In this document: positions 1-38,592 of the stretch, in pieces
Layout: every line of letters begins with the position of its first letter
Position numbering within the stretch: the stretch's first letter is position 1
The notes under the pieces: generated by a model
The model's input: only the letters and a program-made list of their open reading frames with translations
Told to the model about the DNA's origin: nothing
The model's database searches: none
Program-made: the position numbers and the translations under genes
From: Bacteroidota bacterium
GTDB taxonomy: Bacteria; Bacteroidota; Ignavibacteria; Ignavibacteriales; Ignavibacteriaceae
DNA length: 38,592 bases
Reading direction: 5' to 3'
Assembly (NCBI GenBank): GCA_021813585.1
Contig: JAKAJV010000084.1
Location: 1-38,592 of the forward strand

Positions 1-393
1 GCCAGCATCCTCTTCCATGTGTATCCTTGTTATGCCTATTCTCTTCGGCGTGCCGTTCTGCAGCTTAATATCTATATAGCCGTGTTCGCAAATCGGCTCT
101 TCATACTGGGATATCTGGTAGCCTTTCGGGAGATCTGGGTAGAAATAATTCTTCCTTGCAAAGATGGATTTGCCGTTTACCGTACAGCTGGTTGCCAGGC
201 CCATCAGTATGCTGAACTCGACTACCTTTTTGTTAAGCACCGGGAGAACGCCCGGATGACCGAGGCAGATCGGGCATACATTGCTGTTCGGAGAATTGCC
301 GAACTTTGTTGAACACCCGCAAAAGCACTTGGACTCGGTTAAAAGCTGCGCATGCACTTCCAGCCCGATTACCGCTTCGTATTTGTCACTCAT
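1..393 (-). CDS. gatB: Asp/Glu-tRNA(Asn/Gln) amidotransferase subunit B, N-terminal part (cut by window edge)
   Basis: This is the first 131 codons of GatB, the kinase/amidotransferase subunit of GatCAB, which converts Glu-tRNA(Gln) and Asp-tRNA(Asn) into the amide forms in the cytoplasm. Reading the minus strand from the ATG at 393 gives [17 protein letters not shown], the classic GatB opening. A Cys cluster follows (CFCGC at residues 23-27, CPIC at 40-43), matching the zinc-knuckle region, then [12 protein letters not shown], and [18 protein letters not shown], a strongly conserved GatB stretch. The reading frame is intact to the window edge and the rest lies to the left. The upstream Shine-Dalgarno is weak. 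Plus-strand ORFs over this stretch are antisense shadows. Identification is by clear family motifs. Confidence 0.96.
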
Positions 394-880
394 TTCCAAT
401 TTTAGTTTTTTGAGTGTCAAATATAAAAAAGAATACCTACATATTGAAAGACAATTAAATGAAGCATTATTATAATTTTCATGTCTATTCCCTAAATTAA
501 ATTAAAAACAAAATTAGGTAATAATGTTTATAGTTATTCCTAAACTTCAAGGTTGCGCAATTTCGTCGCATGGGCGTCGACTTAAGAAACGTAACAAATG
601 AAATTGTTCTATCATATATTGTCTTAAACCATTATAAAAGAAGAAATATAGGAGGAGACCAAAAAGTAATATTTTTCTGAAAGATAGAACACGGATGACG
701 CAGATTTAAAGGATTTACACAGATTTTCTAATAGAATACTACTTTCTGGTCAACCTCTATTCTCTATGTAATTTATTGTTTCACTTTTCACTTATCTTTG
801 GGAGGACGATTGTTAAATTTTTCTGAAGTCGATATACAAAATTTATTTCTGCCGGAAGAAGAATTAAAAAGGAACGTAAT
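394..880. other. Divergent intergenic region between gatB and the oxidoreductase gene
   Basis: A 487-base A/T-rich spacer between divergently transcribed genes, so it should carry promoters for both. It contains an imperfect direct repeat at about 690-727 and a short ORF with a strong ribosome binding site at 810-884, both listed separately. No RNA gene or conserved coding remnant is visible elsewhere. A GGAGGAG at about 652-658 is not followed by a usable start codon. Confidence 0.6.
690..727. repeat. Imperfect direct repeat, dispersed-repeat-like
   Basis: Two near-copies lie back to back: GGATGACGCAGATTT and GGATTTACACAGATTT, separated by a few bases. Strings built of ACGGATT/ACACAGATT blocks recur in spacers of many environmental bacterial genomes, so this may be one copy of a dispersed repeat. 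That link is from memory and is not tested here. Confidence 0.35.
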
Positions 881-884
881 ATGA
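810..884 (+). CDS. Possible 24-codon leader ORF overlapping the oxidoreductase start
   Basis: A TTG start at 810 is preceded by GGGAGG (800-805) at about 4 bases. The frame runs 24 codons (begins MLNFSEVDIQNLF) and stops at TGA 882-884, which overlaps the ATG at 881 of the downstream gene as ATGA. The arrangement would allow translational coupling. The peptide has no recognised family, and spacing from the ribosome binding site is slightly short. It could be chance, or the tail of a decayed gene. Confidence 0.3.
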   Translation: MLNFSEVDIQNLFLPEEELKRNVI

Positions 885-1885
885 CAGAGACAAAAAAATT
901 TAAAGCGATGATTGTATCCGAAAAAAAGGACAAGTTTATCCGCAGGATAGGCGAGAGGTCTATAGGCGATTTGCCTGAGGGCGAGGTATTAATAAATGTT
1001 AAATACTCGTCCCTTAATTATAAGGATGCACTTTCCGCTTCCGGTAATAAGGGCGTAACGCGCAGCTATCCGCATACGCCCGGCATAGACGCAGCAGGCA
1101 TAGTTGAAGAATCTGTAAACAGCGATTTTAAGAAAGGCGATGAAGTAATTGTTACCGGCTTCGAATTAGGCTCCAACATTCCAGGCGGATTCGGGCAATA
1201 TATTAGAGTACCGGCCGACTGGATAGTTAAGCTGCCTGCAGGACTTTCACTTAAAGAAGCTATGGCATACGGAACCGCGGGATTTACTGCCGGGCTATCG
1301 CTTGCGAAGCTGGAAGAAAAAGGATTAACAACCGAAGGCGGCGACATTCTGGTAACCGGCGCTACCGGCGGCGTAGGCTCCCTTTCTGTTGCTGTGCTTA
1401 ACAAAGCAGGCTATCCGGTAACCGCTTCCACCGGTAAAATAGAGAGGGAAGATTTCTTAAAAAATATTGGTGCAAAAAAAATAATACCGAGAAAAGAAGT
1501 CGACGATACCAGCAACAGGGCGCTGCTTCCGGCTCGCTGGGGCGGGGCTATCGATTCGGTAGGCGGGAATATTTTAACCACCGTAATAAAATCCACAAAG
1601 CTTAATTGCAGCGTGGCGGCATGCGGACTTACCCAATCACCGAACATCACGACAACAGTTTACCCGTTCATTCTTAGGGGCGTAAGCCTGCTCGGCATCG
1701 ATTCTGCACACTGCCCGATGGATATCCGCAGAAGAATATGGAATAAGCTGGCCGCAGAATGGAAACCGGATAACTTAAATATAATATACTCCGAATGCTC
1801 TCTATACGATTTGAGCGAGAAAATAGATTTGATACTTAAAGGCCAGCTTACCGGGCGCGTTGTTGTTAACCTTGATACTGAATGA
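881..1885 (+). CDS. YhdH/YhfP (AcuI)-type NADPH-dependent oxidoreductase
   Basis: A 334-residue zinc-independent medium-chain dehydrogenase/reductase of the YhdH/YhfP family; characterised members include acrylyl-CoA reductase AcuI, and others are labelled quinone oxidoreductase. Visible marks are SSLNYKDAL (43-51), HTPGIDAAG (65-73), the subfamily signature YGTAGFTAGLS (130-140), and the nucleotide-binding VTGATGGVGS (158-167). The structural-zinc Cys cluster of alcohol dehydrogenases is absent. Length fits the family (about 325-335). The ATG at 881 has AAAAAGGAA upstream and overlaps the stop of a small leader ORF. The gene stands alone; the next gene starts about 160 bases downstream. Substrate cannot be told from sequence: acrylyl-CoA reduction is one option, a general enone/quinone reductase another. 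Confidence 0.9.
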   Translation: MTETKKFKAMIVSEKKDKFIRRIGERSIGDLPEGEVLINVKYSSLNYKDALSASGNKGVTRSYPHTPGIDAAGIVEESVNSDFKKGDEVIVTGFELGSNIPGGFGQYIRVPADWIVKLPAGLSLKEAMAYGTAGFTAGLSLAKLEEKGLTTEGGDILVTGATGGVGSLSVAVLNKAGYPVTASTGKIEREDFLKNIGAKKIIPRKEVDDTSNRALLPARWGGAIDSVGGNILTTVIKSTKLNCSVAACGLTQSPNITTTVYPFILRGVSLLGIDSAHCPMDIRRRIWNKLAAEWKPDNLNIIYSECSLYDLSEKIDLILKGQLTGRVVVNLDTE

Positions 1886-2046
1886 AATAACTGCCGGCAG
1901 GCGGGCTGTTTCCAAATTATTCTATAATCTTTTTTACTGTGCAAACAATCACTATCGTTGTGTAAAAAATCTTGACCATTAAATTTTTTTAAATTCTATG
2001 TTGTCTAACGGACTGATAAAAATAATATTTAAACCGGAGGAAAGAA

Positions 2047-2934
2047 TTGAAAATAAAAAATTATAAAAAAGGCTTACTTTTTATCGGGCTTATATCGCTC
2101 ATAATTTCGGTTGCCGGCTGCGGCGATACTGAAATTGACAGCAAATGGAAAACACAAGACATTAAGATAGACGGGAATGATGCCGACTGGGGAAACACTT
2201 TAACGTACGTAGACGATTTGAAATCGCTGGTAGGTGTGCAGAACGACGGCAGCTTTTTATACCTATGCCTTGTTACTTCAGACCGGGACCTGGAATCGAA
2301 GATGCTGAGAATGGGCTTAACTGTCTGGTTCGACAGGACTGCGAGCGACGACAAAAAATTCGGAATTAAATTTCCTCTCGGATTCAGGGATATAGACAGG
2401 TCGCAGTTCCGCAACGAAAGACCTGCCGGCATGGCGGGCGAACGGCCTAATCCCGGACAGATAGATGAGAGAATTTTAAACAACCAGACCGAAGCTGAAA
2501 TTGTCGGCGCGAACAACGAGTCGAACAGGGTACCGCTTACCGAGCTGAAGGGAATTGAATTAAAGCTGGGCATGAAGGACGGACGCCTGGTTTATGAGAT
2601 GAGAGTGCCGCTGCAGCATAAGTCCGGATATAACTATGCAATAAGTGCAGATACCGGCAGCGCTATAAGCGTGGGACTAGAGACCGGCAGCTTTACCGCC
2701 GACAGGCAAGGACAGGGAGGCGAGTTTAGAAGACGCGGCGGAGAAGAAGGCGGCGATGGCGGGTTCGGCGGGCAGCCCGGAGGCGAAGGAGATAGCTTTG
2801 GCGGCGAAGGCGGCGGTATGCGCGGTGGATACGGCGGAAGAGGCGGCTACGGCAGACAAGGCGGCAGGCAGTTTAACAGCAGCGCTCTTGAACCAATAAG
2901 CTTTTGGGCTAAGGTTAAGCTTGCTGGCGAATGA
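2047..2934 (+). CDS. Lipoprotein with CBM9-like N-terminal domain and Gly-rich tail
   Basis: A 295-residue predicted lipoprotein. The start is TTG at 2047, supported by GGAGG at 2036-2040, 6 bases upstream. The signal peptide ends in lipobox VAGC, lipidated Cys about 25. The segment DIKIDGNDADWG (about 38-49), followed by alternating strands, resembles the opening of carbohydrate-binding-module-9-like domains, which often sit in surface proteins. Residues about 220-275 are very rich in Gly, with Arg, Glu and Gln, in an irregular GGxGG pattern. A short non-Gly end then contains EPISFWAKVKL. It probably sits in an outer or inner membrane facing the periplasm or surface. Function is unknown; ligand binding through the CBM9-like part is inference. 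Confidence 0.8.
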   Translation: MKIKNYKKGLLFIGLISLIISVAGCGDTEIDSKWKTQDIKIDGNDADWGNTLTYVDDLKSLVGVQNDGSFLYLCLVTSDRDLESKMLRMGLTVWFDRTASDDKKFGIKFPLGFRDIDRSQFRNERPAGMAGERPNPGQIDERILNNQTEAEIVGANNESNRVPLTELKGIELKLGMKDGRLVYEMRVPLQHKSGYNYAISADTGSAISVGLETGSFTADRQGQGGEFRRRGGEEGGDGGFGGQPGGEGDSFGGEGGGMRGGYGGRGGYGRQGGRQFNSSALEPISFWAKVKLAGE

Positions 2935-2950
2935 GTTTTTTGATGGAAGA

Positions 2951-2992
2951 TGGGAAATGGAAGATGGAGTATGGGAAATGGAAGATGGAGTA
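2951..2992. repeat. Two perfect 21-bp tandem copies
   Basis: The 21-base unit begins TGGGAAATGG and ends GATGGAGTA, at 2951-2971 and again at 2972-2992. Degenerate partial units (GATGGAAGA, TGGAAGATGGG) lie on both sides, from about 2942 to 3003. It begins within 20 bases of the lipoprotein stop codon. It is a tandem, not a spaced, repeat, so it is not a CRISPR. Confidence 0.85.
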
Positions 2993-3178
2993 TGGAAGAT
3001 GGGTGCGGAAATTAAAACGGAAGATTGAATTGCCGGGATGAAAGATATAATATAATCCCTTAATATTTTTTGGCTAACCCTCCTAGCGGTGCATGTTTAA
3101 ATTATAATTAAAATGTGTACCGCCATTTTTTTATCTGAAGAATCTGCTTTGTGAAACTTGGAGTACCACTTAGTGCTG

Positions 3179-3206
3179 CTTTGTGATCTGATTTTTTTTC
3201 ACAAAG
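3179..3206. repeat. Hairpin with 8-bp stem
   Basis: CTTTGTGA (3179-3186) is the exact reverse complement of TCACAAAG (3199-3206), with a 12-base T-rich loop. CTTTGTGA also occurs about 30 bases upstream. No gene ends here and no T-run follows the stem, so a terminator role is not supported. Confidence 0.5.
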
Positions 3207-3512
3207 TACCGCAATATCAAAACAAAGTTATGCTGTCCGTATAATATCTGTTCAAAATATATTCATTCATTACTTGACAATAGAAATTAAGTTTTATAAG
3301 TTATTCATAGTTCTTAAGGGTTATGTTAAAATTATTTTAACAATAGGTCACTAAAATATTATAGGGAACAAATAAAATATTTTGAGAGGGTTTAATTATA
3401 AAAGAGGGATCTTAATCTAATTATTACATTTTTTAATTCCACTTACTACTAAAAAAATATCCTAGAGAGCATCCTCTTTTTGTACGCGGGTGTTCTTTGA
3501 TATAAACAGTAA

Positions 3513-3779
3513 CGGAATTCCACACTCACCAGCATCCGGTTATATACCGTTAAGAGCGAAGATAAAATTAAGCTAACGAACAATGCACTGCAGGCAGCAT
3601 ACATATTACTTCGTAATTACAGCATACCGGATGCTGTAATGATACAGAGATCCAGGATACTGCGGAATAATTTTCTTACCGATCTAGACCTGTTTGTAAA
3701 GGAGGATGCGGATTTTGCCGAGCCTTACGCATCCAATTGGCAGTCGCTTATTGATGACTGCGCATCTTTTACAATATAA
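3513..3779 (+). pseudogene. Unidentified ORF remnant without a start codon
   Basis: An open frame of 88 codons ends at TAA 3777-3779. It has gene-like composition: KLTNNALQAAYILLRNY, then IPDAVMIQRSRILRNNF, then ending ASNWQSLIDDCASFTI. No ATG, GTG or TTG starts it until an internal Met at about residue 46, and an in-frame TAA lies at 3510-3512. The ordered protein-like tail suggests the C-terminus of a gene that lost its beginning. I do not recognise the family. An attC-like element begins about 10 bases after the stop. Confidence 0.45.
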
Positions 3780-3787
3780 ATATGAAA

Positions 3788-3850
3788 GACTAACAAGTCG
3801 CTCAACACGGACAGCGTTTTTCAATGCGGCATTTGTGTCCCGACTTGTCG
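3788..3850. repeat. attC-like imperfect inverted repeat
   Basis: ACAAGTCG (3793-3800) pairs with CGACTTGT (3841-3848), and GGACA (3809-3813) pairs with TGTCC (3836-3840). The two right arms are adjacent, while the left arms are separated by an 8-base bulge, CTCAACAC. The left end, CTAACAAGTCGCTCAA, resembles the start of many integron attC sites, which fold into bulged hairpins and follow a cassette ORF closely, as here. CCCGACTTGTCGGG (3839-3852) is also a perfect palindrome in itself, so an ordinary dispersed hairpin is the alternative. No integrase gene is in the window. Confidence 0.4.
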
Positions 3851-3996
3851 GGATTGGCTTTGTTCTTACATGTATTGTTTTTTAAAGTAGTTCTATTAAA
3901 TAAATTTTTTAAATTATCTGCCTTCTTTAAATAACTCCGGCGGACAGGTTGGCAGTTGTTGTTTAAGCGGCTTTGCTATTTCCGGCTTCCCCCCGA

Positions 3997-4059
3997 AACC
4001 TTCGGGATACGCCGCGACAGGTCCGGCCGATGGATGTAAAGCAAGCTGCGCCGCGACAG
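3997..4059. repeat. G/C-rich hairpin and direct repeat
   Basis: CCCGAA-ACC-TTCGGG makes a 6-bp hairpin with a 3-base loop near 3992-4006, and GCCGCGACAG occurs at both 4011-4020 and 4050-4059. The block is much richer in G/C than its surroundings and ends near GTTA at 4087-4090. It may be the right-hand part of the same decayed element as the inverted repeat at 3788-3850, but that is inference. Confidence 0.4.
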
Positions 4060-4134
4060 ACCGGGCGGCGGGCAAAAAGCCGCGCCGTTATACCGTAAAT
4101 AGATATTTGGATATAATGCTAATCTCGATATTAT

Positions 4135-4163
4135 TTGACATACATAATATTTATCGATATATT
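4135..4163 (+). promoter_or_regulatory. Probable sigma70-type promoter of the M16 peptidase gene
   Basis: TTGACA at 4135-4140 and TATATT at 4158-4163 are separated by exactly 17 bases, about 70 bases before the ATG at 4233. It is an excellent match to the housekeeping -35/-10 pattern. No operator-like symmetry was noticed around it. Confidence 0.6.
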
Positions 4164-4232
4164 CTATCGTAAAACATTATTACCGTAATATTGCAAAAAC
4201 ATATTTTCTATTAACAAAATTGGGGTTCTACA

Positions 4233-7040
4233 ATGAAATACATTCAAAGGTTCGCGTTCATATTTTTGTTCCTTCTGCTCGCAGCATATGCACATGCGCA
4301 GCAAGTCGATTTGTCTGCCGCTTTGCCGGTAGATAAAAATGTTAAGGTAGGCAAACTGAGTAACGGGTTAACGTATTATATCCGTGAAAATAAAAAACCA
4401 GAAAAGAGAGCATCTCTACGCCTTGTGGTTAATGCAGGGTCTATCCTGGAAGACGACAACCAGCAGGGCCTCGCTCACTTTGTAGAGCATATGGGCTTTA
4501 ACGGCACCAAGAATTTTAAGAAGCACGAGCTGATAGATTATCTGGAATCAATCGGAATGAAGTTCGGGCCGGAAGTTAATGCCTATACCAGCTTCGACCA
4601 GACTGTTTATATGATCGATGTACCGACCGACAGCCTTCCAACTGTTGAGAAAGGAATTCAAATCCTGGAAGAGTGGGCGCATAATGTAAGCTTCGAAGAC
4701 GATGAGGTTGACAAGGAGAGAGGAGTTATAGTTGAAGAGTGGAGGCTTGGAAGAGGCGCCGGTGCAAGAATAAGAGACAAACAGTTTCCGATCCTTTTCC
4801 AGAACTCCCAGTATGCAGTAAGACTTCCAATCGGCAAAAAAGAAATTATTGAAAATTTCAAACATGATGTTTTGAGAAAATTTTATCAGGACTGGTACCG
4901 CCCTGATTTAATGGCAGTAGTGGCTGTTGGAGATTTTGATCCCCAGTGGATGGAAGGATTGGTTCAAAAGCATTTTTCAAAAATTCTGTTGCCGGAAGAA
5001 GAAAGGACAAGAGAAATTTTCTCCGTGCCTAATAACGATGAGACTCTATTTGCTATAGCTGATGATCCGGAGATGCCGTACACCCAGATAGCTGTTTATT
5101 TTAAGCTGCCGGTTAAGGATGCAAACACCGTTCGGGATTACAAAGACATCTTAACCGAGAACCTTTACAATTCGATGATGAATGCAAGGCTTACCGAGCT
5201 AACTCAAAAGCCGAATCCGCCGTTTATAATGGCGATGTCTGCCAAAGGAAGGTTTATCCGCAGCATTGATATTTATTATTTGGGTGCCGTAGTAAAAAAC
5301 GGCGGTGCGGGCAGAGGCCTGGAAGCTATGCTTCAGGAGGCTCAGCGAGTCAGGCAGTTCGGCTTTACGCCAACCGAACTGGCGCGCGAAAAAGAAAAAA
5401 TGTTGAGAAATTATGAACAGGCTTACAACGAAAGAGACAAAACGGAATCATCCCGGATTATAAATGAATACATAAACAACTTCCTTATTAAGGAACCGAT
5501 CCCGGGAATTGAATACGAGTATAATATGTCGAAGCTGCTGCTTCCCGAAATTACTCTTGATGAAGTGAATAAAATGGCTGCTGACTTGATTACGGATAAT
5601 AACAGGGTAGTAATGCTCGGCGCTCCTAAAAAAGAAGGAGTCGTTAATCCTACCGAGGATGAGCTGAAAGATGTAATAAATAAAGTTAAGAGTGAAAAGT
5701 TAACTGCCTACGAGGATAAAGTATCAAATCTTCCTTTACTGGATAAGATTCCGGAAGGCTCAAAGGTAGTAAGCGAAGCCGAGAACCCCGGCCTGAATTT
5801 TACCGAGTGGAAGCTGGCAAACGGTGCCAAGGTAATATTAAAGCCGACTGATTTTAAAAATGATGAAGTGCTTTTCCAGGCCTTCAGCCCGGGCGGTAAT
5901 TCGCTGGCATCTGACGAAGATTTCATTCCAGCCGAAACATCCAGCGAGCTGATACAGCAGAGCGGTGCAGGCAAATTCGATTTGATAACGCTGCAAAAAA
6001 TGCTGGCGGGAAAAGTCGTACGGGTCAGTCCTTACATCGGCGAGCTTAATGAAGGGCTGAACGGATCGTCCTCTCCGAAGGATTTGGAAACAATGTTCCA
6101 GCTTATTTATCTTTATTTTACGGCGCCGCGCATAGACAGCTCTGCTTTCCAGGTCTATCAGCAGCGGGTTAAAAATCTTCTAGCCAACAAAAGCTTAAGC
6201 CCGGACAATGCGTTCCAGGATACAATTACCGTTACTCTTTCCCAATATAATTTAAGAAGGAGACCGTGGACTGAAAGCGTAATAAACGAAATGAACCTTG
6301 ATAAATCGCTTAAAATTTATAAAAACAGATTTGCCGATGCATCGGATTTTACTTTTGTATTTGTAGGCAGCTTTAATAAAGAAAAAATAAAACCGTTGAT
6401 AGAAACATATATCGGCGGACTGCCTTCAATTAACAGGAATGAAAGTTGGAGGAATACCGGAATAAATCCGCCCGTAGGTGTAATAAAGAAGGAAGTAAAA
6501 AAAGGGATAGAACAGAAGAGCTCGGTTAGCATTTCGTTTACCGGGCCGTATGAGTGGGGCTATCAAAACAACTATGACCTATTTTCATTAAAGAATATTC
6601 TTGATATTAAACTGAGAGAAAATATCAGGGAAGAAAAGGGCGGCACTTACGGTGTTATGGTCAGGTCGAACGGTCAAAAATATCCCGACCAGGAATACAG
6701 CATTTCAATCATGTTCGGTTGCTCGCCTGCGCGCGTAAACGAACTTGTTGATGCGGTATTCCAAACCATAGACAGCTTAAAGACTATTCCCGTTGATGAT
6801 ATTTATATTACAAAGGTAAGGGAAGGCCAAAGGCGGCAGAAAGAATTGGATTTGAAGGATAATAATTTCTGGCTGTACACGTTTTTCAAATATAATTTTT
6901 ACAATATGGACTTGTCCGAGTTTAAGAAGGATGACGAGCGGATAACAAATTTTTCAAAGGAAGCAGTAATAAATGCGGCTAAAAAATATTTTAATATGAA
7001 CAATTATGTTAAAGTTGTTCTTTACCCGGAAAAATCCTAA
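4233..7040 (+). CDS. Secreted M16 (pitrilysin) family zinc metallopeptidase
   Basis: A 935-residue exported protease. A signal peptide (about 1-22, cleaved near AHA-QQ) is followed by an M16 N-domain containing the inverted zinc motif HFVEH (H82, E85, H86). The third ligand is expected in ERGVIVEEW (E168 or E169). The segment FNGTKNFKKHELIDYLESIG after the motif is typical. A second, non-catalytic M16 half follows (about 530-935) with the conserved LRENIREEKGGTYGV segment near 790. Full length (about 930) fits the two-repeat periplasmic proteases of Bacteroidota that degrade peptides in a closed chamber. It is monocistronic: its own promoter lies at 4135-4163 and a strong hairpin terminator at 7054-7094. 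The peptide substrate is unknown. Confidence 0.95.
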   Translation: MKYIQRFAFIFLFLLLAAYAHAQQVDLSAALPVDKNVKVGKLSNGLTYYIRENKKPEKRASLRLVVNAGSILEDDNQQGLAHFVEHMGFNGTKNFKKHELIDYLESIGMKFGPEVNAYTSFDQTVYMIDVPTDSLPTVEKGIQILEEWAHNVSFEDDEVDKERGVIVEEWRLGRGAGARIRDKQFPILFQNSQYAVRLPIGKKEIIENFKHDVLRKFYQDWYRPDLMAVVAVGDFDPQWMEGLVQKHFSKILLPEEERTREIFSVPNNDETLFAIADDPEMPYTQIAVYFKLPVKDANTVRDYKDILTENLYNSMMNARLTELTQKPNPPFIMAMSAKGRFIRSIDIYYLGAVVKNGGAGRGLEAMLQEAQRVRQFGFTPTELAREKEKMLRNYEQAYNERDKTESSRIINEYINNFLIKEPIPGIEYEYNMSKLLLPEITLDEVNKMAADLITDNNRVVMLGAPKKEGVVNPTEDELKDVINKVKSEKLTAYEDKVSNLPLLDKIPEGSKVVSEAENPGLNFTEWKLANGAKVILKPTDFKNDEVLFQAFSPGGNSLASDEDFIPAETSSELIQQSGAGKFDLITLQKMLAGKVVRVSPYIGELNEGLNGSSSPKDLETMFQLIYLYFTAPRIDSSAFQVYQQRVKNLLANKSLSPDNAFQDTITVTLSQYNLRRRPWTESVINEMNLDKSLKIYKNRFADASDFTFVFVGSFNKEKIKPLIETYIGGLPSINRNESWRNTGINPPVGVIKKEVKKGIEQKSSVSISFTGPYEWGYQNNYDLFSLKNILDIKLRENIREEKGGTYGVMVRSNGQKYPDQEYSISIMFGCSPARVNELVDAVFQTIDSLKTIPVDDIYITKVREGQRRQKELDLKDNNFWLYTFFKYNFYNMDLSEFKKDDERITNFSKEAVINAAKKYFNMNNYVKVVLYPEKS

Positions 7041-7053
7041 AAAATATTTATAA

Positions 7054-7094
7054 GGAAAAAGCGTATTGCCTTTTAAAGGTGATACGCTTTTTTT
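7054..7094 (+). terminator. Rho-independent terminator after the M16 peptidase gene
   Basis: AAAAAGCGTAT (7056-7066) pairs perfectly with ATACGCTTTTT (from 7082), with a 15-base loop and a run of seven T residues ending at 7094. It starts 14 bases after the stop codon. The A-tract before the stem could also serve the opposite strand. Confidence 0.85.
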
Positions 7095-7127
7095 ATTTTC
7101 ACAAGTAATATTTAAAAAGAATAACAC

Positions 7128-7778
7128 ATGCTTACACGCGATTACATAATGAGGATGATAGATACTCTTATACGAGTGCTCGAAAAGATATTCTTTCTTA
7201 AGGAAGCAAAGAATTATCCTGAAGCGTTAAAAGAGCTTGATTCTTTGACGAAAGAACTACTAGGTATGGACAGCATGTTTATTCACAGCCTGTCCGATTC
7301 GCAGCTGGTCCAGATAGTCGACCGGGAAGGCAATCTCCTTGCGCCTAAATGCTATCTTATAGGAGTAGTATTTAAGGAAGAAGCGGAAATCTTTATGCTG
7401 CAGGGCAACCGTGAGGGAGCGGCTAAGCTTTATATGCGCTCGCTTTATATGTTCATTGCCGGGGTCGAAAATTCCGGCGTAACTGTTGAAAAAGATCATT
7501 TGAAGAAGATAGACGACGTGATAGACAAACTAAGCGAATACGAATTGCCGGCCGATATTTCTGGCAAGCTTTTTTTCTATTACGAATTCACAGGCAGGTT
7601 CGATAAAGCGGAAGATATCTTATTCAATTTGATTGATGTTGATAATGCATATCTGGATAGGGGAATTGTTTTTTTCAAACGGCTTTTGCAGAAGAGTGAT
7701 AAAGAGCTAGGGGCCGGTAACCTGCCGAGGAACGAAGTTGAGGAAGGCCTTGCCGATTTGATGAATATGAAAAACTGA
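7128..7778 (+). CDS. DUF6483-like cytoplasmic protein
   Basis: A 216-residue protein without signal peptide or membrane segment. The opening DYIMRMIDTLIRVLEKIF matches my memory of the DUF6483 family, whose function is not established. The rest is predicted helical, with a helix-pair rhythm (EAEIFMLQGNREGAAKLYMRS, and YEFTGRFDKAEDILFNL) like TPR units. The start is ATG at 7128; an in-frame ATG at 7149 is a weaker alternative and no strong Shine-Dalgarno decides between them. It follows a terminator, so it has its own promoter. The family name is moderately sure. Confidence 0.72.
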   Translation: MLTRDYIMRMIDTLIRVLEKIFFLKEAKNYPEALKELDSLTKELLGMDSMFIHSLSDSQLVQIVDREGNLLAPKCYLIGVVFKEEAEIFMLQGNREGAAKLYMRSLYMFIAGVENSGVTVEKDHLKKIDDVIDKLSEYELPADISGKLFFYYEFTGRFDKAEDILFNLIDVDNAYLDRGIVFFKRLLQKSDKELGAGNLPRNEVEEGLADLMNMKN

Positions 7779-7940
7779 TATTCACCTCTGTTCATTCTTT
7801 TAATTTTATGCTAACCTGGTTGTGGCATAAATTACCAAATGTTTTGCATTTCTTTTATAAGTTCCTTTAAATAAAAAAAGTTGTAGCTATGAAAAAGTTA
7901 TTGCTTGCAGACTTATAAATTTATTGAAGAAGATATGATT

Positions 7941-8981
7941 ATGAAAAAAATAATTTTTGTTCCGTTGGTAGTTTTAATTTTGGCATTGGCCGGCTGCGGA
8001 GGTAATATTGTTAGGGAGACATATCATCCGAACCCGACATTTCAAGCGCTTGATAATTACGGCAACTGGATAAACGTTCCGGGCATCGGGCTTGTATGGC
8101 AGCCGTATAACGAAGCGGACTGGCAGCCTTATTATGACGGCCGTTGGGTTTGGACCGACAGCGGATGGATGTGGGCAGGTAACGAGCCGTACGCTTGGAT
8201 AGTTTACCATTACGGCTATTGGGATTTTGAAGAGCCATACGGCTGGATTTGGATTCCGAATTACGACTGGGCGCCGGCGCGTGTTAGCTGGTATTACTCA
8301 AACGGCTATGTAGGCTGGTCTCCGCTTCCTCCGCCGGGAATAAGGCAGAGAGTAGTATATAACAATGTTTATATAAATAAGGTCTGGGTATTTGTTCCGG
8401 AGAATCATTTTGTAAGCAGGGACGTTAGCCACTACAGAACGCGCGATGCAAAGCCGGATATAGAGACAATAAGAAATAACGGCGGCGGGCGCTCGCCGGA
8501 TGTTAGAAATATTGAAAGAGCGGCAGGTACCAGAATAGAGCCGGTTAATCCGGTAAGAGAACAGGTAACCGCAGGCAGCAAGAAACTGATAAGAGTAAGG
8601 GTTTCCGATAAGCCTCGGCAGCAGGAAATAATAAGAAGCAATCCTCCTGCAAATAATATCCTTGTTCCGAATCCTCCTGCTGCAGGTGTAAGACCTGAGC
8701 AGCCGGTTAGCCCGGCACAGCCCGATTTAAAGAAAAATAAGCCTGTAAAGCCTGGGCGTGCGGAAAAGGTTTTAAGGCCTGAAAACGGAAGGAATGAAAA
8801 TTCCTTAAGAAATGAGGGAAGGAAGCCGGTAAACAATAAGAGACCGGAATTAAGAAGGAAAGCAGAAAATAAAAAAGTTAATCCGCGCACCGAAAAGAAA
8901 ATAAAGAAAGAAGAAAAGAAGGCGGTAAAAGAAAATGCTTCCGGGCGGAAGAAGGAAAGGAAAGATAAAATAATCAGGTAA
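7941..8981 (+). CDS. DUF6600-type Trp/Tyr-rich lipoprotein with basic tail
   Basis: A 346-residue lipoprotein. The start ATG at 7941 is preferred to ATG 7935 and to TTG 7905 because GAAGAAG sits about 8 bases upstream and the signal peptide then begins at once with KK and a hydrophobic core. The lipobox is LAGC. Residues about 25-150 are extremely rich in Trp and Tyr (NYGNWINVPGIGLVWQPY, DGRWVWTD, YGWIWIPNYDWAPARVSWYY), the pattern of the DUF6600 family of secreted proteins. From about 190 to the end the chain is low-complexity, rich in Pro, Lys, Arg, Asn and Glu, and strongly basic at the C-terminus (KKEEKKAVKENASGRKKERK). Such a tail may bind anionic surface polymer or be disordered; that is inference. 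Function is unknown. Confidence 0.85.
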   Translation: MKKIIFVPLVVLILALAGCGGNIVRETYHPNPTFQALDNYGNWINVPGIGLVWQPYNEADWQPYYDGRWVWTDSGWMWAGNEPYAWIVYHYGYWDFEEPYGWIWIPNYDWAPARVSWYYSNGYVGWSPLPPPGIRQRVVYNNVYINKVWVFVPENHFVSRDVSHYRTRDAKPDIETIRNNGGGRSPDVRNIERAAGTRIEPVNPVREQVTAGSKKLIRVRVSDKPRQQEIIRSNPPANNILVPNPPAAGVRPEQPVSPAQPDLKKNKPVKPGRAEKVLRPENGRNENSLRNEGRKPVNNKRPELRRKAENKKVNPRTEKKIKKEEKKAVKENASGRKKERKDKIIR

Positions 8982-9011
8982 AGAAAAATTTGATTTAAAA
9001 CTTTAGTATTT

Positions 9012-9299
9012 TTGCCGGCAAGGGAACTAATTAAAAATTATATCGGGATTCAATTCTATGCCGGAAAGTTATCCGATTCTCGAATACAGTTCGGAAAATC
9101 GGAAGGCTGCCTAACTGTGGAGATGGAGGCCGCAGTTCTTTTTGCGGTTGCTAAATTTAGAGGCGTTGAGCTTGCACAAATACTATACGCCGGCGATAAT
9201 CTCGATTCGGATAAATGGGAACCCCGCGGCTGGAATAAAAATAATTTGATAAGGGAAAAGCTTATTTGGCTTTCTGCCGAAGCTTGTTTGCTTTTGTAA
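9012..9299 (+). pseudogene. Nucleoside phosphorylase remnant (C-terminal third)
   Basis: An open frame of 95 codons. Its middle, KSEGCLTVEMEAAVLFAV followed by AKFRGVELAQILYAGDNL, is the conserved C-terminal part of the nucleoside/uridine phosphorylase fold, where the VEMEA motif contacts the ribose. WEPRGWNKNNLIREKLIWLS continues the family pattern to the natural end. Family members are about 250-260 residues, so about two thirds of the N-terminus is missing, including the phosphate-binding loop. The only possible start is TTG at 9012 without a Shine-Dalgarno. The preceding 30 bases directly follow the DUF6600 gene. It is almost certainly a truncated, non-functional remnant. Confidence 0.72.
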
Positions 9300-9347
9300 T
9301 TTTATATTTAGAATAGGAATTATCTTTAACATTATAGCCTATAAGAA

Positions 9348-10463
9348 ATGAACAAAAAAATTAATCTAATAATATGTGCGGTAATTTTTGCTTCTAATTA
9401 TATCCTTGCACAAAACTTCAAGCCCTGGGGAAAAGAAGATTCCCTGGAAGTCTGCAGCAATTACAGCCTGGACTTAGCTGTAAACAATTGCGGCATCAGC
9501 TTCGGAAATTCAAAGAACTTCAACGGACTAAGGTTCAATACTGTTGACTGCGGAATTGAAAACATCAACGGAATTAATTTTACTTTCTGGACTCCCAGAC
9601 AAAACAGCGGCTCAGTTATAAACGGACTTGCTATAGGATTAGCTCCTGAGGCAGCCACAATTAACGGACTTAGCTTCGGCCTGGCCTCGGTTATATCGGA
9701 ACAATCTGCAAACGGCATAACCATCGGCGGACTGGCAGTTGTATCTCAGGGTTCGTTAACCGGCATTCAATTCGGATCTCTTGCAGTTGTTTCGCAGAAA
9801 AAAGTCCGCGGCATAAACGTGGGCGGACTAGCTGTAGTCGTTCCGAATGGAGAAGCTACCGGAATAAATATTGCCGGTCTTGCTACGGTAGGCAACGGCG
9901 GCATTAAAGGAATTAATATCGGCGGGCTCGCTCTTGTCTCTCAAAACGGCATAAGCGGGGTAAATGTTTCCGGGCTTGCAACAGTGGCTGCCAAGGGCAC
10001 AATTAAAGGCCTTAATGCCGGGGGGCTTGCGCTTGTCGGCAACGAGGGTATTAGCGGAATAAATATCGGCGGGCTGGCAATCGTATCTAATAAATATATT
10101 AAGGGAATAAATATTGCCGGGCTTGCAGTAGTATCTGGCAACGAAGGCAGCATTTCCGGGATCAATATTTCTTTGGGCGCAATTCAAAGCGAAAACAGCG
10201 TGAAGGGACTGAGCATTACAGGCTATAAAATAAAAACAAATTTCCTGCAGGGGCTAAACGTTTCCGGTATTATGTCGATTGCCGATAATGCGAGAGGCAT
10301 TACGGTTTCCTGTTATAATGAATACGTAAATCAAAGCGGATTATGTATCGGTTTATTAAATTTAGCCGACGTATTGAAAGGAATTCAAATTGGGCTGATT
10401 AATGTTGTGAAGAATAATCCGGCGCCTTTTAGAGTTTTGCCGTTAATAAATTTTCATTTATAA
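9348..10463 (+). CDS. Exported LA_2272-type surface repeat protein
   Basis: A 371-residue protein with a signal peptide (about 1-21, ending ILA-QN) and about 17 tandem degenerate repeats between roughly residue 65 and 355. The repeat core is I-x-G-I-N-I-G-G-L-A-x-V, for example ISGINIGGLAIV, IKGINIAGLAVV and LKGIQIGLINVV. The spacing of about 20-25 residues and the regular Gly/Asn/Ile pattern suggest a beta-solenoid or stacked beta structure. The end, NNPAPFRVLPLINFHL, with terminal aromatic-x-Leu, fits proteins labelled LA_2272 family surface repeat-containing protein, and could be an outer-membrane insertion signal. It has no known enzymatic role. The start ATG at 9348 begins a clean signal peptide. 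It lies just ahead of a small hypothetical gene (16-base gap). Confidence 0.82.
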   Translation: MNKKINLIICAVIFASNYILAQNFKPWGKEDSLEVCSNYSLDLAVNNCGISFGNSKNFNGLRFNTVDCGIENINGINFTFWTPRQNSGSVINGLAIGLAPEAATINGLSFGLASVISEQSANGITIGGLAVVSQGSLTGIQFGSLAVVSQKKVRGINVGGLAVVVPNGEATGINIAGLATVGNGGIKGINIGGLALVSQNGISGVNVSGLATVAAKGTIKGLNAGGLALVGNEGISGINIGGLAIVSNKYIKGINIAGLAVVSGNEGSISGINISLGAIQSENSVKGLSITGYKIKTNFLQGLNVSGIMSIADNARGITVSCYNEYVNQSGLCIGLLNLADVLKGIQIGLINVVKNNPAPFRVLPLINFHL

Positions 10464-10478
10464 AATGGATATTCTGTT

Positions 10479-10784
10479 ATGAGCTTTGAAGAGATTAAGC
10501 TGAAATTAAAAGATAAAAATATTCTGCTTCTGCCGCGAGATGAGCTTGACGGTATTTTATCCGCGTCTCAGGTGCTGGTAGATAAGGACACCTTGATGAG
10601 CGACCGCATTCGAATACTAAAATCCGGCGATTCTGTTTTCGTTCAGGAGATTACCGCGAGGGATGAGCTATCGATAAGAATGATGGACTCATTTGAAGAG
10701 GCAAATCTTCTTGTTGAAAAAAGGATGGAAACATATGAGAGAATGTGGGACGGCTGCGGCTGCAAGGTAAACTATTATGAGTAA
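10479..10784 (+). CDS. Hypothetical small cytoplasmic protein
   Basis: A 101-residue acidic protein I do not recognise. It has no signal peptide or membrane helix. It begins MSFEEIKLKLKDKNILLLPRD and ends with a Cys-containing MWDGCGCKVNYYE. A helical segment (SFEEANLLVEKRMETYERMW, about 71-90) precedes the two Cys residues at the end, which might bind metal or form a disulfide. Codon use resembles its neighbours. It lies 15 bases after the surface repeat protein and 19 before the acetyltransferase, so the three may be co-transcribed. Being a real gene is likely; function is unknown. Confidence 0.65.
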   Translation: MSFEEIKLKLKDKNILLLPRDELDGILSASQVLVDKDTLMSDRIRILKSGDSVFVQEITARDELSIRMMDSFEEANLLVEKRMETYERMWDGCGCKVNYYE

Positions 10785-10803
10785 CTAAAATTTAATTATA
10801 ACA

Positions 10804-11391
10804 ATGCAGGAATTCATCCTTAACATTTCGCATCAGATGGAAACAGCTCGGACATTAATTAAGCAGTACTCCGAAGGCGACGGCGCTGCATTCTTCGAGC
10901 TGGTACACGAAAATAAGAAACGGCTTGAAGACAGCTTTCCGTTAACTCTTGTAAACGCATCCAACGAAATTACAGCCGAAGGTTATATTCAGACAAAAAT
11001 AGCGGAATGGTATGAGCAGAAATCTTTTTCGTTCGGCATCTGGTACAAAAACGACAATAAATATATTGGCCATGTAAGCATAAAAAATATTGATTGGGTT
11101 ATTCCCAAAGCCGAACTCTCTTACTTAATAACCAAGGACTACGAAGGGAAGGGAATAATGAAGGAAGTACTTTCTGCCGTTATTAAATTCTGCTTTGAAG
11201 AACTTACGATTAAACGTCTTTACATAAGAGTTATGACCAACAACGAAAGGAGCTTTAAGCTTGCGGAGAGATGCGGTTTCGGTAAAGAAGGCATGCTGAG
11301 AAGCGACCACCGGACTTACGACGGCGACGTGGTGGATTTGTTTATTTACGGACTCACATCCGATGATTATAAAAATTATTATAAAAAATAA
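10804..11391 (+). CDS. GNAT acetyltransferase, RimJ/RimL-like
   Basis: A 195-residue GCN5-related N-acetyltransferase of the RimJ/RimL type (NCBI Acetyltransf_3 group), which transfers acetyl from acetyl-CoA to an N-terminal or small-molecule amine. The N-terminal helix region LIKQYSEGDGAAFFELV (about 18-34) is typical. AELSYLITKDYEGKGIMKEV (about 102-121) holds the acetyl-CoA-binding Y-x-G-K-G-x-M variant of R/Q-x-x-G-x-G/A. NNERSFKLAERCGFGKEGML is the closing motif of this subgroup. Length fits. The substrate cannot be deduced. It ends in a run of Tyr/Lys and is followed by a 307-base gap. Confidence 0.9.
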   Translation: MQEFILNISHQMETARTLIKQYSEGDGAAFFELVHENKKRLEDSFPLTLVNASNEITAEGYIQTKIAEWYEQKSFSFGIWYKNDNKYIGHVSIKNIDWVIPKAELSYLITKDYEGKGIMKEVLSAVIKFCFEELTIKRLYIRVMTNNERSFKLAERCGFGKEGMLRSDHRTYDGDVVDLFIYGLTSDDYKNYYKK

Positions 11392-11698
11392 AAAAGCCCC
11401 GTAACCGGGCGATTACTGGGCCTTAGCTCCTTAACTTCAAAAGGCAGGGGAGAACCTTTTGAAAGAGCCGATGAAAATATAAATCTAAAATATTAATTTT
11501 GCCAGTGAGAAAAATTTACTGTGTTATTTATCACCGTAACTGATGATCTAAAAATTTTCGCTTTAAAATTTTTCAGCGGTAAATAAAAGATCCATTCTGT
11601 CGAAAATCATAACGATCTATTAGCATATTTTAGGAAAAAATTCTAAGTTCACACTTGCTCTTAAAACACTTTTTAACGGAACCAACTTAAAAACAAAG
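11392..11698. other. Gap between GNAT and DUF4286 genes with inverted repeats
   Basis: No gene is seen. TTCAAAAGG (11436-11444) pairs perfectly with CCTTTTGAA (11455-11463) around a 10-base loop, but no T-run follows. Further on, AAAAATTTT and AAAATTTTT form an A/T hairpin near 11550-11573, flanked by TTATTTA-TCA-CCG and CGGTAAATAA, so the block of about 65 bases (about 11523-11587) is roughly palindromic overall. AAAAAGCCCCGTAACCGGGC at 11390-11409 looks like a broken terminator hairpin. Confidence 0.5.
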
Positions 11699-12004
11699 AT
11701 GATAGTTTACAGCATTACTACAATAGTGAAAAAGGAAGTCGAAGAAGAATGGTTTGGCTGGATGAAAAGCACCCATATCCCGGAAATTTTGCACACCGGT
11801 TACTTTAATAATCATAGAATGTACAAGGTAAGAATTCCCACCAGCCTGGAAGGCGAATCTACATATATAATTCAATACGAATGTTCTACTCTGGAAGAAT
11901 ATTTAACTTATGCAGAAAAGGAAGCACCCCGGCTTCAAGCCGAATACGCAGTTAAATTTGCCGGCAGAGTAACTACTGCAAGAACAGTACTGGAAACTAT
12001 TTAA
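11699..12004 (+). CDS. DUF4286 family protein
   Basis: A 101-residue cytoplasmic protein. The opening MIVYSITTIVKKEVEEEWFGWM, the central HIPEILHTGYFNNHRMYKV, and YIIQYECSTLEEYLTYAEKEAPRL match the DUF4286 family of Bacteroidota, a small ferredoxin-like alpha/beta fold of unknown function. Length is as expected (about 100). ATG at 11699 has no good Shine-Dalgarno, as is common in this phylum. It stands alone: 307 bases of spacer before it and decayed sequence after it. Confidence 0.87.
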   Translation: MIVYSITTIVKKEVEEEWFGWMKSTHIPEILHTGYFNNHRMYKVRIPTSLEGESTYIIQYECSTLEEYLTYAEKEAPRLQAEYAVKFAGRVTTARTVLETI

Positions 12005-12165
12005 TTTTTATTTGCAGCATTAAACCCCATGCTATAATATTTTTCGTTGAATTAGTCGGCACGGTCCATGGCCTAGTATTATGTTTTCATTTACTGCCGT
12101 AGATAATTAACCAATGAAGTAAAATATCAATTGATTTTTATGATATAAAAGCATTATTATGTTTA

Positions 12166-12372
12166 GTGTATTATAAATTAATTAGCTTTCCCGTAAATGT
12201 AATTGAAGAACGAAGCGGGATGCAGATAATGAGACTATTAAGCCCCCGATGGAACGGGGCTGTGCCGGCCTCGTTTATTTTCGATAAATACGGCAGAAGA
12301 GAAATTTTTATTCTCGGCAGGCAGTCGTTTATTAATTTAAGCAAAGGAATCGACAGCGTTCGAGTACTTTAA
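12166..12372 (+). pseudogene. Thioredoxin/TlpA-like remnant (C-terminal part)
   Basis: An open frame of 68 codons opens only with GTG at 12166 and has no Shine-Dalgarno. PRWNGAVPASFIFDKYGRRE resembles the segment around the cis-proline (W-x-x-x-x-P-x-x-F-V-x-D-x-x-G) of TlpA/AhpC-like thioredoxin-fold proteins, and ILGRQSFINLSKGID matches the final strand and helix. The CxxC half is missing and is not found upstream in 12005-12165. A truncated remnant is the best reading; a short independent gene is less likely. Confidence 0.5.
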
Positions 12373-12383
12373 ATAAATATTTT

Positions 12384-12824
12384 ATGAAAGCTTTACTTAG
12401 GCTGAAATATCTATTTATACCGGCGTGCTTGGTCTTAATAAACCTGCCCGCGTGCAGGGAGGATATTTACGATCCGAACGCAAATGGAAGCAACATAAAC
12501 GAGCCGATGGTTTTAAGCTACTCAAATTCATTCTCTTTTTTGTTGAACGCAAACGATATTACTTACTACGTTGTTAATTATACCCAGCTAAGTGAAACCA
12601 CAACCCAGGTAATTATTTCGGTGCAGAATTATCAGTCAGGCTATGTAGAGATTTTTGTTACCGATGAACAGCTTAATCCTTTATACAGCGTTAAGATCGA
12701 TTCCAATGCCGCAAATGTTTCTGCTAACATTAAGAATAATATTCCCGAAAGAGTAGCACTGCACTTTCATCAATTTACGGGGAATTTGAAAGTTCAACTG
12801 AACAGCATCTATTATTACTATTAG
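12384..12824 (+). CDS. Hypothetical small lipoprotein
   Basis: A 146-residue protein with a lipoprotein signal: basic start MKALLRLKYLF, hydrophobic core, lipobox LPAC (Cys about 24), then REDIYDPNANGS. The mature part is rich in Asn, Ser, Thr, Val and Tyr with alternating hydrophobic residues (TTQVIISVQNYQSGYVEIFV, and SVKIDSNAANVSANI), suggesting a beta-sandwich. It ends in YYYY. No family is recognised. It starts 11 bases after the thioredoxin-like remnant. Confidence 0.72.
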   Translation: MKALLRLKYLFIPACLVLINLPACREDIYDPNANGSNINEPMVLSYSNSFSFLLNANDITYYVVNYTQLSETTTQVIISVQNYQSGYVEIFVTDEQLNPLYSVKIDSNAANVSANIKNNIPERVALHFHQFTGNLKVQLNSIYYYY

Positions 12825-12970
12825 AAAGGTGATCCATCCAATTCATTTCAAGTGTAACTGCCGTATATAAAAATAATAGGCTAAAGATTATTCTACTTTA
12901 ATTTTATATTTTATAAATTGTGCGGTAATTTTTTTTAGAGTTGATAAAACACCGAGGGAAACATTATTCT

Positions 12971-14824
12971 ATGACGAACCGTTTCAACAACGCAATAAAA
13001 TTCTTTTCTAACAATGAGGAAGCAGCTCTTCCTACCAGAGATAAAATAGATGAAAAATATAAATGGGACTTAACGCATATTTATGAAAACGACGACCTGT
13101 GGGAAGCCGATTTCAAATGGATTGAAAGCAGCCTGCCGGAATATAAAAAATTTGAAGGCAGGCTAGCCGATGGGCCCGCGCCGTTGCTGGAATGCCTAAA
13201 GTTTGATGATTCCATCGGGATAAAGTTTGAAAGGCTGAACCTATATGCTTCGTTATGCAAAGACAGCAATATGAAAGATACCATCTATCAGGCTATGGAT
13301 GACAGGGTGAAAGGGCTGTACACCAAGATTATTTCCACAAGCTCTTTTATCCGTCCGGAGCTTTTAAATATACCCGGCGATAAGCTTGAGCAAATGGTAA
13401 ATTCAGACGGCGAATTAAAAATTTATAAACACTATTTGGATAATCTTCTCCGTACCAAGGCTCATACATTGAATAAAGAGCAGGAGGAGATACTTGCATT
13501 GTCCGGCGAGGTTAACCAGGTTCCGTATGAGGCTTTTTCGATTTTTACAAACGCAGATTTAAAATTCCCCAAAATAAAAGATGACGGGGGGAGGGATTTT
13601 GAAATGTCACACGCCCGATATTACGCCGCTATGTATTCGCACGACCGCAGCTTCCGCAGAAGAGCGTTTAAAAGTTATTATAAACAGTACAAAGATTTTG
13701 CAAATACGTTTTCGGTTTTGTTTAACGGGAACCTAAAGGCTAATATTTTTATATCAAACGCAAGGAAATATTTAAGTGTGCGGGAATCTTCGCTGGATAA
13801 AAATAATATTCCCATATCAGTCTACGATAACTTAATAGATACCGCAAACAAGAACCTGGAACCGCTGCACAGGTGGGCTTCGCTTAAGAAAAAATTACTC
13901 GGTATAAGGGAGCTCCATCCTTACGATACTTATGTTACGCTGTTCCGGGAAAACGTTGAAAAAAAATATTCGTTTGAGGAAGGGAAAGAAATTGTAGATA
14001 ACTCGCTAAAAATAATGGGAGAGGATTATCTCGAATCGCTCAATACTGCGTTCAGTAACAGGTGGATTGACGTAATTGAGACCCAGGGTAAAAGAAGCGG
14101 CGCTTATTCTTCAGGCACAACATTCGGCGTCCATCCTTATGTGCTTTTAAATTGGACCGGTTTCCTTAACGATGTTTTCACACTCGCTCACGAGATGGGG
14201 CATAATATGCACTCATACTATACCGGATTGTCGCAGCCTTATCCTTATGCTAATTATTCTATTTTTGTTGCGGAAGTTGCCTCTACATTTAATGAATCGC
14301 TCCTGCTTGATTACCTAATAAAAAATTCCGTTTCGAAAGAAGAGAAGCTGTATCTGATTGAAAAATATCTGGGCAATATTACTTCTACGTTTTACAGGCA
14401 GACGATGTTTGCGGAGTTTGAATCGTCAGTTTATAACAGAGCCGAAAACGGCCAGCCGCTTACGCCGGATATACTATGCAGCTTATATAAAGAACTCTAT
14501 CAAAAATATTGGGGACATGAGATGACAATTGATGAAGAGGAAGAATATACTTGGGCAAGGGTACCGCATTTTTATTACAACTTTTATGTCTACCAGTATT
14601 CAACGGGTTTTGCCGCATCGGAAGTACTTGCAAGAAAAGTTCTGGAAGAAGGCAATCCGGCAGTCAAACATTATATCAATTTTCTTAAAGCAGGCAGCTC
14701 CGATTATCCGATTAATATCTTGAAGAGCGCCGGGGTCGACATGAATTCCCCCGAGCCGGTTATTGCTATTACTAGAAAGATGAGTGAGCTGCTGGATGAA
14801 ATGGATAAGCTGCTGGCTAAGTAG
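12971..14824 (+). CDS. pepF: Oligoendopeptidase F (M3 zinc peptidase)
   Basis: A 617-residue cytoplasmic M3B metallopeptidase that cleaves short peptides (typically 7-17 residues) and helps peptide turnover. HEMGH is at 407-411 and the third zinc ligand in FVAEVAST is at Glu435, with the usual LAHEMGHNMHSYYTG context. KWDLTHIY near the N-terminus and PHFYYNFYVYQYSTGF near the C-terminus are PepF hallmarks. I chose ATG at 12971 with GAGGGA upstream; an in-frame TTG at 12941 would add 10 residues without clear support. Length fits the family (about 600). There is no signal peptide. The next gene starts 50 bases on, possibly in the same transcript. Confidence 0.95.
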   Translation: MTNRFNNAIKFFSNNEEAALPTRDKIDEKYKWDLTHIYENDDLWEADFKWIESSLPEYKKFEGRLADGPAPLLECLKFDDSIGIKFERLNLYASLCKDSNMKDTIYQAMDDRVKGLYTKIISTSSFIRPELLNIPGDKLEQMVNSDGELKIYKHYLDNLLRTKAHTLNKEQEEILALSGEVNQVPYEAFSIFTNADLKFPKIKDDGGRDFEMSHARYYAAMYSHDRSFRRRAFKSYYKQYKDFANTFSVLFNGNLKANIFISNARKYLSVRESSLDKNNIPISVYDNLIDTANKNLEPLHRWASLKKKLLGIRELHPYDTYVTLFRENVEKKYSFEEGKEIVDNSLKIMGEDYLESLNTAFSNRWIDVIETQGKRSGAYSSGTTFGVHPYVLLNWTGFLNDVFTLAHEMGHNMHSYYTGLSQPYPYANYSIFVAEVASTFNESLLLDYLIKNSVSKEEKLYLIEKYLGNITSTFYRQTMFAEFESSVYNRAENGQPLTPDILCSLYKELYQKYWGHEMTIDEEEEYTWARVPHFYYNFYVYQYSTGFAASEVLARKVLEEGNPAVKHYINFLKAGSSDYPINILKSAGVDMNSPEPVIAITRKMSELLDEMDKLLAK

Positions 14825-14874
14825 ATATTAAATGAAAATTTTTTCAACGCAAATTTAAAATCGGTGGAATAACT

Positions 14875-15891
14875 ATGAAAATTTATTCTAAAAAGGAATT
14901 AAACGAATACCATCAATCCCTAACATACGACGACATCAGCTTAATACCGATAGAAGTTTCCAGGGTAAAGTCCCGCACAGAAGCTTTAACCTTTTGCAGT
15001 TTTTTAGGAATCGATCTTACGCTCCCGGTAATCTCCAGTCCGATGGATACGGTAACCGGGCTGGAAATGGCGAGGGAACTATCCCGCCTAGGTTGTCTTG
15101 GAATTTTAAATAGATTCGATTCATCGCTTGAAGATATATTAAGGCGTGACGAATTTAACGGTGAGATTAAGGCCGTTTCGATTGCTCTGAACACTCCCCA
15201 AAACGTAATTGAAAAATTAATTGAGTTCCCAAAAATTATTTGTATCGATACCGCTAATGCGAATAACAATGAGGTGCTTAAAAAGACCGAAGAGCTTAAG
15301 AAGAAATACAACATAAAAATTATAGTCGGGAATATTGCTCACGGTTCTAGCCTTAGGCTCTTAAATAATGCAGGCGCAGATGCTGTAAGAGTTGGCATCG
15401 GCAGCGGCAGCGTGTGTACCACTTCAATCCAGACGGGCATTGGGATCGGTCAGGTTTCATCGTTGCTGAATGTTTTGTCTTTTAGAGAAGAGCAAAAACT
15501 CGATATTCAAATTATTGCCGACGGCGGAATAAAAAGCTCGGGCGATGTAGCCAAGGCAATTGCTCTGGGCGCAGATGCGGTTATGCTTGGAAGAATGCTA
15601 TCAGGTACAAAAGAAACTCCCGGCGAGGTAATTAAGTATAACGGCCAGCTTTGGAAAAAATATCGCGGCTCAGCTTCCTTCGGTGTAAAAATGAAAAATG
15701 AATTTATCGAAGGCGAAGAAACTATGGTGCCATATAAAGGCGTTGTAAAAAATGTTATCGACGGAATTTCGGACGGGTTGAGAAGCTCAATGAGTTATAT
15801 GAATTGCTTTACTCTGGAGGAATTAAGGAAAACGGAATCGTTTACAATTCTATCTAACAGCTCTTACCTGGAAAGGCTTCCGAAAATTTAA
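14875..15891 (+). CDS. IMP dehydrogenase / GMP reductase family enzyme without CBS domains
   Basis: A 338-residue TIM-barrel enzyme of purine interconversion. [10 protein letters not shown] (16-25) is the family opening, and [12 protein letters not shown] (51-62) follows. The catalytic loop is [11 protein letters not shown] with Cys181, which forms the thioimidate with the nucleotide. [14 protein letters not shown] (215-228) binds phosphate, and [21 protein letters not shown] (231-251) and the flap [12 protein letters not shown] (278-289) follow. The paired CBS domains usual in GuaB are absent, and the length of 338 is close to GuaC-type GMP reductase (about 345). The nucleotide loop reads GSGSVC rather than GPGSVC. 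Which reaction runs (IMP to XMP or GMP to IMP) is not settled by what I can see; GMP reductase is slightly preferred on length. Confidence 0.85.
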
Positions 15892-15953
15892 AAGATTGTG
15901 GTTGCTGAATACCGGAGCAATGAAAATATTTTTAACTAGCTAGAAGAACCAAT

Positions 15954-18050
15954 ATGAAAAATTTTATTAAGACGTTATTTTTAGCCGCCATATTAATTTC
16001 TACAGTCTTACCTCAAAAGAAAGCATTTACTATTGCTGATTTATATAAAATAAAGAACATCGGTTCGCCGGTTATTTCCCCCGATGGGAGGCAAATAGCT
16101 TTTACTGTTACAAGCTATAATCTTTCGCAGGGAAGCTAGAATACGAATATTTATTTTATGAACGGCGAAGGAAAAGATATTAAGAAAATATCTAATGAGA
16201 AAAATGCGTACGAGCCTGTTTGGTCTCCGGATGGTAAAAGTATTTATTTTGTTTCCGCGCAAAACGGGACACCGGAATTGCTTCAATATAATATTTCCGA
16301 CAGCACAATAAAACAAATCACGAATATCTCTTCCGGTATCGACGCTCCGGTTATTTCTCTGGACGGCAACCTTGTTGCCTTTTCTACAGATGTCTATCCG
16401 GAATGCGGTTCCAACGATGAGTGCAATAAAGAATTGGATTCAGCTTCCGGCAGCGGCCCGGTACAAGCTTATGTTGCCGACCATCTTTTATTCAGGCACT
16501 GGACCGAATATTCCGCCGGAAAGTTTACACATATTTTTATTTATAACATTGCAGAGAAAAAATACACGGATGTTACTCCGGGCGATTATGTTTCGCCGAC
16601 CTTTATGTTGGGCGGAGGCGTTGGATATAATTTTTCTCCCGACAGCAAAGAACTTTGCTTCGTCTCAAACCACGATAAGCACCCTGAAGCGTCAACTAAT
16701 TCCGATCTTTGGATTGTGCCTGTTACGGGCGGAAAAGCTGTGGATATTACTGCAGACAATAAAGCATGGGACGGCTGGCCGGTTTATTCACCGGATGGAA
16801 AGTATATCGCTTATAGAACCCAGGTTATTCCAAATTATGAATCGGATAGATTTAGATTAGCGCTTTACAACAGGCAGACCAAGAAGACAAAAATTATAAC
16901 GGAAGGCTTCGATAATTGGGTCGATGATTTTAAATGGAGCCCGGATTCAAAATCAATTTACTTCTTAGGTGAAGTGGAGGGATACGAGCCGGTATATAAA
17001 ATCGATATTGAATCGGGGAAAATTACTCCGTTAACAAAGGATCAATCGGTTTTAGGATTTGATATCGCTCCCGATAATAATTTTATTTATTATAAAGCCA
17101 GCTTGGTTAATAAGCCTGCCGAGATTTACGCGTTAAACTTATCCAATAAATTATTTGTAAGGCTGACAAACTTTAATAAGAAAATTGTTGATCGGGTAGA
17201 TATTCGTCCTGCAGAAAAAATGTGGGTAAACGGATCGGACGGAAGTAAAATAGAAGTATTTATTGTTAAGCCGCATAACTTTAGTCCGGAGAAAAAATAT
17301 CCCTTGATACTGAATGTTCACGGCGGGCCGCAGATGCAGTGGATGGATTCGTTTAGAGGAGACTGGCAGGTGTATCCGGGTGCGGGATACGTTGTAGCGT
17401 TTCCCAATCCGCACGGATCAACAGGCTACGGTCAAGAATTTACGGCAGAAATCTCAGGCGATTGGGGAGGTGAAGTTTTTAACGATCTTATGAATGTTAC
17501 CGACGCACTTGAAAAGCTTCCTTATGTTGATAAGAACAGAATGGGTGCAATGGGTTGGTCTTATGGGGGATACATGATGAATTGGTTCCAGGCTAAGACA
17601 AAGAGATTCAAATGCCTAGCTTCTATGATGGGAATTTTTGATCTGAAATCTTTTTGGGGCTCGACGGAAGAATTATGGTTCCCGAATTGGGAGCTTAAAG
17701 GGCAGCCCTGGAATTCGGATGAATATAAAATATTTTCACCCTCCAGTTACGTTAAAAATTTTTCTACCCCGGCTTTAATAATAACCGGGCAGTGCGATTT
17801 TAGAGTTCCCTACACACAGAGTATTCAATATTTTACAACCATGCAAACGCTTGGGATTGAATCCCGGTTGATAATATTTAAAAACGACGGTCACTGGCCG
17901 GATTTTGTTAAATCAATGCCGCTTTATTATGATGCACATATGGATTGGTTTCATAAATACCTGGGCGGCGATCCTGCACCGTATGATGTAACTAAACTAG
18001 ATAGGAATGTAATATTCAAAAATTCTGAAACAGAAGGTGAAACTAAATAA
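15954..18050 (+). pseudogene. S9 prolyl oligopeptidase-family peptidase interrupted by an in-frame amber codon
   Basis: Two open stretches in the same frame (15954-16136 and 16140-18050) are joined by a single TAG at 16137-16139 (codon 62). Read through, they give a 698-position protein: a signal peptide, a WD40/beta-propeller of PDG and SPDS repeats (about 35-420), then an alpha/beta-hydrolase domain. The catalytic triad is intact: Ser536 in GWSYGGYM, Asp615 in GQCDFRVP, His647 in NDGHWPDF (numbering counts TAG). AAG-to-TAG or a similar single change explains it. Restart at ATG 16158 would lack the signal peptide and first blade and has no Shine-Dalgarno. TAG ends several other genes here, so general recoding is unlikely. 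It is a recent pseudogene, a sequencing error or a readthrough case. Confidence 0.88.
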
Positions 18051-18088
18051 ATGAATTTACCCTTATAAAAAGATGGGAACAACGTGAA

Positions 18089-18481
18089 CTAGGTTTTGAT
18101 TTTATGCATCGGTTCAAAACTTCTGTTTGAATAGTAATTGAAAATATTGAACTCGTCTTCGATTAACCGGCGGCTTCCTTTATATTCAATTACATTAAAC
18201 TTATTTGCATGTTTTGGATTTTCAATCCTTACAGGTTTAACTTGCAGCAGAGGTTCGTTGTTATTTAATATTCTGAAACGATTGTTAACCGGATTGGGGA
18301 TTTCGTTTTCATCTTTTACTTTTATTTCTATTGGTGCAGGCTCAATTTTAGTAGGGCGCATATACGGCTTTACCCTGGTGCGGTCTTTAACTTTGAAAAT
18401 AAAATAGGATAATAAAACTACTATAGTTGCCGTAAGCGCAAATAGTTTAAGCGTAAAAATTATTATGTCTATCAATTCCAT
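18089..18481 (-). CDS. Hypothetical single-pass membrane protein
   Basis: A 130-residue protein on the minus strand. ATG at 18481 has GGAAAAACC just upstream. Residues about 5-30 (IDIIIFTLKLFALTATIVVLLSYFIF as hydrophobic core) form one membrane helix, followed by KVKDRTR, so the rest should be cytoplasmic. The remainder is polar with Pro-rich stretches (RPTKIEPAPIEIKV, IPNPVNNRF). The C-terminus (RRLIEDEFNIFNYYSNRSF) could be an interaction motif. No family is recognised. It is divergent from the HU gene across 271 bases and ends about 40 bases from the S9 peptidase end, tail to tail. The plus-strand ORF within it looks like a shadow. Confidence 0.68.
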   Translation of the reverse strand: MELIDIIIFTLKLFALTATIVVLLSYFIFKVKDRTRVKPYMRPTKIEPAPIEIKVKDENEIPNPVNNRFRILNNNEPLLQVKPVRIENPKHANKFNVIEYKGSRRLIEDEFNIFNYYSNRSFEPMHKIKT

Positions 18482-18572
18482 GGTTTTTCCGTTTTTAGTC
18501 TGCGAACTTCAAGTATTGTACCATTTGAATTCTTAATTAAATGTAAATAACCGGAAAGACTCCTCAGAATTA

Positions 18573-18600
18573 AATGAGACTTTCATATCAGAATGAGACT
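18573..18600. repeat. Short direct repeat in the divergent promoter region
   Basis: AATGAGACT occurs at 18573-18581 and again at 18592-18600, 19 bases apart, about two helical turns. It lies between the membrane-protein start (18481) and the HU start (18753). It could be a regulator site, but nine bases in an A/T-rich spacer may be chance. Confidence 0.25.
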
Positions 18601-18752
18601 AATTGAAATTTTTGTAAATTACTATATGATTTTTTTGAAAATTATGTATGTTGATTTAATACTATAATTTGATTTTATTTCATTTGTTTGATAATTTAAA
18701 TAATTAAATTATAATGATTTATAATTATAAATTTAAATGATAGGGTATAAAA

Positions 18753-19046
18753 ATGACTAAGGCAGATATAGTTGATAAAGTAGCAGCGGGAACGGGATTA
18801 ACAAAGCTTGAAACTGAAGCTATAATTGAAGGTTTTTTTAAAACCGTTATTGAAGCTTTAAAAGAAGGAAAGGGAATAGAAATTAGGGGATTCGGTAGTT
18901 ATAAAGTGAAAAAGAAAAATGCGCGCCAGGCTAGGAATCCCAAGACTGGTGAGTCTGTTTATGTCCCGGAACATTATGTCCCTACTTTTAAGTTTTCAAA
19001 GGATTTTAAAGAATTGGTTGATTTAGGAATGAAAGAGTTGAAATAG
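18753..19046 (+). CDS. HU/IHF-family DNA-binding protein
   Basis: A 97-residue histone-like nucleoid protein that binds and bends DNA as a dimer. MTKADIVDKVAAGTGL begins the helical dimerisation half. EIRGFGSYKVKKKNARQARNPKTGE (about 42-66) is the beta-arm with its RNPKTGE tip motif, whose Pro intercalates into the minor groove. VPTFKFSKDFKELV is the closing helix. Length fits HU (about 90-100). ATG at 18753 has AGGG upstream and follows a very A/T-rich promoter region. The next gene starts one base after the stop, so it heads an operon with the zinc-ribbon/TPR gene and the COX24-type gene. Confidence 0.95.
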   Translation: MTKADIVDKVAAGTGLTKLETEAIIEGFFKTVIEALKEGKGIEIRGFGSYKVKKKNARQARNPKTGESVYVPEHYVPTFKFSKDFKELVDLGMKELK

Positions 19047-19047
19047 A

Positions 19048-20019
19048 ATGGTTAAGTTTTGTCCGAATTGTGGCTTTAAGTTAGAAAAAAAATATAAGTT
19101 TTGTCCTGAGTGCGGTTTTAATATTGAGAGCGTAGATGAAATTAATTCTGATTTGAAAAATTCTTATGCTAAAACAGCTCAAAACAGTCAAGAAGCTTTA
19201 ACTCCTGTTATTTGTGAAAATTGCGGAGAAGAAAACAATCCTGAGAATACACAATGTTCAAGCTGCGGGATTAAATTAAGAAATTCTACTGCAGCGAGCA
19301 GCAATAAAACTTCTGCTGGGAAAAAAAGTTCCGAGAAATCCTATTCAAATAAATCCTTACCTCCGGTTAAATCTGTTGATAAGAAACAGGCAACAGGTAA
19401 AATTAACAACAATTCTAAAGAGATTAAAAAATTAAATAATATCAAAACCATTACTGTAGTTTCGGTTGCCTTTGGAATTGCTATTATAATTTTGATTTTT
19501 TCCGGTGCATTGAATTCATTGGTTTTGCCGTCCGGAGAATCGGCAGCTAATAAATCCCAGAATACTTCATCCGGAGTTGACTTAGGTAATTTGGATAAAA
19601 TAAATTCTTTGGAAGCTCAAATTAAAAGTAATCCGCAGGATACTGCAGCAATTTTAGAATTAGCTCATCTTAAAAATGATTCCGGATTGTACGAACAAGC
19701 TATTAAGAATTACAAACAATATTTGGCATTGGTACCAAAGGATCCGGATGCACGGATTGATATGGGAATTTGCTATTATAACCTGCAGAATTACCAAACT
19801 GCAATTGATGAAATGGAGCAGGCGATTAAGTACGATCCTAAGCATCAAATTGGGTATTTGGATTTGGGAATTGTTAATTTAGCAGCCGGAAATTTAGAAA
19901 AATCTAAAGAGATGTTAAAAAAAGCAGTTCAACTGGATCCAAATTCAGAATATGGTAAGAAAGCGGAAGAATTATTAAAATCACATAGTTCAAATGAAAA
20001 TAAAAACGGAGGTCAATAA
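19048..20019 (+). CDS. Zinc-ribbon, single-TM, TPR-repeat protein
   Basis: A 323-residue protein with two N-terminal zinc ribbons: Cys5/Cys8 with Cys19/Cys22, and Cys56/Cys59 with Cys70/Cys73. A Ser/Lys/Asn-rich linker (about 78-130) leads to one membrane helix (about 134-156), followed by three to four TPR-like units (about 190-315, e.g. YEQAIKNYKQYLALVPKDPDAR, and YQTAIDEMEQAIKYDPKHQ). The topology implied is cytoplasmic zinc ribbons and periplasmic TPRs, an arrangement for a scaffold or sensor. The gene begins one base after the HU stop and overlaps the start of the following mini-gene as TAATG, so the three are translationally coupled. Function is unknown; no named family is recognised beyond the domains. 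Confidence 0.85.
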   Translation: MVKFCPNCGFKLEKKYKFCPECGFNIESVDEINSDLKNSYAKTAQNSQEALTPVICENCGEENNPENTQCSSCGIKLRNSTAASSNKTSAGKKSSEKSYSNKSLPPVKSVDKKQATGKINNNSKEIKKLNNIKTITVVSVAFGIAIIILIFSGALNSLVLPSGESAANKSQNTSSGVDLGNLDKINSLEAQIKSNPQDTAAILELAHLKNDSGLYEQAIKNYKQYLALVPKDPDARIDMGICYYNLQNYQTAIDEMEQAIKYDPKHQIGYLDLGIVNLAAGNLEKSKEMLKKAVQLDPNSEYGKKAEELLKSHSSNENKNGGQ

Positions 20020-20114
20020 TGCCTTGCGGCAAAAAACGCAAACGCCATAAAATGGCAACACACAAAAGGAAAAAAAGATTAAGAAAGAATAGACATAAGA
20101 AAAAACTTAGGTAA
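20019..20114 (+). CDS. AURKAIP1/COX24-domain micro-protein (mS38/bS22-like), 31 residues
   Basis: A very small and extremely basic protein, starting MPCGKKRKRHKMATHKRKK and ending RKNRHKKKLR. The K-R-x-K-M-x-x-H-K-x-x-K-x-x-x-K-x-x-R pattern is that of the AURKAIP1/COX24 domain, known as mitochondrial ribosomal protein mS38 and as bS22 in actinobacterial small subunits. It probably binds rRNA in the 30S subunit. The start is well supported: GGAGG at 20008-20012 lies 6 bases before ATG 20019, which overlaps the previous gene's TAA. It is followed by an 84-base spacer and tRNA-Thr. The family call rests on motif resemblance; the gene itself is very likely real. Confidence 0.85.
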   Translation: MPCGKKRKRHKMATHKRKKRLRKNRHKKKLR

Positions 20115-20198
20115 CCTATTTTAATTTTTTTTAGGTAATGGTAAACTAAAAATCACATTGTTTGCCTTCCAGTATCCTGTTTGCCATTTCCTTTATAA

Positions 20199-20271
<73 letters not shown>

Positions 20272-20428
20272 CTTTTCTTTTTTCAACTCTTTTTTAATCT
20301 ATACTATTAGCGGCATTTTTGTTATCAGATATTTAATTATTCGTTATTAATTCCTGTTCTTTGTTTCATATTATGATTAAAATAAATTAAGCACTGCAAA
20401 AAATAGTGGAAATTCAAGAAAAATTTTC

Positions 20429-20459
20429 TTGACTTTCCGAAAAATTTTCCCTTATTTTG
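20429..20459 (+). promoter_or_regulatory. Probable promoter of the dcw operon
   Basis: TTGACT at 20429-20434 is followed at 17 bases by TTATTT (20452-20457). The overlapping TATTTTG (20453-20459) also resembles the Bacteroidota -10 form TAnnTTTG. It sits directly before the MraZ repeats, so repressor binding would cover it. The exact transcription start cannot be read. Confidence 0.5.
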
Positions 20460-20482
20460 GGGAGTAGTGGGGAATTGTGGAG
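20458..20482 (+). promoter_or_regulatory. MraZ box: three 10-bp-phased repeats
   Basis: TGGGG (20458-20462), TGGGG (20468-20472) and TGGAG (20478-20482), each separated by 5 bases, reproduce the known MraZ operator (TGGGN with N5 spacers, usually three or four copies). It lies 25 bases before the mraZ start and overlaps the end of the predicted -10 element. This fits autorepression of the dcw operon by its own first product, as shown for E. coli and others. Confidence 0.8.
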
Positions 20483-20506
20483 ATTTTTTTTACAAAAGGA
20501 TTTGCA

Positions 20507-20944
20507 GTGTTTAGAGGTCAATTTACATATTCGGTCGATTCTAAAAACAGGATAAGTATTCCTGCTAAGCTAAGAAAGCATATCTCTGCCGAAGCAAACG
20601 ACACCTTTGTTATGACGCAAGGTACCGCAACATGTATTGACCTTTATCCGCTTGATCAGTGGCAGCAATTCGAACAAAAATTATTAAGCTTAAATCCCTT
20701 CAAACCAAACGAAGCCAAGTTCATTAGAATGATTTCCCAGTATGCAACTGAAGATACGTTGGATTCGCAATCTAGATTGCTTATTCCGCAGAACCTGCTT
20801 CAATATGCTAAAATAGAAAAAGATGTTTTGATTCTTGGAGCGCTAAAGAAAATCGAACTCTGGGATCCTATAGTTTATTCAGAATATTTAAGTCAATCAC
20901 CGGAAACATACGAACAAATAGCAGCGGAAGTTATGGCATCATGA
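20507..20944 (+). CDS. mraZ: Transcriptional regulator MraZ
   Basis: The 145-residue first gene of the dcw operon. MraZ is a ring-forming SpoVT/AbrB-like DNA-binding protein that represses its own operon. Two AbrB-like repeats are visible: FRGQFTYSVDSKNRISIPAKLR (about 2-23) and the second, QYATEDTLDSQSRLLIPQNL (about 77-96), each with the D-x-x-x-R-[IL]-x-I-P core. I chose GTG at 20507, giving the usual M-F-R-G start with AAAGGA about 7 bases upstream; GTG 20477 would add 10 unusual residues and lie inside the operator. The stop overlaps the rsmH start (ATGA). Length fits the family (about 145-155). Confidence 0.95.
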   Translation: MFRGQFTYSVDSKNRISIPAKLRKHISAEANDTFVMTQGTATCIDLYPLDQWQQFEQKLLSLNPFKPNEAKFIRMISQYATEDTLDSQSRLLIPQNLLQYAKIEKDVLILGALKKIELWDPIVYSEYLSQSPETYEQIAAEVMAS

Positions 20945-21867
20945 TGGATATTCATCATAAGCCGGTAATGTTCAATGAATCTTTGGAATATTTGATTACC
21001 GATAAGTCCGGTGTTTACTTTGACGGCACACTAGGTTTCGGCGGACATTCGGAAGGTATATTATTAAATCTAAATAATGATGCAAGGTTAATTGCGACCG
21101 ATGTTGATACAGATGCTTTTAATTTTTCTAAACTAAAATTTAAAAACGATGAAAGAATTAAAATTTATAATTTTAATTTTTCACAAATTAATGTTATCGC
21201 AAAGATAGAATCGGTTCCCGGCTTTTCGGGTGTGCTTGCGGATTTGGGTGTTTCATCGTTTCAATTAGATAATCCTGCATCTGGATTTACATATAGAAAT
21301 GAAGCAATGCTTGATTTAAGAATGGACAAAACAAAAAAAGTAAGTGCCGAAGAAGTTGTCAATTCTTTTTCGGAAGAACGTCTGGCTGACATATTTTATA
21401 AATACGGCGAAGAAAAAAAATCAAGGCAGATTGCCAGAAGAATTTGTGAGAAAAGAGAAATAAAAAAAATAAAAACCACACTGGAATTGAGCGAAATTAT
21501 TTTCGGGATTACACCGGTTAATTACAGAATAAAAACTTTATCGAGAGTTTTTCAAGCCTTGAGAATTTATGTAAACGACGAACTGGAAACTCTAAAAGTG
21601 TTTCTGACAAAATCAGTAGACCTTCTTATTAAAGGAGGAAGAATTGTAGTGCTTTCATATCATTCGCTGGAAGACAGAATTGTAAAGGAAGCATTTAAAT
21701 ATGAAGAACTGGATTGTATCTGCCCGAAAGATTATCCGGTTTGCAAATGCGAAAAGGAAAGCCGGCTAAAAATTATAACTAAAAAACCGGTTGTTCCCTC
21801 GGATGATGAGATTAAAAATAATTTTAGAGCCAGAAGTGCCAAGCTGAGAGCTGCGGAAAGAATATGA
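20941..21867 (+). CDS. rsmH: 16S rRNA (cytosine-1402-N4) methyltransferase
   Basis: A 308-residue SAM-dependent methyltransferase that modifies C1402 in the ribosomal P site. HKPVMFNESLEYL opens the protein, and FDGTLGFGGHSEGIL (about 28-42) is the SAM-binding motif. LADLGVSSFQLDNPASGFTYR and LDLRMDKTKKVSAEEVVN are highly specific to RsmH (formerly MraW). RVFQALRIYVNDELETL and SYHSLEDRIVKEAF close the core. The start is ATG 20941, overlapping the mraZ stop; ATG 20944 is next in frame and equally possible. The C-terminal Cys pairs (CICPKDYPVCKCEKE) are a common family feature. It overlaps ftsL by ATGA. Confidence 0.97.
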   Translation: MMDIHHKPVMFNESLEYLITDKSGVYFDGTLGFGGHSEGILLNLNNDARLIATDVDTDAFNFSKLKFKNDERIKIYNFNFSQINVIAKIESVPGFSGVLADLGVSSFQLDNPASGFTYRNEAMLDLRMDKTKKVSAEEVVNSFSEERLADIFYKYGEEKKSRQIARRICEKREIKKIKTTLELSEIIFGITPVNYRIKTLSRVFQALRIYVNDELETLKVFLTKSVDLLIKGGRIVVLSYHSLEDRIVKEAFKYEELDCICPKDYPVCKCEKESRLKIITKKPVVPSDDEIKNNFRARSAKLRAAERI

Positions 21868-22193
21868 AAAAAAGCGTTAAGCCGTTAATAGTATTTGTCG
21901 TTTTCATTTTTGTTTCCTCCACTCTATTAATATTGCTGTACGTCGGAATAAAATTGGAATGTGAAAAACTAACAAAGGAAAAAGTACTAACCGAAAATAA
22001 ACTTGTTGAAGTAAAAAATTGGAAGACGAATTTAATAGCTCAAGACCAGGCACTGTCGTCGGAAGAACGTATTGAGGCAATAGCACAGAATGAGCTGGGT
22101 ATGGTCCGCAGAACAGAGCCGCCGATCGTATTTAAAGTAAGTAAAGTTAGAATCGAAGAAATCTCAAAGGCAATCGAAAAGAAATATGAATAA
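21864..22193 (+). CDS. ftsL: FtsL-like division protein
   Basis: A 109-residue bitopic membrane protein. A short cytoplasmic start (MKKSVKP) is followed by one helix (about 8-28) and a periplasmic coiled-coil-like region (about 30-70, KLECEKLTKEKVLTENKL), then IEAIAQNELGMVRRTEPP, the conserved end of FtsL/DivIC-type proteins. It sits between rsmH and ftsI, the standard ftsL place, with overlaps at both ends. FtsL bridges FtsQ-FtsB and FtsW-FtsI and activates septal synthesis. The assignment depends mostly on position and topology because sequence conservation is low. Confidence 0.85.
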   Translation: MKKSVKPLIVFVVFIFVSSTLLILLYVGIKLECEKLTKEKVLTENKLVEVKNWKTNLIAQDQALSSEERIEAIAQNELGMVRRTEPPIVFKVSKVRIEEISKAIEKKYE

Positions 22194-24189
22194 TTCACGG
22201 GCATTAGTTGTCATAGTGTTCATCTTTATTCTATTCGTTGCATTGGCTTTTAGATTGTTTGACGTCCAAATTCTAAAAAGCGATGAACTGAAATATTATG
22301 CCCAGCGGCAGCAGATGACTGTAGAAAAGGTTAAAGCTGAAACCGGATTAATATACGACAGGAACAGCGTACTTCTCGTTTACAATAGGAATGATGTCTC
22401 ATTCTATCTCGATCTACGGATGGTTTCAAAAAAAGGCAAAGCAAAAATTGCGGACAGATTTTCAAAAGTATTTCATAAGAGCAGGCAATATTATCTCTCT
22501 ATGATGAACGAAGCGGGAAAGACTATTTGCCTGGAGAAAAAAGCTCCGAGCGATAAGGCTCTGCAGCTTAAAGATTTTAAAGTGAACGGCCTTTTCTCAA
22601 CGAATGATCCTACCAGAGTATTTTTTTATAAAGACCTGGCATCGCACGTGCTTGGCTATGTAGGCAGCGATAACCAGGGCGTTGATGGAATTTCCAAATC
22701 GTTTGAAGACCAGCTGGACGGTGAAGACGGAAGCATGCTAGTTTTGCGCGATGCGATAGGAGATATGATTACGGTCTCTGAAGAGCAGACTAAGCCGGCT
22801 GTGCCCGGGTTAAATTTATTTCTTACCATAGATAAATCGTACCAGAGCATTCTAGAAGAAGAATTGAAGAACGGCCTTGAGAAATACGGCGGCACTTCTG
22901 CTGTCGGCATTATCATGGATCCGAATACCGGCGAGATACTTTCCCTGGCAAATATGGATGACTTTGATCCTAACGAATATTGGAAGTACTCCGATACCGT
23001 TAGAAGAGACAGAGCAGTTACCGATACATATGAACCCGGCTCGACCTTTAAGACTTTCTCAATGGCTTCTCTTCTGGATAGGAACCTGTGCAATCTTAAC
23101 GAAGAAGTATTTACCGAGAACGGAAGGTATAAATTTGAAAATGTTTTTATAACCGATGCCCATAGAAGCGGCTGGCTTACGGCAAGGCAGGTAATTGAAG
23201 AATCCAGCAATATCGGTATGTCCAAACTCATCCAAAGAATTGACAACGATACTTATTATAAATATCTCAGAGCATTCGGCTTCGGTAACTATACCGCAAT
23301 TAAACTGCCCGGCGAAGTAAGAGGTACATTAAGAAAGCCGAACGATTGGAACGGTGTTACCAAGGCTTTCATGTCCTTCGGCTACGGTATTACAGTAACA
23401 CCTATCCAGCTGATTACTGCCTACTGCGCGGTGGTTAACGGAGGCTATTTGTACCAGCCTGAAGTTATTGAAAAGGAAGTTAAGCGTGACGGCGAGGTTG
23501 TATTTCAAAACCAGCCTAAGCTTATAAGAAGAGTAATATCAAGCGAGACGTCCGCCAGGATGCGGAACCTGCTCGTCGGTGTAGTGCAGGAAGGTACAGG
23601 TACAAATGCAAAGATCAGTTCGGTGTCTGTGGGAGGAAAGACGGGCACATCTCAAAAATTAATTGACGGTAAGTATTCCAAGCAGCAGTACAATTCCTCC
23701 TTCGTCGGATTTTTCCCCGCGGAATCTCCAAAGATTGTATGTTTAATTCTAGTTAACTCTCCAACAGTCGGACGGTACGGCGGATCGGTTGCGGCACCTA
23801 TTTTTAAAAATGTTGCTGAAAGAATTATCAATTTAAATCCTTCTTACTTCCGGAGCCAGGATAAAAATTCTAATGATGAAAAGAAGGAAATAGACGGGCT
23901 GTTTACAGACAATTCTAAAAATTCAAACCGAGGGGATTCAGTAAAAATTCCTGCGCAAAATATTATGGCGAATCTTTCCAACATTAATCCTAAAATAATG
24001 CCCGACTTGAAGAACAGCACTCTAAGAGATGCAATATCGGTTTTATCGAAATTAAAAATTAAGTATAAGGTAAACGGCTCTGGCACGATATGTTTCCAGA
24101 GCATCCAGCCCGGAGAACAGATTCACAGCGGTCTTATATGCACGCTTGACTGCAAAGAACCGGAAGTAACAGGAGCAGTTGTTTACTGA
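22186..24189 (+). CDS. ftsI: Penicillin-binding protein, septal transpeptidase, with C-terminal PASTA domain
   Basis: A 667-residue class B PBP that cross-links septal peptidoglycan in the periplasm. One N-terminal membrane anchor (about 7-25) precedes the PBP dimerisation domain (from about 45, with TGLIYDRN). The transpeptidase motifs are STFK (Ser286 to Lys289), SSN (340-342) and KTG (485-487, in GGKTGTSQ). GYGITVTPIQL is also characteristic. The tail (about 598-660, PDLKNSTLRDAISVLSKLKIK, then IQPGEQ) is one PASTA domain, which in some PBPs binds muropeptides. It overlaps ftsL by 8 bases and murE by one base (TGATG). Length is typical for a PASTA-bearing FtsI. Confidence 0.95.
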   Translation: MNNSRALVVIVFIFILFVALAFRLFDVQILKSDELKYYAQRQQMTVEKVKAETGLIYDRNSVLLVYNRNDVSFYLDLRMVSKKGKAKIADRFSKVFHKSRQYYLSMMNEAGKTICLEKKAPSDKALQLKDFKVNGLFSTNDPTRVFFYKDLASHVLGYVGSDNQGVDGISKSFEDQLDGEDGSMLVLRDAIGDMITVSEEQTKPAVPGLNLFLTIDKSYQSILEEELKNGLEKYGGTSAVGIIMDPNTGEILSLANMDDFDPNEYWKYSDTVRRDRAVTDTYEPGSTFKTFSMASLLDRNLCNLNEEVFTENGRYKFENVFITDAHRSGWLTARQVIEESSNIGMSKLIQRIDNDTYYKYLRAFGFGNYTAIKLPGEVRGTLRKPNDWNGVTKAFMSFGYGITVTPIQLITAYCAVVNGGYLYQPEVIEKEVKRDGEVVFQNQPKLIRRVISSETSARMRNLLVGVVQEGTGTNAKISSVSVGGKTGTSQKLIDGKYSKQQYNSSFVGFFPAESPKIVCLILVNSPTVGRYGGSVAAPIFKNVAERIINLNPSYFRSQDKNSNDEKKEIDGLFTDNSKNSNRGDSVKIPAQNIMANLSNINPKIMPDLKNSTLRDAISVLSKLKIKYKVNGSGTICFQSIQPGEQIHSGLICTLDCKEPEVTGAVVY

Positions 24190-25658
24190 TGGAATTAACT
24201 CAATTATTAAATAGCGTAAAAGTAATTCAGGTTATCGGCGAGGTTCAGCGGAAAGATATATCCGGAATATTCTACGACTCGCGTAAGACCGTAAAAAATT
24301 CCATCTTCGTTGCCATTAAAGGATTTAAGGCGGACGGGCACAACTTTATTCTGGATGCGATTAATAAAGGCGCTATCGCTGTTGTGCTCGAAGATAATTT
24401 AAGATTGCCCGATGATATTTTTACTCACGGCAAGATTGCGAAAATATTGGTAAAGAACAGCCGCATAGCACTGGCAGAGCTTTCTACTGCATTCTATAAA
24501 GAGCCTTCCGAAAAATTAAAGCTCATCGGTATAACCGGCACAAACGGCAAAACTACAACTTCATATTTCATTAAGACTATCTTGGAAACCGCCGGCGAGA
24601 AAGCAGGATTGATGGGTACTATTTCCAATCTAATCGGAAGTGCGGAAATAATGTCGTCGCTTACAACTCCCGAATCAAACGACCTGAACGAGCTTTTGTT
24701 GGAAATGATTACCAGCGGATGTAATTACGCAGTTATGGAAGTCTCGTCTCATTCTCTTATCCTTAACCGCGTTTACGGTTTGAATTTTTACGCGGGAGTA
24801 TTTACAAATATTACTTCTGACCATATGGACTTCCATTCGACGTTCGAAAATTATCTGGGCGCAAAAAAGATTTTGTTCGATTCTCTTAAACAGTCTGCAT
24901 TCGGTGTTTACAACATTGATGACGAGAACGGTTCCTTGCTGGTTAAGGATTCCAAAGCGCAGCTATTTTCCTACGGAACTTTGCCGGATGCAGACTTTAT
25001 TATTAGCAGCATCAATTACGATCTTAACGGTACGTCATTCACGGTTTCGTTCAAGGGGAAAAAATATTCCGTAGCTACTTCGTTAATCGGAGAGTTTAAT
25101 GCGTATAACGCTTGCGCTGCCTTTGCAGTATGCGTTTTATTGGGCATACCGGAAGAGGCTGCAGTTCTGGGAATAAAAAATACAATGCAGGTGCCGGGCA
25201 GATTCGAAGTGATAGGCAGGGGAAACAAGAAAGTAGTAATCGATTATTCCCATACCGCCGACAGCCTGGAAAAAGCTCTTGGCGCAATAAAAAAAATAGT
25301 AAAGGACGAGCTTCCTATCTATACTGTTTTCGGATGCGGCGGGAACAGGGACAAATCCAAGCGGCCGGTTATGGGTAGGATAGCCAGCGAGATGAGCAAG
25401 CAGGCGGTTATAACTTCGGACAATCCTCGCTTCGAAGATCCATTCGCAATAATAGACGAGATAAAAAAAGGAATAGAGAAAAAAAATTTTTTGGTCATAG
25501 AAAATAGAGACGAAGCGATTAAATTCGCAATTGAAAATTCCGAAGACAATGCAGTTGTTCTTATTGCAGGCAAGGGACATGAGAATTACCAGGAAATTAA
25601 CGGCATAAGAAATCATTTTTCGGATAAGGAAGCAGCAGAAAAATATTTATACAGATGA
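24189..25658 (+). CDS. murE: UDP-MurNAc-L-Ala-D-Glu:meso-diaminopimelate ligase
   Basis: A 489-residue cytoplasmic ATP-dependent ligase that adds the third stem residue. Domain 1 includes FYDSRKTVKNSIFVAIKG (about 28-45). The ATP loop is GTNGKTTT (117-124), the carbamylated Lys is in YLGAKKILF (about Lys226), and the DNPR motif at 411-414 is the signature for meso-diaminopimelate as substrate. AGKGHENYQEI near the end is typical. This predicts a DAP-type, Gram-negative-like wall. The start ATG overlaps the last base of the ftsI stop, and the stop overlaps murF as ATGA. Length fits (about 485-495). Confidence 0.97.
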   Translation: MELTQLLNSVKVIQVIGEVQRKDISGIFYDSRKTVKNSIFVAIKGFKADGHNFILDAINKGAIAVVLEDNLRLPDDIFTHGKIAKILVKNSRIALAELSTAFYKEPSEKLKLIGITGTNGKTTTSYFIKTILETAGEKAGLMGTISNLIGSAEIMSSLTTPESNDLNELLLEMITSGCNYAVMEVSSHSLILNRVYGLNFYAGVFTNITSDHMDFHSTFENYLGAKKILFDSLKQSAFGVYNIDDENGSLLVKDSKAQLFSYGTLPDADFIISSINYDLNGTSFTVSFKGKKYSVATSLIGEFNAYNACAAFAVCVLLGIPEEAAVLGIKNTMQVPGRFEVIGRGNKKVVIDYSHTADSLEKALGAIKKIVKDELPIYTVFGCGGNRDKSKRPVMGRIASEMSKQAVITSDNPRFEDPFAIIDEIKKGIEKKNFLVIENRDEAIKFAIENSEDNAVVLIAGKGHENYQEINGIRNHFSDKEAAEKYLYR

Positions 25659-27046
25659 AGCAATTAAAATTAACATTGGAAGACATATTCAGTTTGCCTA
25701 CCGCCGTCATTTACAATCCCGACGGCTACAGACCGGTATCTTCCGTGTCGATTGATTCGCGCTCAATTAGAAAGAACTCGCTGTTTATTGCTGTTAAGGG
25801 TGAAAATTTTGACGGCCATGATTTTGTTAGGGAAGCAGTTAAAAAAGGCGCTTCATCAGTTATTATCAGCGAGAAGAAATATAAACTGTTTGCCGATTTA
25901 AATATACCGGTTATAACCGTTAAAGATACCGTGAAAGCACTTGGTGATGCTGCAAAGCTCTGGAGAAAAAAATTAGATACCAAAATAATCGGAATAACCG
26001 GCAGTGCAGGCAAGACGACTACGAAAGAAATTCTTGCCGCGCTGCTGAGCGAAAAGTACAAGGTAAATAAAACTACGGGTAACAATAACAACCATATCGG
26101 CGTTCCTTTAACTATATTAAGCACCAACCGGCGCCACGATTATCTTGTGCTCGAACTTGGCACTAATCACTTTGGGGAAATTGCTTACACTGCCGATATT
26201 GCCAGCCCGGATTTTGCCTTGATAACCAATATCGGGAATTCTCATCTTGAGTTCTTAAAAAATAAAAACGGTGTGCTAAAGGAAAAGGCGGCTCTCTTTA
26301 ATTCTACTGCCGGAAAGAACGGCGTTATCTTTATAAATAACGACGACGCGCTTTTAAAGAATGAAATGAAATCCTACGGGAATAAAATTACTTTCGGATT
26401 TCTAAACGGCTCGAACATTAAAGGCGAGATTGGTGGCTTTAACAATAATGGGCAGACTTTGATGAACATCCGGTACGGTAAAAAAACAATTACTCAATCC
26501 CTGCCGCTATACGGAGAGCAGAATGCAAAAAATTATCTTGCCTCTGTTGCCGTGGCTTTAAAAGCCGGAATGAATAAGAGTGAAATTTCTGCCGGTACGC
26601 TTAAACTAAAACCGGCCGACAAAAGGCTTAATGTAAAAGTGCTGCGGAATTTTATTCTGATAGACGATACTTATAATGCAAATCCGGATTCTACCAGGCT
26701 GGCGCTGGAGCTTTTACATAAAATAAAAAAGTACGAAAACAAAATAGCGGTGCTGGGGGATATGCTGGAACTCGGCAAGCAGGGAGTCAGATTGCATAAA
26801 CAGTTAGCTGCGGTAATTAAAAAGAATAAGATCGATTCGGTTTACCTTACCGGCAAGCTGATGAAACACTTAGCCGGTGAATTGAAGAAGACCAAAACCG
26901 AATTCAAATATTTTAAAGACAGGAATGATCTGAAAGATTTTTTATCCGGTTTGGATATTAAGAATTCGGTTGTTCTGGTTAAAGGCTCTAGGGGAATGAG
27001 AATGGAAGACTTTGTAAAAACTATTGAACCCAAGGCAAATGATTAA
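25655..27046 (+). CDS. murF: UDP-MurNAc-tripeptide:D-Ala-D-Ala ligase
   Basis: A 463-residue Mur ligase adding D-Ala-D-Ala to complete the UDP-MurNAc-pentapeptide. SIDSRSIRKNSLFIAVKGENFDG (about 32-54) forms domain 1, GSAGKTTT (116-123) is the ATP loop, and GNNNNHIGVPLTIL follows. LELGTNHFGEI and the late IDDTYNANPDSTRLAL are MurF hallmarks. It overlaps murE (ATGA) and mraY (TAATG). No D-Ala-D-Ala ligase (ddl) gene is in this operon, so its substrate is made from elsewhere. Length fits (about 450-465). Confidence 0.97.
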   Translation: MKQLKLTLEDIFSLPTAVIYNPDGYRPVSSVSIDSRSIRKNSLFIAVKGENFDGHDFVREAVKKGASSVIISEKKYKLFADLNIPVITVKDTVKALGDAAKLWRKKLDTKIIGITGSAGKTTTKEILAALLSEKYKVNKTTGNNNNHIGVPLTILSTNRRHDYLVLELGTNHFGEIAYTADIASPDFALITNIGNSHLEFLKNKNGVLKEKAALFNSTAGKNGVIFINNDDALLKNEMKSYGNKITFGFLNGSNIKGEIGGFNNNGQTLMNIRYGKKTITQSLPLYGEQNAKNYLASVAVALKAGMNKSEISAGTLKLKPADKRLNVKVLRNFILIDDTYNANPDSTRLALELLHKIKKYENKIAVLGDMLELGKQGVRLHKQLAAVIKKNKIDSVYLTGKLMKHLAGELKKTKTEFKYFKDRNDLKDFLSGLDIKNSVVLVKGSRGMRMEDFVKTIEPKAND

Positions 27047-28155
27047 TGCTTTACTATTTGTTTGAATACATAAATAAGATCTTTAGTCCTCCGGGATTTA
27101 AAATATTCCGGTTCCTTACTTTCAGATCGGCCATTGCGGCTATTACGGGGCTTTTCCTATCGCTTTATCTCGGCCCCAGGCTTATCAGGTATTTACAGAA
27201 AAAGCAGATAGGAGAGGCAAAGAAAATCGACGGTCCCAAGTCCCACTGGTCAAAAGCCGGCACGCCTACAATGGGTGGAATCATATTAATTCTTTCGGTT
27301 GTAATACCCGTGCTGCTGTGGGCCGATATCGAAAGCATATATATTATTATGATTCTTGTCGGAACTGTCTGGCTTAGCGCAGTCGGGTTTTTGGATGACT
27401 ACCTTAAGGTAATTAAAAAGTTTCCGAACGGGCTGATAGCAAGATACAAGCTGCTGGGGCAGGTTCTAATCGGCTTGCTTGTCGGCTCGGTAATTTATTT
27501 CTCACCGCAGTTCGCCGGAATAAACACTATCACCACTGTCCCTTTCTTAAAAAATGTTAATTTCGATTTTTCAATACTGTATATCCCGGTTGTTATTTTC
27601 ATAATTACTGCTACATCCAATGCTGTAAACTTAACCGACGGCCTGGACGGATTGGCAATTGGAGTAACCACAATAGTAATGCTTGCGCTGGCTATTATAA
27701 GCTACGTAAGCGGGAATGCCATATACGCGAATTACCTGAATATAATTTACCTTCCTGGCTCCGGTGAATTGACTGTTTTCGTCTCCGCGCTTGTAGGTGC
27801 ATCGCTTGGATTTTTATGGTTCAATTCCTACCCCGCGCAGGTTTTTATGGGCGATACGGGCTCGCTGGCCCTAGGCGGCGCATTCGGTATACTGGCCGTG
27901 CTTATAAAGAAAGAATTGCTTATTCCGATCCTAGGCGGTATCTTCTTTATGGAAACTGTTTCGGTTATTATTCAAAGAATTTATTTTAAATATACGAAGA
28001 AGAAGTACGGCGAAGGCAGAAGAGTTTTTAAGATGGCCCCAATTCATCACCACTTTGAAATGCTAGGTTGGCCGGAGCCGAAAATAGTAATGAGATTTTA
28101 TATCATTGCAATAATACTTGCAATAATTAGCTTAGCTTCATTCAAGATAAGATGA
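27046..28155 (+). CDS. mraY: Phospho-MurNAc-pentapeptide transferase (lipid I synthase)
   Basis: A 369-residue polytopic inner-membrane enzyme (about ten helices) that joins phospho-MurNAc-pentapeptide to undecaprenyl phosphate. KKIDGPKSHWSKAGTPTMGG, GFLDDYLKV with the catalytic DDxxK pattern, NLTDGLDGLAIG, FMGDTGSLALGG, and MAPIHHHFEMLGWPE are all present and specific to MraY. The start overlaps the murF stop as TAATG and the stop overlaps murD as ATGA. Length is standard (about 360-370). Confidence 0.98.
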   Translation: MLYYLFEYINKIFSPPGFKIFRFLTFRSAIAAITGLFLSLYLGPRLIRYLQKKQIGEAKKIDGPKSHWSKAGTPTMGGIILILSVVIPVLLWADIESIYIIMILVGTVWLSAVGFLDDYLKVIKKFPNGLIARYKLLGQVLIGLLVGSVIYFSPQFAGINTITTVPFLKNVNFDFSILYIPVVIFIITATSNAVNLTDGLDGLAIGVTTIVMLALAIISYVSGNAIYANYLNIIYLPGSGELTVFVSALVGASLGFLWFNSYPAQVFMGDTGSLALGGAFGILAVLIKKELLIPILGGIFFMETVSVIIQRIYFKYTKKKYGEGRRVFKMAPIHHHFEMLGWPEPKIVMRFYIIAIILAIISLASFKIR

Positions 28156-29501
28156 TGGAAATTAAAGATAAAAAAATATCGATTATAGGCGCGGCAAAAA
28201 GCGGGGTAGGAGCCGCCAAATTGGTTAAGGCTTTGGGCGGCATTCCTTTCGTCAGCGATTCGGCCTCCGGACAAAAGCTCGCAGATTCGATTTCGAAGCT
28301 GAAAGAAAACAATATTGAGTTTGAGATCGGCTCTCACTCGAAACGCGTTTACGACTGCGAATTACTGGTAGTCAGCCCCGGCGTTCCCTCCGATGCCGTT
28401 GTAATTAAAAATGCGTTAAATAAAAATATTAAGGTTGTAAGCGAGATAGAGCTTGCATCATTTTTCTGTAAAGGTAAAATTATAGCTATTACAGGTACCA
28501 ACGGTAAGACAACTACAACCAGCCTTTGCACACACGTGTTGAATGAATGCGGGTTAAAGACCTATTCCGCCGGCAACATCGGAGTTGCTCTTTCGGAAAT
28601 AGCGCCGGATGTTAAGGAAGATGAATTCGTCTCGCTGGAAGTGTCTAGTTTTCAGCTGGATTTTATAGAAGACTTTAAGCCGAAGATAGCCGTTATTTTG
28701 AACATTACGCCCGATCATCTGAACAGGTACGAAAATAAATTTGAAAACTACATTAACTCCAAGCTGAGAATATATAAGAACCTGGATGAAAAAGATTATT
28801 TGATCATGAATAAAGACGATGAAACTCTTACCGGCTCCCTTACAAGCCATAAGAGCAATGATCTTTATTTCTCACTAAAAGAAGCGCAGCCTTTCGGGGC
28901 GTATCTACTAAATGATAACGTGATTTTTAACTACGACAGCTTTATGGAATTCTCGTGCGGCGTAAGCGAGATAAATTTAAAAGGCGAGCACAACATTGCC
29001 AACGCAATGGCGGTTATATCTATCGCAAAGATATTGAAATGCGATAACGAAAAAATCAAGAAGGCGCTAGGCTCTTTCCAGGGAGTTGAGCACAGATTGG
29101 AATTTGTCAGAAAGATTAATGGGATAAAGTTCATCAACGACTCAAAGGCGACGAACGTGGATTCCGTATGGTATGCTCTGCGCAGCTTTGAAGAGCCGAT
29201 ATTTTTGATACTGGGCGGACAGGATAAAGGCAACGACTATAACAAGATTAAAGACCTGGTTATCAAAAAAGTTGTTAAAATTTACGCCATCGGTTCATCG
29301 GCAGATAAAGTCTTCAACTTCTTCCATTCATTTGTAAAAGTTGAAATAAAAAATTCGATGGAAGAGGCAGTGCTGGCCGCAAACAGCGAAGCCAAACAGA
29401 ATGAGGTTGTACTGCTTTCGCCTGCATGCGCCAGCTTTGATATGTTTGAGAATTATGAACACAGAGGAAGAGTATTTAAACAAGCGGTAAATAAATTATA
29501 A
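28152..29501 (+). CDS. murD: UDP-MurNAc-L-alanine:D-glutamate ligase
   Basis: A 449-residue Mur ligase adding D-Glu, the second stem residue. The N-terminal UDP-binding fold has ISIIGAAKSGVGAAKL (about 9-24), SPGVPSDAVVI follows, and the ATP loop is GTNGKTTTTS (115-124). LEVSSFQLDFIEDFKP, NITPDHLNRYENKFENYINSK, and NDSKATNVDSVWYAL are conserved MurD blocks. ATG 28152 overlaps the mraY stop; the protein then begins MMEIKDKK, and the second Met is an equal option. ftsW starts directly after the stop. Confidence 0.97.
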   Translation: MMEIKDKKISIIGAAKSGVGAAKLVKALGGIPFVSDSASGQKLADSISKLKENNIEFEIGSHSKRVYDCELLVVSPGVPSDAVVIKNALNKNIKVVSEIELASFFCKGKIIAITGTNGKTTTTSLCTHVLNECGLKTYSAGNIGVALSEIAPDVKEDEFVSLEVSSFQLDFIEDFKPKIAVILNITPDHLNRYENKFENYINSKLRIYKNLDEKDYLIMNKDDETLTGSLTSHKSNDLYFSLKEAQPFGAYLLNDNVIFNYDSFMEFSCGVSEINLKGEHNIANAMAVISIAKILKCDNEKIKKALGSFQGVEHRLEFVRKINGIKFINDSKATNVDSVWYALRSFEEPIFLILGGQDKGNDYNKIKDLVIKKVVKIYAIGSSADKVFNFFHSFVKVEIKNSMEEAVLAANSEAKQNEVVLLSPACASFDMFENYEHRGRVFKQAVNKL

Positions 29502-30632
29502 ATGAAAAAATTAGCTTTAATAATATATTTTGACGCTTTTGTCCTTATGCTGCTCGGCTTAATAATAGTTATGAGCGCAAGCAGCACATACAGCGAGTTT
29601 AAATTCGACAGCTTGTTCCACATGTTCAATTCACATTTCTTCAAAGTTATTTTCGGGATAATTCTGATGACTCTTTTCAGCTTTATTCCGTACGAAGTAT
29701 ACAAGGACTTCAGCAAGCTTTCGCTGATTATAATTACCGTAATATTGGCAGTTACATTGTTTGTTGCGCCGGATATTAAAGGCGCAGGCAGATGGATACA
29801 CCTCGGGTTTTTATCTTTTCAGCCGGCAGACATAGCAAAGCTGCTTCTGCTCATTCATTTGTCGGTTATGCTGGAAGATAAAAAAGACTTGCTCGGCAAC
29901 TTTAAAGACGGGTTCCTTTATCTCTTTATCTGGGTAATTATTATTTCCTCCCTGGTTATTATCCAGCCTAATGTAAGCAACGGTATTCTCCTGGTTTTTG
30001 TTTCGTTAATTCTTCTTTACGTCGGCGGCGCAAAGTTAAGTCATATTTTCCTTTCGGCATTGGCATGTTTAATTGCCGGGGCAATTGTAGCGATGATGTT
30101 CGCGCATTCAAGGGAAAGAATATTAACTTTTATAAGCAGCGCCCGGCACGGCGGCGAACCTAATATTCAAGTAAGACAGGCATTGCTGGGGCTGGGAAGC
30201 GGTCATATTTTCGGAGTAGGGATGGGGCAGAGCCTGCAGAGTAATTTATTCCTGCCGGAAGCGTACGGAGATTTTATTTTCGCTATTCTTGGCGAAGAGC
30301 TCGGCTACATCGGATCGGTGATAATTCTTCTCAGTTATCTGCTGCTGTTTGCCTCTGGAATTCTGGTGGCTAAAAAAGCAAAGGATAGGTTCGGTCAGCT
30401 TCTGGCTTTCGGAATTACTTTTTCGATTACTGTGTACGCATTTATTAATATCGCAGTGGCTTCGGGCCTGGTTCCTACTACCGGCCTTCCGCTGCCGTTT
30501 ATAAGCTACGGCGGAACTTCGTTAACCATCGTATGTATTTCGGTCGGCATACTAGTGAACATAGCTTTGTCGAATTCAATTAAACCGAATATTGAAGTTC
30601 AACCTGTAACAAGCCAGGCGGCGCGCGCATGA
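29502..30632 (+). CDS. ftsW: Septal peptidoglycan glycosyltransferase FtsW
   Basis: A 376-residue SEDS-family polytopic membrane protein that polymerises lipid II, paired with the FtsI product. GAGRWIHLGFLSFQPADIAKL (about 94-114) carries QPAD where QPSE is usual. PEAYGDFIFAILGEELGYIG (about 252-271) contains the likely catalytic Asp257, with YGD in place of the commoner HTD/HSD. VPTTGLPLPFISYGGTSL is the signature loop. It starts at the base after the murD stop and overlaps murG (ATGA). RodA is the alternative SEDS protein, but the dcw position favours FtsW. Confidence 0.95.
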   Translation: MKKLALIIYFDAFVLMLLGLIIVMSASSTYSEFKFDSLFHMFNSHFFKVIFGIILMTLFSFIPYEVYKDFSKLSLIIITVILAVTLFVAPDIKGAGRWIHLGFLSFQPADIAKLLLLIHLSVMLEDKKDLLGNFKDGFLYLFIWVIIISSLVIIQPNVSNGILLVFVSLILLYVGGAKLSHIFLSALACLIAGAIVAMMFAHSRERILTFISSARHGGEPNIQVRQALLGLGSGHIFGVGMGQSLQSNLFLPEAYGDFIFAILGEELGYIGSVIILLSYLLLFASGILVAKKAKDRFGQLLAFGITFSITVYAFINIAVASGLVPTTGLPLPFISYGGTSLTIVCISVGILVNIALSNSIKPNIEVQPVTSQAARA

Positions 30633-31729
30633 AAACCGGAAGAACAAAATACAGGTTTTTATTTGCGGGCGGCGGCACCGGCGGGCATTTGTTCCCCGCA
30701 GTTGCAGTAGCGGAAAGAATAAAATTATTAATACCCGATGCGGATATTTTATTTGTCGGTACAAAATCCAGAATCGAAGGTAAAGTTGTGCCGCAGCTTG
30801 GCTACAAGTTTAAATCGATCTGGATAAAAGGATTTTCGAGAAAGCTTACGCTGGAAAATCTTTTATTCCCGGTTAAGCTTTTTGTGTCGCTTATTCAATC
30901 TTTACTAATAAACATGAGCTTTAAGCCCAAGGTAGCGATAGGCTCGGGCGGTTACGTCTCCGGTCCTGCTATTTGGGGTGCTTCGGTAATGGGAGCTAAA
31001 ATAATTCTGCTAGAGCAGAACAGTTACCCGGGAATTACTTCGCGGCTGCTAGAAAAGTACGCTGAGGAAATTCACATAAGCTTTGAAGACTCAAAAAAAT
31101 ATTTCCGCGATAAGAGCAAGCTGCATTTATCCGGCAACCCGGTGCGCAGTAGTTTCGCGGCTCTTTCAAAAGAGGAAGGGATGAAAGAATTCGGCTTGTC
31201 ACCGGATTTAAAAACATTATTAATTCTCGGCGGAAGTCTCGGCGCCGGATCAATTAACGAAGCTGCGGCTGCCTCAATAAATCAATTCAGTGGGAAGAAG
31301 ATTCAAATAATCTGGCAGACCGGGAAGTCGTATTTTGAAAAATATAAAAATTACAATTCGGAGTTAGTGCGGGTAATGCCTTTTATCGAAAGAATGAACC
31401 TTGCATACTCTGCGTGCGATCTGCTTTTGGCAAGGGCAGGTGCAACCACTATAGCCGAGATACTTGCGCTGGGCATCCCTTCGGTACTTGTACCTTCGCC
31501 TAACGTTGCGGAGAACCACCAGTACTACAATGTTAAGTCATTGTTCGATAAGGATGCGGCAGTTATGATTGAAGATAAGAATATAAAGGAAGAATTACCC
31601 GGTGCCGTATTAGGATTAATTTTCAACGAAGAAAAGCTGTCCGGACTCAAAAGAAATGCGTTAAGCTTAGGCAAGCCGGATGCAGCTTTGGTTATAGCGG
31701 AAAGTGCAATTAAATTTATAAATGTATAA
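30629..31729 (+). CDS. murG: Lipid I N-acetylglucosaminyltransferase
   Basis: A 366-residue GT28 glycosyltransferase bound to the inner face of the membrane, making lipid II from lipid I and UDP-GlcNAc. GGGTGGHLFPAVAVAE (14-29) is the N-terminal G-loop. GFSRKLTLENLLFPVKL, GSGGYVSGPAIWGA, LEQNSYPG, and LGGSLGAGSINEAA are typical. The C-terminal donor site SACDLLLARAGATTIAEILA and GIPSVLVPSPNVAENHQYYN complete it. The overlap with ftsW (ATGA) implies coupling, and the next gene starts 2 bases after its stop. Length fits (about 355-370). Confidence 0.97.
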   Translation: MKTGRTKYRFLFAGGGTGGHLFPAVAVAERIKLLIPDADILFVGTKSRIEGKVVPQLGYKFKSIWIKGFSRKLTLENLLFPVKLFVSLIQSLLINMSFKPKVAIGSGGYVSGPAIWGASVMGAKIILLEQNSYPGITSRLLEKYAEEIHISFEDSKKYFRDKSKLHLSGNPVRSSFAALSKEEGMKEFGLSPDLKTLLILGGSLGAGSINEAAAASINQFSGKKIQIIWQTGKSYFEKYKNYNSELVRVMPFIERMNLAYSACDLLLARAGATTIAEILALGIPSVLVPSPNVAENHQYYNVKSLFDKDAAVMIEDKNIKEELPGAVLGLIFNEEKLSGLKRNALSLGKPDAALVIAESAIKFINV

Positions 31730-31731
31730 AG

Positions 31732-32202
31732 ATGGAAAGCAGCGTAAATAAAAAAATATTTAAATATAATATGTCGTTTTATTATCAATCGACTATTATA
31801 TATTTCGTTGCATTTTTGTTGTACGTAATTGTCCGCGGCGAGTTTGTAGAAGGTTCTTTTAAGCTTATTACGAAAGACCCGATAATTTATTTTTTCGCCA
31901 TCATCGTTTGTGTTTCTTTGGTTGCCCTGCTGTATAATCTGTACCTAAACCGGCATCTTGAAATAAGCGGCAGTGAGATTTCGTTTTTAACTAGAAAATT
32001 CAAAAAGACTTTTTTAATGAGCGAGGTACTGGAAATAAAGATCTCAAGGCCCGGCAGGCGCAGCAACAACCAGCGCTTCCGGTTAATTAGAATTAAGATT
32101 AGAAACAGAAGACGCCAGGTTATAATAAGGCCTTATGATTATGAGAACGAAAACGATTTAATTACAATCTTTAATGAAATAAAAGAGAGTTTGGGAAACT
32201 AA
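31732..32202 (+). CDS. Unassigned two-helix membrane protein inside the dcw operon
   Basis: A 156-residue protein I do not recognise. Two membrane helices (about 18-35 and 50-71) are separated by a short loop. A soluble domain (about 74-150) follows with alternating beta-strand pattern (LEISGSEISFLTRKFKKTFLM, IKISRPGRR, FRLIRIKIRNRRRQVIIRPYDY) and a final helix (DLITIFNEIKESL), reminiscent of a bacterial PH-like (bPH2/YdbT-type) domain. It is very basic around 105-128, where it may meet phospholipid head groups or lipid-linked intermediates. It sits exactly between murG (2-base gap) and murC (3-base gap) in an otherwise standard operon, so it is co-expressed with and probably related to lipid II handling or division. 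The link is by context only. Confidence 0.8.
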   Translation: MESSVNKKIFKYNMSFYYQSTIIYFVAFLLYVIVRGEFVEGSFKLITKDPIIYFFAIIVCVSLVALLYNLYLNRHLEISGSEISFLTRKFKKTFLMSEVLEIKISRPGRRSNNQRFRLIRIKIRNRRRQVIIRPYDYENENDLITIFNEIKESLGN

Positions 32203-32205
32203 AGA

Positions 32206-33576
32206 ATGTTTAAGAATATTAAGAAGGTTCACTTCGTTGGTATAGGCGGAATAGGAATGAGCGGTATTGCAGAAATACTGTTGAACCAGGGATTTGAAAT
32301 TTCCGGCTCGGATAAAGCTCTTACAGACATAACTGCTCACTTAAGCAGCCTAGGCATTAAAATATACGAAGGGCATTCACCGGAAAATTTAAAAGATGTT
32401 GATGTGCTGGTTTATTCCTCCGCGGTTGCGCTGAACAATCCGGAAGTTAAAGCGGCAATTGAAAGGAAGATTCCCATCATCAAGCGCTCCGAAATGCTTG
32501 CCGAGTGTATGAGGATGAAATACGGAATAGGCATAGCCGGCACGCACGGAAAGACAACTACAACTTCGATGGTCGGTTTAACATTAACAGAAGGCGGTAT
32601 AGACCCGACTATAATTGTCGGTGGAAAGTTGAGCGGGCTCGGCGGAACTAATGCAAGGCTCGGCCAGGGCGAATTCATCGTTGTTGAGGCTGATGAGTTT
32701 GACAGGACGTTCTTAAAACTTACTCCTACTATTGCTGCGCTTACAACTTTGGAAAGCGAGCACCTGGATACTTATAAGGATCTGGACGACATAAAAGCAG
32801 CCTTCGTTCAGTTTGCGAACAAAGTTCCCTTTTACGGCTTCGTAGTTCTTTGCATGGATGAGCCCGCATTGCAGGACATAATACCGCAGATAAATAAGAA
32901 GATTTTTAGTTACGGTCTTACTGCACAGGCGGATATCCGCGCTGTGGATATTTCACACGATAAGTTTACCAGTTCATTTACCGTTAAATACAAAGGCGAT
33001 GAAATAGGCAAGCTGAACTTGAAAGTTCCGGGGATTCACAATGTAAAAAATTCTCTTGTCGCGGTCTGCATAGCCAGGGAACTCGGAATAGAATTTAGTA
33101 AGATTAAGAAAGCGCTGGAATCGTTCTCAGGCGTTTACAGAAGATTCGAAGTAAAATACGATAACGAAGTGCTCGTGATAGATGATTATGCGCATCATCC
33201 TACCGAAACCAGCGCAACTCTTGCCGGAATTAGGAACGGATGGGACAGAAGATTAGTGGCCGTATTCCAGCCGCATCTATTTTCCAGAACTAGAGACTTC
33301 TACCAGGAGTTCGGAAGATCGTTCTTGAATTCGGATATTTTTATATGTACCGATATTTACCCGGCAAGGGAAGAACCGATAGAAGGCGTAACGGGAGAAT
33401 TGATCGCGGAAGCCGCCAGGAAGTTCGGTCATAAGAATGTTATTTATGTTGAAGATAAGACGAAGGTCCCGGATAAGCTATCCGAGATAAAAAAAGACGG
33501 CGACATAATTATTACGATGGGTGCCGGCGATATCTGGAAGTACGGTGAATTGTTTGTGCAATCGTTAAAAAACTGA
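32206..33576 (+). CDS. murC: UDP-N-acetylmuramate:L-alanine ligase
   Basis: A 456-residue Mur ligase adding the first stem residue, L-Ala. VGIGGIGMSGIAEIL (11-25) is the UDP-binding motif specific to MurC, and SGSDKALTDIT follows. The ATP loop is GTHGKTTTTS (112-121), with His replacing the Asn of MurD/E as expected. VVEADEFDRTFLKL, EHLDTYKDLDDIKAAF, and IDDYAHHPTETSATL are family marks. ATG 32206 follows the unassigned gene by 3 bases; ftsQ starts 6 bases after the stop. The usual neighbours murB and ddl are absent. Confidence 0.97.
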   Translation: MFKNIKKVHFVGIGGIGMSGIAEILLNQGFEISGSDKALTDITAHLSSLGIKIYEGHSPENLKDVDVLVYSSAVALNNPEVKAAIERKIPIIKRSEMLAECMRMKYGIGIAGTHGKTTTTSMVGLTLTEGGIDPTIIVGGKLSGLGGTNARLGQGEFIVVEADEFDRTFLKLTPTIAALTTLESEHLDTYKDLDDIKAAFVQFANKVPFYGFVVLCMDEPALQDIIPQINKKIFSYGLTAQADIRAVDISHDKFTSSFTVKYKGDEIGKLNLKVPGIHNVKNSLVAVCIARELGIEFSKIKKALESFSGVYRRFEVKYDNEVLVIDDYAHHPTETSATLAGIRNGWDRRLVAVFQPHLFSRTRDFYQEFGRSFLNSDIFICTDIYPAREEPIEGVTGELIAEAARKFGHKNVIYVEDKTKVPDKLSEIKKDGDIIITMGAGDIWKYGELFVQSLKN

Positions 33577-33582
33577 TTTGAA

Positions 33583-34353
33583 ATGTTTGAGAAGTCTGGT
33601 AAAATATTGGGAACATTATTGTTCATTCTCTTGGTATCCGGATTATTTTATTTGGCTTTTTTTCACGGTAAAAAAACAAACAACGGAGATATCAGAATGA
33701 TTGAAGTTGAAGGTAATCATCTATTGTCGGCTAAGGATTATCTGTCTTTTACCAAATTGAATGATAATTCCGATTTTGTTGATCTGACGCTTCCGGAAAT
33801 TAAAGAACGTTTTTTAAAACATCCGTACATAAAAAGAGTTGAATTGGAATACGAAGGAGACCATAGGGTTAAAGTGTACATAACAGAAAAAGATATTGAG
33901 GCAACTCTTTTAACCAACGGTGAGCCCATGTTGATTTCGGATGACTTCCAGGTCATCCCTACCCTTCAGGATATGAAAATACTGGATTTGCCGGTAATCA
34001 GCAATCCGGATTTTAATAAAAAACCGCCGCTCCTTTCCTACGTAAAGAACGACGGAGTGCTGCAGGCATTTAAGATTATTGAAGCAGCGAAGCTGATAAA
34101 CAAAGATATTTATAAAAGGCTTTCTGAAATTAATTTACGGAACGGCGGCGATATAATTTTAACATTCTCCGGTGTAAAGCCGCCGGTTATTTACGGCAAA
34201 GGCGAAGCAGCTAAAAAAATGGTGTATCTAGATGTAATGTGGAAAAGCATTATTAGCGGCGATGACATTGCGGAGAACAGCGATTATATCGACTTAAGGT
34301 TCTCCGGTGAAATTTTCGTCGGCACTTCCGACAAAATAGGTTTAACCGAATGA
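33583..34353 (+). CDS. ftsQ: Cell division protein FtsQ (POTRA domain)
   Basis: A 256-residue bitopic protein. A short cytoplasmic start, one membrane helix (about 8-28), then a POTRA domain (about 36-105: MIEVEGNHLLSAKDYL, LKHPYIKRVELEYEGDHRVKVYITEKD) and a beta-domain (about 106-256) are visible. FtsQ links FtsL/FtsB to the early ring proteins FtsZ and FtsA. Its place between murC and ftsA with an ATGA overlap to ftsA supports the call, since sequence conservation is low. Length fits (about 240-280). No odd feature was seen. Confidence 0.92.
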   Translation: MFEKSGKILGTLLFILLVSGLFYLAFFHGKKTNNGDIRMIEVEGNHLLSAKDYLSFTKLNDNSDFVDLTLPEIKERFLKHPYIKRVELEYEGDHRVKVYITEKDIEATLLTNGEPMLISDDFQVIPTLQDMKILDLPVISNPDFNKKPPLLSYVKNDGVLQAFKIIEAAKLINKDIYKRLSEINLRNGGDIILTFSGVKPPVIYGKGEAAKKMVYLDVMWKSIISGDDIAENSDYIDLRFSGEIFVGTSDKIGLTE

Positions 34354-35564
34354 AAAAAAATATACTAGCAGGACTCGATTTAGGAACCACAAAGGTTTGT
34401 GCGGTTATTGCCGAGAAGTCGGATGACGACAACCGCATAAACATACTCGGCTTCGGTGTAGCACCTTCCGAAGGACTGCATAAGGGGCTTGTAGCCAACA
34501 TCAGTAAGACTGCCGAGGCGATTAAGGAAGCTGTAGCAATTGCTTCGAACAGGGCGGGCATTCAAATTAATTTAGTAAATGTAGGCGTTGCCGGAGAACA
34601 TATTACAAGCATACGCCACCGCAATTATGTTACCATAAGCAACGAGGATAGAGAAATTACAAAAGCCGATCTGGACAGGCTAGAAGCCGATGTAAGAACA
34701 ATCCGGATTCCTTCCGACAGGCAGATACTTCACATAATCCCGGAAGAGTTTTCGGTTGATTACCAGGGCGGCATAGAAAACCCTATCGGTATGTCGGGCT
34801 CTCGCCTGGAAGCTACCAACCACATCGTGCTCGCTTCAATTCCGGCAATTCAGAATATCCGCAAATCAGTCGAGAGGGCTGGCCTTCAAATTCAGGATTA
34901 TATCCTTCAGCCGATTGCCTCCAGCTCATCTGTTCTTGAAGACAGCGAGAAAGACCTTGGAGTTGCCTTAATAGATATAGGAGGCGGTACGACTGACATT
35001 GCTATATTCCATAACAAAGCGATAAAGCATACAAAGGTAATTGGCGTTGCGGGCAACCAGGTAACTAACGATATACGCGAATCCCTGGGTATAGTTACGG
35101 AAGAAGCCGAGAAATTAAAAAAGGAATACGGCTACGCTACTGAAGCATCCATTATAAAGGATGAGGATATTCTTATACGCGGGGTGGGCGCCAGAGGCAA
35201 TACAAAAATCCCGATCAGCCTCTTAACTCAAATAGTAAGCTTAAGGATGCGCGAATTGTTCAGCTTGATTGATAATGAAATAAGAAGTGCGGGATTCAAA
35301 AATAAAATTAAAGCAGGCATAGTGCTTACAGGCGGCGGCTCTTTATTGAAAGGCTGCACTGAGCTTGCCGAGGAAGTATTCGGGCTGCCTGCAAGGATTG
35401 GAGTTCCACAGGAACTGGGAGCCGGGCTGTCCAACGAAATAGAAAGCCCGGAGTTTGCAACGGTAGCGGGTTTAATTAGAGGAATACCCGGCGGCAAGTC
35501 AAGCGAATATCAAGTATTGATAAAGCCTAAAAGGAAAAAGGCAAAAATAAAATATCGAGTTTAG
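34350..35564 (+). CDS. ftsA: Cell division actin-like protein FtsA
   Basis: A 404-residue actin-fold ATPase that polymerises and tethers FtsZ to the membrane. ILAGLDLGTTKVCAVIAE (5-22) is phosphate loop 1, GVAGEHITSIRHRN and the SHS2 1C region follow, DIGGGTTDIAIF (about 209-220) is loop 2, and LTGGGSLLKG is the adenosine loop. The C-terminus, SSEYQVLIKPKRKKAKIKYRV, is a short strongly basic segment without an obvious amphipathic helix, which FtsA normally uses for membrane binding. It overlaps ftsQ (ATGA). A 56-base gap with a strong ribosome binding site leads to ftsZ. Confidence 0.96.
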   Translation: MKKNILAGLDLGTTKVCAVIAEKSDDDNRINILGFGVAPSEGLHKGLVANISKTAEAIKEAVAIASNRAGIQINLVNVGVAGEHITSIRHRNYVTISNEDREITKADLDRLEADVRTIRIPSDRQILHIIPEEFSVDYQGGIENPIGMSGSRLEATNHIVLASIPAIQNIRKSVERAGLQIQDYILQPIASSSSVLEDSEKDLGVALIDIGGGTTDIAIFHNKAIKHTKVIGVAGNQVTNDIRESLGIVTEEAEKLKKEYGYATEASIIKDEDILIRGVGARGNTKIPISLLTQIVSLRMRELFSLIDNEIRSAGFKNKIKAGIVLTGGGSLLKGCTELAEEVFGLPARIGVPQELGAGLSNEIESPEFATVAGLIRGIPGGKSSEYQVLIKPKRKKAKIKYRV

Positions 35565-35608
35565 TCAAACGCGTTCAACAATTTTTTGATGAATTATAAT
35601 ATTCAAAT

Positions 35609-35614
35609 AGGAGG
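35609..35614 (+). promoter_or_regulatory. Strong ribosome binding site of ftsZ
   Basis: AGGAGG lies 6 bases before the ATG at 35621. It is a much stronger Shine-Dalgarno than seen at the other dcw junctions, where coupling by overlap dominates. It fits the need for FtsZ in large excess over the other products. Confidence 0.7.
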
Positions 35615-35620
35615 TAGATC

Positions 35621-36904
35621 ATGACCAAATTTGCAACCATTGATAGAGGAAAATCGATGTCGGCAATCTTAAAAGTAGTTGGTGTAGGGGGCGGCGGCTG
35701 CAATGCAATAGAAAGCATGATTAAAAGAGGGCTTGTTGGCGTTGAATATGTTGCGGTAAATACCGATGCGCAAGTGCTGAACAGCAGCAGTGCAACGCAT
35801 AAAATTCAGGTCGGTACCAGTATAACCCGAGGGCTTGGTGCCGGCGCCGATCCTAATGTTGGGCGCAAATCTTTGGAAGAAGACCGCGAGAAGATTGCCG
35901 AAGTAATTTCCGGCAGCGATATGGTTTTTGTTACTGCTGGTATGGGCGGCGGAACCGGTACCGGCGGCGCTCCTGTAGTCGCCTCCATTGCCAAGAGCAT
36001 CGGATCTCTTGTAGTTGGAATTGTAACTAAGCCTTTCAGATGGGAAGGGAAAAAGCGCATGCTTAATGCCGAGCAGGGTATTCAGGAATTAAAGCAGTAT
36101 GTCGACAGCTTAATCGTAATACCCAATGAGAGACTACTCAGCATACTGGATAAAAGCATAAATGCCTTTGCTGCATTTGATAAACCGAATGAGGTATTGT
36201 ACGAGGCAACGCGCGGCATTGCCGATATAATTACCATAGAAGGATTAATAAACGTAGACTTTGCCGACGTACGCGCGGTGATGAACCAGAGCGGCGAAGC
36301 ATTAATGGGATGCGGAATTGCCAGCGGCGAAAACAGAGCTATCGAAGCTGCGCAGAAGGCTATCTCCAGTCCGCTGCTTGAAGGTATAAATATTAAGGGC
36401 GCTAAAAGTGTTTTACTTAATGTTACAGGCTCCAGCAACCTTACTATGCAGGAGATTAACGAAGGCAATAATGTTATATTCGAAGCTGCCGGAGAAGAAG
36501 CAAACGTTATATTCGGCTGCGTGCTAAAAGAAGAGATGAACGATTACGTTTCTTATACTGTTATTGCCACCGGCTTTGACGGTAGCAGCCAATCCTACGG
36601 CTCAAAGTCTTCAAAGAATGTTCAGCCCAAGCAGAAAAGCCTTGATACTTTTAGAGGCGGCTTTAATTTTCTAGAGAATAACGATATTAACACCGAAGAT
36701 CTGGATGTACCGACTATTCTTAGGGTAAAGAGCCCTAAATCGACTCTTGAAGACAAACCTGAGGATAAGGCAACTCCTAAAAGCGGTTTTAACTTTGATG
36801 CCTCCAGGTATAACTGGGCAAAGGAAAAGACGAATAAAGTAAACGCCGAAAACAACAACGACGATGAGGACAGCTCGTCATTTTTAAGAATGATAATGGA
36901 CTAG
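35621..36904 (+). CDS. ftsZ: Cell division tubulin homologue FtsZ
   Basis: A 427-residue GTPase forming the division ring. VVGVGGGGCNAIESM (19-33) opens the GTP site, the tubulin signature GGGTGTGGAP is at 109-118, and the T7 loop NVDFADV (211-217) supplies the catalytic Asp pair. The globular core ends near 318. The tail is unusual: DLDVPTILR (360-368) looks like the conserved C-terminal peptide that binds FtsA, but about 59 residues follow it, ending SSSFLRMIMD (418-427), which could be a second partner-binding end. The tail between is charged and probably disordered. ATG 35621 has AGGAGG; an internal Met at residue 13 is less likely. It is the last gene of the dcw run. Confidence 0.97.
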   Translation: MTKFATIDRGKSMSAILKVVGVGGGGCNAIESMIKRGLVGVEYVAVNTDAQVLNSSSATHKIQVGTSITRGLGAGADPNVGRKSLEEDREKIAEVISGSDMVFVTAGMGGGTGTGGAPVVASIAKSIGSLVVGIVTKPFRWEGKKRMLNAEQGIQELKQYVDSLIVIPNERLLSILDKSINAFAAFDKPNEVLYEATRGIADIITIEGLINVDFADVRAVMNQSGEALMGCGIASGENRAIEAAQKAISSPLLEGINIKGAKSVLLNVTGSSNLTMQEINEGNNVIFEAAGEEANVIFGCVLKEEMNDYVSYTVIATGFDGSSQSYGSKSSKNVQPKQKSLDTFRGGFNFLENNDINTEDLDVPTILRVKSPKSTLEDKPEDKATPKSGFNFDASRYNWAKEKTNKVNAENNNDDEDSSSFLRMIMD

Positions 36905-37010
36905 CTTTTAAAAAGTTGACGCAGAAGATAAAAACCGGTTCTTATATACTAATTCGTTTATAGCGTTAGGGTGCGCGGTATTTAAGCCGAATAGCAGGTA
37001 ACAACTTTAC

Positions 37011-37226
37011 TTATTCGTCGCTGGGCCTGGATTCGACAAAAATATTGTTCGATTCATCCAGTGCTACTATTATCCGGTTTGGCCGGCAGCATATCCTGCA
37101 GTCTTCAATAAAGTCCTGTTTGCCGTCTACCGTTAAATCTAACCATACTGTATTTACTTCTCCGCAGTACTGGCATGTCCACAGAATGTCTTCATCGGTT
37201 GTCTGCATTTTTTCTTTATTGCTCAT
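37011..37226 (-). CDS. CPXCG-motif Cys-rich small protein
   Basis: A 71-residue protein on the minus strand. The first pair, CQYCGE (Cys18 and Cys21), and a second cluster, EDCRICCRPNRI (from about 41), with VDGKQDFIEDC between, match the Cys_rich_CPXCG family (CPxCG...QxYxEDCxxCCRP), which probably binds zinc. The first motif is CQYCG rather than CPxCG. The C-terminus ends VALDESNNIFVESRPSDE. The start ATG at 37226 has GAGAG about 7 bases upstream. It is convergent with ftsZ, about 107 bases away. Function is unknown. The overlapping plus-strand ORF is a shadow. Confidence 0.87.
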   Translation of the reverse strand: MSNKEKMQTTDEDILWTCQYCGEVNTVWLDLTVDGKQDFIEDCRICCRPNRIIVALDESNNIFVESRPSDE

Positions 37227-37871
37227 ATGTATCTCTCAATTTCTATTGGAATGAAGTTAAATATTCGTTTAACAAAATTGAATACCTTCATTTATGTCTT
37301 CACATTTTGATTAATTTTGATTATATAATTACGATCTTATAAATTATTTTTTTACCGCTTACACGTCTGCCAATCTTTAATAAGTTTTCACTCGATCTTT
37401 TGCCCAACTTAAGAACAGTAATAGAAAATTATTGCTGAATTAAGAACTTGACGGAATATTTGAGTGCAACAACCTGATTAAATTAAGAAACATTAGTAAC
37501 CGAAATAAACAGAGACCTTATTTCCTTTATTCAACTTTGTAAGAGAATTGTCCCGGAGGATGGTTTAATTTTTAGATCAAGAGCAGCACTTAAGCATCCT
37601 AATATTTTAGAAATTTACATGCATTATCAAAAACCCGATAAGATCATTTTATCTTTTAATCGAAAATAGGTTGAAACAATAAAATTATTTCAGGCATTGT
37701 TTTTGGACATATTTAATTATGCAACCCTCAACATCCAAGGCAGCAACGTTGAAGGTTTAAAGCGTAACTGCTGTTATTAAGTATTATTCAATAGGGAAAT
37801 CTTTTTATGATGACTTTATGAATTAAATGGGATAAATTAATCCGGCTTTAAATTAAACGGTGGAGGATTTT
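37227..37871. other. 645-base divergent spacer
   Basis: An A/T-rich region between the Cys-rich gene and the last lipoprotein gene. I found no complete ORF above about 30 codons with a start and ribosome binding site, no tRNA and no convincing terminator. CCGGAGGATGG at about 37554-37564 looks like a ribosome binding site but is not followed by a lasting frame. Some decayed coding sequence is possible at 37540-37680. Confidence 0.5.
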
Positions 37872-38592
37872 ATGAAGACTTATCTGGTATTTTTGTCTAT
37901 TCTTTTTCTTGCTTATTCAGGGTGCAAAGAAACAATTTATGAAACACAGCCTGCAGTTCCCAAAGAATTCACTAACGATCTTCTGCACGCAGACCTAATC
38001 GGTAAAGTGCTGCCTGCCGACAGCAAGGCTGTAGTAGTTATCAGCCAGGTCAATACAATCGATTCGGCAGAAATAAGTCCGGTCGACGGCTCGTTCGCTT
38101 TCCGCGATCTTAGAGCGGGGAATTATAACATAACTATCAGCGCAGATAATTACCGCATCTTCAGAAGAGAAAATTTTATGCTTCAGGGCGGCACTGTTAT
38201 TTACCTGGGGGATATAATTCTGTCCACCGTCCCGGATCATATCGAATCTTTTTATCCGGCCGATAGAAGTGAGATTGTTTACGATTGGCGTTACGGAAGA
38301 ATTACAATATCAATTCTCTTTACCGAGCCGATGAACAGGGAAAGCGTGGAAAAGGCTTTCTTTGTAGAGCCCGCTGTGGAAGGAATTTTTACCTGGGGAG
38401 TTTATACTCAAGCCCCTGTAGACGGAATGTTTGCCGATTCAAAGGGGTATAATTCCGGCGCAACTATAACTACGCCCAGCAAGGTTAAATCCATGACGTA
38501 CGTGTTTGCCAAGAAAGATTCTTATCCGGATAAGGAATATAAAATTTCAATCGGTACCTCGGCAAAAGATACTGCCGGAAATTTCATGCGCT
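37872..38592 (+). CDS. Lipoprotein with carboxypeptidase-regulatory-like and Ig-like domains (cut by window edge)
   Basis: The first 240 codons of a longer gene. ATG 37872 has GGAGG at 37862-37866. The signal peptide ends at lipobox YSGC (Cys about 17). Residues about 36-100 (LIGKVLPADSKAVVVISQVN, then SPVDGSFAFRDLRAGNYNITI) have the form of a carboxypeptidase-regulatory-like or Cna-B-type beta-sandwich. From about 118 (FYPADRSEIVYDWRYGRITISI, then LFTEPMNRESVEKAFFVEP) it resembles a bacterial Ig-like Big_5 domain. It is probably a cell-surface protein. The remainder, and thus its full role, lies beyond the window. The minus-strand ORF over 37995-38240 is a shadow. Confidence 0.88.
   Translation, partial: MKTYLVFLSILFLAYSGCKETIYETQPAVPKEFTNDLLHADLIGKVLPADSKAVVVISQVNTIDSAEISPVDGSFAFRDLRAGNYNITISADNYRIFRRENFMLQGGTVIYLGDIILSTVPDHIESFYPADRSEIVYDWRYGRITISILFTEPMNRESVEKAFFVEPAVEGIFTWGVYTQAPVDGMFADSKGYNSGATITTPSKVKSMTYVFAKKDSYPDKEYKISIGTSAKDTAGNFMR

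Follow-up and report, generated by a model that had tools for sequence, protein, structure and literature searches.

The dcw cluster in the window, which is the whole stretch of 38,592 nucleotides that was analysed, carries between murG and murC an intact, real gene under purifying selection, here called gene X, which encodes a membrane protein of 156 amino acids with a predicted PH-like fold. We tentatively propose, with a confidence somewhat short of an even chance, that X assists the MurG step as a PH-like accessory protein in the inner membrane; the proposal rests on gene order, and the mechanism attached to it is conjectural. With its place behind murG throughout an order, retained in three more families also where murC has moved elsewhere, this unannotated membrane protein is a natural candidate for a MurG-placement factor. 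X is also a recurrent, unnamed addition to a well-studied cluster, and it led to a second unnamed envelope family, gene Y. The features concerned in the window are:

30629 to 31729, plus strand: murG, over the NCBIfam cut-off of TIGR01133; neighbour of X in 44 of the 54 phylum-sample genomes that hold X
31732 to 32202, plus strand: gene X, a 156-amino-acid membrane protein with a predicted PH-like domain; open reading frame, homologues at the same site, purifying selection
31753 to 31767, plus strand: X codons 8-12, a short N-terminal strand in the model, before membrane helix 1 and possibly PH strand beta-1
31774 to 31836, plus strand: X membrane helix 1, residues 15-35, with a conserved FYYQST motif; from the model, hydropathy and alignments
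31879 to 31947, plus strand: X membrane helix 2, residues 50-72, beginning at a conserved DP (49-50); from the model, hydropathy and alignments
31951 to 32199, plus strand: basic, predicted PH-like domain of X, residues 74-156, probably cytoplasmic; from the model, comparison with PDB folds and charge
32206 to 33576, plus strand: murC, downstream neighbour of X in the dcw arrangement, over the NCBIfam cut-off of TIGR01082

The reading frame of X begins with ATG, 2 bases after the end of murG at 31729, and ends 3 bases before the start of murC at 32206. An earlier note on this DNA had described a 156-residue frame at these distances within an otherwise standard dcw operon, and the coordinates 31732 to 32202 were confirmed. 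The gene order was mraZ, rsmH, ftsL, a PBP gene at the ftsI position, murE, murF, mraY, murD, ftsW, murG, X, murC, ftsQ, ftsA and ftsZ. MraZ, MurG, MurC, RsmH, MurE, MurF, MraY, MurD, FtsA and FtsZ passed NCBIfam cut-offs; FtsW (307.8 of 337.5 bits) and FtsL (33.2 of 42.45 bits) were under those cut-offs and over Pfam's, and FtsQ was detected by Pfam alone, not by NCBIfam. The members of the operon were identified in this way, with only sub-cut-off matches at the ftsI position, where the PBP (22186 to 24189, plus strand) matched several PBP models, the best being SpoVD at 433.9 of 688 bits. About 100 bases past ftsZ, the minus strand encodes a 71-amino-acid CPXCG cysteine-rich protein (37011 to 37226; PF14255, E 3.9e-16). 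Stops were found inside X in none of the 29 strong homologue matches described below, and frames were open at the same place in other genomes. The dN/dS ratio of X was computed for six pairs, three of which were dropped with dS saturated or not computable; the three pairs with usable dS gave 0.09, 0.05 and 0.11.

A protein search with X across 59 genomes (its own and those of the genus, family and order) yielded 32 matches at E <= 0.01, of which 29, the window's own included, were strong (E <= 1.4e-21) and three were weak. The weak matches (G026, G010 and G058; G numbers denote genomes, L numbers loci and f codes families of the genome sample) had E of 0.0015-0.0064, two of them with internal stops, and were not counted as X; the 28-row profile used below found no X in G026. 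At the strong loci, murG lay directly upstream of X in 29 of 29 and murC directly downstream in 28 of 29, the 29th locus (L028) having a contig edge inside X. The claim that X is a conserved dcw member lacking a family assignment was thus sustained by the 28 strong loci at which it stands between the two genes. A single scan of named genomes with patterns from f1 and f3 proteins, the one search to reach outside the phylum, returned 46 loci, their titles mostly Ignavibacteria, Ignavibacteriales, Ignavibacteriaceae, Ignavibacterium, Bacteroidetes or Bacteroidota. At these loci murG was seen in 45 and murC in 45, with the exceptions (L097 and L104) at contig ends. The 46 loci are not independent of the 59 relatives: at least 22, on contigs equal in length to one already holding X, are probably the same records and therefore provide no extra evidence, and 24 may be additional. 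At one of them (L091:3905-4980), murG of the Ignavibacteriota chromosome CP053447.1 matched in two frames, likely a frame-shift in the record.

MurG was searched in 27 of the 30 relatives lacking a strong X match, G048, G052 and G055 being left out, and in G199; among these 28 genomes, 27 gave one match and G010 (85% complete) gave none. With G007, in which murG is cut by a contig end, excluded from the count, X was absent and murC came right after murG in 26 of 26 readable relatives, which fits the earlier statement that the two genes are normally adjacent. These cells therefore do without X. The spacing between the murG and murC alignments was about 15-52 bases in 25 of the 26 and 180 in L149, and all 14 f2 genomes searched lacked X and had murG adjacent to murC. 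The roughly 180 bases in L149 (1321-1500; G043, an X-less f2 genome) could be a remnant.

In the phylum sample, a 28-row profile (alignment A1) found X in 54 of 296 genomes at E <= 0.001. The order was murG-X-murC in 31 of these (f1, f3, f4, f5, f8, f10, f12-f16 and f19) and murG-X without murC in the stretch read in 13 (eight of f7, three of f6 and two of f11), and X lay away from murG in the other 10 (f6, f9, f11, f17 and f18); murG adjoined X in 44 of the 54. X recurred at its dcw position across genera, and comparison of homologues and their neighbourhoods, the check suggested by the earlier note, did not place them mainly outside dcw operons. None of the 73 FMO-positive (green-sulphur-type) genomes of the sample held X. 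At one locus of G097, assembled in one contig (L130:3949-4429), X appeared frame-shifted, with two matches in overlapping frames and murG elsewhere; this copy is possibly decaying, or the record may hold a sequencing slip.

The best matches to murC and ftsW were mapped in the 13 murG-X genomes. In G111, a single contig, murG-X lay at 1.56 Mb, the best murC match at 0.95 Mb and the best ftsW match at 0.72 Mb, and in G236 murC shared a contig with murG at a distance of about 11 kb. A separate contig carried murC in the remaining 11 genomes, and likewise the best ftsW match in the 12 genomes other than G111; such draft contigs give no distance. MurG matches at E <= 1e-20 numbered exactly one in each of 26 genomes, namely the 23 non-dcw genomes and three of dcw type. 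A MurG tree of 103 rows was built by a quick method, which left 34 of its 100 inner branches open; it did not include L160, whose murG is truncated at a contig end, nor duplicate or named loci. The 23 non-dcw genomes grouped together on it with support 95, along with two f13 rows of dcw type, and the retained pairing may therefore stem from one break-up. The presence of X needed four changes on the tree, two of them forced by well-supported branches. The murG-X pairing has thus survived the loss of the dcw arrangement, though that loss may have happened only once, in a common ancestor.

Within the cluster, X was tightly coupled to its neighbours, as had been proposed. With the start closest to murG, 19 of 31 f1/f3 loci had a 4-base overlap of murG and X; homology-based starts gave 18 of 29. 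The murG-X distance in the 31 loci ranged from -17 to +14 (+2 in the window), and the X-murC distance from -8 to +5 in the 28 f1/f3 loci measured. Among 23 loci of other families, a gap of more than 100 bases preceded X in four and followed it in five; the value of -304 at L039 is an artefact of start choice. About 430-450 bases separated X from murC at L041, L107 and L112 (f10 and f14). Co-adaptation of MurG and X was considered and gave no clear sign: strongly differing columns between X-holders and X-less genomes made up 3.0% of MurG and 2.9% of MurC at the same threshold, with no excess. Mean divergence between the two groups was higher in MurG (0.144) than in MurC (0.081), the seven most divergent MurG columns included five within 47-114, and the strongly differing MurG columns mostly followed ancestry. 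At column 67 the X-less L140, L142 and L147, which stand amid X-holders on the tree, kept the X-type residue, and we make no claim of co-adaptation.

An AlphaFold2 model of X, built on the 28-row alignment, reached a mean pLDDT of 84.7 and a pTM of 0.68. It held helices at residues 15-35 and 50-72, strands from 75 to 132, a C-terminal helix at 140-155 and a strand at 8-12; hydropathy agreed with the two modelled membrane helices, and the model showed a PH-type beta barrel with a capping C-terminal helix. Foldseek returned PH, PTB and related domains (best E 0.014), and the best VIA-align match was PDB 3dcx (Z 8.7, rmsd 2.7, 89 residues aligned), with 16 chains at Z >= 8 and mainly PH, PTB, GLUE and FERM-type domains among the matches listed. 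Because the Foldseek E was no better than 0.014, the PH-like call rests on the consistency of this picture; with a fairly confident model, the predicted fold of X is PH-like. The listed PH alignments begin at residues 1-8 of the model, and the N-terminal strand may therefore serve as PH beta-1, pairing with the PH sheet, with the membrane hairpin inserted after it.

Charge was compared in alignment A4, which comprised 49 diverse X members, used 10 of the 28 A1 rows and left out L130 (frame-shifted), seven duplicates and six others (L039, L043, L044, L116, L121 and L126). Residues 74-156 of window X contain 19 K+R against 10 D+E, and every one of the 49 aligned homologues had a net positive charge in its C-terminal part (+6 to +19, C-terminal tails included). 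Median net charges were +1 for the N-tail, -2 for the inter-helix loop and +12 for the C-terminal part. By the positive-inside rule, this pattern would place both ends of X in the cytoplasm, and the PH-like domain probably faces that side. Model, fold comparison, hydropathy and charge agreed with the two membrane helices and basic, PH-like domain that the earlier note had read from the letters.

Window X reached no curated cut-off in Pfam or NCBIfam. Its sole Pfam match, DUF2663, was below cut-off (14.7 of 25.2 bits) and spanned residues 12-66, the membrane part; its NCBIfam match to PRK11056, at 14.6 of 127 bits, was likewise below cut-off, and no useful match emerged when sequences were compared with those of solved structures (best E 1.2 and 0.69). 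The proposed comparison with bPH2/YdbT domains held for architecture and failed for family membership. YdbS (159 residues) is described in PMC8657885 as a pair of N-terminal membrane helices with one PH-like domain after them, an architecture common to it and X (156 residues). Nothing in the genome of the window matched the family bPH_2 (PF03703, formerly DUF304, YdbS/YdbT) at E <= 0.01, and the family was not among the Pfam matches of X at E <= 1; hhalign of the X profile against four bPH_2 proteins of relatives gave a probability of 0.6%, a weak test with few rows. The neighbours of window X also differ, being murG and murC and not a ydbT-like gene.

Members of the X family gave weak matches to Pfam bPH_10 (5 of 49, best E 8.9e-5), bPH_6 (2 of 49, best E 4.1e-4) and bPH_4 (1 of 49, 3.5e-5; 5 of the first 28 at E <= 1) and to NCBIfam STM3941 (6 of 49, best E 0.0027), whereas window X matched none of these at E <= 0.1. 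Unrelated families matched single members comparably (DUF6585 8.1e-4, FtsH_ext 1.5e-4, NuoC-type 1.2e-4), and the PH assignment therefore rests on the model more than on profiles. DUF2244, a family with two helices plus a PH domain, was absent from the Pfam matches of window X and from the 25 families listed out of the 38 that matched the 49 members. The best fold match was to the PH domains of DUF1696/PF08000 (PDB 3dcx and 3hsa), yet at 2% identity. Those domains are reported to be oligomeric and mostly electronegative, whereas X is predicted to be membrane-anchored and basic, and for the bacterial PH domains whose structures they solved, Xu et al. argue against direct membrane binding (PMC2817789). 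X seems to represent a branch, so far undescribed, of the bacterial PH-like proteins that are anchored in the membrane; no description of the gene appeared in titles and abstract openings on dcw clusters, bacterial PH domains, MurG recruitment and Ignavibacterium album division.

MurG has to reach its lipid substrate at the membrane. X stands with murG in gene order, and MurG is therefore its likeliest partner. The PH-like domain would lie on the cytoplasmic side of the inner leaflet, where X would hold or regulate MurG at the membrane as a platform. It would contact MurG, or acidic lipid head groups or the pyrophosphate carried by undecaprenyl intermediates, or both protein and lipid, and lipid I would in this way be converted to lipid II where needed. 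The basic PH-like domain could offer a surface for acidic lipids or for MurG, and the lipid-intermediate role suggested by the earlier note stays conjectural in the same sense. Because many relatives are without X, it would be a placement or efficiency factor and not a core enzyme. MurG is essential, and the E. coli enzyme is reported to attach to the inner membrane chiefly by hydrophobic contact, using a patch with basic residues around it, and to occur in complexes with MreB and division proteins (PMC2170320). Placement of MurG is likewise what we propose for X; the E. coli partners are different proteins. Since lineages can lack X, the proposal can be tested by adding X to a laboratory host.

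The accessory reading was favoured by murG lying directly upstream at all 29 strong loci and adjacent in 44 of the 54 phylum-sample genomes, and by f6, f7 and f11, which keep X behind murG though murC has gone from next door; against it stand the 10 of 54 X genes not beside murG, the 26 relatives with adjacent murG-murC that lack X, the chance that the pairing was retained through one break-up, the lack of an excess of strongly differing MurG columns and the view of Xu et al. on bacterial PH domains. The main rival, which we regard as unlikely though still of real weight, is that X is a PH protein of the YdbS kind with a general role in the inner membrane or in envelope homeostasis, which shares the murG transcript for dosage only. 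The common architecture of two helices and a PH domain (PMC8657885), the absence of X from 26 readable relatives and the lack of an excess of strongly differing MurG columns all suit it, as do the varied neighbours at the loci examined away from murG: an ABC-2 permease at L109, a hexapeptide transferase at L122, an ABC ATPase two genes on at L125 and a prolyl oligopeptidase at L132. It leaves unexplained why X stands behind murG, and not behind murC or ftsW, in 13 non-dcw genomes, unless these reflect one ancestral event. A division-specific factor, as the earlier note had allowed, would agree with the position of X amid ftsW, ftsQ, ftsA and ftsZ in dcw-type genomes; the idea lost ground, and we judge it very unlikely, as ftsW is elsewhere in the 13 murG-X genomes without nearby murC, 26 relatives in which murG and murC adjoin lack X, and relatives with an intact murD-ftsW-murG-murC order lack it too. 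For a chance or decaying frame, the frame-shifted look of the distant G097 copy can be cited, and the dN/dS of 0.05-0.11 in three pairs and the 29 strong matches without an internal stop contradict it, leaving it next to no probability.

The accessory reading of X must also be set beside gene Y, whose copy in the window's genome is:

L223:6154-6792 (G000:C5:16153-16791), outside the window, plus strand: gene Y, between M48 (htpX-type) and YfiO (bamD-type) genes

Y starts with a signal-like helix and carries at its C-terminus a membrane segment that ends near RSK. It was present in 55 of the 59 relatives, X-holding or not, and in 110 of the 296 phylum-sample genomes, and directly followed X in 10 of the 13 murG-X genomes, 6 of the 10 others and none of the 31 of dcw type (16 of 54 in total). 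Pfam gave sub-cut-off matches only for 10 Y proteins (nine from behind X, and L138 from an X-less genome), and Y of the window's genome had no Pfam match at E <= 0.01 and no NCBIfam match at E <= 1e-10. With a mean pLDDT of 90.6, its model returned 27 Foldseek matches at E <= 0.001, most of which, including the top ones, were LptE/LptDE by title; the predicted fold of Y is LptE-like. VIA-align scored LpoB at 7.7 and LptE at 6.6 and below, with none at Z >= 8. A relationship between X and Y was rejected, their profile comparison giving a probability of 1%.

X and Y, the latter read as a tail-anchored protein with an LptE-like periplasmic domain, might form a two-part envelope module that connects the surface of the inner membrane with assembly of the outer membrane or of lipopolysaccharide; the tie to murG would then be historical. 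We consider this improbable. It is consistent with Y directly behind X in 16 X genomes, with the confident, mostly LptE/LptDE-matching Y model, with the place of Y between htpX-type and bamD-type genes, and with Y in 50 of 54 genomes with X against 60 of 242 without it; Y is not beside X in any of the 31 dcw-type genomes, relatives lacking X keep Y, and LpoB ranked above LptE in VIA-align. A combined arrangement, in which X as a lipid-reading partner of MurG would, with Y, couple inner-leaflet lipid II synthesis to outer-membrane assembly as a trans-membrane pair, appears a shade more doubtful still, and we know of no counterpart in model organisms of a pair coordinating inner and outer envelope layers in this manner. 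By BLAST labels, bamD lay at most two genes from Y in 7 of 20 further stretches (L262, L265, L266, L267, L268, L274 and L277), 19 of which had been chosen for Y, with Y missed by the gene caller in several of the 19.
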